Shown here: one piece after another, positions 1-64,000 of the stretch
Layout: the number at the start of each line of letters is the position of its first letter
Position numbering within the stretch: the first letter of the stretch is position 1
Origin: an uncultured Bacteroidota bacterium
Lineage (GTDB): Bacteria > Bacteroidota > Bacteroidia > Chitinophagales > Chitinophagaceae
Assembly (NCBI GenBank): GCA_903853805.1
Contig: CAINUN010000062.1
Coordinates: 1 to 64,000 of the forward strand
Length of the DNA stretch: 64,000 nt
Direction of reading: 5' to 3'
Notes under the pieces: model-generated
The model's database searches: none
The model's input: the letters and a program-made list of their open reading frames with translations, nothing else
What the model was told of the DNA's origin: nothing
Made by a program: the position numbers and the translations under genes

Positions 1-360
1 AACAATCCAAACCTTAGATGCATAGAAGTAGATAGTGCTGCATGGAGTACTTTTTATTGGACTTATTGGTCTAATAGCATAGATTCTACAGCATCTTTCA
101 GTGAAAACTGCAACTACAGTAGCGGAACAGGAAATAATACAATAGAACAAAGTAAGGCGCTTCAGATGTACCCTAATCCAACAACAGGTATTATTAACCT
201 TACTGCTAATTCAAACATGGAATTAACAGATATAACAGGTAAAGTTTTAATGCAAAAACAAAATGCTAAACAATTAGATATTTCTACGTTACAAGTAGGA
301 ATTTATTTGCTGCGAACTGGAGAAAATTTGAATCACACTTTTAAAGCAATAAAAGAGTAA
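1..360 (+). CDS. C-terminal part of a T9SS-exported cell-surface protein (5' truncated by window edge)
   Basis: The reading frame is open from base 1 and ends with TAA at 358-360. The first ~40 residues (NNPNLRCIEVD..., then a Ser/Thr/Trp-rich stretch and FSENC) resemble the last leucine-rich-type repeat of Bacteroidota surface proteins. After a short Ser/Asn linker comes a type A sorting domain of about 65 residues starting MYPNPTTGIINL and ending in a Lys/Glu-rich tail. In this domain family the signal directs passage through the type IX secretion system and is then removed at the cell surface. The ATG at 166 lies inside the domain and is not the start; the real start is upstream of the window. 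Substrate or ligand is unknown. Confidence 0.85.
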   Translation, partial: NNPNLRCIEVDSAAWSTFYWTYWSNSIDSTASFSENCNYSSGTGNNTIEQSKALQMYPNPTTGIINLTANSNMELTDITGKVLMQKQNAKQLDISTLQVGIYLLRTGENLNHTFKAIKE

Positions 361-599
361 GTGAAGTTTTAAGCCTTTGCTATCGCAAGTTTACTGTCGA
401 GCCTTTGTGAGTTGCAAATTGGTGCTTTAAATATAGTTAGGCACAAATTGGATATCCACTTTTCCTACGCTTCAGACTTTCAGCAATTATAAAGTGAATA
501 AAAAATTGCAAGATGCTGATACGGAAGTGGAGAAGTAAATTTTGTCTTGTTCTGTTTTAAATAGTTTGTTAAGTTAAAGAGAATAATCGTTGATTTTTG
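361..599. other. Intergenic stretch, no gene recognised
   Basis: Between the sorting-domain gene and the convergent HupE-like gene. A short open piece near 510-537 reads KLQDADTEVEK and may be a gene remnant, but nothing else supports it. No terminator with a clear T-run and no array was seen. Confidence 0.4.
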
Positions 600-1166
600 C
601 TACAACAAAATTCTTTCTACTGTCCAATATAAAGCCACACAAGCTATTAAACTGGATAATGGATAAACAATTTTGGTGTAGTAATAATCTTTTTTGCCGA
701 ACCATTTTGCAATTAAAAAATATGCGGCAACTATCACCGTGATTTGCGCCAGTTCAACGCCTACATTAAATGAAAGTAAAGAAGCCAAAAAATGTTCGGG
801 TGGCAAACCCACGTCCTTTAAGGCATTGGCGAAACCCATTCCATGAATTAGTCCAAAAATGAAAATGATGAGCAAACGCCATGTATTGACTTTATGGTGA
901 AATAAATTTTCAAGAGAAGCAACCAAAATCGAAATAGCAATAATTGGTTCGATGAATGTAGGATTGGGCAAAATATATCCAGCTGCTGTTAAACCAAGTG
1001 TTACAGAATGTGCCAAGGTAAAAACTGAACACTGAATAAGTACTGATTTCAAATTTGAATTGAGAAAGAAAATACTCAAAATGAAAAGAATGTGGTCGAA
1101 GCCAAGCGGAATAACATGAGCAAATCCCATTTGTAAATATTGTTTTACCACTTCAATCATTTCCAT
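600..1166 (-). CDS. HupE/UreJ family membrane protein
   Basis: 188 residues, almost entirely hydrophobic, with about six membrane segments. The hallmarks of the HupE/UreJ family are present: an N-terminal GFDHILFILSIFF segment with the conserved Asp-His, a FTLAHSVTLGL helix, and a central HGMGFA motif. The family is associated with nickel or cobalt handling for hydrogenase and urease, but most Bacteroidota copies have no known substrate and no such enzyme is nearby. It starts 4 nt after the stop of the YhcG-like remnant on the same strand, so any transcript would read through both. Family assignment is firm, the transported species is not. Confidence 0.8.
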   Translation of the reverse strand: MEMIEVVKQYLQMGFAHVIPLGFDHILFILSIFFLNSNLKSVLIQCSVFTLAHSVTLGLTAAGYILPNPTFIEPIIAISILVASLENLFHHKVNTWRLLIIFIFGLIHGMGFANALKDVGLPPEHFLASLLSFNVGVELAQITVIVAAYFLIAKWFGKKDYYYTKIVYPLSSLIACVALYWTVERILL

Positions 1167-1170
1167 TCCA

Positions 1171-1509
1171 TTATTGTTTCACAAATCTAGCAATGCTTGA
1201 AAAGCCTTTGGTGTCAGTTATTTTGATGAAGTCATCGATGGTTTGTTGGAGGTAAAATAGGGCTTCGTCCACTGATTTAGCCTTGTCTAACAATACTACA
1301 TGATGTCCCCAGGGAACGCTGCTTATGTTCAAGTTTAATCCAACAACTTGTTGGATTGAGTTTTCTTTATTCAATGAAACAGGTTGCTGCGCTGAATTTA
1401 TATCGGTTGGAATTTCATTCAGTCCAACATCTTGTTGGACTGAAGCAGTTGTATAAAATTGATAAAATTTACGGATGTAAAACAGGTTAGACCGAGAGAA
1501 ACCCTTCAT
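1171..1509 (-). pseudogene. Fragment of a YhcG/DUF1016-type PDDEXK nuclease
   Basis: 112 codons. Residues 1-20 (MKGFSRSNLFYIRKFYQFY) and the later PWGHHVVLLDKAKSVDEALFY segment match the conserved N-terminal part of YhcG/DUF1016 proteins. Between them is a low-complexity insert with three versions of a QQ(D/P/V)VGLN-like motif. The C-terminal nuclease domain is missing: after the LQQTID segment the frame ends in about 20 unrelated residues. Its ATG overlaps the stop of the UvrD fragment (AAATGA), so two unrelated broken genes have been joined. Probably non-functional; the family link rests on two short motifs. Confidence 0.5.
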
Positions 1510-1745
1510 TTCAGGAAATTCTGCTGAATTTTTGAACGAACACGAAACTTTAATTCTTCCGCTGCTTTTTCTGTAAAAGTGAATGCTACAATTTGTTCGG
1601 GCTTTGCTACTTTCTTGTAAATCATGTAGGCGATTCTCTCCGAAACAAATTCAGTTTTACCAGAACCTGCGCAAGCTATAATTTGAAGATTACCCTTCAG
1701 TAATTCAGGTTTTGATTCAAATAAGTCGGAATTAAAAAAAAGCAT
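1506..1745 (-). pseudogene. N-terminal remnant of a UvrD/REP-type helicase
   Basis: 79 codons covering only the start of a superfamily 1 helicase: the Walker A motif ACAGSGKT at residues 25-32, then IAYMIYKK and the motif Ia-type AFTFTEKAAEELKFRV. Intact UvrD-like proteins run to roughly 650 residues or more; everything after motif Ia is absent. The frame stops where the YhcG-like fragment begins. This looks like a deletion scar within accessory DNA. Confidence 0.75.
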
Positions 1746-1777
1746 AGGAATAGTATAGAGGTTAAATCTACAAAAGC

Positions 1778-1837
1778 TTTGGAAAATTACATAACAAAGA
1801 GTAGAACTTTATTGTTTTGGAAAATTGAATTACAAAG
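1778..1837. repeat. Imperfect 22-nt direct repeat pair
   Basis: Copies at 1778-1799 and 1816-1837, offset 38 nt, both begin TTTGGAAAATT and end ACAAAG, 19 of 22 positions identical. They lie in the 296-nt gap between the UvrD remnant and the polymerase gene. No function is evident; a protein binding site pair or a duplication scar are both possible. Confidence 0.45.
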
Positions 1838-1954
1838 TATAAAAAAGCATTGAAAATTCTAAATAAACAAACCTAAACCACTATTGATTTGATTGCCAAT
1901 GAATGAAATCTCATTGTGCTATCTCTAGGAAATCGCACTCCACAATCACTTTTA

Positions 1955-2036
1955 CAAAGAGGTCTTTACAATAATGATCTACACTTCTTTACTGATTTAG
2001 ATCGTCGCTCGCTGGTGCTGCGCTCCTTATTGTAAA
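1955..2036. other. Nested dyad structure downstream of the polymerase gene
   Basis: A 10-bp perfect inverted repeat, TTTACAATAA at 1965-1974 and TTATTGTAAA at 2027-2036, encloses a second hairpin with GATCTA (1976-1981) and TAGATC (1998-2003). The remaining inner segment is GC-rich (about 2004-2026). It is preceded by CAAAGAGGT at 1955-1963, a word that recurs at both arms of the dyad 3646-3701 on the other side of the polymerase gene. It begins 6 nt after the gene's stop. There is no T-run on the gene's strand, so it is not an ordinary terminator; an origin, recombination site or structured RNA end is possible. Confidence 0.6.
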
Positions 2037-2041
2037 TGCCA

Positions 2042-3616
2042 TCACTTCTTTCTAACAAAGCACTTAAAGTCAATACTGTTGAAATACTCTTCCATGATAA
2101 TCTTAATTGCATCAGCTTCGCTTTCTTTTACTCTTAAAGCATCATGGATTGTAAATACCCTATAACCCTTTGCTATCAATAGCATCAATAGTCCATCAAT
2201 CATTATTTCTGCTTCTTTCTTTTGCAGCATATTGGAGAAGGCTTTGTAGCTGTTGTCATGTTTGTAGCTATCAACCCAGTTCATGTAAATGGGAAATTGG
2301 TTTCTAATTTGGTCATACTCTTCATTATGCTTCACCTTATCAAATGCTACTCTAAACATCAATTCTTTGCCTTGTCCTTTTGGTAAATTCAATGCAGTTT
2401 CTATTAGGCTGTATAAACCACCGTTTTGAGCATGATAAATGAAATGGTCATCAATAGTTGGATTAAGATGTGCTGCTATGGCAAATTGAGCATTTGCAAT
2501 GTCTAATTCAACAAGTTTTTCACCATCAAAAAGTAAGTAATCAAACAGTTCCTTTTTTAGTCCAGTTAGGTTATGGTCTAATCTATTATTGGTTTCATTT
2601 CTGCTACAATAAAATAGTTTGTTGTTGATGTTAAACACTGATTGCGCATAGATTATTTCCAGTTGTAGTTGCTTCTGTTCAATAAAGTTTTCAGGTGTAT
2701 CAATATAGCATTTGTCCTTGAACTGGATTAGTTGAAGATTGTTATCAGTAGCCAGTTTTAAAGCATTATTGAGTGTATACCTATACTTGGTTTTGTTGAA
2801 GGTTAAATAGACAAACTCGTCTGTAATTTGGTGGTCAATTTTGATAATGTTGGCTTGTATTTGGGATAGTTCTTTAATGGCTGTATCAACATCATTATTG
2901 AAATTGAGTTGATCTAAATTTTGGTAGTAATAATTCTGTAAAAATGCTGTCTGGGAACTATTGTAAAAACAAGGCTCTTGGTGAGGGAACAAATATGATA
3001 TAGTCGATGTTGTAGAAGATTTTAGTTGAGTTGATTGTGTAAATGTTTGGTTAGTCCTTGAATCTTGTCCTTGAATAGTGTAATAGAATTGATGATCAAA
3101 ATGAGGGAACAAATATGATATAGTCGATGTTGGAAAAGAATTGTTAGTTGAATTGGTTGCTGGTTTAACCTTTAATTTTTGTCCTTGAAAAGTGTAATGA
3201 TATTGAGGATCAAAATGAGGACACAAAGGTGATATAGTAGATGTTGTAGAAGTGGTTAGTTGAGTTGATTGTGTAAATGTTTGATTGATACTTGAATAAT
3301 TAGATCTTGAAAAGAATTTACTATTGAATTTATAGCCTTTACCAATGCCTTTCTTAACGCTGTATTTCTCATCACAAATTAGAATGCCATTAGCCACTAG
3401 AATGTCTTTAATTTTTAGATCCCGATTGCTAGGCAAGATTGTTATGAAGTATTTTTTTGACAGGCTTAAATAGTCCGAATATAATTGGTTGTTTACCCTA
3501 TAAAGGTTGAAGATGCTGGCACATAAATTTTGTGCCTTTTGTTTTTGTAGCGGTGTTTTCCATTTGATGGTGTTTACTGCATTATAAATTGATACCAGAA
3601 TTGATTGATTAGTCAT
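2042..3616 (-). CDS. Putative replicative protein with family-A DNA polymerase-like palm motifs
   Basis: 524 residues. The C-terminal ~160 residues carry, in order, motifs resembling the palm and fingers of family A polymerases. There is a motif A-like LVELDIANAQFAIAAH with D372, N375, Q377 and H383. A motif B-like helix follows with K417, R422 and K427, then an NQFPIYMNWV segment comparable to the helix after motif B in PolA. A QKKEAEIMIDGLL helix and a motif C-like TIHDAL with H491-D492 complete the set. There is no exonuclease domain. Residues ~1-100 look like a DNA-binding N terminus. Residues ~110-215 hold a Ser/Thr/Asn-rich linker with three copies of a TSTISYLFPH-type motif. There is no YxDD box, so it is not a reverse transcriptase. 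It is probably the replication protein of the integrated element, judging from the integrase and flanking dyads. The polymerase assignment is motif reading only. Confidence 0.6.
   Translation of the reverse strand: MTNQSILVSIYNAVNTIKWKTPLQKQKAQNLCASIFNLYRVNNQLYSDYLSLSKKYFITILPSNRDLKIKDILVANGILICDEKYSVKKGIGKGYKFNSKFFSRSNYSSINQTFTQSTQLTTSTTSTISPLCPHFDPQYHYTFQGQKLKVKPATNSTNNSFPTSTISYLFPHFDHQFYYTIQGQDSRTNQTFTQSTQLKSSTTSTISYLFPHQEPCFYNSSQTAFLQNYYYQNLDQLNFNNDVDTAIKELSQIQANIIKIDHQITDEFVYLTFNKTKYRYTLNNALKLATDNNLQLIQFKDKCYIDTPENFIEQKQLQLEIIYAQSVFNINNKLFYCSRNETNNRLDHNLTGLKKELFDYLLFDGEKLVELDIANAQFAIAAHLNPTIDDHFIYHAQNGGLYSLIETALNLPKGQGKELMFRVAFDKVKHNEEYDQIRNQFPIYMNWVDSYKHDNSYKAFSNMLQKKEAEIMIDGLLMLLIAKGYRVFTIHDALRVKESEADAIKIIMEEYFNSIDFKCFVRKK
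2983..3300 (-). repeat. In-gene tandem repeats of about 38-40 codons
   Basis: Three related copies start at about 2983, 3103 and 3217 (120- and 114-nt steps, both multiples of three). Each contains the word GATATAGT followed by CGATGTT or AGATGTT, preceded by GAGG(G/A)(A/C)ACAAA. In protein they read TSTIS(Y/P)L(F/C)PH plus a spacer with QTFTQSTQL and YYT(I/F)QGQ. The outer copies keep the QTFTQSTQL part while the middle copy has lost it. They form a linker between the N-terminal part and the polymerase-like part. Confidence 0.8.
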
Positions 3617-3645
3617 GTAGTGGTTTTATTTTTTGGGTGGTTTTC

Positions 3646-3701
3646 GTCAAAGAGGTAGACGGGGTAATTATTCCCGTCCTAAACCACCTAACCTCTTTGA
3701 C
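3646..3701. repeat. Nested inverted repeat 28 nt upstream of the polymerase gene
   Basis: Outer arms GTCAAAGAGGT (3646-3656) and ACCTCTTTGAC (3691-3701) are a perfect 11-bp match. Inner arms GACGGG (3658-3663) and CCCGTC (3673-3678) form a second stem with a short AT loop. GGTGG at about 3636-3640 and CCACC at 3684-3688 offer an alternative pairing. Both outer arms contain CAAAGAGGT or its complement, also found at 1955-1963. Confidence 0.75.
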
Positions 3702-3782
3702 TTTATATTCATAAACTATTAAAAAGTTTAAAAGAACTTGTACTTTTTTAAAAATCACAGCCAGCTACTTATTCTCACCACC

Positions 3783-3812
3783 GCTCTGTGTCTCCAGGCA
3801 CGAACCAAGAGC
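3783..3812. repeat. Short two-step hairpin
   Basis: GCTCT (3783-3787) pairs with AGAGC (3808-3812), and GTG (3788-3790) pairs with CAC (3799-3801) directly inside it. It is weak by itself but lies between two strong dyads in the same spacer. Confidence 0.4.
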
Positions 3813-3871
3813 CCAATAGAAAACAATGTGGTTGATAAAACGGCACTTAAGAAAAATTGAAAACTCAATTA

Positions 3872-3947
3872 GGGTTGATCTGGTCGTTCCTAATTGTTTG
3901 GGAATACAAATACACTAACCAAAGTTTTTCGTTGACCAGATCAACCC
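3872..3947. repeat. 14-bp perfect inverted repeat with 48-nt spacer
   Basis: Arms GGGTTGATCTGGTC (3872-3885) and GACCAGATCAACCC (3934-3947) match at every position. Inside, TTTGG (about 3897-3901) can pair with CCAAA (about 3919-3923). No transposase lies between them, so it is not a miniature transposon with a gene. A cruciform, a dimeric protein binding site or a plasmid-type origin would fit. Confidence 0.8.
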
Positions 3948-3996
3948 GAAACCTGTTTAATGAATGTTTAAAAACCCAGCATCTATGGCACGGGTA

Positions 3997-4224
3997 CTAT
4001 TTGATTTGCGCCACCATTATTTTCAATTCGCAAATCTTTATTTGCATTTCTATCTTTTTCTTATCCGATGGGCTGAGGGTTGAGCTATTCGATAATTTGG
4101 CTCTGTAATCGCTAATCTTTTGCTGTAGCGAATTGATTTTGTCAGCATCAATGGGTTTGTGCAGGGTAACTATTGATTCCTTAAATAGCTTGAAAAATTC
4201 ATTGTAGGTCATTTGATATTTCAT
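3997..4224 (-). CDS. Small helical protein of unknown function
   Basis: 75 residues, MKYQMTYNEFF at the start, then a long Lys/Glu/Gln-rich amphipathic stretch predicted by eye to be mostly helix and possibly coiled coil (HKPIDADKINSLQQKISDY to the C terminus). It lies on the same strand as the winged-helix gene upstream (99 nt) and the polymerase gene downstream (380 nt), so it may be an element gene co-transcribed with both. The plus-strand frame over the same bases is less protein-like. No family recognised. Confidence 0.55.
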   Translation of the reverse strand: MKYQMTYNEFFKLFKESIVTLHKPIDADKINSLQQKISDYRAKLSNSSTLSPSDKKKIEMQIKICELKIMVAQIK

Positions 4225-4323
4225 TGTTCCTTTTTATTTTTTTAACCCAATTTGGATTACTGTATATATAAAAATGAAACACCAGAAATTCTACTGATAA
4301 ATTATTGGGGTCACAGTGTTTCT

Positions 4324-5085
4324 TTATGATTCTTTTTTAACCTCAAAATCTTGGAAGAATTCTAGAAATGGTTTGAATATTTGTAGGTAGTCAATGTTAA
4401 GAATATCCACTGATCTTTTATCAGGTTTAATTTCCGTAATTATTTTATTACTCCTTAGGTCAGATAAATGATTTGATAAAGTGCTTTTAGGCATAGGTGT
4501 ATTATATTTCTTCTTATAATCATTACGGATTTTTGTATCTGTTTTGTAAGTTAAAACTGGTGCAAAAAGAAATAGTTCAATTATTCGCCTAATAGTTTCA
4601 TTATTAAGGCATTCAAAAACACCCAGTAAAATTTCAATGTTTTCAAAAAGCAATAAAAAAGATTCTCCTTCACTTTCAACTGTAAGCGAATTCAAATTGC
4701 TTTGAGTTTGTGTTGTTTCCAAACCAATATTGTTGACGCTATCAATGAAGCTCGTAACGATGTCCCTGTTCATGGAATACTTATATTCCATGGGTTTTAT
4801 AATGTTCACAAAATTTATCTCACTTAATTTTTTTAAGACATCTCTTCCTTCTGTTCTTTCAACTAGAACTTTTTCTTTTCTTAATTTATTCTTATGCTCT
4901 TCAGTAAAAGGTGGTGTTAAAGGGAAAAGGTTTTTAGCAGTTTGATTAGGTGCTTTGGTTAATCTTCGCAAGGTTTCTTGCGCTTTTGGGTCATTCAATA
5001 ATCTTAAAACATAAACTACATTTTTAATTACCTCACCATTGCTTTCATTAATCAAGTATTCTATATTTTTTTGGGCTGTTTCCAT
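4324..5085 (-). CDS. Winged-helix DNA-binding protein of the element (putative regulator)
   Basis: 253 residues. The C-terminal third contains a helix-turn-helix with wing, MPKSTLSNHLSDLRSNKIITE then a basic turn KPDKRS, as in ArsR-like winged helices. An N-terminal helical part (residues ~1-75) and a possible second winged helix (~70-115) precede it. There is no enzymatic motif. The gene reads away from the ParB-methyltransferase gene, with a 486-nt divergent spacer holding a palindrome at 5143-5160 that could be its operator. TAATTTTG at 5097-5090 matches a -7 box only 5 nt before the ATG, so the message may be leaderless. The regulatory role is inferred. Confidence 0.55.
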   Translation of the reverse strand: METAQKNIEYLINESNGEVIKNVVYVLRLLNDPKAQETLRRLTKAPNQTAKNLFPLTPPFTEEHKNKLRKEKVLVERTEGRDVLKKLSEINFVNIIKPMEYKYSMNRDIVTSFIDSVNNIGLETTQTQSNLNSLTVESEGESFLLLFENIEILLGVFECLNNETIRRIIELFLFAPVLTYKTDTKIRNDYKKKYNTPMPKSTLSNHLSDLRSNKIITEIKPDKRSVDILNIDYLQIFKPFLEFFQDFEVKKES

Positions 5086-5142
5086 GGTGCAAAATTAACC
5101 CATTAGTTGACCAAACATTTATTGAAAGAAAAGAAATTATAT

Positions 5143-5160
5143 GGCCAATTTCAGTTGGCC
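5143..5160. promoter_or_regulatory. Palindrome, candidate operator in the divergent spacer
   Basis: GGCCAA (5143-5148) and TTGGCC (5155-5160) form a perfect 6-bp dyad with a 6-nt centre, 58 bp upstream of the winged-helix gene. A related half-site GTTGACCAAAC lies at about 5106-5116. Its position fits autoregulation but nothing here proves binding. Confidence 0.35.
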
Positions 5161-5245
5161 GAATATGCTTGGATATATATAACAGAGAAGTTATATGCAT
5201 GAACTATATATTAAATATAATTAGTATTTAATTGGGCTATTCTTT

Positions 5246-5443
5246 TTACTTTTGCCTAAAGTTTTTCCAAATGCTCAATTTTTTAGAAATGTAGAAAACT
5301 TGAATTAATCCAACACCCACTGTAAGGTGTGTGATACCTAAACAAGATTTAATATGAATCACATTAAATAACTCATTAAATATGAAGTCTATAAAATACA
5401 GGAAGATACAAATACGTGCTCCTTGATTTAGTTTAATAATCAA
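5246..5443 (-). CDS. Possible small membrane protein, weak call
   Basis: 65 codons starting at an ATG in the 486-nt spacer between the winged-helix gene and the ParB-methyltransferase gene. Two hydrophobic stretches (ICIFLYFIDFIF and GITHLTVGVGLIQVFYI) would suit a small membrane protein. No ribosome binding site or family is visible and the region is AT-rich, so it may equally be chance. The rest of the spacer shows only the palindrome at 5143-5160. Confidence 0.25.
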   Translation of the reverse strand: MIIKLNQGARICIFLYFIDFIFNELFNVIHIKSCLGITHLTVGVGLIQVFYISKKLSIWKNFRQK

Positions 5444-5571
5444 TAAAATAATTAATTATAAAACCAAACTCAAATGCCTAACATTAAAATAGAAAAAATA
5501 ACTATTCGTCCACCGTGACAAATCCACACAGTTACAACAAAAATTATTTTTTAACTTAATAAGTTTCAATT

Positions 5572-7203
5572 TTGAAAAAACATTATAAAAAAGAACGCAA
5601 GGTCGTTCAGATTAAAGACCTGAAAAGGCATCCATTTGCAGCCGACATCTATCAAATTAGTGATATTGAAAAACTGGCTGAAAACATCAACCGCAACGGA
5701 ATAATACATGGCCGCCCAGCATTAGATTCTGATAACAATATATTAGTAGGTTGCAGGGTAATTGAGGCTTGTAGAGCGTTAGGCTGAAAAGAAATAGCGG
5801 TTGATGTTTACACAGAAATTACTGAAGAAGAGGCCGAAGAAATAATTATTTCCAGTAATCTCCAACGTGTAAAGACCGTTTATGAAACTACCAAAGAAGC
5901 CGAGTACTATCTCTCAAAACTTCCTAAGCAACAAGGGAAGCGTAAGGACATTCATGTTCCTGAAACTGACCAAATTCCAGAATGGGCTATTGGAAAAGAA
6001 CGCTACCAAGCTGTTGCTGACAGAATGGGCTCAAACATATCTGGACCAACCCTACGTAAACTGTTAGATGTAAAAGAGTTCGAAACAACTCAGCCAAAGG
6101 CAAATCTAAATCTATTAGATAAAATCAACTCAGGCGATTTATCTATTGATAGAGCTAAAAAGATTGTTTTGAACTATTACGAGCAGCAAGAAGAGGTTAA
6201 ACAAATTAAGCCGATAGCACCTGTAGAAAATGAATTTGATGGCGAGCGAATGTGGAAACTATATCATAGTTCCAGTCTATCAATGAGAGAGTTGTTAGAT
6301 GGCATCATTCAGGTTTGCATCACCAGCGTTCCTTATTTTTCAGTTAGGAAATACGGAAAAGGAACACAGTTGATTCCTGAACTTGGACTAGAAACTTGTT
6401 ACAAGGATTATTTGAAAAACATGATTCCATTTCTTAAGGAAGTATTTCGAGTGCTTAGTATTAGAGGCAGTTTTTTCTTGAACATTGGCGAAACTTATTC
6501 TAAACACACCAACAATAATATCATGCTTCGTTTAGTATTAGCAGCTTGTGATGAAGTAGGGTTTCATTTAGTAAATTCAATTGTGTGGCATAAGACCAAT
6601 AGTTTACCACAAACTACTGACAAACGCCTCCAACCGAGCTACGAGATGATTTACCATCTAGTCAAGGATGTGGATCAGTATGATTACTATCCATTAAAAT
6701 ATTTGGATAAAAAACAAAAATGCAAAATAATTGCAATTGACAGGCCAAATAAAAAGGGTGGACTGGATATTGGTGAGCCATCTTTGAGTAAGCCCTATAA
6801 AAAGTTTAAGGATTTTATTGATGCGCAATACTTTGAGGATATAATTATTTCTAGTTCTGCTGGTTCAGATAGTTCTGCTTTGCGTAAGTTGGATCCTAAT
6901 ATTAAACATTTTGCTATATTTCCTAGCAATATATGTGTACTGCCAATACTTACAACTTCTAAACCCGGCCAAATAGTGCTTGATTGTTTCAGTGGATCGG
7001 GAACTACAATTGACACAGCTATTATGCTTGGCCGTAAAGGAATCGGATATGAAACTGAAGAGCGTTTTGTTGAATTAACTCATAAACGAATGACTGAGGC
7101 CGAAAAAAGATGTAACGAAAAGGATATGAATATCATTCAAGAATATGTTGAATCAAATAGTATTAATGAAAACAACCAAAGTATTACAAATACTGCGGCC
7201 TAA
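5572..7203 (+). pseudogene. ParB-like / DNA methyltransferase fusion interrupted by one in-frame TGA
   Basis: The frame opens with TTG at 5572 (stop codons close upstream leave no better start) and is continuous to TAA at 7201 except for TGA at 5785-5787, codon 72 of 543. Residues 1-~110 are a ParB N-terminal domain (VVQIKDLKRHPFA, then LVGCRVIEACRALG, the TGA, and KEIAVDVY). Relatives have Trp at the position of the TGA. A helix-turn-helix-like part follows (~120-170). Then comes a permuted beta-class methyltransferase with a motif IV-like TSVPYF at 251-256, where TSPPY or DPPY is usual, and motif I CFSGSGTT at ~472-479. Family fusions modify DNA in mobile elements. The single TGA suggests a recent nonsense mutation; the ATG at 6025 could still give a methyltransferase-only product. 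Confidence 0.8.
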
Positions 7204-7264
7204 TTAAAGAACTAACTACAACTATCTTTTATGAGTTTTTCAGGTTATCACATTCGACCCAGAG

Positions 7265-7360
7265 AGCAGCATTGACAGTTATGTAGTCAACTGACTGCTG
7301 GATATTTTCCAGGATTTTTATAGTGTTAAATATCATTATTTATTGGTAGCAAAGCCTACC
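7265..7360. repeat. Two short dyads upstream of the excisionase gene
   Basis: First dyad: AGCAG (7265-7269) with CTGCT (7295-7299) and TTGAC (7272-7276) with GTCAA (7286-7290). Second: GGTAG (7345-7349) with CTACC (7356-7360). They occupy the 194-nt gap before the Xis-Int genes. They could be accessory integrase or excisionase binding sites or mRNA hairpins; neither has a T-run. Confidence 0.35.
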
Positions 7361-7397
7361 GATAAGACCTCTTATTATTAATTAAATATTATTTTTT

Positions 7398-7703
7398 ATG
7401 AACATTAGTTCAGCCTCCATATTCTCCGATGACTTTCACAATTGGCTTAAAAGTCTAATGAGAGAAATTATTTCGGAATCATTGCAGGAATTCCGTGGTC
7501 AGCAGGAAAATCCTTACTGTAGCCAAATTGCAGACACAAGTGTTACAAAAGTTTACAAACGCAACGAAGTTGCTACAATTTTAAAACGAACTCCAACATG
7601 GGTTAGCACCCAGATTCGAAACAAAAAGTTGCAGGCAACTTTTATTAATGGTCAATATTTAATAAGCGAAAAAGCAATTAAAAAATTTATTGAAAAAAAC
7701 TAG
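7398..7703 (+). CDS. Excisionase-type helix-turn-helix protein
   Basis: 101 residues. The second half is a MerR-like winged helix of the excisionase/HTH_17 type: VYKRNEVATILKRTPTWVS, then QIRNKKLQATFINGQYLIS and a C-terminal helix KAIKKFIEKN. The N-terminal 50 residues are acidic and helical. It ends 2 nt before the integrase gene, as expected for an Xis-Int pair. In such pairs the protein bends att DNA and directs the integrase towards excision; it could also be a simple regulator. Family firm, directionality role inferred. Confidence 0.7.
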   Translation: MNISSASIFSDDFHNWLKSLMREIISESLQEFRGQQENPYCSQIADTSVTKVYKRNEVATILKRTPTWVSTQIRNKKLQATFINGQYLISEKAIKKFIEKN

Positions 7704-7705
7704 TC

Positions 7706-9025
7706 ATGCTACGAATACATTGGTTATTACGAAACCCACGGAAAAAAGGTAAAACAGCAATATATTTTACCGTTAGATACGATGGGCAGGTTGCCCAGAT
7801 TTTCCCTAAAGAGAGTATTGAAACTTCTTTGTGGAATAATAAAGATAATAGCAATAGGCCTAAGCCTATTGCTATTAATAAACCCCTTGAAATGCGCTTG
7901 ATAGAATTTGAAGCGCTCATTAGAAAGGTGTACAAAGAACTAGCAGAGAAAACTATTGGAATTGTTTCACCAAAATTGTTGAAGTCATCTGTATATGCAG
8001 CAATGTGTCCTAATAAAGTTGCCAATTCGGAAGTAGTGCTTAAAAAATTAACTGTTGTAGAGTTCTTTGAAAAGTTTATCAAGGATAGTGAAACTGGAGT
8101 CCGTTTATCTCCAAATGAAACTAAGATCAAAGACAATAGTATCAAACCTTATTACAGTACCATGAAACACTTTATGGAGTTTCAAAAGCAAAATCGCAAG
8201 GTTTATTTATTTGATGATTTTAACCAAGAATTGATTACAAATTTCAATCAGTATTTAATTGCGTTTAAAGTTGATGAGCTTGGAAAAACACTTAGCAGAA
8301 ATGCTGTTGGAAAATACATGCAGGTCTTAAAAACCATGTTGCGATACGGACAACAATTGAAGCTGATTAGCCCTACTTTATTGTTAGAGGTAGTATTAAG
8401 AGTTAGACGAGAAAAAAGTGATAATATTTTTCTTGACGAAAATGATTTGGCCGTAATGGCAACTAATCATTACGAGGGTATTACTGATGTTGTTCGTTCT
8501 TTATTTTTAATTTCAGCTTATACGGGTATGCGTTGGGGTGACCTTGAAAGGCTTACCCAAAACCAATTTGAAAAACAGTTCCAAAAGTATATTGAACAAG
8601 TTCAAGGCAAGACTAATGGAATAGTAACACTTCCTATTCACCCTAACATTAAGAAGATTTACGAAAAGTATGGAAAAACATTACCCAAGTGTCCTTGTAA
8701 TCAGGTGTTCAATAAGCAATTGAAAATTATTGCTAAAACAATTCCAAGTTTATCTCAGCCTTTTACTAAAAGAACAACCCGATCTAACGAGAAAAAAACT
8801 GATCGAAAAGAGCGTTGGAATTTCGTTAGCGCACATACGGCGAGAAGGAGCTTCTGTAGTAATCTATACCTACAAGGAATAGATACTGAAGTAATCATGA
8901 GTTTGAGCGGGCACTCCACCGAGCGTTCTTTCCGACTATATATTGCTGAGGCAGTAAGAAGAAAACAAGCTGATTATATTAACAAGCGTTTTTATGAAAA
9001 CAATGATGATGAATCAGCTGCATAG
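7706..9025 (+). CDS. Tyrosine recombinase / phage-type integrase
   Basis: 439 residues, typical of Bacteroidota integrative element integrases: an N-terminal arm-type domain (RIHWLLRNPRKKGK, YFTVRYDG), a SAM-like core-binding domain around 115-235, and a catalytic domain from ~240. Catalytic residues can be placed: R276 in TGMRWGDL, H377 and R380 in HTARRSF, H403 in SGHSTERSF and nucleophile Y412 in RLYIAEAV. No residue is missing, so the enzyme should be active. It ends 83 bp from the 3' end of tRNA-Phe and points at it, the usual layout when the tRNA 3' end is the attachment site. Confidence 0.9.
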   Translation: MLRIHWLLRNPRKKGKTAIYFTVRYDGQVAQIFPKESIETSLWNNKDNSNRPKPIAINKPLEMRLIEFEALIRKVYKELAEKTIGIVSPKLLKSSVYAAMCPNKVANSEVVLKKLTVVEFFEKFIKDSETGVRLSPNETKIKDNSIKPYYSTMKHFMEFQKQNRKVYLFDDFNQELITNFNQYLIAFKVDELGKTLSRNAVGKYMQVLKTMLRYGQQLKLISPTLLLEVVLRVRREKSDNIFLDENDLAVMATNHYEGITDVVRSLFLISAYTGMRWGDLERLTQNQFEKQFQKYIEQVQGKTNGIVTLPIHPNIKKIYEKYGKTLPKCPCNQVFNKQLKIIAKTIPSLSQPFTKRTTRSNEKKTDRKERWNFVSAHTARRSFCSNLYLQGIDTEVIMSLSGHSTERSFRLYIAEAVRRKQADYINKRFYENNDDESAA

Positions 9026-9072
9026 TAAACTACCGCCACCTACAAAAGGCCACAAGTTGTAAAAACAAAAAA

Positions 9073-9099
9073 TAAAACCCGCTACTGGAGCGGGTTTTA
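9073..9099. terminator. Bidirectional terminator between integrase and tRNA-Phe
   Basis: AAAACCCGCT (9074-9083) and AGCGGGTTTT (9089-9098) form a 10-bp stem with loop ACTGG, extended by T9073-A9099. A run of A on one side and T on the other lets it stop both the integrase transcript and the tRNA transcript from the opposite strand. Confidence 0.85.
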
Positions 9100-9108
9100 T
9101 TTTCTTAG

Positions 9109-9184
9109 TGGTGGTGTGGGCCGGGATCGAACCGGCGACACAAGGATTTTCAGTCCTTTGCTCTACCGACTGAGCTACCGCACC
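9109..9184 (-). tRNA. tRNA-Phe (anticodon GAA)
   Basis: 76 nt including an encoded CCA (complement at 9109-9111). Anticodon stem AAGGA/TCCTT with loop CTGAAAA gives GAA, and T stem GCCGG/CCGGC is perfect. The acceptor stem GGTGCGG against CCACACC has one mismatch, C5 against A68, on the 3' side nearest the integrase. That is what would be left if an element had supplied the tRNA 3' end on integration. This gene is the probable attachment site. Confidence 0.95.
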
Positions 9185-9201
9185 TACCCTTTTTGGGATT
9201 G

Positions 9202-9232
9202 CAAAGATAAAAGTGGCTATCTATTTTCCAAA
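9202..9232 (-). promoter_or_regulatory. Promoter of tRNA-Phe (Bacteroidota type)
   Basis: On the minus strand, TTTG (9232-9229), a 19-nt spacer and TATCTTTG (9209-9202) match the Bacteroidota sigma-A consensus of -33 TTTG and -7 TAnnTTTG. The expected start of transcription is about 10-15 nt before the tRNA. Confidence 0.8.
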
Positions 9233-9280
9233 AATGATTTTCAAAGATTTTTCATTCCGCCATTGTTACTTTGTCATTTC

Positions 9281-9895
9281 ATGGAAATAGCTGCTTTTCT
9301 TACAACACTACAAAACCAACTGTTGCAAACACATTTGACAGAATGGGTTGCAGTTATTTTTGGTATTGTTCAGGTATTGTTGGCTTGGCGCAATCATGTA
9401 TGGCTTTATCCAGCGGGGATAATAAGCACTGTGTTTTCTGTTTATCTACTTGCAGATGTTAGGCTATATGCCGAATCTTTTCTCAATCTTTATTACCTCC
9501 TCATGAGCATTTATGGTTGGTGGCTTTGGGTGAAAAAGAAAAATGAGGCAGCACTTCCAATTTCAAAAACCAATCAGCAAGAATGGACAATTACTTTGCT
9601 CATCATTTTTGTAGGTTGGGCAATACTCTATCTTGTATTAAGAACATATACCCCTTCCGATGTGCCGCTTTGGGATGCATGGGTTTCGGCTACAGCTTGG
9701 GCAGGTATGTGGTTGCTTGCAAAAAGAAAATTAGAAAACTGGATAGTCTTAAATATTTCCAATGTCTTTGCCATTCCATTGCAGTTTCATAAAAACATTC
9801 CCATGTATGCTATGCTGACATGTGTGTTGTTTGTGGTGGCCATTTTCGGTTATTTTCGTTGGAAGAAATTGTTACTAAAAGAAGCAAACCATTGA
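9281..9895 (+). CDS. pnuC: Nicotinamide riboside transporter PnuC
   Basis: 204 residues, with about seven membrane segments. Family features include WVAVIFGIVQVLLAWRNHVWLYPAGI near the N terminus, YAESFLNLYYLLMSIYGWWLW, and the C-terminal WDAWVSATAWAGMWLLAKRKLENW with NISNVFAIPL. PnuC facilitates uptake of nicotinamide riboside across the inner membrane. The ATG at 9281 is chosen because upstream codons run antisense through the tRNA-Phe gene and its promoter. The next gene, a NadR-type kinase, starts inside its stop codon, so transport and phosphorylation are coupled. No NAD-sensing riboswitch was seen in the short upstream gap. Confidence 0.9.
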   Translation: MEIAAFLTTLQNQLLQTHLTEWVAVIFGIVQVLLAWRNHVWLYPAGIISTVFSVYLLADVRLYAESFLNLYYLLMSIYGWWLWVKKKNEAALPISKTNQQEWTITLLIIFVGWAILYLVLRTYTPSDVPLWDAWVSATAWAGMWLLAKRKLENWIVLNISNVFAIPLQFHKNIPMYAMLTCVLFVVAIFGYFRWKKLLLKEANH

Positions 9896-10413
9896 GCATA
9901 AAAAAAATAGCAGTCATTGGTCCAGAATCCACAGGGAAAAGCACTTTGAGCGAAGCGCTTGCCAAGGCATTGAACACTGTTTGGGTGCCAGAGTTTGCTA
10001 GGAATTATCTTGAAGAAATAAATCGTCCTTACACTGAAAATGATTTGTTAGAAATTGCAAAAGGGCAATTAATAAACGAAGAAGCAATGCTTGCAAAAGC
10101 CAATCGTTATTTGATATGCGATACCGACCTTCATGTATTGAAAGTGTGGAGCGAACATAAATACAATCGCTGTGCAAAAGCCATTCTTGAAGCTATTGCC
10201 AAAAATCATTACGACCTTTACATTCTTACATTTATTGACACCGAGTGGACCTATGATCCATTGCGTGAACATCCGCAAGAAGATATGAGGTTGTATTTTT
10301 ACAGACAATTTGAAGATTTGGTACTCAATAGCAACACGCCCTTTTCGATTGTTTCAGGAAATCAAGAACAGCGTTTAATAAATGCAATGAAAGCCATTCA
10401 ACAACTCAAGTAA
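9892..10413 (+). CDS. NadR-type nicotinamide riboside kinase (ATPase domain only)
   Basis: 173 residues from a TTG start at 9892 that overlaps the pnuC stop (TTGA). The P-loop GPESTGKST lies at residues 10-18, followed by VPEFARNYLEEI and the CDTDLHVLKVWSE segment typical of the C-terminal kinase domain of NadR. The N-terminal HTH and NMN adenylyltransferase domains of enterobacterial NadR are absent, as in many Bacteroidota. It would phosphorylate nicotinamide riboside to NMN and so trap what PnuC imports. The longer frame from 9820 is only an overlap with pnuC in another frame. Confidence 0.85.
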   Translation: MSIKKIAVIGPESTGKSTLSEALAKALNTVWVPEFARNYLEEINRPYTENDLLEIAKGQLINEEAMLAKANRYLICDTDLHVLKVWSEHKYNRCAKAILEAIAKNHYDLYILTFIDTEWTYDPLREHPQEDMRLYFYRQFEDLVLNSNTPFSIVSGNQEQRLINAMKAIQQLK

Positions 10414-10419
10414 GCTAAG

Positions 10420-11040
10420 ATGCTCATCCACATTCATCCCGATAATCCTCAGCCACGCAATATTCAAACTGTTGTGGAAACGCTTCGCAATGGTGGTATC
10501 ATTATCTATCCCACCGACACCATTTATGGTTTGGGTTGCGATATCTATAATGCAAAAGCAATTGAGCGCATTTGCCGTATTAAAAACCTCGACCCAAGGA
10601 AAGCTAATTTCTCCTTTGTTTGCTCCGACCTGAGTCATTTGAGCGATTATGCAAAAAGTATTGACACTCCTATCTTTCGTATACTGAAACATTCTTTGCC
10701 GGGTGCTTACACCTTTATTTTACCTGCAAGTAAAGAAGTGCCGAAACTCTTAAAAAGCAAAAAAGACACAGTGGGCATTCGTGTGCCTGAACACCGAATT
10801 ACCCAAATGATTATCAAAGAATTGGGACATCCCATTATGAGTGTTTCCTTGCCCATGGAAGCCGATGTTGAATATTATACCGACCCTGAAATGATTCACG
10901 ATGCTTTTGAAAACTTGGTGGATATTGTTGTAGATGGAGGCATTGGAGGGACTATTCCTTCAACTGTAATTGATTGTTCATCTGGCGTACCCATACTTAT
11001 TCGTGAAGGGGCTGGAGACTGGGAAGAATTGGATGATTAA
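10420..11040 (+). CDS. YciO/Sua5-YrdC family protein
   Basis: 206 residues, the same length as E. coli YciO. Family signatures are GGIIIYPTDTIYGLGCDI, KNLDPRKANFSFVC, GAYTFILPAS, VGIRVPEH and the C-terminal IPSTVIDCSSG. Sua5/YrdC proteins make threonylcarbamoyl-AMP for the t6A tRNA modification. YciO-type members keep the fold but carry a KxR-like motif with altered context, and their activity is less certain. It starts 6 nt after the NadR-type kinase, so it is probably co-transcribed with it. Confidence 0.8.
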   Translation: MLIHIHPDNPQPRNIQTVVETLRNGGIIIYPTDTIYGLGCDIYNAKAIERICRIKNLDPRKANFSFVCSDLSHLSDYAKSIDTPIFRILKHSLPGAYTFILPASKEVPKLLKSKKDTVGIRVPEHRITQMIIKELGHPIMSVSLPMEADVEYYTDPEMIHDAFENLVDIVVDGGIGGTIPSTVIDCSSGVPILIREGAGDWEELDD

Positions 11041-11082
11041 TTGGCTAATCAGGTAAAAAAAATTCAGAAACAGGTTTCAATC

Positions 11083-11112
11083 TTTGTTCGTTTCAATTTT
11101 TGCTTATCTTTG
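11083..11112 (+). promoter_or_regulatory. Promoter of tRNA-His
   Basis: TTTG (11083-11086), an 18-nt spacer and TATCTTTG (11105-11112) lie 19 nt before the tRNA. Confidence 0.7.
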
Positions 11113-11131
11113 CCCTCCCAAAAAACGGGAT

Positions 11132-11206
11132 GGAGATATTAGCTCAGCTGGTTAGAGCGTCGGTTTGTGGTTCCGAAGGTCGTGGGTTCGAAACCCATAT
11201 GTCTCC
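11132..11206 (+). tRNA. tRNA-His (anticodon GTG)
   Basis: 75 nt. The extra G at -1 (11132) pairs with discriminator C73 (11206), the identity mark of tRNA-His. The acceptor stem GAGATAT/ATGTCTC pairs throughout with one G-T. The anticodon loop TTGTGGT gives GTG at 11167-11169. The bottom anticodon-stem pair is T-T. CCA is not encoded. Confidence 0.93.
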
Positions 11207-11217
11207 CTAAAAAATTG

Positions 11218-11242
11218 AAAGCGCCTTAATTAGGCGCTTTTT
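11218..11242 (+). terminator. Terminator of tRNA-His
   Basis: AAAGCGCC (11218-11225) and GGCGCTTT (11233-11240) with loop TTAATTA, followed by TT. Confidence 0.85.
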
Positions 11243-11245
11243 CTG

Positions 11246-11276
11246 TTTCAAACTGACAATAATAATTTTACCTTTG
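11246..11276 (+). promoter_or_regulatory. Probable promoter of the DUF3127 gene
   Basis: TTTC (11246-11249), a 19-nt spacer and TACCTTTG (11269-11276) lie directly behind the tRNA-His terminator and 41 nt before the ATG. Confidence 0.6.
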
Positions 11277-11317
11277 CTACCATAATTATTGTTTCAACTT
11301 TTTAAAAAATAAAGAAA

Positions 11318-11743
11318 ATGAGTCTTGAAGTTACCGGCAAATTGTTAGTAAAATATGATGCACTACAAGTAAGCGAAAAGTTTAAGAAAAGAGAGTTTGT
11401 TCTGAAAGATGATTCCTCCCAATACACACAATACATTTTGTTACAACTCACTCAAGATAAGTGTGATTTAATAGATAAATATCAAATTGAAGACGAATTA
11501 AAAGTTAGTATCAATATTAGAGGTCGTGAATGGAAAAGTCCGCAAGGCGAGGTTAAGTATTTTAATACACTCGAAGCATGGCGTGTAGAAAAAGCAGTTG
11601 TTGGCGGTGCTCAAACATCACAACAAGCACCACAAAACTACCAGCAATCATCTGCGCCTTCAATGAATCAGGCTTCAAACTTCGAAAACACTAGTGGATT
11701 CTACAATCCTACTCCCGAAGGCACTGATGACCTACCTTTTTAA
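11318..11743 (+). CDS. DUF3127 protein (OB-fold, single-stranded nucleic acid binding-like)
   Basis: 141 residues. The first ~95 match the Bacteroidota DUF3127 family: EVTGKLLVKYDALQVSEKFKKREFVL, QYILLQLTQDKCDLID, then VSINIRGREWKSP and FNTLEAWRVE. The family is predicted to be a small OB-fold. A Gln/Ser/Asn-rich flexible tail and an acidic end, TPEGTDDLPF, follow. This resembles the disordered linker and acidic tip of single-stranded DNA-binding proteins. A role in DNA or RNA metabolism is therefore plausible but unproven. It stands alone between its own promoter and terminator. Confidence 0.8.
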   Translation: MSLEVTGKLLVKYDALQVSEKFKKREFVLKDDSSQYTQYILLQLTQDKCDLIDKYQIEDELKVSINIRGREWKSPQGEVKYFNTLEAWRVEKAVVGGAQTSQQAPQNYQQSSAPSMNQASNFENTSGFYNPTPEGTDDLPF

Positions 11744-11765
11744 TTAAAATAATCAATCCTTAAAC

Positions 11766-11793
11766 AATCCCATGCAGTTGCGTGGGATTTTTA
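11766..11793 (+). terminator. Terminator of the DUF3127 gene
   Basis: AATCCCATGC (11766-11775), loop AGTT, GCGTGGGATT (11780-11789), then TTTT. It overlaps the GTG at 11782, which argues for the downstream ATG as start of the next gene. Confidence 0.85.
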
Positions 11794-11799
11794 GTAGCA

Positions 11800-12726
11800 A
11801 TGACAAACACAATTAACGAAAAATCTTTCCTAGTGTTTCAAGCTTATGGCGCTGAAACAGTGATGAACGAATGTGTGTTTGCGTTATTGAGTTTTTGTAG
11901 GCATCATCAACCAAAAGATTGGGAAAAATGGGAAGTGTGGATTTATACGGACAATCCACAATTTTTTAAACAATTTTCAGATTGTCCATTACCTGTTTTT
12001 TATCGAGAAATTAACCAAGAAACTATTCGTCTTTGGCATGGAGAAATTGACTTTGTTCATCGTGTGAAAATTGAAGTGCTACGCGATTTCACGAGCAATC
12101 ATTCAGGCAACATTCTATATTTGGATACCGATGTTTGTTTTACACAACCTATTAATGATATTTTCAACAACATAGGGAAAGGGGATTTGTACATGCATAT
12201 TCTGGAAGGAAAAATTCATGAAAGCAAGAATCTTGTTTTGCAAAAACTTTCTAAGTTTTTAAAAACCAATAGGTCATTTACGGTGAATGGGAATACTATT
12301 TCAATTCCTGAAGAAACAGCCATGTGGAATGCTGGCGTTTTGGGCTTTCACTCTTTCCAAACACCTCTTTTGGAAGATGCTTTACATTTTACGGATGAAG
12401 TGTTCCCTCTGTTTCCCAAGCATCTTGTAGAACAGTTTGCGTTTTCCTTCTTTTTTCAGAAAAACAATAACCTGAAAGCACTTAATATTCATATTATTCA
12501 TTACTGGAATCTTAAAGAAATACGCCCTGTTTTAGCCGCCTTTTTTAAATATTTTAAAAATGAAAAATGGGAAACATTGGTCCGTTTAAGTACTCTTGTT
12601 CAATTTCCAGATTTCATGCAACAGAAAGCTAATTTTTATGAAACAAGAAGTGTTGGTGGTAAGTTATTAAAGAAAAAGTGGACTCCTGAAATTCCTAATT
12701 GGAAAGAAATAAAAAAATATTATTAA
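11800..12726 (+). CDS. Putative glycosyltransferase (nucleotide-diphospho-sugar transferase fold)
   Basis: 308 residues from the ATG at 11800; a longer GTG start would lie in the preceding terminator. It has a GT-A-like layout: LVFQAYGAETVMNECVFALLS at the N terminus, then NILYLDTDVCF with a DxD metal and nucleotide-sugar motif at about residues 105-115, and ETAMWNAGVLGF, an acceptor-side motif seen in GT8-like enzymes. Donor and acceptor are unknown. It shares its stop codon region with the convergent heme A synthase gene (4-nt overlap). Confidence 0.65.
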   Translation: MTNTINEKSFLVFQAYGAETVMNECVFALLSFCRHHQPKDWEKWEVWIYTDNPQFFKQFSDCPLPVFYREINQETIRLWHGEIDFVHRVKIEVLRDFTSNHSGNILYLDTDVCFTQPINDIFNNIGKGDLYMHILEGKIHESKNLVLQKLSKFLKTNRSFTVNGNTISIPEETAMWNAGVLGFHSFQTPLLEDALHFTDEVFPLFPKHLVEQFAFSFFFQKNNNLKALNIHIIHYWNLKEIRPVLAAFFKYFKNEKWETLVRLSTLVQFPDFMQQKANFYETRSVGGKLLKKKWTPEIPNWKEIKKYY

Positions 12727-13772
12727 GCCGTTTTGCGTTTTACTGCATACAAACTTACCATCAACGAAACCAACAAAAACAGCCCAAACAATTGGTGAGA
12801 TTCTGCTAGCAATTCATAGGTTCCAAATCGCTGATTGCCCATTTTTGTGGCATTGAGAATTGTAAAAATACCGAGTATAATTTGAAAAAATGTCAGAATT
12901 ACTGGTAGGAAAACAATTTTATTCAGGAGTGAATTGGTTTCAATGGATGCTAATTCCTTTGCTTTTACAAACCAAAATAGGAGAACGATAATGAGTAGGT
13001 AAGCAAGCGTTCTGTGTATGAATTGAACGCTAATTGGATCGTTCACCCAATTAAAATTAAAGAAAGTATTAGGGATGATTGAGCCATTTACATCAGGCCA
13101 AGTTGGTGCAAATGGTGCCGCTTTCAAACCAGACATAAATGCGCCATAAAATAACTGTACACTTAATAAAATTAGAGAAAAAACTGTGAGTTTATTAATA
13201 GACAAGCTGACAATTATTCTTTCGTTTGGAATCAGCAATTTCAACGCAAACCAAAGTGTATAACACAGCAACACCAATGCTGCTACAAAATGTAAAGCGA
13301 GTTTGATATGATTGACATAAACACTAGTTTCATTTAATCCGCTCGCTACCATAATCCAACCAATTAACCCTTGCAAAGCGCCTAACAAAAAAAGAATAAT
13401 GAAGGGAACGATCATTTTTTTATCAAAATATTTTTTTATCAAAAAATAGGCAAAGCCAACTACAAAAACCACCCCCATCAATCGCGCCCAAAGACGATGA
13501 AACCACTCCCAGAAAAAAATGAATTTGAAATCATCAATAGTAAACGTTGAGTGTAATAATTGAAATTGGCCAATGTGTTTATACTTCTCAAATTCAGTTT
13601 GCCAGGCATTTTGTGACATAGGCGGTAATGCTCCAGTGATAGGCTTCCATTCGGTAATAGATAGCCCTGATTCAGTGAGGCGGGTGACACCTCCCAAAAG
13701 TACTTGCATAATTATCATAAATACACCGGATAATAGCCAAATTCCTACAGCCTTACTTTTTTTGTTTACCAC
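12723..13772 (-). CDS. ctaA: Heme A synthase (COX15/CtaA)
   Basis: 349 residues from a GTG start. It has eight predicted membrane segments and family signatures MQVLLGGVTRLTESGLSITEWKP, the WEWFHRLWAR segment with a heme-ligand His, the HIKLALHF segment, and the later FIHRTLAYLL and ESHQLFGLFL His-containing helices. It oxidises the C8 methyl of heme O to the formyl of heme A for aa3-type cytochrome oxidase. No oxidase subunit gene is in the window. It overlaps the convergent glycosyltransferase gene by 4 nt, and no terminator separates them. Confidence 0.93.
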   Translation of the reverse strand: MVNKKSKAVGIWLLSGVFMIIMQVLLGGVTRLTESGLSITEWKPITGALPPMSQNAWQTEFEKYKHIGQFQLLHSTFTIDDFKFIFFWEWFHRLWARLMGVVFVVGFAYFLIKKYFDKKMIVPFIILFLLGALQGLIGWIMVASGLNETSVYVNHIKLALHFVAALVLLCYTLWFALKLLIPNERIIVSLSINKLTVFSLILLSVQLFYGAFMSGLKAAPFAPTWPDVNGSIIPNTFFNFNWVNDPISVQFIHRTLAYLLIIVLLFWFVKAKELASIETNSLLNKIVFLPVILTFFQIILGIFTILNATKMGNQRFGTYELLAESHQLFGLFLLVSLMVSLYAVKRKTA

Positions 13773-13958
13773 ATTTTTTGTTTTCAGTGCCGAAATTAAA
13801 ACAAGGCTACGCGAATAATAAAAAAAATCTTTTAAAAATTTGGATTGAAATATATCTTTCCTATCTTAGTAACATAAAACTAATTGAGGCTTATTAAGTT
13901 AATGTGAATAATCTCGTTTTCTTGCCTCTATCCTTGATCCTTAAACTGTTTCAAACTC

Positions 13959-14249
13959 ATGCGTAAAGCCGATGTAGTAGCAAATATTGCTGAAAAAACC
14001 GGAATCCCCAAAGTTGACATTTTAGTAGCAATGGAAGCCTTTTTCAATGAGATAAAATTATCGCTCATTGAAGGCGAGCCAGTATTTATTAGGGGTTTTG
14101 GAAGTTTTATATTAAAGAAAAGGGCAGCCAAAGTTGGAAGAAATATAAAGAAAAATATTTCAGTAGATATTCCCGAACACCACATCCCTTCCTTTAAGCC
14201 TGCAAAAGAATTTATGTCCGCTGTAAAAGAAAAGGCAATAAAAAAATAG
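13959..14249 (+). CDS. HU/IHF family DNA-binding protein
   Basis: 96 residues, the usual HU length. KADVVANIAEKTGIPK, the dimer core and FIRGFGSFILKKRAAKVGRN leading into the DNA-binding arm, then IPSFKPAKEF, are all present. The arm tip lacks the usual RNPKTG and reads KKNISVDIPEHH, as in several Bacteroidota paralogues. It bends DNA as a dimer. The TPR gene 34 nt downstream may share its transcript. Confidence 0.92.
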   Translation: MRKADVVANIAEKTGIPKVDILVAMEAFFNEIKLSLIEGEPVFIRGFGSFILKKRAAKVGRNIKKNISVDIPEHHIPSFKPAKEFMSAVKEKAIKK

Positions 14250-14283
14250 TAAGATTCTTAAGCGCTGAACCAAAGGTGTATTT

Positions 14284-15144
14284 TTGTGCAAAATAACTAT
14301 TTTGCGCACTAATCATTATTTGACCATATCGACTGCAATTATGTTTATTGCAATTCTATATATATTCGGCAACAATATTCCACCGAAGAAAGATGCCGCT
14401 TTCACATCAACCACTTCAGCGCGTGCCAACCACTCTTCGCAAGTAGTTTCATTTAGCAATCTATTAGTAAGTGCTAAAAAAGAGGTTAGTTCGGTAGCTG
14501 CGCAGAAAATAGCTGCACTTGAAAGAAAAATTTCTTTAATACAAGATTCTTCTAAGGCAATTTTATTTTTTGACTCTTTAGCTAAAGTTTGGGAACAAGA
14601 AAAACATCAAGAAATAGCCGCGCAGTACATACTATTTTCAGGTAAATTTGGTAATTCGGAAAAAAAGCTCACCTTTGCAGCCCAATTATTTTTAAAGCTC
14701 GCAGATGCTAATCAAAATGAAGGAATTCGTTCATGGGAAGCAAAGCAAGCAATGTTTGGGTTTCAGCAAGTTATAGCTCTTAATGAAAATAATGAATCGG
14801 CGAAAACAGGCTTGGCTCAATGCTACCTCGGTACTGGTGAAACCATGAAAGGTATTTTGATGCTACGAGAAGTTGCAGAAAATAATCCCCAAAATGTGGA
14901 CGCTAATTTGTTGCTTGGACAACAAGGTATTGTTTCTGGTCAGTTAGATAAAGCTCAGAAAAGATTTGAAAAAGTCTTACAGCTTGCACCAAATAATGTA
15001 GAAGCTATGCTTGGATTAGCTGAAGTAATGAAGAGCAAGGGTGACATGCAGAAAGGTATCGATTTGTTGCAGAAAGCAAAGAAAACAATGAATAGTCCTG
15101 AATTTAGTAAGGATATTGACCAATATATTAATACATTTAAATAA
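14284..15144 (+). CDS. TPR protein with N-terminal membrane anchor
   Basis: 286 residues from a TTG. An alternative ATG lies at 14341, inside the hydrophobic stretch (STAIMFIAILYIFGNNI) that forms a membrane anchor. TATTTTTG at 14279-14286 resembles a -7 box and, if real, would rule out the TTG. After a Ser/Ala linker come at least three tetratricopeptide repeats (from ~150), for example NENNESAKTGLAQCYLGTGE and APNNVEAMLGLAEVMKSKGD. It probably scaffolds protein complexes on the periplasmic face. It sits between HU and the mS38-like/rng pair, a conserved-looking context in which its partner is unknown. Confidence 0.7.
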   Translation: MCKITILRTNHYLTISTAIMFIAILYIFGNNIPPKKDAAFTSTTSARANHSSQVVSFSNLLVSAKKEVSSVAAQKIAALERKISLIQDSSKAILFFDSLAKVWEQEKHQEIAAQYILFSGKFGNSEKKLTFAAQLFLKLADANQNEGIRSWEAKQAMFGFQQVIALNENNESAKTGLAQCYLGTGETMKGILMLREVAENNPQNVDANLLLGQQGIVSGQLDKAQKRFEKVLQLAPNNVEAMLGLAEVMKSKGDMQKGIDLLQKAKKTMNSPEFSKDIDQYINTFK

Positions 15145-15163
15145 CCAAATAAAATCTTTTATT

Positions 15164-15253
15164 ATGCCTTGTGGTAAAAAAAGAAAAAGACATAAAATTG
15201 CTACCCATAAACGCAAAAAGCGTTTGAGAAAGAACCGTCATAAGAAGAAATAA
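15164..15253 (+). CDS. Very small basic ribosomal protein, AURKAIP1/COX24 (mS38-like) type
   Basis: Only 29 residues, starting MPCGKKRKRHK, with the core HKRKKRLRKNRHKK at the C terminus; more than half are Lys, Arg or His. This matches the short AURKAIP1/COX24-domain proteins annotated in many Bacteroidota and the C-terminal motif of mitochondrial small-subunit protein mS38. By that homology it should bind the 30S subunit. It starts 19 nt after the TPR gene, 175 nt before ribonuclease G. Confidence 0.85.
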   Translation: MPCGKKRKRHKIATHKRKKRLRKNRHKKK

Positions 15254-15428
15254 TCGGGGTTCGAAGCTGAAAATTTTCAAAATTTTTATTGTTCCTTTAC
15301 AGCAGTTCCTTACAATTTTTACATTCAGATAATGGAGTAAAAATTGTGGGGTTTTGCCATTTACAATATTTATTTTCAGCACTTACCTTTTGTGAAATCC
15401 GGAAAAGAAGAAAGAAGTAGACGGCTGT

Positions 15429-16985
15429 ATGAATAAAGAATTAATTATTAATTCTTCTGGCGAAGGGGTGGAAATTGCTTTGCTGGAAGATAAGCAACTT
15501 GTAGAATTACACTACGAGCACGGACAGGCTCAGTTTGCAGTTGGCGACCTTTATTTGGGTAAAATAAAGAAGTTGATGCCGGGTCTAAATGCTGCTTTTA
15601 TTGATGTTGGCTTCGAGAAGGACGCCTTTTTACATTATACCGATCTTAGTCCTTATTTCCGTTCTTTACTCAAGTTCACTCAATTATCAATTCAAGGGAA
15701 TACAGAATGGAATCATGATTTTGGGAAATTTAAGAACGAAGAAGAAATTATTAAGACGGGAAAGATAACTGAAGTAATTCAGGGTAAACCTGAGATTTTG
15801 GTGCAAATCCTCAAAGAGCCAATTTCTTCAAAAGGACCAAGGTTGAGTTGTGAAATCTCTTTGCCTGGAAGGTTTGTTGTTGTAACGCCTTTCAACGATG
15901 TTGTTGCTATCTCCCGTAAAATTCATTCTGCAGATGAAAGAAAAAGGCTTCAGAAAATTGTAGAAAGTGTAAAGCCTAAAAACTTTGGAGTGATTGTAAG
16001 AACTGCGGCTGAAGGAAAAAACCTTGCTGAACTACAAGCCGATATTCAAGACCTTGAAAAAACTTGGACATCTATTCAAATAAATTTGAAGAACTCTAAA
16101 CCTCCTCAAATTATTTTGAGCGAGCAGGATAAAACTACCTCCATACTTCGAGATTTATTAAGCGAGAGTTTTCAGAAAGTAATCATCAACGATAAAAAAC
16201 TAGCTACAGAAACCCGAGAATACATTGCTAAAATAGCCCCTGAGCAAGAAGAAATTGTACAGTTTCATCAAACAACCAATTCTGTCTTTGACCAGTATGG
16301 TGTATCTAAACAAGTGAAAGCTTCTTTTGGTAAAACAGTGAACCTCGAAGGCGGTTCTTATCTTATCATCGAACACACTGAGGCCCTTCATGTAATTGAT
16401 GTGAACAGTGGCACTCGTAGTGGCGATGTTGGCCAAGAACAAAATGCGCTCACTACCAATCTTGAAGCTGCTAAAGAAATAGCTCGACAGTTGCGTTTGC
16501 GCGATTTGGGGGGCATTATCATTGTTGATTTTATTGACATGAAATTGCCAGAAAATCGAAAGAGATTGTATGAGGCTATGGAAGAATTTATGCAACACGA
16601 TCGTGCTAAGCATACTGTGTTGCCTATTTCCAAATTTGGGTTGTTGCAAATTACTCGTCAGCGCCTACGTCCAGAATTGAAAATTTCTACCACAGAGGTT
16701 TGTCCTTCTTGTAGTGGCACAGGTAAGATAGGTCCAAGTATTTTAATTACGGACGAGATTGGAAAAGACTTTAAATATCTTGTGAACCAAGGACATCGTA
16801 GCCTCGAATTACATGTTCACCCTATACTTGCAGCTTTTCTTACTAAAGGACGTTTCTTTAACTCTATTGTTTGGAAATGGTATTGGACTTACAAAGCAAA
16901 GGTCAAAATCATTAGTGATGCCAATTCTCCAATTACGCATTATCACTTCATTGATAGAAAGACAGAGGAGATGATTAAACTCTAG
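15429..16985 (+). CDS. rng: Ribonuclease G (RNase E/G family)
   Basis: 518 residues. An S1 domain interrupted by an insertion (GDLYLGKIKKLMPGLNAAFIDVGFEKDAFLHYTDL, then LVQILKEPISSKGPRLSCEISLPGR) is followed by the catalytic DNase I-like domain. That domain has VIDVNSGTRSG and GGIIIVDFIDM carrying the metal-binding aspartates, and the zinc-link CPSCSGTGKIG. The long C-terminal degradosome scaffold of RNase E is absent, so RNase G is the better name. It cleaves single-stranded AU-rich RNA in rRNA maturation and mRNA decay. The preceding mS38-like ORF fits a ribosome-related locus. Confidence 0.95.
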   Translation: MNKELIINSSGEGVEIALLEDKQLVELHYEHGQAQFAVGDLYLGKIKKLMPGLNAAFIDVGFEKDAFLHYTDLSPYFRSLLKFTQLSIQGNTEWNHDFGKFKNEEEIIKTGKITEVIQGKPEILVQILKEPISSKGPRLSCEISLPGRFVVVTPFNDVVAISRKIHSADERKRLQKIVESVKPKNFGVIVRTAAEGKNLAELQADIQDLEKTWTSIQINLKNSKPPQIILSEQDKTTSILRDLLSESFQKVIINDKKLATETREYIAKIAPEQEEIVQFHQTTNSVFDQYGVSKQVKASFGKTVNLEGGSYLIIEHTEALHVIDVNSGTRSGDVGQEQNALTTNLEAAKEIARQLRLRDLGGIIIVDFIDMKLPENRKRLYEAMEEFMQHDRAKHTVLPISKFGLLQITRQRLRPELKISTTEVCPSCSGTGKIGPSILITDEIGKDFKYLVNQGHRSLELHVHPILAAFLTKGRFFNSIVWKWYWTYKAKVKIISDANSPITHYHFIDRKTEEMIKL

Positions 16986-17008
16986 GTTTGTAAACTATTT
17001 TCATTCAC

Positions 17009-17437
17009 TCACCTCAACCGATCCATCGAGCGGACTAATTTCTCATCTTTATTAATGGCAAGAATGGCAAGCACATTAAAGATGATGGCAATGACCGGCA
17101 TTAATGCGCCAGGCATAAGGTAATGTTCATTAAGAATGTCATTGGTGTGGCTATGAATGAAAGAAATGCGCATCAACATCACAGCTATAAAAGATACACA
17201 AGCTGCTATGGCAACAACGGCAAAACGTTTTTGAATTTTGCGATCCTTGTAGCGAAAAATACCCAACAAAGGATAAATAGCCATCACACCATCAATCAAC
17301 AGTAAAGGATAAAAGTTGTTAGCTCTAAGGAGTGCTTCCACGTCATTTACTGAATAACTAAAAAGTGGTGTTATGAACAATGCCGAGCTAATAAAAGCGG
17401 CGATTAACAGCCAAACGGATTGTATTCTCTGAATCAT
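17009..17437 (-). CDS. DUF4293 family membrane protein
   Basis: 142 residues with four membrane segments. It opens with the family hallmark MIQRIQSVWLLIA and has a YKDRKIQKRF cytoplasmic turn and a C-terminal INKDEKLVRSMDRLR. The family is confined to Bacteroidota and has no known function. It lies 9 nt downstream of serS on the same strand and is probably co-transcribed. Confidence 0.85.
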   Translation of the reverse strand: MIQRIQSVWLLIAAFISSALFITPLFSYSVNDVEALLRANNFYPLLLIDGVMAIYPLLGIFRYKDRKIQKRFAVVAIAACVSFIAVMLMRISFIHSHTNDILNEHYLMPGALMPVIAIIFNVLAILAINKDEKLVRSMDRLR

Positions 17438-17446
17438 TTGAGTTTA

Positions 17447-18718
17447 TTATTTAATCATTGCTGTACCAAAATATGGTTGCAATGCAGCGGGAAGATGAAT
17501 GCCTTCGGGTGTTTGATGGTTTTCTAAAATGCAAGCTACAATACGTGGCAATGCCAATGAACTTCCATTCAGCGAATGCACGAGTTGTGTTTTCCCATCA
17601 CTGCCTTTATAACGAATTTTCATGCGGTTGGTTTGAAAGTTTTCGAAGTTAGAAACAGAACTTACCTCGAGCCAACGCTCTTGTGCTGCGCTATACACTT
17701 CAAAGTCGTAAGTAAGGGCAGAAGCAAAACTCATATCGCCACCACAAAGACGAAGAATGCGATATTGTAAGCCAAGAGATTGAATGAGTTTTTCTACATG
17801 AAGCACCATGTCTTCAAGAATGCCATAGCTTTTATCAGGATGAGCCAATTGAACGATTTCTACTTTGTCGAATTGATGCACGCGATTCAAGCCTCGCACA
17901 TCCTTACCATAAGAACCCGCCTCACGACGGAAGCATGGAGAATAAGCCGTCATCTTAACAGGAAGGTTGGTTTCTGAAATTATTTCATCGCGATAAACAT
18001 TCGTTACAGGCACCTCAGCTGTTGGAATCATATAGAAACCATCAACAGTAACATGATACATCTGCCCTTCTTTATCAGGTAACTGACCTGTGCCATACGC
18101 AGTTTCAGCATTCACCATGTGCGGTGGATAATATTCTAAGTAACCAGCATCAATATTATAGCTGAGGAAATAATTGATAAGCGCTCGTTGCAACTTTGCT
18201 CCTTGACCAATGTAAACAGGAAAACCGCTTCCGGTAATTTTATTGCCGAGTTCAAAATCTATCAAACCATACTTAGTAGTCAATTCCCAATGGGGTAATT
18301 TCTGTGCAGACAAATCAGGTGTTGTGCCCACTGTGCGCACCACTTCATTTTCTTCAGGTGTTTTTCCAAAAGGAACACTTGAATGTGGGAGGTTAGGCAA
18401 TCTAACAAGAATGTCATGTAACTCATTTTCAACAGCAGAAAGTTTATCAGCAATTTCTTTTGCTCTTTCTTTGTTGGCGGCAACCTCAGCTTTCATTTGC
18501 TCAGCTTCTTCTTTCTTGCCTTGAGCCATCATTTGACCAATGCTTTTTGAAGCAGTATTGACAGCAGCAGAAAGTATTTCATTTTCTACTTGCAGCAATC
18601 GGCGTTGTTCGTCGAGTTCTATGATTTTATCAACGAGTTCTATTTCTTTAAAATTCTTTTTTTGAAGACCCGCAATCACGCGCTCTTTATCTTGTCGGAA
18701 TAGCTGAATGGGAAGCAT
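17447..18718 (-). CDS. serS: Seryl-tRNA synthetase
   Basis: 423 residues from the ATG at 18718. The frame extends 61 codons further upstream, but those residues are not conserved and run through the likely promoter (TATATTTG at 18745-18738). The N-terminal helical arm is residues ~25-105. Class II motif 2 is around FRREAGSYGKDVRGLNRVHQF and motif 3 is GSSLALPRIVACILE. It charges tRNA-Ser with serine and also supplies Ser-tRNA(Sec) where present. Confidence 0.95.
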   Translation of the reverse strand: MLPIQLFRQDKERVIAGLQKKNFKEIELVDKIIELDEQRRLLQVENEILSAAVNTASKSIGQMMAQGKKEEAEQMKAEVAANKERAKEIADKLSAVENELHDILVRLPNLPHSSVPFGKTPEENEVVRTVGTTPDLSAQKLPHWELTTKYGLIDFELGNKITGSGFPVYIGQGAKLQRALINYFLSYNIDAGYLEYYPPHMVNAETAYGTGQLPDKEGQMYHVTVDGFYMIPTAEVPVTNVYRDEIISETNLPVKMTAYSPCFRREAGSYGKDVRGLNRVHQFDKVEIVQLAHPDKSYGILEDMVLHVEKLIQSLGLQYRILRLCGGDMSFASALTYDFEVYSAAQERWLEVSSVSNFENFQTNRMKIRYKGSDGKTQLVHSLNGSSLALPRIVACILENHQTPEGIHLPAALQPYFGTAMIK

Positions 18719-18784
18719 AATGATTTTCTTTACGCGGCAAATATACATTTCAACTAACAGGTTTACCACTAATTTTGAACAAGA

Positions 18785-19684
18785 ATGAAAGGCTTTTTTC
18801 AGTGGTTGTTTTTCGGGAATATCTTTCTCGGACTCTGTGCTGTGGCATTGAGTGTGGAAACTTGTTTTCAACTGAATTTGCCAATAAACAAATTGTTGCA
18901 ACTGCTTACTTTTCTCGCAACCCTATTTTATTACAATATTGCTTACATCTCAGAAAAGCCACCGAAAGCAACAAACGAAAGAAACGAATGGTACTTTAAA
19001 CACCATAAAGCGCTATTAAATATTCAATTGGTAATTGGGTTGAGTATATTGATTGCCACTTTTCTTTTTCTAAGAAATATTCAAGAGGGGCTGCTTCATC
19101 AAAAGATTGAAACGCTTCTTTTTCTTTCCGTTTTCCCAATAACGGCTTTGCTTTATTATGGTATTCATCCTCGTTCGTTTAAGTTTTTTAAGCTGCGCGA
19201 TATCGGCTGGCTTAAACCATTTCTTATTGGTTTTTCTTGGGCAGGGATGGTGAATGTTTTTCCTATTGTGGTTGATGCATGTGAAAAGAGAAGTTGGTTT
19301 TTTATAAGTAAAGAAGTCATGCTTTTGTTTGGTATTAACTGGTTGTTGTGTTCGGTTATTGCACTCTTGTTCGACATAAAAGATTACACTACCGATTACA
19401 ATGTTCAACTCAAAACATTGGTAGTGAAAAGAGGGTTGAAATATACACTTTGGTTGGGAGTGTTGCCACTCTGTTTAATTGTTGTTTTTTTAGAAATGCT
19501 TTTGGGTTGGGCACAACAACGATTGATTTGGCAAATGCTACTTTCTTTTTTGCCAATCATGCTTTTGACTCTTCTTGCATTTACCTTGCAAAAAAGGAAA
19601 GACATTTTCTATTACCTCTTAGTAATTGATGGCATTGCATTAGTCAAAGCCATTTGTGGAATATTGATTTGCTTAAGCGCTTAA
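18785..19684 (+). CDS. Divergent UbiA-like prenyltransferase family membrane protein
   Basis: 299 residues with about eight membrane helices. A LFDIKDYTTDYNVQLKTLVVKRG segment matches the second Asp-rich loop of UbiA-family enzymes. The first loop, normally NDxxDxxxD, reads YNIAYISEKPPKATNERNE and lacks the acidic cluster. Prenyl transfer activity is therefore doubtful although the fold is likely. It diverges from serS across a 66-nt gap. Possible roles include quinone, heme O or carotenoid metabolism. Confidence 0.55.
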   Translation: MKGFFQWLFFGNIFLGLCAVALSVETCFQLNLPINKLLQLLTFLATLFYYNIAYISEKPPKATNERNEWYFKHHKALLNIQLVIGLSILIATFLFLRNIQEGLLHQKIETLLFLSVFPITALLYYGIHPRSFKFFKLRDIGWLKPFLIGFSWAGMVNVFPIVVDACEKRSWFFISKEVMLLFGINWLLCSVIALLFDIKDYTTDYNVQLKTLVVKRGLKYTLWLGVLPLCLIVVFLEMLLGWAQQRLIWQMLLSFLPIMLLTLLAFTLQKRKDIFYYLLVIDGIALVKAICGILICLSA

Positions 19685-19767
19685 TTGAACTTTCTTCGTT
19701 CAGCGCTTTTTTCCCTGCCCCTCAAACCCTAATTTTGCATGCCTTTTAAAAAGAAGCAATTTCTAAA

Positions 19768-20853
19768 ATGAAAAACACGCCGTTTACACAAAAACATATT
19801 GATTTAGGAGCCAAGATGTCCGAGTTTGCAGGTTACAATATGCCTATTTCCTATACAGGTATCAATGACGAACACCACGCAGTGCGCAATAATGCAGGTG
19901 TTTTTGATGTAAGCCACATGGGAGAGTTCATGCTTCGTGGACCAAAGGCTTTAGACCTTATTCAACGCATTACTAGTAATGATGCTTCTAAATTGACAGA
20001 TGGAAAGGCACAATATTCTTGCTTTCCAAATGACAATGCAGGAATCGTTGATGACCTCATCGTTTACTGCATCAAAGAAAATTCAGAATACATGCTCGTA
20101 GTTAATGCTTCGAACATGCAGAAAGACTGGAATTGGGTTTCAAAGCACAATACTGATGGCGTGGATATGGAAAACATTTCAGACAAAACGGCGTTGCTTG
20201 CCATTCAAGGTCCGAAAGCGGTTCAATACATGCAACAACTCACTGACCTCGATTTGGTGAACCTAAAATATTACACGTTTGCACAAGGAAATTTTGCTGG
20301 CGTTGAAAATGTGATTGTTAGTGCCACAGGTTATACAGGTGCTGGCGGTGTTGAAATTTATTTTGAAGACAAAGGCGATAACGCTGAGAAAATTTGGAAT
20401 GATATTTTCCGAGTGGGCACACCAGGCGGCATGAAGCCAATTGGTTTGGGTGCGCGCGACACGCTTCGCCTAGAGATGGGTTATTGCCTTTATGGCAACG
20501 ATATTGACGATTCTACTTCGCCAATTGAAGCCGGACTAGGTTGGATTACTCGTTTCACTAAAGACTTTACTTCTCGCGCAGCTATTGAAGCACATAAAAC
20601 CAATGGTGTTGAAAGAAAATTGGTGGGCATAGAAATGGTTGACAAAGGAATCCCTCGTCATCATTACAAGATTCAAAACGATGCTGGCGAAGAAATTGGC
20701 TACATAACTTCTGGTACACAATCGCCAACGCTCAATAAAGCAATTGGTATGGCTTATGTTCGTAAAGACCTTGCCAAAGAAGGCAATGAAATCAACATCA
20801 TGATTCGTGACAAAGCCGTGAAAGCAAAAGTGGTGAAAATGCCTTTTGCATAA
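19768..20853 (+). CDS. gcvT: Aminomethyltransferase, glycine cleavage T protein
   Basis: 361 residues, normal length. Signatures are [29 protein letters not shown], the DDLIVY segment, [35 protein letters not shown] and a C-terminal [16 protein letters not shown]. It transfers the methylene of glycine to tetrahydrofolate in the glycine cleavage system. The P, H and L protein genes are not in the window. TAATTTTG at 19730-19737 may be its -7 box. No tandem glycine riboswitch is present in the 83-nt upstream gap. Confidence 0.95.
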
Positions 20854-20879
20854 AATTGATTAAGAATAAAAATCTTTTG

Positions 20880-20913
20880 CAGGCTTTTGTGAAACACGGA
20901 AGCCTGTTTTTTT
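20880..20913 (+). terminator. Terminator of gcvT
   Basis: CAGGCTT (20880-20886) pairs with AAGCCTG (20900-20906), followed by seven T. Confidence 0.85.
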
Positions 20914-21200
20914 GTCTCCAAGAAATAGCGAGTTAGAGCCCTTTTTATTCAAAAAGTATTTGTGCGGAAAGAAATAAATATTATGCGGATGAAAATAATT
21001 GAAAAAATTTGGCGCCTACACGCTATATTATTGCTTTATTGAGCATTTAGAGGATATTGATGGAATCAAAAAGGAGCGAAGGGCACTGTAAAAAATGAAA
21101 TATAACAATCTTTTGTGGAAGAAGTACACATACCCCCCTATTATTTCAATGAAACATGCGCAATAAAAAATGTTTTTGGCTTTTAAAAACTAACTAAACA
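20914..21200. other. Intergenic, nothing recognised
   Basis: AT-rich spacer between the gcvT and yidC terminators, which converge. It has no open frame of interest, array, strong dyad or RNA gene that could be seen. Confidence 0.4.
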
Positions 21201-21235
21201 AAAAAAGGGCAGCCCTTTTAAGACCGCCCCTTTTT
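21201..21235 (-). terminator. Terminator of yidC
   Basis: Minus-strand stem from the complement of 21226-21235 and 21201-21210 (AAAAAGGGGC against GCCCTTTTTT, one mismatch), ending in a T-run. A smaller alternative hairpin, AAAAGGG/CCCTTTT, lies within it. Confidence 0.75.
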
Positions 21236-21253
21236 GCTGGAATGAATATCTAT

Positions 21254-23059
21254 TTATTTCTTGCCTTGCTTCATTCTTTCGGCATTTGTTTTTTGCATGT
21301 CTTCAATCTTTTGTTGCCATTTAGAAGCCGTCACAGGTTTGTTCTTATTTTGTTGAATTTGTGCATGAATTTTTGTTTCGTTGATGATGTATTTCTGAAT
21401 GATAAATTGCTGCGTAATGCTCATCATGTTGGAGAAGAAATAGTAGAACGTAAGTGCCGCAGCCATTTTATTGAAAACACCAATCAACATGAACGGGAAA
21501 ATGTAAGGCATCCATTTTAGCATAGGATTGTTAGGGTCTTGCGTGGTCATGTTCTTGTTATACAAGGCAAGGAACAAACTAGAAGCGGTCATCAACAAAG
21601 TAAACAAGCTCACATGGTCTCCATAAAAAGGAATATTAAACGGCAATTGTGCAATACTATCATAAGTAGAAAGGTCTTTTGCCCAAAGAAAACTTTCTTG
21701 TCTTAGTTCGATGGAAGAAGGGAAGAAATAGTACATCGCAAACAAGAAAGGCATTTGGAAAAGAGTTGGTAAACAACCGCCCAAAGGATTTACGCCCGCC
21801 GTGCGGAAGAGTTTCATTTGTTCGGTTCCAAATTTCTGTTGGTCATCGCCATACTTTGCGCGCAGTTCATCAATCTCTGGTTTGAGCACACGCATTTTAG
21901 CGGCAGAGAGGTAACTTTTATAAGTAAAGAAAGAAAGGAAAAAGCGAATAATGATGGTCATGAGCATGATGATAACACCAAAATTGCTGATGAAGCCATG
22001 AAGCACATTGAAAATGGGAATGATGAGCCATTTGTTGATGTATTTTACAAAAGACATGACACCCGAACCAAGAGGCACCATATTGTCTAAGTCCATTTGG
22101 TATTTACGAAGCGTAGGATAATGGTTGGGACCGATGTACCAATTGAAGCTATAAGTTTGGTTGTTGCTAGTGCCAGTTGGTAAGGTAAACACAGTTCTGT
22201 TTTGTGCTACGTGTTGAGAATCGAGGTTGGCGGTCGTAGCACTAATATCTGCTTTAGCAAAACCATCTTTAGAAATAATAGTGCTGTTGAAAAAGTGCAT
22301 TCTAAAACCCACCCAATTCACGCGCTTGTCAAGCGATTCTTTTTTATCTTGAGTAATGGTAAAATAGTCATGGTCACCACTTTGATAACGGTAATAAACT
22401 TGGCTATTCATGCGCTCATTGACCACATCACGCTCGGTATGTAAAGTTTGTGTTTTCCAATCAAGCACAAGGTTGTTTGTAGGCATTCCAGAAGTGCTGA
22501 TTTCGCATTGCATCATGTAATCGTTCTTGGGAAGTGAATAAGTGATGTTCACTACTTTCCCATTTCCTAAATCGGCAGAGAATACAATAGACTTGCTGCC
22601 ATCTTGTTTCTCTTCTTTTTTAGAAATAAAAAATAAATCGGAAGAAGCCACACTGCCATTATTTATAGGAAGTGTAAGGCTGAGATAATTTTCATTGCCA
22701 CTAAAGAGATAAAGAGGCTTCTTGTCGTAGGTTTTATATTCTTTAATTAAAGCCGCAACTGGAAAAGCGCCTTTGGTTGTGAATTGAAGTGAAAGTTTTT
22801 CGTTTTCTAAAGTCACCATTTCTTCTTTACCCACAAAAGCAGCAGGCAATAACTTTTTCAATGAATCGCTAATGGTATCGGCAGCAGCATGAGCCATTTT
22901 GGTTTCATTAATTAATGGCTTGGGATGAACTTTTGCATAAGCAATTGAGTCGGCTTGTTTTTGTGCTTCTAGTTTTTGCTGCGCATTATTATTGACCATG
23001 ATATAGCCAACCAACAACAAAGCCAGCAGCGAAAAACCTATTACTTGATTACGATCCAT
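21254..23059 (-). CDS. yidC: Membrane protein insertase YidC
   Basis: 601 residues, the long Gram-negative form. An N-terminal membrane anchor is followed by a large periplasmic beta domain (~60-340) and the five-helix 60KD_IMP core. The core includes FISNFGVIIMLMTIIIRF, the YLSAAKMRVLKPEIDEL coiled loop, NPLGGCLPTLFQMPFLFAMYYFF and a Lys-rich C-terminal tail. It inserts membrane proteins alone or with SecYEG. The usual partner genes rnpA and rpmH are absent, which is normal for Bacteroidota. TACATTTG at 23087-23080 may be its -7 box. Confidence 0.95.
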   Translation of the reverse strand: MDRNQVIGFSLLALLLVGYIMVNNNAQQKLEAQKQADSIAYAKVHPKPLINETKMAHAAADTISDSLKKLLPAAFVGKEEMVTLENEKLSLQFTTKGAFPVAALIKEYKTYDKKPLYLFSGNENYLSLTLPINNGSVASSDLFFISKKEEKQDGSKSIVFSADLGNGKVVNITYSLPKNDYMMQCEISTSGMPTNNLVLDWKTQTLHTERDVVNERMNSQVYYRYQSGDHDYFTITQDKKESLDKRVNWVGFRMHFFNSTIISKDGFAKADISATTANLDSQHVAQNRTVFTLPTGTSNNQTYSFNWYIGPNHYPTLRKYQMDLDNMVPLGSGVMSFVKYINKWLIIPIFNVLHGFISNFGVIIMLMTIIIRFFLSFFTYKSYLSAAKMRVLKPEIDELRAKYGDDQQKFGTEQMKLFRTAGVNPLGGCLPTLFQMPFLFAMYYFFPSSIELRQESFLWAKDLSTYDSIAQLPFNIPFYGDHVSLFTLLMTASSLFLALYNKNMTTQDPNNPMLKWMPYIFPFMLIGVFNKMAAALTFYYFFSNMMSITQQFIIQKYIINETKIHAQIQQNKNKPVTASKWQQKIEDMQKTNAERMKQGKK

Positions 23060-23171
23060 GAAAAGGGAAAAATTGGCGGCAAATGTATTGGAAAATGTGG
23101 AGAGTAGTTTTTAGAGATGTAATTAGGGTGTTAAAAAAGATAGGATGGTGGGAAAAGAATCTAAAAAATAG

Positions 23172-24935
23172 TTACGCCTTCTCTGTTTGATGGCGATAAA
23201 GTTTTGCATATTGTCCATCCAAAGCCATTAGTCTTTCATGACTACCTTGTTCTATTATCATACCATCTTCCATCAAAATAATTTTGTCGAAATGAAGACT
23301 AGTATAGAGTCTATGAGTGATAACAAGGAGCGATTTGTTTTGTAAAAAACCGGAAAGATTATTGACAATGTTTTGCTCAGTTTGTGCATCCACAGCGCTG
23401 AGGCTGTCGTCAATAATCAAAAGTTTTGATTTCTTGATAAATGCACGAGCTAAGACTATTCGTTGCTTTTGTCCGCCACTTAGCATCACACCTCTTTCGC
23501 CTACAATGGTTTCATATCCGTTTTGAAGATGTTGTAAGTCTTTTTCGAAATCGGCAAGGCGTGCCGCTTCTTTTACATCGGCATCAGTGGCGTTTTCTTT
23601 GCCAAATTTGATGTTGTTGAAGACGGTATCAGAAAATAAATAAGTGTCTTGCGGGGCATAGGAAATGTGCTTGCGAATGTCTTGGAGTTGATAGTCTTTG
23701 ATGTTGTAATCATCGAGCATAAGTTGCCCATCATTCACATCATACATGCGAAGCAACAAATGAGCAAGCGTACTTTTTCCAGAACCAGTTTTTCCAATAA
23801 TGGCAACTTTTTCGCCAGATTTTATTTCTAAAGAAAAATCTTTTAAAGCTTGAATGCCTGTGTGAGGATAGGTGAAGTTTACTTTTTGAAATTTAATTGC
23901 GGCTCTAAAATCGTTTTCATGAATAGTAATATTTCCGCCAATAATTTCTGTTTTGGTATCAAGAAATTCATTGATTCTTTTTTGCGAAGCACTTGCACGT
24001 TGGATCATGCTTGCCACCCAGCCTATGCTACTGATAGGGAACATGAGTAAGTTGATGTAAATAACAAACTCTGCAATATTACCCGCACTCACTGTGCCTT
24101 TGATGGCAAAATACCCACCTACTAACACGGTACAAAGCATGCTTAAACCAATGAAAAAGTTCATGGCAGGAAAGTAGATGGCTTCGGTTAATGAAAGATT
24201 GATAGCACTGTCTTTATAATCATCTGATGTTTTATTAAAAAAGCCAAGCATGTTTTTTTCTTGAACAAAACTTTTTATTACACGAATGCCACTATAGGTT
24301 TCTTGAGCAGTGCTGGTTAGTCCAGAGAGTTGGTTTTGAATCTGTTCACTTTTCTTGTAAATGATGCTGTTGACTAAATAGATTGTGAGGGCTAAGATGG
24401 GCAGTGGTAGCAAAACACATAGGGTAAGCATGATATTGACATGAAACATGTTCCAAATGCAGATGCCGGTGAGTACTGTCAAGTTGGTTGCATACATAAT
24501 GCTAGGTCCTGTATACATTCTTACTCTACTTACATCCTCGGATATTCGATTCATTAAATCCCCAGTGAAGTGAGTTTTGAAAAACTGGGTGTGCAACTGT
24601 TGGTAGTGATGAAAAATTTCGTTTTTCTGATCAAACTCAATCAATCTACTCATAACAATGATTGTCTGCCTCATGAAAAACATGAAAAGTCCACGTAGCA
24701 AAGCCAACCCTAATAATAACAAACCTGTCATCACGACACGATGAATAATTACATCTTGCATTTGGGGAGTTAATGTCCCTTTGCTCATGGATTGTTGTAC
24801 ATCATCAATCACAACGCGAATGATAGCTGCAGGTTTAGCGGCAAAAAAATTGCTAATACCCACAAAGAGCATTCCCATTAATAGGCGCCATTTGTACTTC
24901 CAGAAATATTTGTTTAACAAGAAAAGGTTCTTCAC
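23172..24935 (-). CDS. ABC exporter, fused permease and ATPase (MsbA/MdlB type)
   Basis: 587 residues. Six membrane helices span ~1-320. The nucleotide-binding domain has Walker A GKTGSGKST, Q-loop YAPQDTYLF, signature MLSGGQKQR, Walker B KLLIIDDSLSAVD and H-loop VITHRLY. All catalytic residues are present. It forms a homodimer or half-transporter heterodimer, probably exporting lipids or hydrophobic compounds; substrate cannot be told from sequence. It reads divergently from the YdcF-like gene. Confidence 0.9.
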   Translation of the reverse strand: MKNLFLLNKYFWKYKWRLLMGMLFVGISNFFAAKPAAIIRVVIDDVQQSMSKGTLTPQMQDVIIHRVVMTGLLLLGLALLRGLFMFFMRQTIIVMSRLIEFDQKNEIFHHYQQLHTQFFKTHFTGDLMNRISEDVSRVRMYTGPSIMYATNLTVLTGICIWNMFHVNIMLTLCVLLPLPILALTIYLVNSIIYKKSEQIQNQLSGLTSTAQETYSGIRVIKSFVQEKNMLGFFNKTSDDYKDSAINLSLTEAIYFPAMNFFIGLSMLCTVLVGGYFAIKGTVSAGNIAEFVIYINLLMFPISSIGWVASMIQRASASQKRINEFLDTKTEIIGGNITIHENDFRAAIKFQKVNFTYPHTGIQALKDFSLEIKSGEKVAIIGKTGSGKSTLAHLLLRMYDVNDGQLMLDDYNIKDYQLQDIRKHISYAPQDTYLFSDTVFNNIKFGKENATDADVKEAARLADFEKDLQHLQNGYETIVGERGVMLSGGQKQRIVLARAFIKKSKLLIIDDSLSAVDAQTEQNIVNNLSGFLQNKSLLVITHRLYTSLHFDKIILMEDGMIIEQGSHERLMALDGQYAKLYRHQTEKA

Positions 24936-24993
24936 AGAAATGCAATATTAGAACATGCAAAAATTATCAAGCAGTTTTCTTAATTATGCAGTG

Positions 24994-25782
24994 ATGAAAT
25001 TTTTTTTGAGTCCTTTCGGTTTGAATTGTATCCTCTTTTTGTTGGCGTTACTATTTTCAGTATTTCAAAAAAAGAGAACAGCAAATAGGCTATTTATTTT
25101 TGGGGGCATTTTTTTACTTGTTATTAGCACACCTTGGTTACCCGATTTTGTGGAAGAAAAGCTCGAAGCTCAATACCCACACCAACTCAAAGCTAATTTG
25201 CTGGATACGGCAATTGCTTATGACATACTTGTTCTTGGTTCGGGTCACGATGATGATACATCTTTAGCACCCAATGATATGTTGCAAAGCTCTGCATTAA
25301 GTAGGATTATAGAAGGTATTCGTGTTTGGCATTTAGTGCCTAAAAGCCGACTGATAACTTCCGGTTTCTCGAGCTATGGCTCACCTTCGCAAGCTGAATT
25401 GTTGAAGAGAACTGCTATTTCTCTCGGAGTTCCTGATTCACAAATGGCTTTACAAGAAAAACCAACAAATACTTACGAAGAAGCAAAAGCTTACAAAAAT
25501 TTATTTTCAGGGAAAAGAAAATTGATTTTAGTAACCGGCGCTTATCATATGCCTCGTGCAATGATTTTGTTTCAAAGTCAAGGTTTACATCCAATACCGG
25601 CAGCCACATTTCATATGGTTAAACATGGCATTCATCAAAAGCCCGTTTTTTTACCAAACCCCGACAACCTTTTTAAACTCGACAAAGCTCTGCATGAATG
25701 GGTTGGGTTAATTTATACAAAGAGTTGGCTCTTGAACAGTGAAGAAAAAGAAACTTTAAAACGTAATAGCAATAACAATTAA
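24994..25782 (+). CDS. YdcF/ElyC-SanA family (DUF218) membrane protein
   Basis: 262 residues from the ATG at 24994. An ATG at 24955 would add 13 residues but leave only 19 bp to the divergent ABC gene. Two N-terminal membrane helices precede a DUF218 domain with VLGSGHDDD, LLKRTAISLGVPDSQMALQE, NTYEEAKAYK and LILVTGAYHMPRAMILFQSQG. The E. coli relatives ElyC and SanA act on envelope integrity and lipid carrier metabolism. A similar envelope role is inferred. Confidence 0.8.
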   Translation: MKFFLSPFGLNCILFLLALLFSVFQKKRTANRLFIFGGIFLLVISTPWLPDFVEEKLEAQYPHQLKANLLDTAIAYDILVLGSGHDDDTSLAPNDMLQSSALSRIIEGIRVWHLVPKSRLITSGFSSYGSPSQAELLKRTAISLGVPDSQMALQEKPTNTYEEAKAYKNLFSGKRKLILVTGAYHMPRAMILFQSQGLHPIPAATFHMVKHGIHQKPVFLPNPDNLFKLDKALHEWVGLIYTKSWLLNSEEKETLKRNSNNN

Positions 25783-25835
25783 AAAACGAGCACTACAATC
25801 AATTCGTCTATTTTTGTTTCCATAAAACAAACTCG

Positions 25836-26819
25836 ATGCCTTCATTTCATTCAGTAGACCTTTCCAATAAATCATTTCTTGTAACCGGTGGGGCTGGCTT
25901 TATTGGTTCACACATCACTGATTATTTGCTCCGTAATGGTGCTAAAAAAGTTCGTGTGCTTGATAATCTTGCAACAGGTTTTCAGCGTAATGTGGACTTG
26001 TTTATCAACAATCCTGCTTTTCAATTTATTGAAGGAGACATTCGTGATTACGATACTTGTAAGAAAGCTTGTGAAGGTATTGATCATGTTTCTCATCAAG
26101 CAGCTTTGGGTTCTGTTCCTCGCTCTATTAACGACCCTGTGACCAGCAATAACGTAAATGTCACTGGAACTTTAAACATGATGACGGCTGCAAAAGAAAT
26201 GGGAGTTAAAACCTTTGTTTATGCATCTTCTTCTTCGGTTTATGGAGATGAACCCAATCTTCCTAAAGTGGAAGATAGAATTGGTAACCCCCTTTCTCCA
26301 TACGCAGTAACTAAAAAGACAAACGAGTTATACGCAGCAGTTTTTGGTGATTTGTATGGCATGAAACTCATGGGCTTTCGTTACTTCAATGTGTTTGGTC
26401 CACGTCAAGACCCAGATGGTCCTTACGCTGCAGTGATTCCATTGTTTGTCAGCGGTATATTGAAAAATACCCCAGTTTATATAAATGGTGATGGAGAGCA
26501 AACTCGTGATTTCACTTATGTAGATAATGCTGTGCAAGCAAATGTTCGAGGAATGCTTACAGAGAACGACATTGCTTTCGGAAAAGTCTATAATGTAGCT
26601 GTTGGTGAAAATTTCTCAGTGAATTTTTTGTATGAAGCCATTCGTGAAATGCTTGGCAAAGAACATCAAGCAACCTATCGCGAACCACGCGCAGGCGACA
26701 TTCGTAATTCACTTGCCGATATTTCTTTGGCAAAAAATCTCTTTGGGTACCAGCCTACACAACGTTTTATGGATGGTTTAAAACAAACAGTAGATTTTTT
26801 CAAAGAGAAATATCAATAA
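25836..26819 (+). CDS. NAD-dependent sugar epimerase (UDP-GlcNAc/GlcNAcA 4-epimerase-like, WbpP type)
   Basis: 327 residues. This is an extended short-chain dehydrogenase with Rossmann motif TGGAGFIGSH (~18-27), DNLATG, QAALGSVPRSINDP with the SVPRS signature of WbpP-like epimerases, catalytic SSSSVYG, YAVTKK with the Tyr and Lys, and RYFNVFGPRQDP. It interconverts UDP-activated GlcNAc-type sugars for polysaccharide or LPS synthesis. Precise substrate is inferred from the SVPRS and NVFGPRQ context. It follows the YdcF-like gene by 53 nt. Confidence 0.85.
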   Translation: MPSFHSVDLSNKSFLVTGGAGFIGSHITDYLLRNGAKKVRVLDNLATGFQRNVDLFINNPAFQFIEGDIRDYDTCKKACEGIDHVSHQAALGSVPRSINDPVTSNNVNVTGTLNMMTAAKEMGVKTFVYASSSSVYGDEPNLPKVEDRIGNPLSPYAVTKKTNELYAAVFGDLYGMKLMGFRYFNVFGPRQDPDGPYAAVIPLFVSGILKNTPVYINGDGEQTRDFTYVDNAVQANVRGMLTENDIAFGKVYNVAVGENFSVNFLYEAIREMLGKEHQATYREPRAGDIRNSLADISLAKNLFGYQPTQRFMDGLKQTVDFFKEKYQ

Positions 26820-26844
26820 TTATTTCAATCGCTTTATTTCATCG

Positions 26845-28398
26845 CTAATATGCAACTACATTAGCCGACTGCTTTTCTAACCATCCTTTCCAGTCTTCTA
26901 ATTGTTTTCCTTTAAGCACACGAGGAAATTTGTTCATTGCACCAGCTTTCCCCATGAAATTTAGGTAGTCGTAAAAAGACTGTCGTGGTAAAATAGTGAG
27001 GAAGATTTCCCTTAAAGCTGAAGTGCGTTCCACAGCATAGTCATCATTTAATTCACAAAGCGTTTCATCTATCATTTGACGAATGGTGTTGGCGTCAGCA
27101 TGAGCATCATCGCAACCAATATACCAATGATGCGCAAATAGATTATTGTGTCGGAAACCTGCAACAGTAAATTCGCGAATGGAGATGTTTAGTTTTTTAG
27201 AAACTGTTTCCACAGCTTTGTTCATATTGTCAACACTCATGTGCTCTCCACAAAGACTGAGGAATTGTTTTGTGCGTCCTACAATTATTATTTCACCCTC
27301 TTTTGCCGATGAAAAACGAACAACATCACCAATGATGTAGCGCCAAGCACCTGCACATGTGCTGAGCATTACTGCATAATCTGTTGTTTCATCCACTTCA
27401 TCAATGAGAAAAGTTTTCACATTGGGTTTAGGATTGCCGTCTTCGTCAAAGTTTTCTTCGTTGAAAGGGACAAACTCATAGAAAATGCCAACATTTAATA
27501 CAAGCTTGATGCCTTCTGTTTTTGGTCTTGCTTGAAAACCAAAAGAACCTTCGGAAGCCATATAAGTTTCAATAAATGTAATTGGCTTTCCAAGAATTTT
27601 CTTAAAACTTTCGCGATAAGGGTCAAATGCAACACCACCATGAATATAGACATGAAGGTTTGGCCAAATTTCATGGATGTTATTGACCTTATGGTAACGG
27701 ATAATTTCTTCAAATACAATTTGTACCCAAGCAGGAACGCCACATACTGTACCCACATCCCATTTCTTAGCATTGCGCACAATGAGTTTGATGCGGTCTT
27801 CCCATTTAGGGCGTCGCGAAATCTTCTTTCCTGGTTTGTAGTAAAAGTTAGACATCCAACGCGGCATATTGGCTGCACTAATACCACTCATATCTCCTTC
27901 GTAATATTCTCCTTTTTCAAACAAAGAGGTGGTGCCACCAAGCATCAAAACCCCTTTTTGAAACGCTATATTCGGAATTTTAAAGTTAGACATCATACAC
28001 ATTTGCTTGAAGCCTACTTTTTTAATGGAGCGAATCATATCCTGTGTCACAGGTATATGCTTACTTGCCGATTCGCTCGTGCCAGAGCTTAATGCAAAAT
28101 ATTTCACCTTTCCAGGCCAGCAAACATTATCCTCGCCATCATAGGCGCGGTGCCACCATTCCTTGTACATTTCGTTATAAGTGCGAACAGGAATTTTTTC
28201 ACGAAAAGCGGTGGAAAAATCTAATTCTTGGCTAAGAATATCGTTGAAGTGGTAATGTTTTCCGAAGGAGGTATATTGGCTTTTTTCGAGTAATTGACGA
28301 AGGGTGCGCAATTGATAGGTGAGTGGCGATGCCACACGCATTGTAAACTTTTTTCTAAGGAATAAGGAACGAGCTACGAGGCTGCCCAATAATGCCAT
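26845..28398 (-). CDS. GH3 family acyl-adenylate/amide synthetase
   Basis: 517 residues, the length of bacterial GH3 proteins. Motifs include the ATP-binding YFALSSGTSESASKHIPVT, LMLGGTTSLFEK, WEDRIKLIV, VYIHGGVAF, FIETYMASEGSFGFQ and GDVVRF with GRTKQFLSLCGEHMS. Plant GH3 enzymes conjugate amino acids to auxin or jasmonate through an adenylate; bacterial substrates are mostly unknown. It is convergent with the sugar epimerase gene. TATCTTTG at 28447-28440 is a likely -7 box for it. Confidence 0.9.
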   Translation of the reverse strand: MALLGSLVARSLFLRKKFTMRVASPLTYQLRTLRQLLEKSQYTSFGKHYHFNDILSQELDFSTAFREKIPVRTYNEMYKEWWHRAYDGEDNVCWPGKVKYFALSSGTSESASKHIPVTQDMIRSIKKVGFKQMCMMSNFKIPNIAFQKGVLMLGGTTSLFEKGEYYEGDMSGISAANMPRWMSNFYYKPGKKISRRPKWEDRIKLIVRNAKKWDVGTVCGVPAWVQIVFEEIIRYHKVNNIHEIWPNLHVYIHGGVAFDPYRESFKKILGKPITFIETYMASEGSFGFQARPKTEGIKLVLNVGIFYEFVPFNEENFDEDGNPKPNVKTFLIDEVDETTDYAVMLSTCAGAWRYIIGDVVRFSSAKEGEIIIVGRTKQFLSLCGEHMSVDNMNKAVETVSKKLNISIREFTVAGFRHNNLFAHHWYIGCDDAHADANTIRQMIDETLCELNDDYAVERTSALREIFLTILPRQSFYDYLNFMGKAGAMNKFPRVLKGKQLEDWKGWLEKQSANVVAY

Positions 28399-29012
28399 CT
28401 TTGATTTTTCTTAGTGGTGTAAAATAATGTGCAAGGCGGCAAAGATAACTTTTAGACAATAAAAATAGAGGTTGTGGTTGTTAAAAGAGGAATATTGGGA
28501 AACGCGATTACTATTGTCATTTTTTCACTCCTTTCATAATAACAATTGCTATAGGTCTATGTAATAGCATCCATTTTGTTGGTTATTTTATTTAATTCTA
28601 GTAAAGTTTTACTAAATTCAATTAAAATCTTTAAAAAAAAGAATAAAAGTTCATTAGAGATTAATAAAATTATAAAGAAATATAAAAAAGGTTTACTAGA
28701 AATCGATAAAATTTTAATCAAAATTGGTAAGTGTTTATTTAATTTAATTGAAACTTTAATTAAGTTAATTAAAAAATACTGCTTACACTATATTTTTGAT
28801 TGCATTTTGAGAAAAAACTGGTCTGATATGCGTTAAAAACATAATTCATTCAATCTTTGTGAGTCATAACTTCAACTATCCGTTTCTAAAATGTTTTAAT
28901 TCATTTTTATGGAAATCATATTCCTTTTCATTTTTGTAGTTGATGCATTTGAAAGTTTTTTTTAAGAATAAAAACAGGAAACGATTTTCCATTTAAGTTT
29001 GCAATCCTTTTT
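28399..29012. other. 614-nt divergent spacer with a 21-nt repeat array
   Basis: Between the GH3 gene (minus) and the small membrane protein gene (plus). It holds the GH3 promoter-like box, array A (28579-28788) and, near 28994-29001, TAAGTTTG as a possible -7 box for the plus gene. An 86-codon open frame at 28576-28836 is a by-product of the array's three-base phase. The remaining AT-rich parts show nothing. Confidence 0.6.
28579..28788. repeat. Array A: ten degenerate 21-nt tandem units
   Basis: Units start at 28579, 28600, 28621, 28642, 28663, 28684, 28705, 28726, 28747 and 28768. The rough consensus begins AATAAAATTTTA and continues with A/T-rich sequence; A-runs recur at the same place in every unit. 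Read on the plus strand each unit is seven codons with Lys usually third (SIKIFKK, INKIIKK, IDKILIK, LIETLIK). Units are 40-75 percent alike by eye. There are no spacers, so this is not CRISPR. Confidence 0.85.
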
Positions 29013-29255
29013 ATGAATATTGAAGAAAGAAACGAGCGCGGTGGCGCATTTGGGAGTTTTAGGGCAGCGCTGCATTTAGGCATGGGTGCAGTTTATCTTG
29101 TAGTAGGTTTCCTTGTCATTTATATTAAGTATTTTGGCACCATGGAGCTGCCCACTGGCATGGCTTACACACTTGGTAGTTTAATGTTGCTTTATGGTGT
29201 TTTTAGAATTTGGAGAGGTATTGTGGCTGTGAAGGAAAACAGAATGAGAAAATAA
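29013..29255 (+). CDS. Small two-helix membrane protein, conserved hypothetical
   Basis: 80 residues. There are two membrane segments (LHLGMGAVYLVVGFLVIYI and AYTLGSLMLLYGVFRIW) and a basic C-terminal tail VAVKENRMRK. An ATG follows a TAAGTTTG box by 11 nt. It lies 58 nt before the PstS-like lipoprotein on the same strand and probably heads that operon. Function unknown. Confidence 0.75.
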   Translation: MNIEERNERGGAFGSFRAALHLGMGAVYLVVGFLVIYIKYFGTMELPTGMAYTLGSLMLLYGVFRIWRGIVAVKENRMRK

Positions 29256-29313
29256 TCACAACAAATTGATGTCTTTACCGTTCAATAAGGAATATTGTCT
29301 AAAATTGCGCCTC

Positions 29314-30216
29314 ATGCAAAAATTGGTATTAGGAATTTTGGGTTTACTGCTATCTTTTTCTTTTTTCTCTTGCGAGGAAGGAGCAAAAGGACCAGTTGAC
29401 ACGTTTACCACAGGCAATATTTTGGTAGAGGCAGATGAATCTTTCCGCCCTATTATTGAAGAGCAATTGAAAGTTTTTGATAGTAGTTTTCCTGAAACCA
29501 ATATCAAAATAGTGTACAAGCCCGAAGCAGAGTGTATCAAAGATTTTATGACGAATACTACACGACTTATCATTGTCACAAGAGATTTGAGCAAAGATGA
29601 GAAAGAGGCTTTGGGTCAAAGAAAAATTATAACCACTTCATTGCCTATTGCTAAAGATGCAGTTGCTTTAGTAGTAAATAATGATTGTAAGGATACGCTT
29701 TTCAATATTGACCAAATCAAAGGGATTCTTACAGGAAAATTTGCTAAGAAATACACAGTGGTTTGCGACAATCAAGGTTCAAGCATCCTACGTTATCTGC
29801 TCGATTCCATCATTCCTGGTCAGCAATTGGCGGCAAATGTATTTGCAGCAAAAGGAAAAGATTCGCTAATTAATTATGTTGCTAACAATCCTAATGCACT
29901 TGGTTTCATAAGCGTTACTGATGTGTCGGATTTCAATGATCCCGAAGGACTTGCTTTTATTAATAAAGTAAAGGTGGTGGAGCTTTTCAATGAAAAATGG
30001 AATGGGTCTTACAAACCTTATCAAGCGTATATTGCCCCCAACAAATATCCTTTTACACGAAAAATTTATTACATTCATAGAGAGACCTATCCTGGTCTTG
30101 GCACGGGCTTTGCCAACTTCATGAGTAGAGACCGTGGTCAATTAATTTTTAAACAATCAAGAATGTTTCCTTTAAGGTCAGATGTTATCTTCAGGGAAGC
30201 AGCTATTAATAACTAA
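29314..30216 (+). CDS. PstS-like phosphate-binding lipoprotein
   Basis: 300 residues from the ATG at 29314; the frame extends 16 codons upstream but the signal peptide begins here. The lipobox LSFSFFSC gives a lipidated Cys. The PBP-like domain has TGNILVEADESFRPIIEEQL, PIAKDAVALVVNNDC, FNIDQIKGILTGKF and NPNALGFISVTDV, as in PstS-family substrate-binding proteins. No PstCAB permease is nearby, so it may be an orphan sensor or binding protein. The TPR gene 43 nt downstream is a likely operon partner. Confidence 0.85.
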   Translation: MQKLVLGILGLLLSFSFFSCEEGAKGPVDTFTTGNILVEADESFRPIIEEQLKVFDSSFPETNIKIVYKPEAECIKDFMTNTTRLIIVTRDLSKDEKEALGQRKIITTSLPIAKDAVALVVNNDCKDTLFNIDQIKGILTGKFAKKYTVVCDNQGSSILRYLLDSIIPGQQLAANVFAAKGKDSLINYVANNPNALGFISVTDVSDFNDPEGLAFINKVKVVELFNEKWNGSYKPYQAYIAPNKYPFTRKIYYIHRETYPGLGTGFANFMSRDRGQLIFKQSRMFPLRSDVIFREAAINN

Positions 30217-30259
30217 GTAAATATTGCAAGAAAACTACCTTTCAAATCAGTTTTAAAAA

Positions 30260-31846
30260 ATGAACAGTAAAAAATCCCTTTTAGTTGCAGTTGCATTTAT
30301 GTTTGGCATTGCAGCTTCTGCGCAATCGTTGGAAGATGGTATAAAGATGTATAAATACGAGCGTTTCCAAACCGCTAAAAGCATTTTGTCGCCATTGACC
30401 AACACCCCAATGGCAAACTACTATCTCGGTTTGTGTGAATTGAAAATGGGCAATATAAATGCTGCAAAAACAGTTTTCTCAAAATTCCCAGAAGACCCTG
30501 CCAACCAATCGGGATTGGCGCGTGTAGCATTTCTTCAAAAAAATGTTTCTGAAGGGAACCGTTTGGTGGGAGTAGTTGCAACCAAAGCTGTGAAAAAGGT
30601 TTGGGAACCTTTTATGTATGCTGCAGATGCAATCAATAATACCGATGGTGGTAACATTCAACAAGCCATAGATTGGTATGCTGCTGCTTTGAAAAAAAGT
30701 GATAACGCCGATCTACATTTATCTACAGGCGATGCTTACCTCAAAACTCCTGGTGGCGGTGGTGAAGCCATGAATAATTATGAAAGTGTAACCTCCAAAG
30801 ACGATAAAAATTCTTTGGCTTATACAAAGATTGGTTCAGTTTGGTATAGTGCAAAACGCTACGACCTAGCTTTAGAAAATTACCAAAAAGCAAAGGATGT
30901 AGACACTACTAATCCTCTTCCTTATCGCAATCTTGCATTGGCTTATTACTACGTTGGAAAAGGTGATTTAGCACTACAAAACATTGAGTCTTACTTAAGA
31001 AAATCTGATAAAACCGATGATGACTTAGTGAACTATTTGAATATTCTTTATCTCGCCAAAAAATATAAAGATGCTATTCAAATTGGTCAGGAATTATTGA
31101 AAAAAGGAAAAGATGAACCTGGTTTTTATGGCATCATTGGATACAGTCAAATGGAGTCTAAAGATTTTGGAAATGCTTTAATTACAGTGCGCAATTATTT
31201 TGCAAAGAAAGATCCAAAGAAAATTCTGCCGCTCGATTATAAAAACTATGGAAAAATTGCATTGGGAAATTCAATGCCTGATACCGCCGATGCTTATTTT
31301 GCTAAAGCTATTGATGCTGATACCGCTAAAAATAAAACAGAAACCTTTCGTGGAATAGCCGAGGCTTTTAAAGAAGCAAAAGAATTTGGTAAATCAGCTC
31401 AATGGTATGAAAAATTGATTGCTGCAAATCCAAATGCATCAGCAACTGATTTTTTCTGGAGAGGGACTATGTATTATTACAATAAGGATTATACAAATGC
31501 TGCCAAAGGTTTTGAATCTATGCACAATAAATATCCTGAGCAACCATCAGCAATTTACTGGCAAGGGCGCGTGGGAGCAGCAATTGATGAAGAAGCTACC
31601 AAAGGAACTGCAGAACCTTTCTACATTGATTGGTTAACTAAAGTAGGTCCAAACTATGATAAGAAAAACGACCTCATGCAAGCCTATCAATACCTTGCCT
31701 TGTATTATTTCAACAAAAATGACAAGGATAACATGAAGGCTTACATGGATAAGATTGAAGCAATTGACCCTGTCAATGCTTTCTTGAAACAATTGAAAGA
31801 GGCTACAAGCAAACCTAAAAAGCCAGCATCTAAATCCGCTAAATAA
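30260..31846 (+). CDS. Exported TPR protein
   Basis: 528 residues. A signal peptide (SKKSLLVAVAFMFGIAASAQ) is followed by tetratricopeptide repeats over most of the length, for example SLAYTKIGSVWYSAKRYDLA and NPLPYRNLALAYYYVGKGDL. The C-terminal tail is Lys/Ser/Pro-rich. It is probably periplasmic, acting as a scaffold with the PstS-like lipoprotein encoded just upstream. No catalytic motif seen. Confidence 0.8.
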   Translation: MNSKKSLLVAVAFMFGIAASAQSLEDGIKMYKYERFQTAKSILSPLTNTPMANYYLGLCELKMGNINAAKTVFSKFPEDPANQSGLARVAFLQKNVSEGNRLVGVVATKAVKKVWEPFMYAADAINNTDGGNIQQAIDWYAAALKKSDNADLHLSTGDAYLKTPGGGGEAMNNYESVTSKDDKNSLAYTKIGSVWYSAKRYDLALENYQKAKDVDTTNPLPYRNLALAYYYVGKGDLALQNIESYLRKSDKTDDDLVNYLNILYLAKKYKDAIQIGQELLKKGKDEPGFYGIIGYSQMESKDFGNALITVRNYFAKKDPKKILPLDYKNYGKIALGNSMPDTADAYFAKAIDADTAKNKTETFRGIAEAFKEAKEFGKSAQWYEKLIAANPNASATDFFWRGTMYYYNKDYTNAAKGFESMHNKYPEQPSAIYWQGRVGAAIDEEATKGTAEPFYIDWLTKVGPNYDKKNDLMQAYQYLALYYFNKNDKDNMKAYMDKIEAIDPVNAFLKQLKEATSKPKKPASKSAK

Positions 31847-31865
31847 TAATTATAAAATCGCTCAA

Positions 31866-31895
31866 AAACCACCTTTTAAAAAGGTGGTTTTTTTT
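31866..31895 (+). terminator. Terminator of the PstS-TPR operon
   Basis: AACCACCTTTT and AAAAGGTGGTT stem followed by eight T. Confidence 0.85.
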
Positions 31896-31927
31896 CAAAA
31901 AAAAAAGTCTGAGGAGAACCTCAGACT
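31896..31927 (-). terminator. Terminator of tsf
   Basis: On the minus strand AGTCTGAGG, loop TTCT, CCTCAGACT (31927-31906) and then a run of ten T. It is back to back with the plus-strand terminator. Confidence 0.9.
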
Positions 31928-31959
31928 GTGTGACAAAAAAACAAAAAACCAAACTCTTA

Positions 31960-32793
31960 TTAGCCTATTGCAACTCGGTTGAACGAGGTAACATTGGCGC
32001 CACCTGCACTCTTTAAGTATTCAGCAACGGTTTTACCGCCGTCTTTTACAAAAGGTTGTGCAAGCAAAGTATTTTCTTTAAAGAAGGCATTCAATTTTCC
32101 TTCTGCAATTTTAGCAACCATTTCTTGTGGTTTCCCAGCCATTTTAGGGTCGTTGTTCATTGTGTCAATAACAATGGCTCTTTCTCTTTCAACCACTTCA
32201 GCAGATACGCTATCAGCGTCCAAAGCTACAGGATTCATTGCTGCAATTTGCATTGCTACATCTTTACCTGCTTCTTCAGCTTCTTTATCAAGGCAAACCA
32301 ATACACCAATGCGATTTGCACCGTGAATATATGCTGCAACATAAGGAGCTTCAACTCTTTCAAAAGCTACAATACCAATTTTTTCACCGATTGCAGCCAA
32401 TTTATCATTGATAAGGTCTGAAACTTTTGCGCCACCTACTGATACTTCATTCAATTCTTCAATTGATTTTACGTTGTTGCTTACTGCTGCTTCTGCAATC
32501 GTTTGAACAAAAGCAACGAAATCAGCATTCTTCGAAACAAAATCTGTTTCACAACTGATACAAACAATAAAACCAGTTTTATTATCAGCAGTAGTTTTTG
32601 CAAGAACTACACCTTCTTTAGCTTCACGGTCACTACGCTTTGCCGCTACTTTCTGTCCTTGTTTACGAAGCCAGTCAATTGCTGCTTCAAAATCTCCTTC
32701 AGATTCTGTCAGCGCTTTACGGCAATCCATCATGCCGGCACCTGTTTGTTGGCGCAGCTTGTTTATGTCAGCTGCTGTGATTGTTGCACTCAT
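31960..32793 (-). CDS. tsf: Elongation factor Ts
   Basis: 277 residues. The N-terminal UBA-like domain ITAADINKLRQQTGAGMMDCRKAL and the core motif CETDFVSKNADFVAF are unmistakable, followed by two EF-Ts core subdomains. It is the guanine nucleotide exchange factor for EF-Tu. It is downstream of rpsB as in most bacteria, with a 15-bp hairpin between them. Confidence 0.97.
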   Translation of the reverse strand: MSATITAADINKLRQQTGAGMMDCRKALTESEGDFEAAIDWLRKQGQKVAAKRSDREAKEGVVLAKTTADNKTGFIVCISCETDFVSKNADFVAFVQTIAEAAVSNNVKSIEELNEVSVGGAKVSDLINDKLAAIGEKIGIVAFERVEAPYVAAYIHGANRIGVLVCLDKEAEEAGKDVAMQIAAMNPVALDADSVSAEVVERERAIVIDTMNNDPKMAGKPQEMVAKIAEGKLNAFFKENTLLAQPFVKDGGKTVAEYLKSAGGANVTSFNRVAIG

Positions 32794-32827
32794 TTTCTAT
32801 GACTTGTTTATGAGAGTTATTATGTTT

Positions 32828-32861
32828 AAACTCAAAGCCCTATTGTTAGGGCTTTGAGTTT
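32828..32861 (-). promoter_or_regulatory. 15-bp hairpin between rpsB and tsf
   Basis: AAACTCAAAGCCCTA (32828-32842) and TAGGGCTTTGAGTTT (32847-32861) pair perfectly around a 4-nt loop. On the rpsB-tsf transcript the 3' side is followed by AAACATAATA, so the T-run is only three long and readthrough is expected. The long T-run is on the other strand. It probably attenuates or marks an RNase cleavage point between the two genes. Confidence 0.75.
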
Positions 32862-32881
32862 TTTATTTCTTGGAGTATTGA

Positions 32882-33733
32882 TTAAGGTTTCTTTGCGGCT
32901 GTGCGGGTACGCCCACCTGGTTGGCGTGTTTTTACACGTCCACCACGACCTTCGCCTTTTCCTTTCGCATCATCTTCTTCATTGATGTTGATGTTGTGTG
33001 CATTTTCAGATGCTTCTTCAGTATCGTCTTCTTTCACTTCACTACGCTCTTGAAGTCCTTCCATAATGGCGGCTGTGAGATAGTTGGTGATAATGGCAAT
33101 AGACTTAGTAGCATCATCGTTTGAAGGAATTGCGAAATCAACTTTAGTTGGGTCACTGTTGGTGTCCACCATTGCAAAAGTGGTAATCCCAAGGCGTTTA
33201 GCTTCAGCTAAAGCAATGTGCTCGTGACTAATATCCACCATGAAAATGGCATGAGGTGCGCGCGGCATGTTGGAGATACCACCCAACACTTTTTCCATTT
33301 TTTCTTTGCTACGGCTCAATGTTAAGCGCTCTTTCTTGGTAACGCTGTCAAGTGTGCCATCGCCAAGCATTTTTTCAATGCTTTGCATTTTCTTCACACT
33401 CTTACGAATAGTTTGGAAGTTAGTAAGCATTCCACCCAACCAACGTTCAGTAACGAAAGGCATGTTCACTTTTGCTGCTGCTTCGGCAACAATTTCTTTT
33501 GCTTGTTTCTTAGTAGCAACAAACATGATTTTTTTGCCGCTCTTAGCAATTGATTTTAGAGCTGCGGCAGATTCTTCAAGGCCTTCAATTGTTTTATTGA
33601 GGTCAATGATATGAATGCCATTTTTTTCGGCAAAGATGTAAGGAAGCATCTTTGGGTTCCACTTTTTTCTGAGGTGACCGAAATGTACACCAGCTTCCAA
33701 TAATTGCTGATGCAGGCTTTTATTTTCTTCCAT
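32882..33733 (-). CDS. rpsB: 30S ribosomal protein S2
   Basis: 283 residues. QQLLEAGVHFGHLRKKWNPKM, VTERWLGGMLTNF, HIALAEAKRLGI and VDTNSDP are standard S2 motifs. A C-terminal extension of about 50 residues is acidic, then Gly/Arg-rich (KGKGEGRGGRVKTRQPGGR), longer than in E. coli but common in Bacteroidota. It binds late in 30S assembly and contacts S1. It is part of the L13-S9-S2-EF-Ts cluster. Confidence 0.97.
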   Translation of the reverse strand: MEENKSLHQQLLEAGVHFGHLRKKWNPKMLPYIFAEKNGIHIIDLNKTIEGLEESAAALKSIAKSGKKIMFVATKKQAKEIVAEAAAKVNMPFVTERWLGGMLTNFQTIRKSVKKMQSIEKMLGDGTLDSVTKKERLTLSRSKEKMEKVLGGISNMPRAPHAIFMVDISHEHIALAEAKRLGITTFAMVDTNSDPTKVDFAIPSNDDATKSIAIITNYLTAAIMEGLQERSEVKEDDTEEASENAHNININEEDDAKGKGEGRGGRVKTRQPGGRTRTAAKKP

Positions 33734-33778
33734 TGTTGAAATTTCTTGTAGGTTAAAAAAAAGAGTTGATACCAGCGA

Positions 33779-34168
33779 TTAACGTTTAGAGAACTGGAAG
33801 CTACGACGAGCTTTGCGTTTACCGAATTTCTTACGCTCAACAGAACGTGGGTCGCGGGTTAAGAGTCCTTCTTTTTTCAAAGTAGGACGAAACTCAGGAT
33901 TCACTTCGCATAAAACGCGTGAGATACCCATTTTAATAGCTTCTGCTTGTCCTTTTGGTCCACCACCTGCAACATTAACAACAATATCATAGGCATTAAG
34001 TGAATCGACTGTTTTAAGAGGAAGTTCAACTTGATTTTGAAGGTACATGAGTGTAAAATAATTTTTATACTCTTTACCATTTACCGTAATGGCACCAGCA
34101 CCTTTGCTCAAATAAACACGAGCTACGGCTTCTTTACGGCGTCCAATGGCATTTTTTTGCTTTTCCAT
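33779..34168 (-). CDS. rpsI: 30S ribosomal protein S9
   Basis: 129 residues. NAIGRRKEAVARVYLSKG, VAGGGPKGQAEAIKMGISR and the basic C terminus KKFGKRKARRSFQFSKR, which reaches the ribosomal P site and ends in Lys-Arg, identify S9. It lies 33 nt after rplM. Confidence 0.97.
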   Translation of the reverse strand: MEKQKNAIGRRKEAVARVYLSKGAGAITVNGKEYKNYFTLMYLQNQVELPLKTVDSLNAYDIVVNVAGGGPKGQAEAIKMGISRVLCEVNPEFRPTLKKEGLLTRDPRSVERKKFGKRKARRSFQFSKR

Positions 34169-34201
34169 TTATATTCTTGGAATTTGGATTTTAGAATTTT
34201 C

Positions 34202-34645
34202 TTAGAATTTCATGTCTTTAGGTTGCTGTGCTTTATGCGGGTGTTCAGCACCTTCATAAACGAACAGTTTTTTGTACATCGCACGACCAAGGCGATTTTT
34301 AGGAAGCATACCTTTAACAGCGCGCTCAATCATCACATTTGGTCTGTTATTAATCATCACTTTTGCAGTTGCAATTTTTTGTCCACCTGGATAACCAGAG
34401 TACGTGATGTATTCTTTGTCTTCCATTTTGTTGCCTGTAAGAACAACTTTGCTGGAATTAACAACGATTACGTAATCGCCGCAATCGAAGTGAGGGGTGT
34501 AATATGCCTTATGCTTACCGCGAAGTACGGTTGCAATTCTAGACGTCATACGACCCAATGTCTGGTTGGTTGCATCAACCATGTACCAATCGCGCGAAAC
34601 GATTTTTTCGTTGGCCGATTGTGTTTTAAAACTTAGGTGTCTCAT
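34202..34645 (-). CDS. rplM: 50S ribosomal protein L13
   Basis: 147 residues. DWYMVDATNQTLGRMTSRIATVLRGKHK, YVIVVNSSKVVLTGNKMEDK and GMLPKNRLGRAMYKKLFVYEG are diagnostic. It is the first gene of the cluster and is preceded by a very good promoter at 34767-34736. Confidence 0.97.
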   Translation of the reverse strand: MRHLSFKTQSANEKIVSRDWYMVDATNQTLGRMTSRIATVLRGKHKAYYTPHFDCGDYVIVVNSSKVVLTGNKMEDKEYITYSGYPGGQKIATAKVMINNRPNVMIERAVKGMLPKNRLGRAMYKKLFVYEGAEHPHKAQQPKDMKF

Positions 34646-34735
34646 TGCCTGATTAAAATTTTCTCTTATTGTTACTGCCGTGATTTTTTAAAAGAAAGAT
34701 TTCAAAAAATTTTCGACTTGTTTTTAAAAGGATTG

Positions 34736-34767
34736 CAAAAGTAGGCGCTACATCAATAGTTACCAAA
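34736..34767 (-). promoter_or_regulatory. Promoter of the rplM-rpsI-rpsB-tsf cluster
   Basis: Minus strand: TTTG (34767-34764), a 20-nt spacer and TACTTTTG (34743-34736). It is a full match to the Bacteroidota consensus, about 90 nt before rplM. The leader is long enough for feedback control by a ribosomal protein, but no specific structure is recognised. Confidence 0.85.
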
Positions 34768-34941
34768 AAAATCATTAAAAAAATTTAAGGCACTTCCACA
34801 AGATGTTGATAATCAGCTTAAAAAATCACCCGAAATATTTTTCCCTTCAGAGAATGCTTGAATAGCTCAATCTAATAATGGTGTTAACTATAAACATTAA
34901 AAGAGCAGAAAAAATTTCTGTTAACATTTTTTTGGCAAATT

Positions 34942-34972
34942 TTTGAATTTCTCAACGAAACACAATACTTTC
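34942..34972 (+). promoter_or_regulatory. Promoter of the SusC/SusD operon
   Basis: TTTG (34942-34945), a 20-nt spacer and TACTTTC (34966-34972) lie about 60 nt before the susC-like ATG. The rest of the 388-nt divergent spacer towards rplM shows no other feature. Confidence 0.65.
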
Positions 34973-35033
34973 ACCCTAAGTTAACACATTTAGTACACTC
35001 ATTAATTTTTACTTAACAACAAATCCATTAAAA

Positions 35034-38000
35034 ATGAAGCGTATGAAGAGAACCTTTATGCTACTTGCCTTGCTTCTGTTGGTGGGCATCTCAGCCTTTG
35101 CACAGAAGAAGATTACAGGCAAAGTCCTTGACGAAAAAGGACGCGGACTCCCAGGTGCCGGCATCACTGTTGGACGGGGTTTAACAATCGGATCCGTAAC
35201 CGATGAAAACGGTAAGTTTGAATTGACACTTCCCAACGGTATCAATTCTATTCAGGTACAATCAATTGGTTATGTACCACAAACAGTAAAGGTCAGCGGG
35301 GACGAAGTAAATGTTAATATGCGACCTGATGCAAAAGAAATGCAAGGTGTTATTGTTACAGCGCTTGGTTTAAAGCGGGAAAAAAGAACTCTTGGTTACT
35401 CAGCACAAGCCGTACGAGCTGATCAGTTAGACAAATCTGGAAGTGGTAATACATTTTCTGAATTAGGTGGAAAAGTTTCAGGGTTGACGGTAATAAATAG
35501 TGCCGGAGATCCAGGTTCGGGTACTTATATCAGATTGCGTGGTGTTAATGCACTTACGGGAGATAACCAACCATTGGTTATTATTGATGGTATCCCAGTT
35601 GATAACTCTATCAACAATTATGACCCTACAGGTTCTGGTTTTCAAGCATCGGGTTCAAGTGGTAATTTAACTGGTGGTGCTCAATCTTCAAATAGAGGAT
35701 TGGATATCAATCCAGCTGACATTGATAACATTAGCGTTTTGAAAGGACCAGCTGCAACTGCCCTTTATGGAATTCAGGCTCAAGGTGGTGCTTTGATTAT
35801 TACTACCAAAAAAGGTAATGATGGGGGTTCTCGCGGTGCTCATGTAAGTCTTTCATCTTCTTACAGTGTTGACCAAGTAAACAAGCTACCTGAACTCCAA
35901 AGCAAATACTCACAGGGTACAAATGGAGAATATCAATCTCCTTTTTCTGGGAAGAGTGGTAGAAGACTTTCTTGGGGTGCCTTAATAGATACATTATCAT
36001 GGACACATGATCCTACCAATCCTTTAAGCCCTGGAGCATCAAACGATTGGGATATTCATGGTGCTGTGGTTGGTATGTCGGATTCTACAGCATTGATTCC
36101 TGTAAAACCATATGATAGATATGCCTTTTTCCAAAAAGGACAAACTTTTAATAATTCGATTACTATTACAAATGGAGATAACAATAGTTCTATCCGTGTA
36201 AGTTTAGCAAACCTTAGACAAACAGGAATAATTCCTCATTCTGATTTTGAAAGAAGTACGTTTGGTTTTGCTGGTCAAAAAGTAATTAACTCAAGATTGA
36301 GCGTATCTGGTGGACTTACGTATTCAAAATCTTTTAGTAATAAAGCCCAACAAGGTTCAAACGTTTCCGGTGTCATGCTTGGATTGCTTAGAACACCAGC
36401 AACATTCGATAATGCAAATGGCGTATCAGACCCTGCTAATAACGAAGCTGCTTATATTCTTGCAGACGGAAATCAGCGAAACTACCGGGGTGGTTCAGGA
36501 TATGACAATCCTTATTGGACAGTAAATAGAAATATTTTCAAAGAAAATATTGACCGCATTTATGGTTTCGGACAAGCAACATTTATGATTAACAAGGCGA
36601 TGAATATTTTGTATCGAGTTGGGGGTGATGCTTATTCACAAACAGCAAAGAATGCTTATGATATTCATTCAGGAGCATTTGCTCCAAATGGTGCTATTTT
36701 CATTACTGATTATTTGAATAGACAATACAACTCTGACTTGATGCTTAACATCGAAAAAGATGTTTCAAGCGACATTCATGCTTCAGTCCTGTTAGGTCAT
36801 AATTTCTTCGGTACAGAACAACAAACTAGATTTTCACATGGCAGTGAGTTTGTATTACCCAACTTTTTAGATATGCAAAACGTAAAGTCTTACACTTCTT
36901 CTGAAGGCTTGTATCGTAAGCGTACTCAAGCATTTTATGCTCAAGCTATGTTCAGTTATCAAAACATTCTTTACTTAACATTATCAGGAAGAAAAGAAAC
37001 AACTTCTACATTACTGCCTGGGAAAAATAAATTCTTTTACCCTTCTGCAAGTTTAGCTTTTGTGTTTACACAACTCCCAGGATACAATAGCAGTACTTTC
37101 TTACCTTATGGTAAATTAAGAATCTCTTATGCACAAGTTGGTCAAGATGCTAAACCATATAGTTTATATAATTATTTTTCAACTGCTGCAATAAATGATG
37201 GCTTTACAAGTGGTATAAATTGGCCAATTGCTGGAGTTTCAGGATATCAGATTTCAAGTTCTACCTCAGTATTGGGTAATCCTAATTTGAAACCATATAA
37301 TACTAGTTCTTTTGAAACAGGTACTGATTTGTCTTTCTTCAATAATAGATTGGGTATGACGTTCACTTACTATCAGTCAAGAACAACGAATCAAATTTTC
37401 ACAGTACCTATGTCAAGTGCAATGGGTACTTCTGCAGTCATTAAAAATGTTGGAGAGTTATCCAATCATGGGGTTGAATTAAGTTTAAATACTACACCAA
37501 TTAGACTTTCTTCAGGTTTCCGTTGGGATGTTGATTTTAACTACTCAAAAAACATCAACAAGGTTGTTTCTTTAGCTGATGGTGTAGATCAATTATTTAT
37601 TGCAGGATTTGAAAATGGTGCTATATATGCAATTCCTGGTCAACCTTTCGGTTCTATTTTTGGAAGTGCTTATTTAAGAGATGCCAAGGGGAATATGATA
37701 ATTAATGACGATGTAAATGACCCTGGTTATGGAATGCCTATCGTTGGTACAACCAATAAAGTTATTGGAAACATTCAACCAAAATGGTTTGGTTCTATAG
37801 TTAACCGATTCTCTTATAAAAACTGGTCTTTGAGTGCTCAAATTGACATCAAAAAAGGTGGTCAGATTTGGAATGGTACTCGTGGTGCTTTAGGTTATTT
37901 TGGTACATCTGCTGAGACGGGAACTCGTGGTGATACAACTGTGTTTTCTGGAGTTTTAGGACATCCTAATGCAATTGGAGACATAACACACTTTGGTACT

Positions 38001-38363
38001 GGTAATACAGAATTGCCGGGTGCAGGTGATGTGAATTCCATTAAAGCTGTGCGTGACCAATATTACTGGCAAAACATCGGAAGTAGTTTCATTGGTGCTG
38101 CAGAAGCTTCTGTTGAAGATGGATCTTTTGTACGTCTTCGTCAATTGGGATTGACTTATGAATTGCCATACTCTATCATCAATAAAGCGCATTTCCAGAA
38201 TTTTTCAGTCACCGTTTTCATGAACAACATATTATTGTGGACCAAGTACAAAGGAGTTGACCCTGAAACAAGTCTTGGTGGGCCAGCTAATGGACAAGGA
38301 CTAGATTACTTCAACAACCCGGGAATAAAATCTTATGGTATAAGATTAAACGTTGGTCTATAA
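35034..38363 (+). CDS. SusC/RagA-type TonB-dependent outer-membrane transporter
   Basis: 1109 residues. A signal peptide (RTFMLLALLLLVGISAFAQ) leads to a carboxypeptidase-D2-like domain (KITGKVLDEKGRGLPGAGITV, residues ~24-105). The plug follows (VTALGLKREKRTLGYSAQAV, GSGTYIRLRGVNAL, PLVIIDGIPVDN) with ISVLKGPAATALYG, then a 22-strand-type barrel ending in NVGL. With a SusD lipoprotein it takes up glycans or peptides in a TonB-driven way. The SusD partner starts 23 nt downstream. No glycoside hydrolase, sensor or anti-sigma factor accompanies the pair, so the substrate is open. Confidence 0.95.
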   Translation: MKRMKRTFMLLALLLLVGISAFAQKKITGKVLDEKGRGLPGAGITVGRGLTIGSVTDENGKFELTLPNGINSIQVQSIGYVPQTVKVSGDEVNVNMRPDAKEMQGVIVTALGLKREKRTLGYSAQAVRADQLDKSGSGNTFSELGGKVSGLTVINSAGDPGSGTYIRLRGVNALTGDNQPLVIIDGIPVDNSINNYDPTGSGFQASGSSGNLTGGAQSSNRGLDINPADIDNISVLKGPAATALYGIQAQGGALIITTKKGNDGGSRGAHVSLSSSYSVDQVNKLPELQSKYSQGTNGEYQSPFSGKSGRRLSWGALIDTLSWTHDPTNPLSPGASNDWDIHGAVVGMSDSTALIPVKPYDRYAFFQKGQTFNNSITITNGDNNSSIRVSLANLRQTGIIPHSDFERSTFGFAGQKVINSRLSVSGGLTYSKSFSNKAQQGSNVSGVMLGLLRTPATFDNANGVSDPANNEAAYILADGNQRNYRGGSGYDNPYWTVNRNIFKENIDRIYGFGQATFMINKAMNILYRVGGDAYSQTAKNAYDIHSGAFAPNGAIFITDYLNRQYNSDLMLNIEKDVSSDIHASVLLGHNFFGTEQQTRFSHGSEFVLPNFLDMQNVKSYTSSEGLYRKRTQAFYAQAMFSYQNILYLTLSGRKETTSTLLPGKNKFFYPSASLAFVFTQLPGYNSSTFLPYGKLRISYAQVGQDAKPYSLYNYFSTAAINDGFTSGINWPIAGVSGYQISSSTSVLGNPNLKPYNTSSFETGTDLSFFNNRLGMTFTYYQSRTTNQIFTVPMSSAMGTSAVIKNVGELSNHGVELSLNTTPIRLSSGFRWDVDFNYSKNINKVVSLADGVDQLFIAGFENGAIYAIPGQPFGSIFGSAYLRDAKGNMIINDDVNDPGYGMPIVGTTNKVIGNIQPKWFGSIVNRFSYKNWSLSAQIDIKKGGQIWNGTRGALGYFGTSAETGTRGDTTVFSGVLGHPNAIGDITHFGTGNTELPGAGDVNSIKAVRDQYYWQNIGSSFIGAAEASVEDGSFVRLRQLGLTYELPYSIINKAHFQNFSVTVFMNNILLWTKYKGVDPETSLGGPANGQGLDYFNNPGIKSYGIRLNVGL

Positions 38364-38386
38364 TTCACTCTAAAAATATTCAAAGC

Positions 38387-39733
38387 ATGAAAAAATCAAG
38401 ATTATATCAAATCATACTTTTAAGCGTTGTAATAATAGCTTTGGGGTCTTGTCGAAAGAATTATATCACAGACGCTAACAATTACGAAAACGGCACACAA
38501 ACTGTAACACCTAGTGTTTTACTAAGTACTGTAGAAGGTTCTCTCGCTTATTCTCAAGGAGGTGACTTGAGCCGTTTTACGTCTTTATTTACTCAACAAA
38601 CTTTAGGCGCATCTCGTCAAGCAGAAGCATATTATACTTATGTTTTAACTTCTCAGGACGCTGATGGGTTATGGACAAACCTATACACATCAGTTTTAAT
38701 GAACAACGACAGCCTTATAGCATTATCAGAAAGGAAACATTATGCTGCATATGGCGGCGTTGCTAGAATAATGAAAGCCTATACCTTTCAGGTGATGGTA
38801 GATTGTTGGGGCGACCTCCCTTTTTCGCAAGCACTTCAAGGGTTGACCTATCCAAAACCTAAGTATGATAGCGCTAGTCAGGTGTATAATGCGATTCTAA
38901 CATTATGTAACACTGCCATTGACAGTTTATCAAGTTCAAATCCTGGTGCTCTTATACCAAGTGATGAAGACTTTATTTACAACGGCGATCTAAACAAATG
39001 GATCATGTTTGCTCATGCTATAAAGGCAAGGGTTTATATGCATCAAAGCAAGGGCAACGCAACAATGGCTCAGCATGCACTAGATGAAATTGCACTTTCA
39101 TTTACTAGCAATGCAGATGGTGCAGTATATCCATTCCTTGGAGGCACTGAAACATCAGCAAATCCTTGGTATCAGTTCAATCAACAAAGAACAGACATCA
39201 ATTTCTCCACCAGCACTTTGCTTCAAAATATGTTGGCTAATGGCGATCCAAGAACATTTGTTTATGCAGATACTTCAAATGCAGAAACTTTGGGCACGTA
39301 TTATGGCGATATGACAGGAACTGTTGAATTCATCACTTACGAAGAGTTGCAGTTTATGAAAGCAGAAGCTACGTTAGCTACTGGCGGAACAACTGTAGAT
39401 GCTGAAACGGCTTACCAAGAAGGCATCACTGCAAGTATGACTAAGTTAGGTGTAGATGCTGGCGATATGGCTACTTACATTGGCACATACGGAACACTTT
39501 CTACTTCAAATGATACTGCAAAAACGCAAATCGTTTCAGAAGCGTTCACCGCATTGTATCTTAACCCAGAGGCATGGACTTTATGGCGTAGAACAGGAAT
39601 CCCTTCTTTAACTCCAATAAAAGGAACTACAGTACCTCGCCGTTTTATGTATCCTCAAACAGAGTATTCATATAACGCTTCAAATACTCCTACTTCTACA
39701 TTATTTGCTCCAAAAGTTTTCTGGGACAAATAA
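38387..39733 (+). CDS. SusD/RagB-type nutrient-binding lipoprotein
   Basis: 448 residues, of the shorter SusD-like (SusD_2) type. A signal peptide ends in the lipobox VIIALGSC. The helical TPR-like fold is indicated by MNNDSLIAL..., the AHAIKARVYMHQSKGNATMA helix pair and YEELQFMKAEATLA. The C terminus NPEAWTLWRRTGIPSLTP is typical of the family. It covers the SusC barrel as a lid and binds the imported ligand. Confidence 0.93.
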   Translation: MKKSRLYQIILLSVVIIALGSCRKNYITDANNYENGTQTVTPSVLLSTVEGSLAYSQGGDLSRFTSLFTQQTLGASRQAEAYYTYVLTSQDADGLWTNLYTSVLMNNDSLIALSERKHYAAYGGVARIMKAYTFQVMVDCWGDLPFSQALQGLTYPKPKYDSASQVYNAILTLCNTAIDSLSSSNPGALIPSDEDFIYNGDLNKWIMFAHAIKARVYMHQSKGNATMAQHALDEIALSFTSNADGAVYPFLGGTETSANPWYQFNQQRTDINFSTSTLLQNMLANGDPRTFVYADTSNAETLGTYYGDMTGTVEFITYEELQFMKAEATLATGGTTVDAETAYQEGITASMTKLGVDAGDMATYIGTYGTLSTSNDTAKTQIVSEAFTALYLNPEAWTLWRRTGIPSLTPIKGTTVPRRFMYPQTEYSYNASNTPTSTLFAPKVFWDK

Positions 39734-39757
39734 TCTAAGAAGAGTCAATTATTTTCA

Positions 39758-39790
39758 CAGGCAGCCATTTCGGCTGCCTGTTTTTTTTTT
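39758..39790 (+). terminator. Terminator of the SusC/SusD operon
   Basis: CAGGCAGCC (39758-39766), loop ATTTC, GGCTGCCTG (39772-39780), then a run of ten T. Confidence 0.92.
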
Positions 39791-39826
39791 AATGACCCCA
39801 TTTTTCAAAAACCCTAATTTGCAGTT

Positions 39827-40543
39827 ATGAAAGCTATGATTTTTGCAGCTGGTTTAGGCACTCGTCTTAAGCCATTCACCGACCAACATCCTAAGGCTTT
39901 GGCAACCGTAAATGGCAAAACTCTTTTGGAGATCTCTATTCTTTTTCTTCAAAAATTTGGCATCAATGAAGTCATTGTCAATGTGCATCATTTTGCAGAA
40001 CAAATTGAAAAGACAATCAAAGACAATAACGGATTTGGAAGTGTTGTTACTATCTCTGATGAACGCCAAGAAGTTTTGGAAACAGGTGGTGGTTTATTAA
40101 ATGCTGCTAGCTATTTTAATGGTGAAGAAGATTTTGTGGTAATGAATGTAGATGTGCTTACTAACCTTGATTTGGGGAAAATGATAGCGCAACACCTCAA
40201 TGAAAAGAATTTTGCAACGCTTGCTGTTTTGCAACGAGAGTCCTCACGTAAATTACTTTTTGATAAACAGATGGTTTTGTGTGGTTGGAAAAACATCTCT
40301 ACAAGTCAAGAAAAAATAAGCAGAGCAGTACAACCGGCTATTCCATTTGCTTTCAGTGGTATTCAGGTTTTAAACCGTGAAATACTCAATATGCCTTTTA
40401 CAGGCAAGTTTTCTATGATTGATGTTTACCTCCACTTTGCCAAAACACAAACCATTAAAGGTTTCGACCACACAGGCGATGTATTCATAGATGTAGGAAA
40501 ACCAACAAGCCTGCAAGAAGCAGGCTCGTTAGGAATATTTTAG
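39827..40543 (+). CDS. Sugar-1-phosphate nucleotidyltransferase
   Basis: 238 residues. Motifs include the nucleotidyltransferase signature MIFAAGLGTRLKPFTDQHPKAL, VNVHHFAEQI, LETGGGLLNA, VMNVDVLTNLDL with the catalytic Asp pair, and the C-terminal GDVFIDVGKPTSL. Size and motifs resemble MurU (MurNAc-1-P uridylyltransferase) and D-glycero-manno-heptose-1-P guanylyltransferases; which nucleotide is used cannot be said. It stands alone between the SusCD terminator and the convergent adhesin gene. Confidence 0.85.
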   Translation: MKAMIFAAGLGTRLKPFTDQHPKALATVNGKTLLEISILFLQKFGINEVIVNVHHFAEQIEKTIKDNNGFGSVVTISDERQEVLETGGGLLNAASYFNGEEDFVVMNVDVLTNLDLGKMIAQHLNEKNFATLAVLQRESSRKLLFDKQMVLCGWKNISTSQEKISRAVQPAIPFAFSGIQVLNREILNMPFTGKFSMIDVYLHFAKTQTIKGFDHTGDVFIDVGKPTSLQEAGSLGIF

Positions 40544-40558
40544 TGAACTTTTTTCTTG

Positions 40559-43500
40559 CTATCTCATTAGGGTAACGTTCCCTTTGTACTTTTCTGATTC
40601 GCCCGATTTCATATCCACTGTTATGAGATAAACATAAACCCCCATAGGTTGATCAGCGCCATTGTATTTTCCATCCCAACCACGACCGTCAAGTTTGGTA
40701 GTCTCGAACATTAAGATACCCCATCGGTCATAAATTTTCATTTCGAAAGAAGTTATACCTCTTGTGAAAAGATTTCTTGGAATAAAAAAATCATTGGTAC
40801 CATCGCCATTTGGCGTAAATGCATTTGGAATATCAATGTAACAATCTTTGAAGATTTCAATAGTATCATTTGCATCGCATCCTTTGAGGGAAACATTAAC
40901 GGTATAAATTCCAGGATGACCTACAAAAATACTGCTAGAAGTAGCGCCCGTATTCCATCGCCAAATTGCATCCGGATTGCCCATGTTATTTACATCAGCT
41001 AGCATAAATCCGACAACACCAGGACACATACTTGTATCATGACCCAAGTCAATGCGAGGGAAAGGATTGATAGTTACATTTTTAGTTGTAGAAGCGTCGG
41101 GGCATGCACGGAAATGAACAGTAAGCCCTATGTTAAATACATCAGCCGTGTCAAATGCATGACTGATTGGATTTTTACCAGACAAAATAGAACCATCTCC
41201 AAAACTCCAATCAAATCCAGTGCTTCCACCGCCATAATATTGAGCGTTGAAAATGATTTGTTGCCCTTCACACAAATTATCACCATTGGTTACAAAATCA
41301 ACTGTAGTAATAGAATCAACCAATATGACACGACGGAAGGTGTCTTTACAACCACTTGCATTGGTAACTACAAGATAAGGATGATAAAGCCCAGAATTAA
41401 TATAGCTATGGTTAGGATTGATATTAAGCGCAGTATTACCATCTCCAAAATCCCAGAAATACGTGATAGCATTTGCTGAAGAGGCATTGCTGAACGTAAT
41501 GATATCTCCCTGACAAATTGTGTCTTTAGATGCAGTAAAGGAAGCGCGAACTTCATCTACAAAAATCCCATAATTAACGGTGTCAATGCAACCTGTTAAA
41601 TCGCTGAGAATTAGTTTCACTGCATAAGAACCACCAACTGCATATTGATGAACCGCAGGGTTTGTAGTGTCAGACTGATTATCGCCGAAGAGCCAAGTAT
41701 ATGAAGTTGCAGTTTGCCCACTCAATTTTAGTCCAGTAAACTTAATTGTTTTACAAGCTGTTGCCGTGTCGGTAATTTTATAATCAAAGTTCTTGATTGT
41801 TATTTGCTTTATAACACTGTCATTACAAGCACCACCGTTTTCATAAACAAACAGCTTTACCGTGTAAGTGCCTTTCACAGGATAAAAATGTGTAGGGCTA
41901 GATTGGTTGGTAGATGTGCCATCACCAAAATCCCAAAAAACAGTATGACCTCCAGTAGTTACAATAGACTTATCCGTAAATTTATAGGTATTACAGGCAA
42001 CTACTGAGTCTGTAAATGCAGGTTGAATAACATTGGCAAAAGTATCAGTTGGTGTTACTATTTGAAGATTATATAAAGCCTGTCCTGCTTGGCCAGATGT
42101 AGCGCCCCAAGCATTACTATTATACATCACAATGCCATTAGTTCCGCCTAAATAAGATGAGGCAATGCTAGAAGGAGTGCTCGCTGATTTTAGCCATAAA
42201 ACACCGCCACCGCCGCCGCCGCCAGGACCTACTTGTTGGTTAGTAGAGGAACCCAACTCATCTGCACCTTTTCCACCATTAGCCATTACCGTAACACTAC
42301 CTCCAAATTTGTTGGCATTAAGTAAAATAGTGCCACCGCCGCCGCCGCCGCCCATACCATCGTGGCATGTATTACCTCCTAAAGAAGTACACTCAATACC
42401 ACCGCCACCATTACTCATAATATAGCCAGTTCCGCCTATAGAGTCGGCAGTAATTATTACTATACCCCCGCCATTACCACCAGTAGTATTTGTCACTGTA
42501 TTTGATTGACCTGCGCCACCGCCGCCACCTAAATAAATTTTGTTGTTGGCGTTGGAATAATTCAAACTTTCACCGCCAATACCACCTGTAATATTTGTAG
42601 CAGGGCTTGCAACACAGCCTTCAAATTGGTAACCACCAAAACCGCCCGTGCCACCATTACTTCCACCGCCACCGCCAGAATTATGTCCGTTTCCGCCGCC
42701 GCCGCCATTCGATAATTTGCCTCTTCCCATTTGTTTGAAAACAGAAATCGTAGCAATGCCTTCTCCCTTAAAATTACTTGAGTCTTGATTGGCGTATGCA
42801 TAATAGTCTGTGACGTTGCAATAACTATTGTTGCTTGAAAACGGATTACCTATTGCCCCTTGAAATCCTTTTTCGCTGACGTCAATTCGGTCGTTAATGG
42901 TAATTCTGTTGGCAACATTTACGGCAAACACACCGCCCTTTTTCCCATTCCAAGGTGCGCAGGTATGTGCCTGCGAAACCGTGTAATTTTGATAATAAGG
43001 CACCCTTACAATTTGCACATTTCCTTTAGGGAAATCATAGTTCTTTAATAGCTTGTATTTCAACTTAAGCGATTTGCCCAGCTTAGATTTTATGATATTG
43101 TACTCATAATTTCCTGCATTGTTTAAGGCTGTAACATTGCCAAATGATGCCGTATTGGAAGAGTCAATCACTGCACCTTTCATTTGTATGACAAGAATAG
43201 TATCGCCAGTTTTAAATTTTACAGAAGTATCAACCACCAAAGTATTGTTGCAAGGCAAGTAACTTTCTACAGCAGCATAATCATTAATAGTTTTCGAAGG
43301 CTGCATAAACGTGTTACAAAGCGCTGCAATTTCCTGAGTAGTCAATTGTCTTTTATACAGTCTTATTTCATCCATATTCCCATCAAAATATTGAGGGTCA
43401 TTTTGCCACCAAGTACCAAGTCTTAAAGTGCCGAGAATACAAGAGTCAATAATATTCGGAGTGCCAACGGTAACATTTGTTTGCGAAGCAAGTGCCCCAT

Positions 43501-44050
43501 TCACATAAATCTTCTTCAAGCTACTATCAAAAGTCATCACCACACAATACCATTGATTCGGCAGAATTGAAGTGCCTGAATACGCTATATCTTGAGCAAA
43601 GTTTCCTGAATAAGCACATCCATTTGTATGATTAGTTGCCCAAAACAAACCCGTACCCGTAAGGCTGCCAAGATTGAAACCTAAGTCATACTGAAAATCC
43701 GAAGGCAATCCACTGTAAACAGATTTAGACATCAAATACTGCCCGTTTGCAGAATTGGTTCTAAACCTAAATGCTATTGAAAAGTGGGAACCCGGTGTAT
43801 GTTTTACAGAAGAAGGAATAGAAACCCATCCGTTAGTGCCGTTAAAACTGATAGCACTATTGGCATTGCCAAACTGATCGGCAACAAAGGTGACACCGCC
43901 AAAAGGGATGCCTGTATTGCCATTTCCGGTGGCATCGGCAAAACTGCCATTGAAAGGATAGTAGGCAACCAAGCCTGAATTAAGATTTACTTGAGCATTT
44001 GCCAACAAACAAATCGAGAGTAAGCTAAAAAGTAAAAACAGCTTTTTCAT
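40559..44050 (-). CDS. Giant secreted PKD-repeat protein with T9SS type B sorting domain
   Basis: 1163 residues from the ATG at 44050 (KKLFLLFSLLSICLLANAQ signal peptide); 13 upstream codons are not part of it. Order: a LamG/concanavalin-like domain (~25-230, GLVAYYPFNGSFADATGNGN, DEIRLYKRQLT), a beta-rich part, then a Gly-rich region (~430-640) with runs of five or six Gly. At least four PKD-like repeats follow (VFWDFGDGTSTN, YTWLFGDNQSD, YFWDFGDGNTAL, FDWSFGDGSIL). The gliding motility-associated C-terminal domain (PNAFTPNGDGTNDFFIPRN, MKIYDRWG, GWDGKYNG, MGVYVYLI) closes it. It is probably a surface adhesin exported by T9SS. Confidence 0.93.
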   Translation of the reverse strand: MKKLFLLFSLLSICLLANAQVNLNSGLVAYYPFNGSFADATGNGNTGIPFGGVTFVADQFGNANSAISFNGTNGWVSIPSSVKHTPGSHFSIAFRFRTNSANGQYLMSKSVYSGLPSDFQYDLGFNLGSLTGTGLFWATNHTNGCAYSGNFAQDIAYSGTSILPNQWYCVVMTFDSSLKKIYVNGALASQTNVTVGTPNIIDSCILGTLRLGTWWQNDPQYFDGNMDEIRLYKRQLTTQEIAALCNTFMQPSKTINDYAAVESYLPCNNTLVVDTSVKFKTGDTILVIQMKGAVIDSSNTASFGNVTALNNAGNYEYNIIKSKLGKSLKLKYKLLKNYDFPKGNVQIVRVPYYQNYTVSQAHTCAPWNGKKGGVFAVNVANRITINDRIDVSEKGFQGAIGNPFSSNNSYCNVTDYYAYANQDSSNFKGEGIATISVFKQMGRGKLSNGGGGGNGHNSGGGGGSNGGTGGFGGYQFEGCVASPATNITGGIGGESLNYSNANNKIYLGGGGGAGQSNTVTNTTGGNGGGIVIITADSIGGTGYIMSNGGGGIECTSLGGNTCHDGMGGGGGGGTILLNANKFGGSVTVMANGGKGADELGSSTNQQVGPGGGGGGGVLWLKSASTPSSIASSYLGGTNGIVMYNSNAWGATSGQAGQALYNLQIVTPTDTFANVIQPAFTDSVVACNTYKFTDKSIVTTGGHTVFWDFGDGTSTNQSSPTHFYPVKGTYTVKLFVYENGGACNDSVIKQITIKNFDYKITDTATACKTIKFTGLKLSGQTATSYTWLFGDNQSDTTNPAVHQYAVGGSYAVKLILSDLTGCIDTVNYGIFVDEVRASFTASKDTICQGDIITFSNASSANAITYFWDFGDGNTALNINPNHSYINSGLYHPYLVVTNASGCKDTFRRVILVDSITTVDFVTNGDNLCEGQQIIFNAQYYGGGSTGFDWSFGDGSILSGKNPISHAFDTADVFNIGLTVHFRACPDASTTKNVTINPFPRIDLGHDTSMCPGVVGFMLADVNNMGNPDAIWRWNTGATSSSIFVGHPGIYTVNVSLKGCDANDTIEIFKDCYIDIPNAFTPNGDGTNDFFIPRNLFTRGITSFEMKIYDRWGILMFETTKLDGRGWDGKYNGADQPMGVYVYLITVDMKSGESEKYKGNVTLMR
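42190..42720. repeat. GCC/GGC-rich trinucleotide runs encoding poly-Gly
   Basis: Several runs of CCGCCGCCG and CCGCCACCG on the plus strand (for example near 42206-42222, 42333-42350 and 42518-42528) encode Gly runs in the adhesin. This is the most GC-rich stretch in the neighbourhood and is open to length change by slippage; all present runs keep frame. The plus-strand Pro-rich frame here is only its shadow. Confidence 0.8.
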
Positions 44051-44246
44051 CCTTAATAGAGAATTAAAAGTTAAAAGTACGAACTGCATTCGATTTTAAT
44101 TGCCTTATAAGACAATCTAATTTTCAAAAAAGTCGAAAAATTTTTAACAAAAAATAAAACTGTTTGACAGCATTGATATATTTGTTCAAAAGCGAGTAAA
44201 GCAATTTGTAAAATTGTCAATCACTCGTCATGTTCGATTCCACAAA

Positions 44247-45080
44247 ATGGTCAAAGTCTCCATAATCATTCCGTGCTACAATCACGGCAAGTACCTCATT
44301 GAAACCCTCAAAAGCATTGAAGCGTCAAAAACAACTTATAGTTTTGAGGTAATCATTGTGAATGATGGTAGTTCAGATGCTTTTACCAATGAATATTTGC
44401 AAGAGCTAAAAAAAGAAAATTACAAAGTCATTTTTCAAGAAAACAAAGGGGTTTGCGAGACAAGAAACGTAGGAATTAGAGTAGCAGAAGGCGAATATTT
44501 ATTGCCAATTGATTCCGACAACAACATAAAACCTGACTACATTCAAAAAGCAGTTGATTTTTTAGAGGAAAATAAACACTACGATATTCTTTACTGCAAC
44601 GCCCAACTTATTGGCGACCAATCGGGCAATAATATTTGTGGTGAATTCAATTTGCAACGATTGATGCTCGATAATTTCATTGACAATTGCTCTGTTTATA
44701 GAAAATCTGTTTGGGATAAATTAGGAGGTTACGAATCTTCTCGACTTGTTGCTGGCTTAGAAGATTGGGAGTTTTGGTTGAGGGCTGCCTTTGCGGGTTT
44801 TAAATTTTATTATAGGAACGAAGTATTGTTTGAATACCGAGTTCTTGCCAATTCTGGCATCCGAAGTTTGAATAAAAACAAAACAAGGAACAACCAAATT
44901 ATGGATCATTTCCAACAGAAAATGGCTTCTGAATTTGGTCCTCACTATGTAGATGAATACATCATCCGAAACCTGAAAAAAAGCCCAATAGGGTTTATGT
45001 CTAAACTGATACTAAAAGCATTCTTTCCTGCTAAATTTGCAAACTTGGTCGCCCAAGGCAAACTCAGAAAGTACCTCTAA
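44247..45080 (+). CDS. Family 2 glycosyltransferase
   Basis: 277 residues from the ATG at 44247; the frame opens 11 codons earlier. GT-A motifs are VKVSIIIPCYNHGKYLIETLKS, VNDGSSD, ENKGVCETRNVG, LPIDSDNNI with the DxD-like metal site, and LEDWEFWLRAAFAGF. No C-terminal membrane helix, so it is probably cytosolic. The methyltransferase gene starts within its stop codon (TAATG), so the two are translationally coupled, likely in surface glycan synthesis. Confidence 0.88.
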   Translation: MVKVSIIIPCYNHGKYLIETLKSIEASKTTYSFEVIIVNDGSSDAFTNEYLQELKKENYKVIFQENKGVCETRNVGIRVAEGEYLLPIDSDNNIKPDYIQKAVDFLEENKHYDILYCNAQLIGDQSGNNICGEFNLQRLMLDNFIDNCSVYRKSVWDKLGGYESSRLVAGLEDWEFWLRAAFAGFKFYYRNEVLFEYRVLANSGIRSLNKNKTRNNQIMDHFQQKMASEFGPHYVDEYIIRNLKKSPIGFMSKLILKAFFPAKFANLVAQGKLRKYL

Positions 45081-45799
45081 TGGAAAACAATCGTTCAGAA
45101 AATTTATCTCGGCTTAGTTATACTTCAACTTCCATTAACGACCCCTATTATTTAGAGTACAAATACCTCTTTCCCGACCTTAAAAACGCCGTCATAAACT
45201 ATGCTTCAGGTGATGTTTTAGACATAGGTTGTGGCAACAAACCTTACCTCAGTTTTTTTGAAGGGAAAATAAAAACCTATGCAGGCTGCGACATTGTTCA
45301 ATCCAACCAAAACTTGGTAGATATTATTTGTCCGGCTACCGACATTCCCTTGCCCGATGCCTGCAAAGACACCGTCTTCAACACACAAGTGCTCGAGCAC
45401 GTAGCCGACCATAAAAAATTGCTTTCCGAAGCCTATCGCATCCTTCGTCCGGGTGGTCACCTCATCCTTTCCTGCCCCATGTGTTGGGAGCATCATGAAG
45501 TGCCTTACGACTTTTTCAGGTTCACCAAACACGGGCTTGAATACCTACTGCAAGAACGCGGTTTCGAAACCATTTACATAAAACCCAATGGTGGAAAATG
45601 GGCATTAGTAGGTCAGGTTTTTCTCAATAGCATTCGCGCTTCCTTCGAAAAAAAATCTTGGAAAAGAAGCCTTTTCAAAAACCTTTATTTTCTCTTTCGC
45701 ATCAAGTGGTTAGTAAACGTGTTTTTCGGTTGGCTCGATAAAAAAGACTTCGACGACAGCGCTACCCTCAATTTTGTATTGGTAGCAAGAAAGCCATAA
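45080..45799 (+). CDS. Class I SAM-dependent methyltransferase
   Basis: 239 residues. Motif I is VLDIGCGNKPYLSFF (~46-60), followed by YAGCDIV, FNTQVLEHVADHKKLLSEAYRILRPGGHLIL and the CPMCWEHHEVPYDFFRFT segment. This last, with FRFTKHGLEYLL, recurs in methyltransferases of polysaccharide clusters. The start overlaps the glycosyltransferase stop by one base. The acceptor is probably a sugar or lipid-linked glycan. Array B begins 96 nt after its stop. Confidence 0.85.
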   Translation: MENNRSENLSRLSYTSTSINDPYYLEYKYLFPDLKNAVINYASGDVLDIGCGNKPYLSFFEGKIKTYAGCDIVQSNQNLVDIICPATDIPLPDACKDTVFNTQVLEHVADHKKLLSEAYRILRPGGHLILSCPMCWEHHEVPYDFFRFTKHGLEYLLQERGFETIYIKPNGGKWALVGQVFLNSIRASFEKKSWKRSLFKNLYFLFRIKWLVNVFFGWLDKKDFDDSATLNFVLVARKP

Positions 45800-46230
45800 G
45801 CCGTTCCCAACCCAACTTCATTTTATTACTTACGCTTTACTATTAAAGCAAGTGAATTTATCATTCTGGCAAGTTTTTCTTCCATTATAGCATTTCATTC
45901 TTTCGGTATGTCATCCCGTTCCATCAGTATGTCATCCGGTTCTTTCAGTATCTCATCCCGTTCTTTCGGTATCTCATCCTGTTCCTTCGGTATGTAATCC
46001 GGTTCTTTCGGTATGTAATCCGGTTCCATCAGTATGTAATCCGGTTCCATTGAAATGTCATCCCATTCCATCATTTTGCCTGCCGCAACCTGCCAACAAT
46101 AGCCTCTACCACAAATCCAAGCATTGTTATTCCTACCACTACCCAAATAAAGCCCCTACCTAAACAATTGCTCCTCTCTATCTCATTTCAAAAAATCCTA
46201 CCTTGCAGCATCATTTATCCTTTGCCTTTC
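45800..46230. other. 431-nt spacer with a 21-nt repeat array
   Basis: Between the methyltransferase and coaBC genes, both plus strand. A small dyad GCTTTA/TAAAGC at about 45835-45850 sits at its left end. Array B fills 45896-46084. The remaining ~145 nt before coaBC show no clear promoter. A minus-strand frame at 45895-46146 reads the array as acidic heptads. Confidence 0.6.
45896..46084. repeat. Array B: nine degenerate 21-nt tandem units
   Basis: Units start at 45896 and then every 21 nt to 46064. Each has GTTC near its start, GTAT in its middle and ends TCATCC or TAATCC; the last unit is decayed. Differences fall at fixed positions with two alternatives each (for example positions 6-7 TT or CA, position 10 G or A, position 18 C or A) and are shuffled between units. 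The minus strand reads heptads such as MEPDYIL, KEPDYIP, KEQDEIP and KERDEIL. No spacers. Confidence 0.9.
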
Positions 46231-47439
46231 ATGCAGTTAGCCGGTAAAAAAATCATTCTTGCAATCACAGGTAGTATTGCTGCATACAAAACCCCTCATT
46301 TGGTGCGTTTGTTAGTAAAAGCGGGCGCCGAAGTCAAAGTGATTCTCACACCTGCCGCTACCGATTTTGTAAGCCCCCTTGCATTGGCAACAGTTTCTAA
46401 AAACCCTGTTCACAGCAACGTAAGCGACAATAGCGCATGGAACAATCATGTAGAAATGGGGCTTTGGGCAGATGTGCTTTTAGTGGCTCCTTGTAGCGCC
46501 AATACATTAGCAAAAATGGCTCACGGTCTTTGCGATAATTTGGTAGGTGCCGTTTATCTTTCTGCAAAATGTCCTGTACTTGTTGCCCCCGCTATGGATG
46601 AAGATATGTGGCTGCACCCAAGCACCAAAAGAAATATAGACATCATTCAATCTTATGGCAATACCATTATTCCCGTGGCTCATGGCGAGTTGGCCAGTGG
46701 CTTAATTGGTGAAGGGCGCATGGCAGAACCTGAGGAGATTGTTTCTTTTCTTTTTTCTTTCCTTCAAAAAAAAAACGAACAACCACTAAAGGGCATTAAA
46801 GCCCTTGTCTCTGCCGGGCCAACCTACGAACGCCTCGACCCTGTGCGGTTTATTGGCAATTTCTCTACCGGTAAAATGGGCATTGCATTGGCAGAAAGCT
46901 TAGCTGATAAAGGAGCAGAAGTAACCCTTGTCTTGGGTCCAAGTTCTTTAGAAATATTAAATCCTAAGTTCGAAATCCGAAGGGTAGAAAGCGCTGAAGA
47001 AATGTATGAAGCTTGTAAAAAGGTTTTTCCATCTTGTAAAATCAGCATTCTTGCCGCAGCAGTAGCCGATTATAAACCAGATAACATTGCTCCTGACAAA
47101 ATAAAAAAGCAGGGCGAAACGTTATCCTTAACGTTGACTAAAACCCAAGACATTTTAGCTACTCTTGGCAAAACAAAAAAGAAAGGGCAAACACTTGTGG
47201 GTTTTGCATTAGAAACCAACAACGAAAAAGCCAATGCCTTGAAGAAATTAAAAGTGAAAAATGCCGACATGATTGTGTTGAATTCTTTAAGAGATGAAGG
47301 TGCAGGTTTTGGTCATGACACCAATAAAGTAACACTGATAAAAGCAAATGGGAAATCAGTTTCATTGCCTTTACTCAGTAAAAAAGAAACCGCCGAAGAA
47401 ATTGTGAACCAAATTATGCTACTCAGAAATGCGCAATAA
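46231..47439 (+). CDS. coaBC: Bifunctional phosphopantothenoylcysteine decarboxylase / phosphopantothenate-cysteine ligase
   Basis: 402 residues from the ATG at 46231; 21 upstream codons run towards array B and are not conserved. CoaC half: LAITGSIAAYKTPHLVRLL, SANTLAKMAHGLCDNL, PAMDEDMWLHP with the catalytic-region Met-Asp, and YGNTIIPVAHGELASGLIGEGRMAEP. CoaB half: VSAGPTYERLDPVRFIGNFSTGKMG, AAAVADYKP, KIKK and VGFALETNN. It makes 4'-phosphopantetheine for coenzyme A. It overlaps porD by 11 nt, a Bacteroidota arrangement. Confidence 0.95.
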   Translation: MQLAGKKIILAITGSIAAYKTPHLVRLLVKAGAEVKVILTPAATDFVSPLALATVSKNPVHSNVSDNSAWNNHVEMGLWADVLLVAPCSANTLAKMAHGLCDNLVGAVYLSAKCPVLVAPAMDEDMWLHPSTKRNIDIIQSYGNTIIPVAHGELASGLIGEGRMAEPEEIVSFLFSFLQKKNEQPLKGIKALVSAGPTYERLDPVRFIGNFSTGKMGIALAESLADKGAEVTLVLGPSSLEILNPKFEIRRVESAEEMYEACKKVFPSCKISILAAAVADYKPDNIAPDKIKKQGETLSLTLTKTQDILATLGKTKKKGQTLVGFALETNNEKANALKKLKVKNADMIVLNSLRDEGAGFGHDTNKVTLIKANGKSVSLPLLSKKETAEEIVNQIMLLRNAQ

Positions 47440-48355
47440 ATTGATTTTGCTTTTTGCTCTTCTAATGATTGCAAATACTTTTTGCAATGCGCAAGAATTG
47501 GTGTGCAAAGTGAAGGTGATGTATTCTGCCATTCAAAACGTGGATAAGCAAGTTTTTGCAACCATGGAAAAAGCTATTTCCGATTTCATGAACACCCGCA
47601 AATGGACCAATGATGAGTTTGCAGCCAATGAGCGCATTGATGTGAACTTGATGATAAACCTTACGGGCAAGTCGGCAGAAGAAGATTTGTATTTCGCCAC
47701 TCTTTCATTGCAAGCAGCAAGACCGGTTTATAACACGAGTTATTCAAGCCCATTAGTAAATTATCTCGACAAGGATTTTGTGTTTAAATACACTCAGTTC
47801 AACGCCATTCAATTTGATGAAAATCGCATCAGCGGCAGCGACCCAATGGCTGCAAATCTTCCTGCTGTATTGGCTTATTATACTTACATGATTTTAGGGT
47901 TAGACTATGATAGTTTTTCACAAAAAGGGGGTGAGGAAATGTTTAAGAAAGCGCAAAACGTTGTGAACAATGCACCAGAACAAGGCAAATCTATTCCTGG
48001 ATGGAAAGCAGTAGAAGGCAATAAAAATAGGTATTGGTTAGTGGATCAAATATTGAATCCACGCTTTGCAGATTTTCGTAGTTATTGGTATTCCATGCAC
48101 CGAGAAGGTTTTGACAAAATGGCTCAAAAGCCCGATGAAGCCAAGCAAAAAATTTTGGACGGAATATCTAAACTTAGTCAACTTAACAAAGAAAATCCAG
48201 CATCCATGTTGATGCAATTTTTCTTTGCAGCCAAAAGCAGTGAATTATCAAAAGTAGTTGCTACCGCACCCAAAATGCAAAGAGCTACTTATGTTTCTCA
48301 GCTATCACAAATGGATGTTCCCAACTCCGCTAAATATCAGTTGTTGAATCGTTGA
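47429..48355 (+). CDS. porD: DUF4835 protein, PorD-like type IX secretion component
   Basis: 308 residues with a signal peptide ending CNAQ. Family motifs are ELVCKVKVMYSAIQNVDKQVF, FMNTRKWTNDEF, ERIDVNLMINLT, LQAARPVYNTSYSSPLVNYLD, and LPAVLAYYTYMILGLDYDSF. PorD was defined genetically in Porphyromonas gingivalis as needed for T9SS function. It is the only secretion component in the window and matches the two T9SS cargo genes here. It overlaps coaBC and the DUF4296 gene on either side. Confidence 0.88.
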   Translation: MRNKLILLFALLMIANTFCNAQELVCKVKVMYSAIQNVDKQVFATMEKAISDFMNTRKWTNDEFAANERIDVNLMINLTGKSAEEDLYFATLSLQAARPVYNTSYSSPLVNYLDKDFVFKYTQFNAIQFDENRISGSDPMAANLPAVLAYYTYMILGLDYDSFSQKGGEEMFKKAQNVVNNAPEQGKSIPGWKAVEGNKNRYWLVDQILNPRFADFRSYWYSMHREGFDKMAQKPDEAKQKILDGISKLSQLNKENPASMLMQFFFAAKSSELSKVVATAPKMQRATYVSQLSQMDVPNSAKYQLLNR

Positions 48356-48696
48356 TGAAAAAAACCTTTTTATTTCTCTTGAGTTTTTCGATTTTGGTTG
48401 CTTGTAATAAAGACCAACCAAAAATTAACCCTACAAAAATGCAAGCCATTTTAACTGATGTTCAATATGCTGAAGCCTATAGTATGCAAACGCAAAAGGA
48501 CAGTGCGTTAAGAGGTAATAAGAAAAACATTGATTCCTTATCAGCCTTTTATGCTGTGATTTTTAATCACCATCACATCAGTAGCGAAGATTATTTTCAA
48601 AGTCTTGAATGGTATAAAAAACATCCCACTGATCTCGATAGTATTTATCTGAAAATGATTCCAGAATTTACGAAACAAGAGGATATTTATAGGTAG
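48355..48696 (+). CDS. DUF4296 family lipoprotein
   Basis: 113 residues from the ATG overlapping the porD stop (TGATG). Signal peptide with lipobox SFSILVAC. Family pattern: INPTKMQAILTDVQYAEAY near the N terminus and YAVIFNHHHISSEDYFQSLEWYKKHP, then LDSIYLKMI. Function unknown; its coupling to porD suggests an envelope role. Confidence 0.82.
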   Translation: MKKTFLFLLSFSILVACNKDQPKINPTKMQAILTDVQYAEAYSMQTQKDSALRGNKKNIDSLSAFYAVIFNHHHISSEDYFQSLEWYKKHPTDLDSIYLKMIPEFTKQEDIYR

Positions 48697-49887
48697 CTAT
48701 TTCAACTTTCCAAGAGCTTCCGAAATTCTATTCATTGCATCCTTCAAATTTTCCATAGAGTTGGCAAAAGAAATGCGAATGCAATGATTGTTGCCAAATG
48801 CTTCACCCATTACTGTGCTTACATGTGCTTTGTATAATAAATACATGCTCATGTCTTCATCAGAATTGATAGTGGTTTCGCCATCGCTTTGTCCAAAGAA
48901 AGAACTGACGTCAGGGAAGACATAAAAAGCCCCTTTAGGATGATTAATTTTTACTCCAGGGATTTGTTCCATAGCTGTCACTACAAAATCTTTTCTTTTG
49001 CGGAAAGACTCACGCATTGCTATGGTGGTTTTCAGGTCGCTTTCCAATGCAGCAACAGACGCCTTTTGTGCAATGCTGTTAGTACCCGAAGTAAACTGTG
49101 ATTGAAATTTATCGCAAGCCTGCACCATGTCTTTTGGTCCAGCCATATAACCAATTCTCCAACCAGTCATGGCAAATCCTTTCGACATGCCATTCACAAT
49201 CATTACTCGGTCTTTCAATTCAGTAAATTGAGCAATGCTTTCATGTTTCCCTTCATAGTTGATGTACTCATAAATTTCATCGCTAATAATGGCAACATGA
49301 GGATGACGTTTGAAGACTTCTGCCAAAGTGGCTAACTCCTCTTTGGTATAAACACTACCTGTAGGATTACATGGGGAGGAGTAAATGAAAAGTTTGGTTT
49401 TAGGTGTAATAGCAGCTTCAAGCCTTTCAGGCGTCAACTTAAAATCAGCATCAATATGACAAGGAAGGTATTTTATTTCACCTTCAGCCAAAGTTACCAA
49501 GGCACTATAAGTTACCCAATAAGGAGTTGGAATTATGACTTCATCACCAGGATTAATGAGGCAAAGTATAGCATTGGCAAGAGATTGTTTAGCACCTGTT
49601 GAAACAATAATTTCATCTGAAGTATAATCAAGTCCATTATCTCTTTTCAGTTTGTGACAAATTGCTTCTCTCAATTCAAGATTTCCCATAACAGGTGTAT
49701 ATTTTGTGAAACCATCAGCCATTGCTTTGGTGGCGGCTTCGCAAATAAAATCTGGAGTTACGAAATCAGGTTCACCAAGACTCAAGTCAATGATGTTGGC
49801 TCCTTGTGAACGAAGCTTGCGACCCAACTTGGCCATTTTTATTGTTTGGGGTTCCTGAATTCTATCGAGGCGATGCGCTAAATTCAT
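48697..49887 (-). CDS. PLP-dependent aminotransferase, aspartate aminotransferase-like (class I)
   Basis: 396 residues, a standard fold type I enzyme. LSLGEPDFVTPDFI, VSTGAKQSLANAILCL, SSPCNPTGSVYTKEE, ISDEIYEYINYEGKH, and MSKGFAMTGWRIGY with the Schiff-base Lys, plus a C-terminal CIRISFANS with the carboxylate-binding Arg. Probably aspartate or aromatic transamination; the precise donor is not evident. It ends 1 nt from the convergent DUF4296 stop. Confidence 0.92.
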   Translation of the reverse strand: MNLAHRLDRIQEPQTIKMAKLGRKLRSQGANIIDLSLGEPDFVTPDFICEAATKAMADGFTKYTPVMGNLELREAICHKLKRDNGLDYTSDEIIVSTGAKQSLANAILCLINPGDEVIIPTPYWVTYSALVTLAEGEIKYLPCHIDADFKLTPERLEAAITPKTKLFIYSSPCNPTGSVYTKEELATLAEVFKRHPHVAIISDEIYEYINYEGKHESIAQFTELKDRVMIVNGMSKGFAMTGWRIGYMAGPKDMVQACDKFQSQFTSGTNSIAQKASVAALESDLKTTIAMRESFRKRKDFVVTAMEQIPGVKINHPKGAFYVFPDVSSFFGQSDGETTINSDEDMSMYLLYKAHVSTVMGEAFGNNHCIRISFANSMENLKDAMNRISEALGKLK

Positions 49888-49965
49888 ATCGTTGTTTTAA
49901 GGAATAAAAATGAAGCGGCAAATCTAAAGACCTGCAGCCGATAAAACCATGATTGAAAACATTTT

Positions 49966-50481
49966 TTACAAATGGCTTGCCTTGTTCGACATGTAGTAAA
50001 ACAAATAAATGGCTAATGCAACAACAATGACAATAGATCCAGTTAGGAAGGAAATAGTACGCTTGTAAGCCTTGTTGATAGTTTTTACCTTGTGCAATTC
50101 ACTAACATTGTTCAAGATATTTTCCATGCGACTAAAAGCTGTTTCTCCTTTAATCACATAGTCATACGCACCGTATTTCATACTATCAACGGCCACGTCT
50201 ATCTTGTCTTGTCCAGAAAGCATTATTACTTGAATATCGGGATATTGATCCTTGACTGCTTTAAGAATTTCAACTCCGTTTTTTGCATTAGGAATGTGAG
50301 CACTAAGATGGAAATCTAGAACTACAATTTCGGGGTTCAAATGCATTTGTTGCAGCATGTCTTCGCCGCTTTCAAAAGTTTTGATTTCATAAAGAAAACG
50401 CTCACTGAGGTAATCTTTCAACATTTCGTTTTGGATGGGTTCATCATCCACTAAAAAAATGTAGCGCTTATCTGTTGCCAT
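49966..50481 (-). CDS. Receiver-domain protein with C-terminal membrane anchor
   Basis: 171 residues. A complete receiver domain (1-~125): acidic pair D12-D13 in FLVDDEP, phospho-acceptor D56 in IVVLDFHL, VIMLSGQ with the switch Ser, and YVIKGE with the conserved Lys. It is followed by a short helix and one hydrophobic segment (SIVIVVALAIYLFYYM, ~148-163) near the C terminus. It has no DNA-binding or enzymatic output domain. No histidine kinase is adjacent. It may be a membrane-tethered phosphate sink or adaptor. Confidence 0.8.
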   Translation of the reverse strand: MATDKRYIFLVDDEPIQNEMLKDYLSERFLYEIKTFESGEDMLQQMHLNPEIVVLDFHLSAHIPNAKNGVEILKAVKDQYPDIQVIMLSGQDKIDVAVDSMKYGAYDYVIKGETAFSRMENILNNVSELHKVKTINKAYKRTISFLTGSIVIVVALAIYLFYYMSNKASHL

Positions 50482-50586
50482 ATTGTTTGTTTCAAATTCG
50501 ATGAAAAAGTAAACATTTTTTGGAGAATGGATACATTTTCTACATTCATTTTTTATAGATTTTCTATTCTTTGTTTAAAATAACTA

Positions 50587-52521
50587 TCATCTCAAATCCA
50601 TCAACATTGCCTTTGCTTGTTCATTTTCGGGATGTTTTTTCAATAGATGTTGCAGTGTTTTTTTTGCCAAATCCATCCGTTGATTATTATGGTACCAAAC
50701 GGCTAAGTTGATTAAGTTTTGTACATAATCAGGGTCAAGTTTATTGGCTGTATTCATATATTGAAAAGCCAAACCATTATTTCCTGTTTGCATCCATAAA
50801 AAACCAAGATTGGTATTGGCTGCTAAATGGTTGGGGTTTTCTTGCAAGATAAATTCAAAGCTTTTTCTAGCTTCTTCTTTTCTTCCAAGTGCCAATAAAC
50901 ACGAAGCATATTTGTTTTGAAAATCGAGTGCATACTTTTTCAATGAAATGGCTTTTTCATAAAACGCTAATGCTTTTTCATTTTGTTCTTGTTGAAAATA
51001 GGCTTCACCAATTCTGTAAGCTGTCCAAGCATCATTCAATTTTTTAGGAGCAAGAGAAGAAGCGTATTCAATTACTTTTCCATATTCATTCAACAAGAAA
51101 TATGCACGAATATAATCGCGATTTTGTTTTTCCTTTTCTTCTCTATCTTTTTCTTGATTGAGGTAAAAAATTGCAGAATCCACCAATGGTGTTTTGCCTC
51201 CATAGCGTTCAAAAAATTCCATGTAAGCTCTTGCTTTTGTAATAGCATCGGGCTTGTCGTTGTTATAAGATTTCAAGCCTAAAAAAGCGGCAATTTTTCC
51301 AGCGTCTTTATTGCTTAATATTCGCTTACGAATGAAGTGGTCTGTAACCGCAACATGAGGAATGTCAATGCTACCGTTGTGAGGCATATGGCAAGTGATG
51401 CAATCGTTGTTTTGTATTTTTCGCAATGCTTCTTGCTCGCTACAATTTTTTCCACTTTCGCCATGACAGTTTTTGCAAGCATTGAGATATTGACTTCTTG
51501 GTGTGAATTTTACGCTCACATGAGGATTATGACAAGTAATACAACTCATATTTCCACTTTCGTTGTAGCAACGGCTTTTCTTCATTCGCTCCACATGCGA
51601 TGCCATAATCATTTTGTCCTCGCCTCCTTCATAAACAGGCATAAACACATTCACCACGTCGCTCAATTTCATGCCCGGACGAAAATCAAAAAATGTTTTT
51701 CCATCGTTTAACACAGCAACACCTTGAAGGTGACAACGCTGGCAAATATTGTTTTGCAACTCAGTAGAAAGTCGGCGTGGATTGACAATCGTATAGTCGG
51801 GCGTTTTAGAAGTGTCTGTAATTTTTCCCGATTGAATGGCGGCAACATGCAAGCTACCTGGACCATGACATCTTTCGCAATCAATACCTGTTTGAATGGT
51901 TTGGTATTTATTCAAACTTCCATCTTCAAAGACTGGGAAACCATCGTGGCAAGTGACACATTCTGTTTCTATAATTCTCGAAAAACGGCTGCTTGCTCCC
52001 TTTTCAAAACCAGGTGCTAAATCCCATTTTCTTTTTTGAGTGTAAAAAGTAATGGGAGCTTGAAACAAATAATGATTCACCAAAAACAAATGGCTGTTGG
52101 TGTGTTGACCGGAGCCAATGATGTAATTAATGGTTTGTGTTCGTTGATGAACGGTGTCTTTTCCTTCCAATCGGTATTCTTTGATGCACAAAGAATCGCC
52201 ATTCCAAAAAGGATGATAATAATAGTCGAGCAAGCTATCATAAACCACTGAGTGTTCGTCAAAATCGGCAGCAGATTTTTGATGGGTTGCATATCCAAAA
52301 GATTGCCCCATTCCTGTTTTCATAAACGACTCATAAATATCGCTATGGCAACCCTTGCAGGGTTCTTTACCCACATAACGTGCAGTGGTATCAAACACAT
52401 TTTTCCATTCACTAGCTTCTTCGTGTGATGATTGGTTGCAGGAATAATTACTTAATACCACAATAAATAATGCGACAGGTAAAAACAGAATATTCAGAAT
52501 GTGTTTGAGTATTAAATTCAT
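50587..52521 (-). CDS. Multiheme cytochrome c lipoprotein with TPR domain
   Basis: 644 residues from the ATG at 52521; the frame opens at a GTG 3 codons earlier that lies within a TATTTTTG box. A signal peptide with lipobox VVLSNYSC leads to seven CxxCH heme motifs: CKGCH, CVTCH, CERCH, CQRCH, CITCH, CKNCH and CITCH, within about 60-400. A C-terminal TPR region follows (~480-640; EKALAFYEKAISLKKY, NHLAANTNLGFLWMQTGNN). It is probably periplasmic or outer-membrane electron transfer, related to cytochrome c-554/NrfA-like multiheme proteins. Substrate unknown. Confidence 0.85.
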   Translation of the reverse strand: MNLILKHILNILFLPVALFIVVLSNYSCNQSSHEEASEWKNVFDTTARYVGKEPCKGCHSDIYESFMKTGMGQSFGYATHQKSAADFDEHSVVYDSLLDYYYHPFWNGDSLCIKEYRLEGKDTVHQRTQTINYIIGSGQHTNSHLFLVNHYLFQAPITFYTQKRKWDLAPGFEKGASSRFSRIIETECVTCHDGFPVFEDGSLNKYQTIQTGIDCERCHGPGSLHVAAIQSGKITDTSKTPDYTIVNPRRLSTELQNNICQRCHLQGVAVLNDGKTFFDFRPGMKLSDVVNVFMPVYEGGEDKMIMASHVERMKKSRCYNESGNMSCITCHNPHVSVKFTPRSQYLNACKNCHGESGKNCSEQEALRKIQNNDCITCHMPHNGSIDIPHVAVTDHFIRKRILSNKDAGKIAAFLGLKSYNNDKPDAITKARAYMEFFERYGGKTPLVDSAIFYLNQEKDREEKEKQNRDYIRAYFLLNEYGKVIEYASSLAPKKLNDAWTAYRIGEAYFQQEQNEKALAFYEKAISLKKYALDFQNKYASCLLALGRKEEARKSFEFILQENPNHLAANTNLGFLWMQTGNNGLAFQYMNTANKLDPDYVQNLINLAVWYHNNQRMDLAKKTLQHLLKKHPENEQAKAMLMDLR

Positions 52522-52529
52522 TTGCGACA

Positions 52530-52537
52530 CAAAAATA
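52530..52537 (-). promoter_or_regulatory. Possible -7 box of the multiheme gene
   Basis: TATTTTTG on the minus strand (52537-52530), 8 nt before the chosen ATG. No good TTTG at the -33 position. Confidence 0.4.
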
Positions 52538-52565
52538 ATGTCTTATTTCACCTTCAAGAAAATTC

Positions 52566-52619
52566 TATCAAATGAAAAGTGGGGTTCCTCCTGTTATTGG
52601 AGGAATTAGCCATTTGATA
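52566..52619. repeat. Nested perfect dyad in the gyrB / multiheme divergent spacer
   Basis: Outer arms TATCAAATG (52566-52574) and CATTTGATA (52611-52619), inner arms TTCCTCC (52585-52591) and GGAGGAA (52599-52605), with a 7-nt loop. It lies upstream of both possible promoters (multiheme box 52537-52530 and gyrB promoter 52687-52718), where an operator or activator site would be expected. Confidence 0.65.
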
Positions 52620-52686
52620 AGTTGGGTCTGAGAGTTTTACAATAATTTTCAAAATACAAATCCCGCTACTTTTTGTGGATATAATA

Positions 52687-52718
52687 CTTGAAAGAACCGT
52701 ACTTTTCCCATATCTTTG
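52687..52718 (+). promoter_or_regulatory. Promoter of gyrB
   Basis: CTTG (52687-52690), a 20-nt spacer and TATCTTTG (52711-52718), about 100 nt before the ATG. Confidence 0.65.
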
Positions 52719-52796
52719 AGCCTTCATAAAAGCCGCTTTCTGTAGCGGTTTTTGTTGCCTTTCGGGGGGTGGGCATTTGGATGTTTCCAAGCATAA

Positions 52797-54803
<2,007 letters not shown>

Positions 54804-54827
54804 TTTCTCAAGCAATAATAGTATTGA

Positions 54828-54858
54828 AGTCCCGCTCATTTTTAGCGGGACTTTTTTA
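54828..54858 (+). terminator. Terminator of gyrB
   Basis: AGTCCCGCT (54828-54836), loop, AGCGGGACT (54844-54852), then six T. It slightly overlaps the 3' end of the convergent membrane protein gene. Confidence 0.9.
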
Positions 54859-56103
54859 TGCCATCTTTTTGGGAGCGCCTTTGAAAATCCGAAGACACAA
54901 AACGGCACTAAGCATCATGGGAGTTATGAGATAATAGCGATATGTGAGGGGGCTAAAAACATAGAAACAAATAATGGTCAGATACAGCAAGCCAAGACTG
55001 AAATCGTAAGATGAAAAGTTGTTCTTTTTTTTTCGGTAAAAAAGAATCCCTCCAAAACATAATATTAGCATCACCGAGGCTTGAACAATTCTAACTTTTG
55101 TAACTTTTTCATGAATATTTCCTTTAAAAAACTGCTCGAAAAAAGGCGCTAGATAATCTCCACTATAAAAACTCCAACCACCATTTTGCCACTCTCCTTC
55201 TGCAGCATTATTATGGTACTTCAATCCTTCAATAAAAACAGAAGGGTGGTTTATTAAAAAAGGAAATACATAGAAGCATAAAAGCGAAAGCAATAAAATT
55301 GAAATCAGTTTAAAAGAAGCTATCCTTCCGTTTTCAGAATAATAAATATAGAAAAACAAAGGCAGCCAAAACACAAATGTGTACCTCGATAAGAGACACA
55401 AAACAATGCCAAGAGTAATTGCCATTTTGTTTCTATGAACTAATGCTACCCCTAAAAAAAGATAGTAGGCAGCAACAATAGTTTCTATTGAAACCAACAA
55501 GTCGTTTTCGCCCCAATGTAAATAAGCTAGAAAAGGTAAAAGGGGCAACAATAAAAGAGCTGCATTTTTCAAAATAGCTTTGTTGTTCTTAATGCTGAAA
55601 GCTGAAAAATAAAATACAGATACCAACATGAGTAGCAAACCAGACCATCTGACATCAATTGAAAAAAGCTTACTAATTCCTACTGGCATCCATTGAAAAG
55701 GCATATAAACTGGAAAGGGTTGTGAGTTTGGAAGATTTACAATTTGATAGGGTTTTTCACCAGCAATAAATCTTTCAAATTGAATAACGAGTTGTGGTAT
55801 TACGTCCGATATTTCAACAGGGTTTGATACCCGAAGAAATGATTGATGAAACCAGGGGAAACTGGAAAGAAATACCAAAATACCTAGTGCACCAACAATA
55901 CTTTTCTTTTTGAAAGAAATCTTTTCGAACAAAAGCTCAGTTGTTTCTATTGAATGATAATACAAGCCAAATAAGAATAAGTAACTACCTAAAAGCACCA
56001 AAGGATTATACATTTTGGTGAAATAGTTGACCCCCTGAAAGCTTAAATAAATTTGTAGTAAAAACGTAATTAGGGCTAGCGTTTTAATGAGTCTTAAAGG
56101 CAT
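54856..56103 (-). CDS. Polytopic membrane protein, putative GT-C-type glycosyltransferase
   Basis: 415 residues with about ten to twelve membrane helices. A PYQIVNLPNSQPFPVYMPFQWMP loop and HWGENDLLVSIE motif resemble DUF2029/mannosyltransferase-like GT-C enzymes that use polyprenyl-phosphate sugars. No clear catalytic Asp motif can be assigned. It starts 5 nt after the thioredoxin-like gene on the same strand. An alternative is an unrelated lipid or sugar transporter. Confidence 0.55.
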   Translation of the reverse strand: MPLRLIKTLALITFLLQIYLSFQGVNYFTKMYNPLVLLGSYLFLFGLYYHSIETTELLFEKISFKKKSIVGALGILVFLSSFPWFHQSFLRVSNPVEISDVIPQLVIQFERFIAGEKPYQIVNLPNSQPFPVYMPFQWMPVGISKLFSIDVRWSGLLLMLVSVFYFSAFSIKNNKAILKNAALLLLPLLPFLAYLHWGENDLLVSIETIVAAYYLFLGVALVHRNKMAITLGIVLCLLSRYTFVFWLPLFFYIYYSENGRIASFKLISILLLSLLCFYVFPFLINHPSVFIEGLKYHNNAAEGEWQNGGWSFYSGDYLAPFFEQFFKGNIHEKVTKVRIVQASVMLILCFGGILFYRKKKNNFSSYDFSLGLLYLTIICFYVFSPLTYRYYLITPMMLSAVLCLRIFKGAPKKMA

Positions 56104-56108
56104 AGCGT

Positions 56109-56630
56109 TTATTTACCCCCTTCAATTTCTTTCTTCACCAACTTCACCAAATCCTTTTCTATTGATTGTTCTACGCTTTCAGTAATGCGTCCTATCTCTT
56201 TGTGGTTTTTAAAGAGTATGAAAACAGGAATATTCTTGACTTTATAAAGTTGCTCTTCGTAGTTCAGTGCTTCTTTTTTTCGGTTTAAACCATACATTGT
56301 TAATTGAAGCAGTGGGTAATTTGCCATTTGTAAGGTCTTATAAAACTTAGGCAGCAAATCTTTTGTGTCGCCACACCAAGTACCCATCATCACCACTATA
56401 TCATACTGCGCTAAATTTTTTTTCAAGAAAAGCAAAGAGGCAGAATCAGGGGTGTATTCATTCATGCCTTTCTGCATCCAGTCGAAAGTGGGTTCTTTTA
56501 GTAAATCTTCAAACTTGCACTCTCCCTTAAATACAAGTCTGCCATCTTCAGTCAGTCTTTGATAATCGAATTGGGCAGATGCATTCATGCTAAAAAATAA
56601 GAAACAGCTTATTAAAAGTATTTTATTCAT
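56109..56630 (-). CDS. Exported thioredoxin-fold protein with a WCGDT motif
   Basis: 173 residues from the ATG at 56630, a signal peptide (MNKILLISCFLFFSMNASAQ) then a thioredoxin-like domain. The active-site region reads MMGTWCGDTKDLLPKFYK: the first Cys is kept, but the second is replaced by Thr, so dithiol exchange is not possible. The cis-Pro loop is present as KNIPVFILF. Function may be as a chaperone or single-Cys reductase. It follows the MerR-type gene by 4 nt and overlaps its extended frame. Confidence 0.75.
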   Translation of the reverse strand: MNKILLISCFLFFSMNASAQFDYQRLTEDGRLVFKGECKFEDLLKEPTFDWMQKGMNEYTPDSASLLFLKKNLAQYDIVVMMGTWCGDTKDLLPKFYKTLQMANYPLLQLTMYGLNRKKEALNYEEQLYKVKNIPVFILFKNHKEIGRITESVEQSIEKDLVKLVKKEIEGGK

Positions 56631-56634
56631 TGAA

Positions 56635-57102
56635 TTAGTGTAGTTGATCACGAAGTGTAGTTAGTTGTTCTTTTAGTTTTTCCAGCTCTTGTTTTAAGCG
56701 CATTTCTGAAGTGAGTTTTGTCTTTTGTTCTTTCAGTTTTGCTCGTGCACCAGCAATCGTGTAACCTCTTCTTTTTACCAAAGTGTAAATAAGATTTAAG
56801 TCATCAATATCTTGTGCATTATAAAGCCTATCACCTTTTTGTGTGGTGCGCACTTTCATTGCAAACTCCTTTGTCCAATACCTGATTTTTGAAATGTTGA
56901 CTCTATAAAGTTCTGCTACTTCACTGATGGTATAGTATTGTTTGGTGGCATGCCAGCCAATTGGCAAATTGCTTTCGTAGTCAATCTTGACCTTCGAGTC
57001 CTCTTCTTTTTTCTTAGGTGTTTTTGAAGCGCGTGGTTTTGAAGCCTTCACCGGTTCCGGTTCGTAGGCTTCACCAAACAACGTGAGGATAAGCGGCTTC
57101 AT
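56635..57102 (-). CDS. MerR-type transcriptional regulator
   Basis: 155 residues. After a Lys/Ser/Pro-rich N-terminal segment comes a MerR winged helix (KQYYTISEVAELYRVNISKIRYWTKEF and DRLYNAQDIDDLNLIYTLVKRRGYTIAGARAKL, ~54-125) and a C-terminal coiled coil. No metal-binding Cys are present, as in the Bacteroidota group linked to stress or envelope control. It is upstream of a thioredoxin-like gene on the same strand and diverges from mqnC. Confidence 0.85.
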   Translation of the reverse strand: MKPLILTLFGEAYEPEPVKASKPRASKTPKKKEEDSKVKIDYESNLPIGWHATKQYYTISEVAELYRVNISKIRYWTKEFAMKVRTTQKGDRLYNAQDIDDLNLIYTLVKRRGYTIAGARAKLKEQKTKLTSEMRLKQELEKLKEQLTTLRDQLH

Positions 57103-57187
57103 GCTTTACAAAGAAACAAAGATTTTTTTGATTGTTCTTTTAGAAAATGGCTTGGAATAATTCGGCTACTTTTGCCCTCCTTAAATA

Positions 57188-58321
57188 ATGATGATGTTTT
57201 CCTTGCCTACTTTATATGAACGTGCACTGAATCTTGATTTTCTTTCCATAGAAGAAGGAATGTTTCTTTTTGAAAAAGCACCGCTTACCGAATTGATGTT
57301 TGTGGCCAATGAATTGCGCAAAAAACAAGTGCCTCATGGCAAAGTAACTTGGATTATTGACCGCAATATGAACACCACCAATGTGTGTGTTGCCAATTGT
57401 AAGTTCTGCAATTTTTACCGCATACCTGGGCATGAAGAAGCCTATATTACTGACATTGAAACCTATAAAATAAAGATTGAAGAAACCTTTCGTTATGGTG
57501 GCGAACAATTGCTGTTGCAAGGTGGTCATCATCCCGACTTAGGTTTAGAATATTACACTTCGCTCTTCAAACAACTCAAACAACTTTTCCCTGACCTTAA
57601 ACTCCACACCCTTGGTCCGCCAGAGGTGGCGCATATTTGCAAGGTTTCGGGTGTGAGTCATCATGAAGCTTTGAAAGCATTGAAAGAATCGGGCATGGAT
57701 AGTATGCCGGGACCTGGTGCTGAGATTCTAAACGACCGTGTTCGCCGATTGATTTCTAAAGGAAAATGTGGGGCGCAAGAATGGCTAGACATCATGCACG
57801 AAGCGCATAAAGTGGGGCTTACCACCACTGCCACTATGATGTTTGGACATGTGGAAACCATTTATGAACGCTTCGAACATCTTGTGAAAATTAGAGAAGT
57901 GCAGGCAATGAAACCCGAAGGGGCTAAAGGGTTTATTGCTTTTATTCCTTGGACATTTCAAGATGTAGATACTTTATTGAGCCGCATTCGCGGAACCAAA
58001 AACCACACCACAGCCGAAGAATATATTCGCATGATTGCGCTTTGCAGAATCATGTTGCCGAACATCAAAAATATACAGGCTTCATGGCTCACGGTGGGTA
58101 AACAAGTAGCGCAAATTTGTTTGCATGCCGGCGCTAATGATTTTGGGTCTATTATGATTGAAGAAAATGTGGTGAGTGCTGCCGGTGCGCCGCATCGTTT
58201 CACAGCAAAAGGCATTCAAACCGCTATTCAAGAAGCAGGTTTTGAACCGCAACTCCGCAATCAACAATACGAATTTCGCCAAATGCCTGCTTTGATGGAA
58301 GAACAGATAATTGGTTATTAA
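57188..58321 (+). CDS. mqnC: Cyclic dehypoxanthinyl futalosine synthase
   Basis: 377 residues. Radical SAM cluster motif CVANCKFC with C67, C71 and C74, preceded by the MqnC hallmark WIIDRNMNTTNVC. Other signatures are GGEQLLLQGGHHPDLGLEYY, SMPGPGAEIL, TTATMMFGHVET, FIPWTFQD and IQASWLTVGKQVAQ. It cyclises dehypoxanthinyl futalosine in the futalosine menaquinone pathway. MqnE is similar but lacks this pattern. MqnA, B, D and E are not in the window. TACTTTTG at 57167-57174 is the likely -7 box. Confidence 0.92.
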   Translation: MMMFSLPTLYERALNLDFLSIEEGMFLFEKAPLTELMFVANELRKKQVPHGKVTWIIDRNMNTTNVCVANCKFCNFYRIPGHEEAYITDIETYKIKIEETFRYGGEQLLLQGGHHPDLGLEYYTSLFKQLKQLFPDLKLHTLGPPEVAHICKVSGVSHHEALKALKESGMDSMPGPGAEILNDRVRRLISKGKCGAQEWLDIMHEAHKVGLTTTATMMFGHVETIYERFEHLVKIREVQAMKPEGAKGFIAFIPWTFQDVDTLLSRIRGTKNHTTAEEYIRMIALCRIMLPNIKNIQASWLTVGKQVAQICLHAGANDFGSIMIEENVVSAAGAPHRFTAKGIQTAIQEAGFEPQLRNQQYEFRQMPALMEEQIIGY

Positions 58322-58365
58322 GTATGGGCTAGGATTATTGAGCAAACACTTAAAGAGTATAAAGA

Positions 58366-58400
58366 AAAAAGACCGAGGCTGTGCTTCGGTCTTTTTGTTT
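58366..58400 (+). terminator. Terminator of mqnC
   Basis: AAAAAGACCGA (58366-58376) and TCGGTCTTTTT (58386-58396) around a GC-rich loop. Confidence 0.9.
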
Positions 58401-59000
58401 TAAAAAAAACCAAACACTAATCATACCTTTCTCTTCCTTCTAAAACTCCTTGCTTATCTCCGCTTTTTTCTTTTAATGGGTTGTTGAAATTAATAGCAAT
58501 ACATTTTCTTTTTTCTTTTAGAAAATGTTGATAAATGCTGCGAAAATTTCCATGAAATGACTGACGGTTACTAATGATGATTACTATTTTGGGTTGAAAA
58601 GATGTTTTGAATTCAAATTATTTCCGATGGTTCATGTTTTTGTACTAAAAAAACCGAAAAAAGTTCTCCAAAAATTGCTGCTATGAATACTTTATTATCT
58701 GCTATCAATACTTTTATCGCTGCTATGAATACTTTTATATTTTCTATGAATGCTAAATTCACTGCTATCAATACCAAAATTGCTGCTATGAATACATTTG
58801 TCTCTGCTATGAATATTTTTATGTCTGCTATCAATACCGAAATATCTGCTATGAATCAATTTAAAGAAAAAAACTGACTTTCCGCCCCTGTAAGGTTATT
58901 AAAATCCAACTTGCTGAGGTGTCATATGAAAAAGACAAGTAGAATTTAAAGATGGATTATTGAACAAGCGTGTAGCTCTAATGGGTTGCGCGCTTTGTTT
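58397..59000. other. 604-nt convergent spacer with a 21-nt repeat array
   Basis: Between the mqnC terminator and the 3' end of the symporter gene. Array C fills 58679-58867. The remainder, about 280 nt to the left and 130 nt to the right, shows nothing recognised. As both flanking genes end here, the array cannot be a simple 5' control region for either. Confidence 0.6.
58679..58867. repeat. Array C: nine degenerate 21-nt tandem units
   Basis: Units start at 58679 and every 21 nt to 58847. Eight of nine begin T(G/T)CTAT(G/C)AAT; six share the full TGCTAT(G/C)AATAC. Position 7 alternates G or C between units. Plus-strand reading gives heptads such as SAINTFI, AAMNTFI and SAMNIFM; the minus strand is also open and reads IADIKIF, IAETNVF. 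Both strands open is expected from a stop-free 21-mer and does not prove translation. No spacers. Confidence 0.92.
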
Positions 59001-60452
59001 TTATAATACCCTCTTTTTCGACCCCAATGCCAACAAACTAAAGCAAAGCAGGGCATTGATTAACAACAACTCGGTGCCAATAGCATAACCGCCAAGAAGG
59101 GCTTTGTCGTTGGTTTTTAAATAATAGCACACAATGGGCGAGGCAATGCAGGCAAAAGGAATAATCGCGGCATGAAGGCTGCGGCGGGTAAGGATGCCAA
59201 AACTAAAGAGCGCCAACAGAGGTCCATAAGTATATCCGGCAATGACAAGTAGAGTTTGAATGAGCGAGCCATTATCTACTTCTCTAAAGAAAAACACACA
59301 GAGCAAAAACAAAGCAGCAAAGCAATTGTGTACAAGCAAACGAATGTTTTTGCGGCGGGTTTCGTCCCAGTCTTTTCTTCTTTGCAAGCCAAGAATATCA
59401 ATGCAAAAAGAAGAAGTGAGTGCAGTGAGCGCACCATCGGCACTAGGAAACAGAGCACTGACCAAACCAATTATGAAACATACTGTGATGATGAACGGCA
59501 GCCCCGACTTTACGGCAATAGTAGGGAAGAGGTCGTCGCCCGCAACTGTAAGCCCTTTTGATTGTGCATAAAGCGACAACAAGCCACCTAAAGAAAGAAA
59601 GATAAACACCACAAAAGCTTGCAAAAAACTAAGCGTAACCATATTTTTCTGCGCATCTTTTAGGGTAGTGACGCTGATGTTTTTTTGCATCATCTCTTGG
59701 TCGAGTCCTGTCATGGCAATGGTGATGAACGCACCACCAAGAATTTGTTTCAAGAAGAAATTGCCCGCTAGAAAATCGGTGTGGAAGACATTGGTATAAC
59801 CTGCGTTGGTCATTGCCGTCCAGGCACTGCCTATATTGAAGTTGAGCGAGTGAATGATATAACCCGTGCACACCAACAAAGCTAAAAGCATGAACGTGGT
59901 TTGCAGCGTATCAGTCCATACAATGGTTTTCACACCACCACGATAAGTGTAAAGAAGAATGAGGAGGAGAATAAGAACAGCCGTGAATTCGAAAGGAATA
60001 TTCATATCGGCAAGTATGAATTTCTCTAGCACTTTTATCACTAAATAAAGACGAAGTGTAGCGCCAAGCGTGCGAGAAAGCAAGAAAAATAATGCACCTG
60101 TTTTATAGGCAGTGATGCCAAGTCTTTGTTCTAAATAAGAATAGATGGAAGTTACATGAAGCCTGTAATAAAGCGGCAATAAAACATAAGCCACCACAAA
60201 ATAACCCAACCAATAACCAAGCACTACTTGATAATAATCGAAGCCCGATTTAGCCACCGTTCCAGGAACTGAAATAAACGTCATGCCCGAAAGCGAAGTG
60301 CCCACCATGCCAAAAGCCACTACCCACCACTTGCTACTGCGATTACCAATGAAGAAACTTTCGTTGTTGGAATTGCGCGAAGTATAAAAGGCAATGCCCA
60401 ACAACAAACCGAAGTATGCAACAACAATAAGAAGAAGCACTAGTGAATTCAT
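59001..60452 (-). CDS. Sodium:solute symporter
   Basis: 483 residues, with 12-13 membrane helices of the SSS family: FFIGNRSSKWWVVAFGMVGTSLSGMTFISVPG, YFVVAYVLLPLYYRLHV, YTYRGGVKTIVWTDTLQT, GLDQEMMQKN and SALFPSADGALTALTSSFCIDIL. The family moves sugars, amino acids, carboxylates or vitamins with sodium; no substrate residues can be assigned here. It lies 69 nt downstream of nothing on its strand other than its own start near 60452, and precedes an outer-membrane protein gene by direction. Confidence 0.9.
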   Translation of the reverse strand: MNSLVLLLIVVAYFGLLLGIAFYTSRNSNNESFFIGNRSSKWWVVAFGMVGTSLSGMTFISVPGTVAKSGFDYYQVVLGYWLGYFVVAYVLLPLYYRLHVTSIYSYLEQRLGITAYKTGALFFLLSRTLGATLRLYLVIKVLEKFILADMNIPFEFTAVLILLLILLYTYRGGVKTIVWTDTLQTTFMLLALLVCTGYIIHSLNFNIGSAWTAMTNAGYTNVFHTDFLAGNFFLKQILGGAFITIAMTGLDQEMMQKNISVTTLKDAQKNMVTLSFLQAFVVFIFLSLGGLLSLYAQSKGLTVAGDDLFPTIAVKSGLPFIITVCFIIGLVSALFPSADGALTALTSSFCIDILGLQRRKDWDETRRKNIRLLVHNCFAALFLLCVFFFREVDNGSLIQTLLVIAGYTYGPLLALFSFGILTRRSLHAAIIPFACIASPIVCYYLKTNDKALLGGYAIGTELLLINALLCFSLLALGSKKRVL

Positions 60453-60521
60453 GGCTGTAAAATAAAAAAGACTTTGTCTGTTTAAGTCAAAGTCTTTTGA
60501 AGAAAGAAATAAATTGAAGAA

Positions 60522-61088
60522 TTAGAAGCCAATATTAAAGCCCATCATTGGGGTGATGTTGGCTTTATTTGGGTTAGGATTGTTCGCGTCTTGTAGTACA
60601 TCATACAATAGCATAATCACGAGTGACGAACGCTCTGAAATAGGTGTTTTGTAGCCACCGCCCACTAAAAAGGTATTGTAAGTAAGGTTGCCACTATACC
60701 CATATCCTTTGTATGAAACATTGAACAGTTGCGGTTCAACATGAGCAAATATCTGGTCAGTGATTTTATATCTTGCCCAAGCGCTTAAGGAAACCGTGTT
60801 TTGCTTTTCATCCTCAATTTTATATTTGGTGTATTGATAACCAACACCAATGCCTGCTGCAAATTTATCGGTGAGTTTATAGCCTACAGTTATTGGCACA
60901 TACACATTGGTTACATCGCCAAATTGCAAGCTTAACCAGCCGCCATAAATAAGCTTATCAGTATCAAACCCTTTATCTCTTTTCTGTTGTTTGCGAGCAT
61001 TCACAGCTTTACCACTACTCGTATAAACTTGTTGTGCAAAAGAGGAGTAGCTTAAGAAAAGCAAAAGGGTAACGACTAACTTTTTCAT
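60522..61088 (-). CDS. Small outer-membrane beta-barrel protein
   Basis: 188 residues from the ATG at 61088 (MKKLVVTLLLFLSYSSFAQQ signal peptide). After a basic linker there are alternating strands with aromatic girdles (YGGWLSLQFGDVTNVYVPITVGY, AAGIGVGYQYTKYKI, VSLSAWARYKIT, FLVGGGYKTPI). It ends in FNIGF, with the terminal Phe expected for BAM recognition. Probably an eight-stranded barrel. Ligand unknown; its direction matches the symporter gene. Confidence 0.8.
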   Translation of the reverse strand: MKKLVVTLLLFLSYSSFAQQVYTSSGKAVNARKQQKRDKGFDTDKLIYGGWLSLQFGDVTNVYVPITVGYKLTDKFAAGIGVGYQYTKYKIEDEKQNTVSLSAWARYKITDQIFAHVEPQLFNVSYKGYGYSGNLTYNTFLVGGGYKTPISERSSLVIMLLYDVLQDANNPNPNKANITPMMGFNIGF

Positions 61089-61139
61089 AAATAAATATTG
61101 ATTCAAAGAAACTTAACGCTGCAAGCAAATCTTTCTTAT

Positions 61140-62546
61140 TTAGTCTACAAAAATTTTTCCAGGATTTAAGATTCCTTTAGGGTCAAAAACTTTTTTGATT
61201 TTCTTCATAATGTCCAATTGAACATTATCAAAGACAATGTCTAAATAATGTTTTTGTACAAACCCGATTCCATGTTCGCCAGAAATTGTACCGCCTAATT
61301 TTACTACTTCTTTAAAAAGCTCCCGAATGCCCAATGGTAATTTATTATCCCAATCGGCATCACTCATGTTTTGCTTTACAATATTCACATGAAGATTCCC
61401 ATCGCCCGCATGACCATAGCAAACTGAATGAAACCCATATTCTTTACCAATTCTTTTTACGGCTTGTAAAAGTTTAGGCAATTCAGCTCTTGGCACTACT
61501 GTGTCTTCTTCTTTATAAATTGAATTGCTCTTTACAGCTTCTCCCACTTTACGACGCAGGTTCCAAAGCATTTGTTTTTGCTCATGGCTGTCAGCAAAAA
61601 GTACTTCGCCAGTGTCATATTTTTCAATTGCTTTAGAGATGCCATCCATGTCGGCATAGAGTTGCTCCATGTTGTTGCCATCCACTTCAATAAGCAAATG
61701 TGCTTGAATGTCTTCCTGTAATGGAATAGCAGTTTGTTGTACGAATTTCATACTCCATTCTATAGCATCGCGTTCCATAAACTCCAAAGCAGAAGGTGTA
61801 TAACCTGCTAACATTATTTCATTCACGGCTTCGCAAGCTTCCTCTGAAGACTTGAAAGGAACGAGCATCAACAAATCGTGAGTGGTTGCTGGAATCAATC
61901 TAAGGACGATTTTAGTAACTACACCTAATGTGCCTTCACTACCCACCATTAATTGAGTGAGGTTATACCCTGTTGCATTTTTCAACACATTAGCGCCTGT
62001 CCAAATGATTGCACCATCAGGTAAAACCACTTCAAGGTTCAATACATAATCCTTTACTACACCATATTTTACAGCTCTTGGTCCGCCAGAATTTTCGCTG
62101 ATGTTCCCACCAATAAAACATGATCCTTTACTTGCAGGGTCTGGAGGATACATCAATCCCTGCTCGCGAACATGATCCTGAAGAACTTGAGTAATTACGC
62201 CAGGTTCAGTTGTTACCTGAAAGTTTCTTTTATCAAGCTGAAGAATTTTGTTGAAACGCTTCATGTTCAACACTACACCACCATGCACAGGCAAAGCACC
62301 ACCACTTAAACCAGTCCCTGCACCACGAGGAGTCACTGGAATTTGCCATTTGCTACAGTAGCTAAGTATCTGACTTATTTCTTCTGGGGTTGATGGTAGC
62401 AAAACTATTTCTGGCAAATAGAATAAGTCTTCAGTATGGTCAGAAGCATTTTCTATTAAATCATCATTGTTAAATAACGCATTGGCGTCACCAACTACAG
62501 ACTGAAAATAGAGGATGTCTTTCCTGTGAATTTTGTTAAGTATCAT
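61140..62546 (-). CDS. FAD-binding oxidase of the GlcD / D-lactate dehydrogenase family
   Basis: 468 residues. PCMH-type FAD domain: VTPRGAGTGLSGGALPVHGGVVLNM, DPASKGSCFIGGNISENSGGPRAVKYG and GSEGTLGVVTKIVLRL. The C-terminal FAD-oxidase domain ends with CYGHAGDGNLHVNI, GTISGEHGIGFVQKHYL and DPKGILNPGKIF. It oxidises 2-hydroxy acids such as glycolate or D-lactate and passes electrons to the respiratory chain. GlcE/F partners are absent, so the stand-alone D-lactate type is plausible. It diverges from the PadR gene. Confidence 0.92.
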   Translation of the reverse strand: MILNKIHRKDILYFQSVVGDANALFNNDDLIENASDHTEDLFYLPEIVLLPSTPEEISQILSYCSKWQIPVTPRGAGTGLSGGALPVHGGVVLNMKRFNKILQLDKRNFQVTTEPGVITQVLQDHVREQGLMYPPDPASKGSCFIGGNISENSGGPRAVKYGVVKDYVLNLEVVLPDGAIIWTGANVLKNATGYNLTQLMVGSEGTLGVVTKIVLRLIPATTHDLLMLVPFKSSEEACEAVNEIMLAGYTPSALEFMERDAIEWSMKFVQQTAIPLQEDIQAHLLIEVDGNNMEQLYADMDGISKAIEKYDTGEVLFADSHEQKQMLWNLRRKVGEAVKSNSIYKEEDTVVPRAELPKLLQAVKRIGKEYGFHSVCYGHAGDGNLHVNIVKQNMSDADWDNKLPLGIRELFKEVVKLGGTISGEHGIGFVQKHYLDIVFDNVQLDIMKKIKKVFDPKGILNPGKIFVD

Positions 62547-62662
62547 TTTTGTCTTTCCTAAATGCGCACTAAGTAAAATCCTATTCTGTCAATATCCAAA
62601 TTCCGTTTACAAAACCTAATACCTATATATTACACACTACTTTCTTAAAAAAGGTACTTTGT

Positions 62663-62694
62663 TTTGCATAGTACTGTATTTTACCCTATCTTTG
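62663..62694 (+). promoter_or_regulatory. Promoter of the PadR-PspC operon
   Basis: TTTG (62663-62666), a 20-nt spacer and TATCTTTG (62687-62694), 18 nt before the PadR ATG. It overlaps the longer frame, which fixes the start of PadR at 62713. Confidence 0.85.
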
Positions 62695-62712
62695 CTTCGA
62701 AATAAAAAAAAC

Positions 62713-63042
62713 ATGGCACTCGAGAATACAGCATCACAAATGAGAAAAGGGCTTTTAGAGCTGTGCATTCTTGGCATTATTTACCGGGAGAAAGAAGCAT
62801 ATCCAAGTGATATTTTAGAACAACTTAAGGCTGCAAATCTTATTGTGCTTGAAGGCACTTTGTATCCTTTACTAACTAGACTTAAAAACGCAGAATTTCT
62901 TACCTATCGATGGGAAGAATCCGTTTCAGGTCCACCAAGAAAATATTTTTCATTAACCAAAAGCGGAATCAATTTTTTCTTTCAACTAAAAACTAATTGG
63001 GAAGAATTGAGTAACGCAGTTCATTATTTAACCTCACAATAA
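62713..63042 (+). CDS. PadR family transcriptional regulator
   Basis: 109 residues from the ATG at 62713; the 18 codons before it contain the promoter. It is the short PadR type with a winged helix (MRKGLLELCILGIIYREKEAYPSDILEQLK, LEGTLYPLLTRLKNAEFLTYRWEES, GPPRKYFSLTKSG) and a C-terminal dimer helix. It precedes a PspC-domain gene by 13 nt, a common Bacteroidota pairing in which PadR probably represses the operon in response to envelope stress. Confidence 0.92.
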   Translation: MALENTASQMRKGLLELCILGIIYREKEAYPSDILEQLKAANLIVLEGTLYPLLTRLKNAEFLTYRWEESVSGPPRKYFSLTKSGINFFFQLKTNWEELSNAVHYLTSQ

Positions 63043-63055
63043 AATTTAAAATACT

Positions 63056-63727
63056 ATGCAAAGAATTATTCAAATTAATCTCAGTGCTCGCCTTATTCCA
63101 ATTGAAGAAGACGCATATCTACTTCTGCGCGATTACGTAAATACATTGGAAAGACAATTTGAAAAAGAGCAAGGCAAAGACGAAATCATTCAAGACATTG
63201 AAGCTAGAATTGCAGAGCTATTCGGCTATAGATTGGAAGCTGGCGCGACTTGTATTGACACTCCAGATGTAAGTAAAGTTATTGAAACACTTGGACCTGC
63301 TTATAAAATGGGAACAGAAAATGAAGAACTTGTAAATCCTTATTTGCCAGAGCAATACTCAGGACAAAAAAGAAATCAACAAAATACTTATAATGGTCAT
63401 CGTAGAATTTTCCGAAACCCTAACGACAAGATTTTGGGGGGTGTATGTAGTGGTGTTGCCAATTATTTTGAAATAGATCCCGTTATTGTTCGTTTAGTAA
63501 TGGCTACTCTTTTCTTTTTTGCAGGAATTGGTTTTCTTGCCTATATTATTTCTTGGATTGTGATTCCTCTTCCAAAAACTCCTGAAGAAATGGCATCTAT
63601 GAGTAGTGGTGTTCCTTTAAATTTTTATGACATCAAAAGGAATGTTGCCTTTGAATTGCAAGACCTGAAAAAACGTGGTGAAGAAATGAGTAAAGAGTTG
63701 AAAGATTTTTTTAGTAAAAAGAAATAA
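63056..63727 (+). CDS. PspC-domain membrane protein
   Basis: 223 residues. The N-terminal ~100 residues have a conserved ISARLIPIEEDAYLLLRDYVNTLE-like segment (here INLSARLIPIEED) of Bacteroidota PspC proteins. The PspC domain itself is ~118-175: FRNPNDKILGGVCSGVANYFEIDPVIVRL and the VMATLFFFAGIGFLAYIISWIVIP membrane helices. A charged C-terminal helix ends in FSKKK. It is thought to sense envelope stress and is co-transcribed with PadR. Confidence 0.9.
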   Translation: MQRIIQINLSARLIPIEEDAYLLLRDYVNTLERQFEKEQGKDEIIQDIEARIAELFGYRLEAGATCIDTPDVSKVIETLGPAYKMGTENEELVNPYLPEQYSGQKRNQQNTYNGHRRIFRNPNDKILGGVCSGVANYFEIDPVIVRLVMATLFFFAGIGFLAYIISWIVIPLPKTPEEMASMSSGVPLNFYDIKRNVAFELQDLKKRGEEMSKELKDFFSKKK

Positions 63728-63780
63728 TTCAGCAGAAAAGAATTGTTTTTCAGAAAAGCTATATTTGCGCTCCATTCACT

Positions 63781-63854
<74 letters not shown>

Positions 63855-63868
63855 CAAAATGAAATAAC

Positions 63869-63905
63869 AAAAAAGGCAGTATCAAATCGAGGCTGCCTTT
63901 TTTGT
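63869..63905. terminator. Bidirectional terminator after tRNA-Ala
   Basis: AAAAAAGGCAG (63869-63879) and CTGCCTTTTTT (63893-63903) around a 13-nt loop. The A-run and T-run allow it to serve both the tRNA and the convergent gene starting at the right edge. Confidence 0.85.
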
Positions 63906-63909
63906 TAGC

Positions 63910-64000
63910 TTACTTCTTTACCATCTTCATTTCCTTCAACAACCAGCCGGCATCGCCAAATTTCTCTACAATGAAAAGTGTGTAGCGAATGTCGAGTGCT
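63910..64000 (-). CDS. 3' end of an unidentified protein gene (5' part beyond window)
   Basis: Thirty codons on the minus strand ending with TAA at 63912-63910. It reads ALDIRYTLFIVEKF then GDAGWLLKEMKMVKK. The pattern looks like a normal C-terminal helix and it ends before the terminator. Too short to name a family. Confidence 0.55.
   Translation of the reverse strand, partial: ALDIRYTLFIVEKFGDAGWLLKEMKMVKK

Follow-up and report, generated by a model that had tools for sequence, protein, structure and literature searches.

A predicted pseudoknot leader with two alternative partner repeats precedes a polymerase-like gene in a tRNA-linked integrase island of Bacteroidota

In T4-type phages, the gp32 mRNA carries a pseudoknot and the mRNA of gp43, the DNA polymerase, carries a hairpin, and each of these proteins represses its own translation through this structure; in gp32 mRNA, 67 nt separate the pseudoknot from the start, and the gp43 operator is not known to be a pseudoknot (PMC3014915). 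On the plasmid ColIb-P9, translation of repZ requires a pseudoknot upstream of the RBS, which an antisense RNA prevents from forming (PMC8383071). RepA_N initiators such as pSK41 Rep are described (PMC5703833) as having an origin-binding N-terminal domain of about 120 aa and a linker whose coding DNA holds binding boxes. Here, we describe a locus that can be compared with all three, found in a 64-kb stretch of DNA from an uncultured Bacteroidota bacterium (the window). It is like the T4 gene 32/43 operators in that a leader structure would sit on the mRNA of a replication protein, but differs from them in that the predicted knot reaches the start codon and that one of its strands has two possible partners. 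In ColIb-P9, and putatively here too, a pseudoknot switch precedes the gene for the replication initiator of a mobile element, which is a likeness of layout. The best explanation that we can offer, to which we give a probability of roughly 0.57, is that the gene encodes the initiator-polymerase replicase of a tRNA-linked integrative element and is translated under a bistable pseudoknot leader.

The first-pass annotation had described a polymerase gene of 524 residues between structured flanks, and the ORF call confirmed this gene at 2042-3616 on the minus strand. In a structure model of the whole protein (pLDDT 81.8), a winged helix (residues 1-110, approximately) is followed by a disordered linker (about 118-217) and a family A polymerase fold (about 218-524). 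The C-terminal part is predicted to adopt the palm/fingers fold of family A DNA polymerases, since VIA aligned 261 residues of this model to 5dkt (Z 15.4, rmsd 3.9) and the best 50 rows were all family A polymerases by title. Residues D372, Q377, K417, E468 and D492 are invariant in 36 sequences; we take D372 and D492 to be the catalytic aspartates of motifs A and C and K417 to be the lysine of the fingers helix, so that the catalytic Asp and fingers Lys expected of family A are found throughout this set, in the same Asp, Lys, Asp order as in the Klenow, Taq, apPol and T7 polymerases. Unlike these enzymes, whose palm/fingers fold it is predicted to share, the protein has no Pfam match and no exonuclease domain in its model, and it joins only about 310 polymerase residues to an N-terminal domain of its own. 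In Pfam, NCBIfam and PHROGs, no polymerase model matched the window protein and none of 28 homologues matched any model named polymerase (0/28), 7 of them matching the unnamed phrog_4756; the polymerase identity has the support of fold and motifs but of no library family. In BFVD, the whole model was structurally closest to phage proteins some 400 aa long, A0A516L5C2 (no name) and A0A8D9FR19 ("Putative DNA polymerase I"), which probably belong to the same compact superfamily. Single-protein scans of the genome and viral contigs found nothing and homologues emerged with an alignment as the query, while a protein search of plasmids gave no match and one of phages gave three weak matches, in uncultured records of 635-735 kb.

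The N-terminal domain (3263-3616, minus strand; model pLDDT 80.6) was closest in VIA to 5kbj, 4pql and 4pt7 (Z 7.4-7.1), followed by CAP, TFIIE and Fur, all at 7.0, and the first three ranks in Foldseek were 4pql, 4pql and 5kbj (E 0.06-0.15). We take 5kbj, 4pql, 4pt7 and 4pta to be RepA_N proteins, and the titles of these structures speak of a Rep-DNA complex, a DNA binding protein or an initiator. The modelled winged helix therefore appears nearest to plasmid replication initiators, a weak resemblance with a best Z of 7.4, below 8, and other winged helices tied. Pfam assigned no family to the window protein at E <=1, RepA_N included. The locus may resemble RepA_N initiators in combining an N-terminal domain with linker DNA that carries repeats, here putative boxes, and differs from them in the missing sequence match, in the polymerase C-terminal part and in the weakness of the structural match (Z 7.4). 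These repeats are copies of a 22-nt motif on the plus strand of the linker DNA, at 2983-3004, at 3103-3124 (31 nt identical with the first copy) and at 3217-3238 (4 mismatches), and copies were also seen outside the polymerase gene in such elements, which would suit an iteron. The polymerase gene of the related locus L071 has no copy within 5 mismatches, and linker repeats of 15 nt were absent from 17 of 25 genes. An integrated replicon with its replicase beside its origin had been proposed from the flanking dyads together with an integrase and a ParB-type gene; an integrase element with its own polymerase is supported, but the best origin candidate found is this in-gene motif rather than a flanking dyad.

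The polymerase gene lies within an integrase island that ends at a tRNA-Phe gene. The integrase noticed at first sight was confirmed as a tyrosine integrase (7706-9025, plus strand; Phage_integrase, 5.2e-13), and it is preceded by an HTH_17 excisionase-like gene (7398-7703, plus strand). A gene that had been called ParB-type (5572-7203, plus strand) does have a ParB-N-like part (PHROG ParB-like, 3.9e-4), but this part is fused to an N6-N4 DNA methyltransferase (N6_N4_Mtase, 4.3e-38) and the frame is interrupted by a TGA at 5785-5787; the uninterrupted orthologue in L072 matches ParB_N at 1.4e-4, which is under the curated cut-off there too. The integrase gene adjoins the 3' end of tRNA-Phe (9109-9184, minus strand), which is the likely integration end because DNA similarity to congeners starts there, at 9100-9111 in five of six cases, the sixth contig stopping within the tRNA. 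Beyond tRNA-Phe, the DNA of the six congeners (G005 contributed nothing past the tRNA) had no similarity to positions 1-9099 of the window, so that no clean empty site could be read. BLAST of 9041-9200 against the window revealed no direct repeat of the tRNA end of at least 12 bp to its left, in a search that reached base 1, where the contig itself starts and beyond which a border would escape; the far end of the element was not located in this window. Three tRNAs were the only Rfam matches at gathering score in the 64 kb. In related elements, the integrase lies near tRNA-Lys (L050) or near two tRNA-Val genes (L071), while L072 has an integrase and no tRNA in the 15.9 kb examined. Defence-like cargo was observed in three related elements. 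Upstream of the leader, a small ORF of 75 aa (3997-4224, minus strand) has similar counterparts in L032, L034 and L050.

Two of the four dyads that had been reported around the gene are clearly above chance, the most important being the one just before the start codon. Its 11-bp outer stem, with an inner hairpin, was recovered when 3646-3701 was folded (as 3614-3702), both as RNA (-26.8 kcal/mol, z -3.35, equalled by 2/200 shuffles) and as DNA (z -3.58, 2/200), and the entire leader (3614-3996) gave a z of -2.92 that 0/100 shuffles equalled. The dyad at 3872-3947 is likewise real, with a perfect 14-bp stem, and, folded as 3868-3950, reached z values of -5.47 (RNA) and -4.16 (DNA), equalled by 0/200 shuffles in both cases. 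Of ten genomes searched with its exact-arm pattern, one had it, the window's own, at this locus and again in a second, rearranged copy; in L032, one arm by itself is present behind the gene. The nested dyad after the stop (1965-2036, folded as 1955-2041) is present but weak (RNA z -2.04, 7/200; DNA z -2.80, 2/200), and in a BLAST comparison of seven loci its region was matched by the second copy, L035, alone (88% over 1886-2345). The third upstream dyad (3783-3812, folded as 3780-3815) was rejected as a structure, being at chance level (RNA z +0.19, 110/200; DNA z +0.12, 104/200).

On the sense strand, which is the minus strand of the window, the start-codon dyad fits an H-type pseudoknot with an inserted hairpin. 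The 5' strand of P1, GTCAAAGAGG (3692-3701), would pair with its 3' strand, CCTCTTTGAC (3646-3655), and would enclose both a strand GGTGGTT, which we call P3 (3682-3688), and the hairpin P2 (3673-3678 with 3658-3663). Downstream of P1 lie two possible partners of P3, namely r1, AACCACC (3636-3642), and r2, AACCACT (3619-3625), the latter 2 nt before the ATG. Structured flanks had been noticed and a conserved, covarying structure does precede the gene, but the best-supported one is this putative RNA pseudoknot, whose two repeats had gone unmentioned. Rfam found nothing over 1900-4300 at E <=1 and gave one sub-threshold match (E 0.48) in four homologue loci. The end of the leader (3622-3641) matches the tRNA flank (9093-9112) at 85% over 20 nt; since the leader of L071 keeps its pairing without that sequence, we regard this as a probable coincidence.

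Comparison of homologues indicates that this pseudoknot at the translation start is conserved and covarying in the close group. The three-way complementarity can be read directly from the leaders, in which P3 and its repeats change jointly (GGTGGTT/AACCACC, TGTGGTT/AACCACA, TGTAGTT/AACTACA), and two positions of each helix, P3-r1 and P3-r2, show compensatory changes among seven distinct leaders. Because MAFFT misplaces repeats in some rows, anchored segments served for counting the P3 pairs. The P1 core AAGAGG/CCTCTT is invariant in the close group, and RNAalifold on seven rows (six distinct) returned P1 and P2, in which 5 of 13 pairs are preserved although both partners differ, at a covariation term of just -0.36 from an alignment that misplaces rows. 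Ordinary folding yields P3-r1 in L032 and P3-r2 in L034 and L071, and therefore both pairings are energetically open.

Chance, or a plain hairpin before an ordinary gene, could be suspected since A-rich spacers favour short matches and since 27 of 643 control genes reached a leader score of 17, but this covariation and the recurrence of the leader make such an origin very improbable. Among 67 upstream regions, that of the window counted, 10 had a full score of at least 20, versus 3 of 643 control genes; the control set still holds apparent distant homologues, such as the 327-aa rows of L077 and L079, which each score 17. None of 200 shuffles reached the score of the window, L032, L034, L050, L071, L073 or L018, while the scores of L112 (equalled by 22/200), L118 (11/200) and L127 (8/200) are weak alone. 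L107-L111 are the same DNA as L034, L072, L032, L071 and L033 and were counted once. In the close clade, the leader was found in eight of nine testable tree rows, counting L112, which was recognized by eye with a weak score; it is absent from L124, within this clade. The outcome that would have refuted the first-pass idea, homologues lacking dyads or covariation, is therefore not what the close clade shows. Most of the wider superfamily examined is without the leader, as are most of the related viral loci examined. A similar layout with unrelated sequences precedes the genes of L112, L118, L119, L127 and L018, and the layout is seen again upstream of certain distant homologues, of which two lie on phage contigs. 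We did not retain L126 (score 23, due to the low-complexity GTTTTGTTT) or L136 (score 17, from unlike repeats). Searched as a DNA pattern, the close-group leader matched a single viral contig, upstream of a very distant homologue. A looser pattern occurred in three places among 394 genomes, each before this polymerase gene. In viral contigs, a looser leader pattern matched 14 contigs, of which L121 only has the two repeats and a homologue behind.

Seen as duplex DNA, the segments that would pair are copies of a single short site, one inverted and two direct. The leader might then act as DNA, these copies and a cruciform serving as an origin or promoter operator to which the winged helix binds, much as some iteron plasmids autoregulate rep transcription. 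The predicted winged helix and the likely replicon nature of the element would suit this, a site coevolving with its binding protein would alter all copies jointly, and the C-A mismatch at P3 position 7 of L073 becomes G-U on the opposite strand. We nevertheless judge a DNA site unlikely, if worth serious consideration. Among 308 pairs in hand-set sense-strand helices, a count that omits L073 position 7 (C opposite A, both repeats), L034 P2 and L119 P3-r1, the exceptions were six G.U, zero C.A and one other non-Watson-Crick pair. In L112 and L118, P3 is found 3' instead of 5' of P2 but is still inside P1. The distance between the second repeat and the start codon is -1 to 6 nt in 12 leaders, a nearness that is partly selected since the leader finder, built after the window was known, requires a repeat near the ATG. 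Finally, the different 22-nt motif is a better candidate for a DNA site.

Under the bistable pseudoknot leader that we favor, the polymerase mRNA would begin with the pseudoknotted leader, in which P3 sits in the P1 loop beside hairpin P2. Pairing of P3 with r1 would give a compact pseudoknot that leaves the start region free, whereas pairing with r2 would cover it, and competition between the two may set translation, probably as feedback; the reason for two repeats is a guess. The state could be chosen by the polymerase or by an antisense RNA, and the outcome would be small, regulated amounts of a replicase that joins a winged-helix initiator-like domain to a compact polymerase of family A through a linker whose DNA bears iteron-like repeats. 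The pairing itself is founded on covariation; we infer the switch, its ligand and the direction of control, as well as binding, origin function and replication.

If the leader were instead an antisense RNA target, its pseudoknot would permit translation and an antisense RNA would block it, as for repZ, and the staphylococcal RepA_N plasmids examined do use antisense copy control (PMC5703833). Several elements have the small ORF upstream, but it ends 169-380 nt before the gene in the elements compared. In addition, the leader offers two alternative partner repeats, versus a single partner site in repZ, and we regard this version as distinctly improbable.

A polymerase gene immediately preceded by a structured RNA of its own, on an element of which three relatives carry defence-like cargo, also recalls retrons and other reverse-transcriptase defence systems, in which case the leader would be a non-coding RNA template or primer and its direct repeats would allow template jumping. 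This has a very small chance of being correct in our view, considering that the predicted fold is that of a family A DNA polymerase and not of a reverse transcriptase, that the RNA abuts the start codon with r2 inside the initiation region, that leader and polymerase also occur as a unit on phage contigs and that the initiator-like domain points to replication.

Neither the leader RNA nor the protein is named in Pfam, NCBIfam, PHROGs or Rfam, and a literature search, judged from titles and abstract openings, returned no paper on this leader or polymerase. A bolder and more tentative idea, which we think is somewhat doubtful, is that one gene might be a whole replicon, with an origin-binding domain, an origin in the linker DNA and a polymerase in one frame, whose output would pass through a bistable pseudoknot with two near-identical partners for one strand, one next to the ribosome site and one on it, and which would serve Bacteroidota integrase islands with defence-like cargo and some phages, its RNA and protein both being absent from the family libraries searched. 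The leader could represent a second class of different construction, with a two-partner switch as part of it, and the protein would be a compact initiator-polymerase, a possible tool enzyme that would also bear on how integrative islands copy themselves.

The polymerase gene (2042-3616, minus strand; 524 codons) carries directly before its ATG a structured leader that recurs at the same place in the six close homologues whose upstream DNA could be read (L032, L034, L050, L071, L072 and L073; 48-65% identity over the best tblastn segments, L034 and L072 being nearly identical). It consists of an outer stem, P1 (AAGAGG/CCTCTT, longer in the window and L073), an inserted G+C-rich hairpin of variable sequence, P2, and a strand, P3, that follows the 5' arm of P1, precedes P2 and is complementary to each of two direct repeats, r1 and r2, which follow P1. 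As the first-pass annotation had proposed to check on homologues, the structure before the gene covaries, P3 with both repeats at positions 1 and 4. Among seven distinct leaders (the window, L032, L034, L050, L071, L073 and the viral contig L121), position 1 faces r1 as G-C in five and T-A in two, and r2 as G-C in three, G-T in two and T-A in two; position 4 pairs with either repeat as G-C in five and A-T in two. Position 2 forms one G-T pair with r1, and L073 has the sole P3 mismatch, at position 7. RNAalifold, to which P3 is invisible, recovered P1 and P2; of their 13 pairs, 5 were altered on both sides yet kept, with partly misaligned rows and a small covariation term (-0.36). Since P1 and P3 cross, together they form an H-type pseudoknot, while P3-r1 and P3-r2 are mutually exclusive; the pairing favoured by ordinary folding, in which no knots are allowed, is P1 for the window, P3-r1 for L032 and P3-r2 for both L034 and L071.

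A finder was run for a strand that has two complements downstream, the second at most 12 nt from the ATG. Among control genes, 23/657 reached a length of at least 6 and 7/657 at least 7; when a crossing P1 was added, 3/643 scored at least 20 and 27/643 at least 17. The 67 upstream regions of the window and its homologues, near-copies among them, gave ten scores of at least 20 (the window, the six close homologues, L121, L018 and L126, the last in low-complexity sequence) and four more of 17-18 (L118, L119, L127 and L136). None of 200 shuffles did as well for the window, L032, L034, L050, L071, L073 and L018, against 3 for L119, 3 for L121, 8 for L127, 11 for L118 and 22 for L112. Since the finder was designed after the window and the close group had been seen, independent weight rests on the distant members and on pattern scans.

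A similar layout in unrelated letters precedes the homologues L112 (Flavobacterium sp. MC2016-06), L118 and L119 (IMG/VR contigs with terminase genes, L118 also with a portal gene), L127 (a viral contig) and L018 (genome G084). In L112 and L118, P3 lies on the opposite side of P2, yet within P1, and in L127 it occupies its own hairpin loop inside a 9-bp P1. When viral contigs were scanned with the DNA pattern of the close leaders, L121 was the one match, and its leader stands before a 392-aa protein having the invariant residues of the family. This leader (L121:183-245) is almost that of the close group, yet the polymerase of L121 ranks with the most distant ones; leader and gene may therefore have been exchanged as modules. 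A looser pattern run over 394 genomes of the family matched three places, spread over two genomes and each lying upstream of the polymerase gene; the reversed control pattern gave two matches. Upstream of position 5479, L136 has a variant leader, in which one stretch after the hairpin could pair with two unlike downstream segments rather than with two copies of the same one. Distant polymerase homologues also occur in very long records of uncultured phages (LR756501, LR756503 and LR745206, up to 735 kb) and viral loci L129-L154; the leader was not found in the scanned loci among L129-L154.

In a 60-protein tree (quick search), one supported clade (SH-aLRT 99) holds eight rows scored as leader-positive, L112 among them by eye at a score of 15, together with L033, whose upstream region is off the contig, and L124, which has no leader. 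Homologous genes lacking flanking dyads would have spoken against the first-pass reading; within this clade that test turned out in its favour, eight of the nine testable rows having the leader and L124 none. L121, L127 and L018 fall outside this clade, two of the three on long branches.

Whether the leader acts as RNA or as DNA was considered from its pairs. Hand-set helices of 12 leaders contain, on the sense strand, 301 Watson-Crick pairs, 6 G.U, no C.A and one other mismatch; this argument for RNA is modest, since the count excludes position 7 of L073 (C opposite A), P2 of L034 and P3-r1 of L119. That r2 lies so near the start codon and that P3 changes sides likewise favour RNA over DNA. 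Rfam gave no match to the leader.

The 524-aa protein had no match in Pfam or NCBIfam, none among PDB sequences (best E 0.1, unrelated) and nothing below E 0.12 in PHROGs. For a structure model built from 36 sequences (pLDDT 81.8), VIA aligned 261 residues with family A polymerases at Z 15.4 and rmsd 3.9, and Foldseek matched this family at E 1.4e-4. The likeness lies mainly beyond about residue 214, and the predicted fold of the protein is that of a family A polymerase. Residues 1-118 are modelled as a winged helix. Plasmid-initiator domains, which we take to be those of RepA_N proteins, fill the top three places for it in both VIA and Foldseek; with a Z of 7.4 that other winged helices tie and an E of 0.06, this modelled likeness to initiators is a lead. 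The pLDDT falls below 50 at residues 123-184 and 193-217.

In the window gene, a 22-nt motif is present three times in the DNA of this low-pLDDT linker; it also occurs (at most 5 mismatches) inside the polymerase genes of L032, L033, L034, L072 and L073, and not in that of L071. With at most 3 mismatches, 12 genomes contain 11 places: seven inside the polymerase gene, three apparently intergenic (C27:25303 of the same genome as the window, one in L033 and one in L071) and one on contig G412:C22; the reversed pattern gave two. The five genomes with the motif all have a close polymerase gene, and of the seven without it six lack a protein match and one, G419, has a truncated gene. Of 25 homologues examined, 8 have direct repeats of at least 15 nt before the polymerase motifs. 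Two out-of-gene copies (L104:12303-12324 and L071:706-727) are near DUF932 genes, perhaps forming with them a common far-end module of both elements.

The four dyads first thought to flank the gene fared unequally against dinucleotide shuffles: 3646-3701 and 3872-3947 exceed them, 1965-2036 is weak, and 3783-3812 is at chance level and was dropped. The 14-bp dyad (3872-3947) and the downstream dyad (1965-2036) reappear in a rearranged second copy on contig C27 of the same genome (L035), and a single arm of the 14-bp dyad is present behind the polymerase gene of L032 as well. In the C27 copy (L035:12941-14156), the polymerase has given way to another homologue, of 327 aa, with 3.7 tandem copies of a 51-bp unit in front of it, and the original gene is reduced to its last part; this may represent a replicon swap involving an iteron-type origin.

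The window covers the initial 64 kb of contig C62 of a 3.5-Mb genome, and the named records with close polymerase homologues are uncultured Bacteroidetes and Chitinophagaceae MAGs. From the polymerase gene, a small ORF (3997-4224), an ORF (4324-5085), a ParB-N-like/methyltransferase fusion gene, an HTH_17 gene and a tyrosine integrase gene lead to a tRNA-Phe (9109-9184). The integrase noted at first reading is thus present in this arrangement; the ParB-type gene is ParB-N-like in part, but fused to a methyltransferase and broken by an in-frame TGA (5785-5787), whereas its L072 orthologue is uninterrupted. A small ORF whose C-terminal half is alike lies 169-380 nt upstream of the polymerase in the window, L032, L034 and L050. 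DNA similarity to congeners starts at 9100-9111 in five of six, the contig of the sixth (G005) stopping within the tRNA. Fragments of 44-51 bp from the 3' part of tRNA-Phe at or near congener contig ends (G005:C113:1-51, G003:C85:6643-6686) suggest that other elements use this site too. The order integrase, HTH gene (ParB/methyltransferase in L071 and L072), polymerase is common to L050, L071 and L072, with tRNA-Lys near the integrase in L050, two tRNA-Val in L071 and none found in L072; no integrase was found in the examined stretches of L032 and L034. In the DNA beyond the polymerase, L071 encodes a type IIG restriction enzyme, L033 a type I enzyme of this kind and L035 helicases like those of Druantia, Dpd and DISARM; in the window, UvrD-helicase and DUF1016 fragments lie on that side. 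A GIY-YIG-like gene adjoins the polymerase in L119 (1787-2281) and, by eye only, in L033 and L116; that of L119 matches a PHROG homing endonuclease (2e-6), and Pfam had no match for those of L119 and L033.

T4 gp32, at a pseudoknot, and T4 polymerase gp43, at a hairpin, are precedents for a replication protein that acts on its own leader (PMC3014915), and repZ is one for an initiator gene preceded by a pseudoknot (PMC8383071). The RepA_N plasmid pSK41 is reported to have a comparable plan, with an N-terminal domain of 120 residues, boxes mid-rep and an origin-encoded linker (PMC5703833); we do not claim RepA_N, Rfam or retron membership for protein or leader. We propose, as the most likely reading, that the element would be copied by its own initiator-polymerase, which would act at repeats within its own gene, and that the amount of replicase would be set at translation, with P3-r1 pairing leaving the start region open and P3-r2 pairing covering it.
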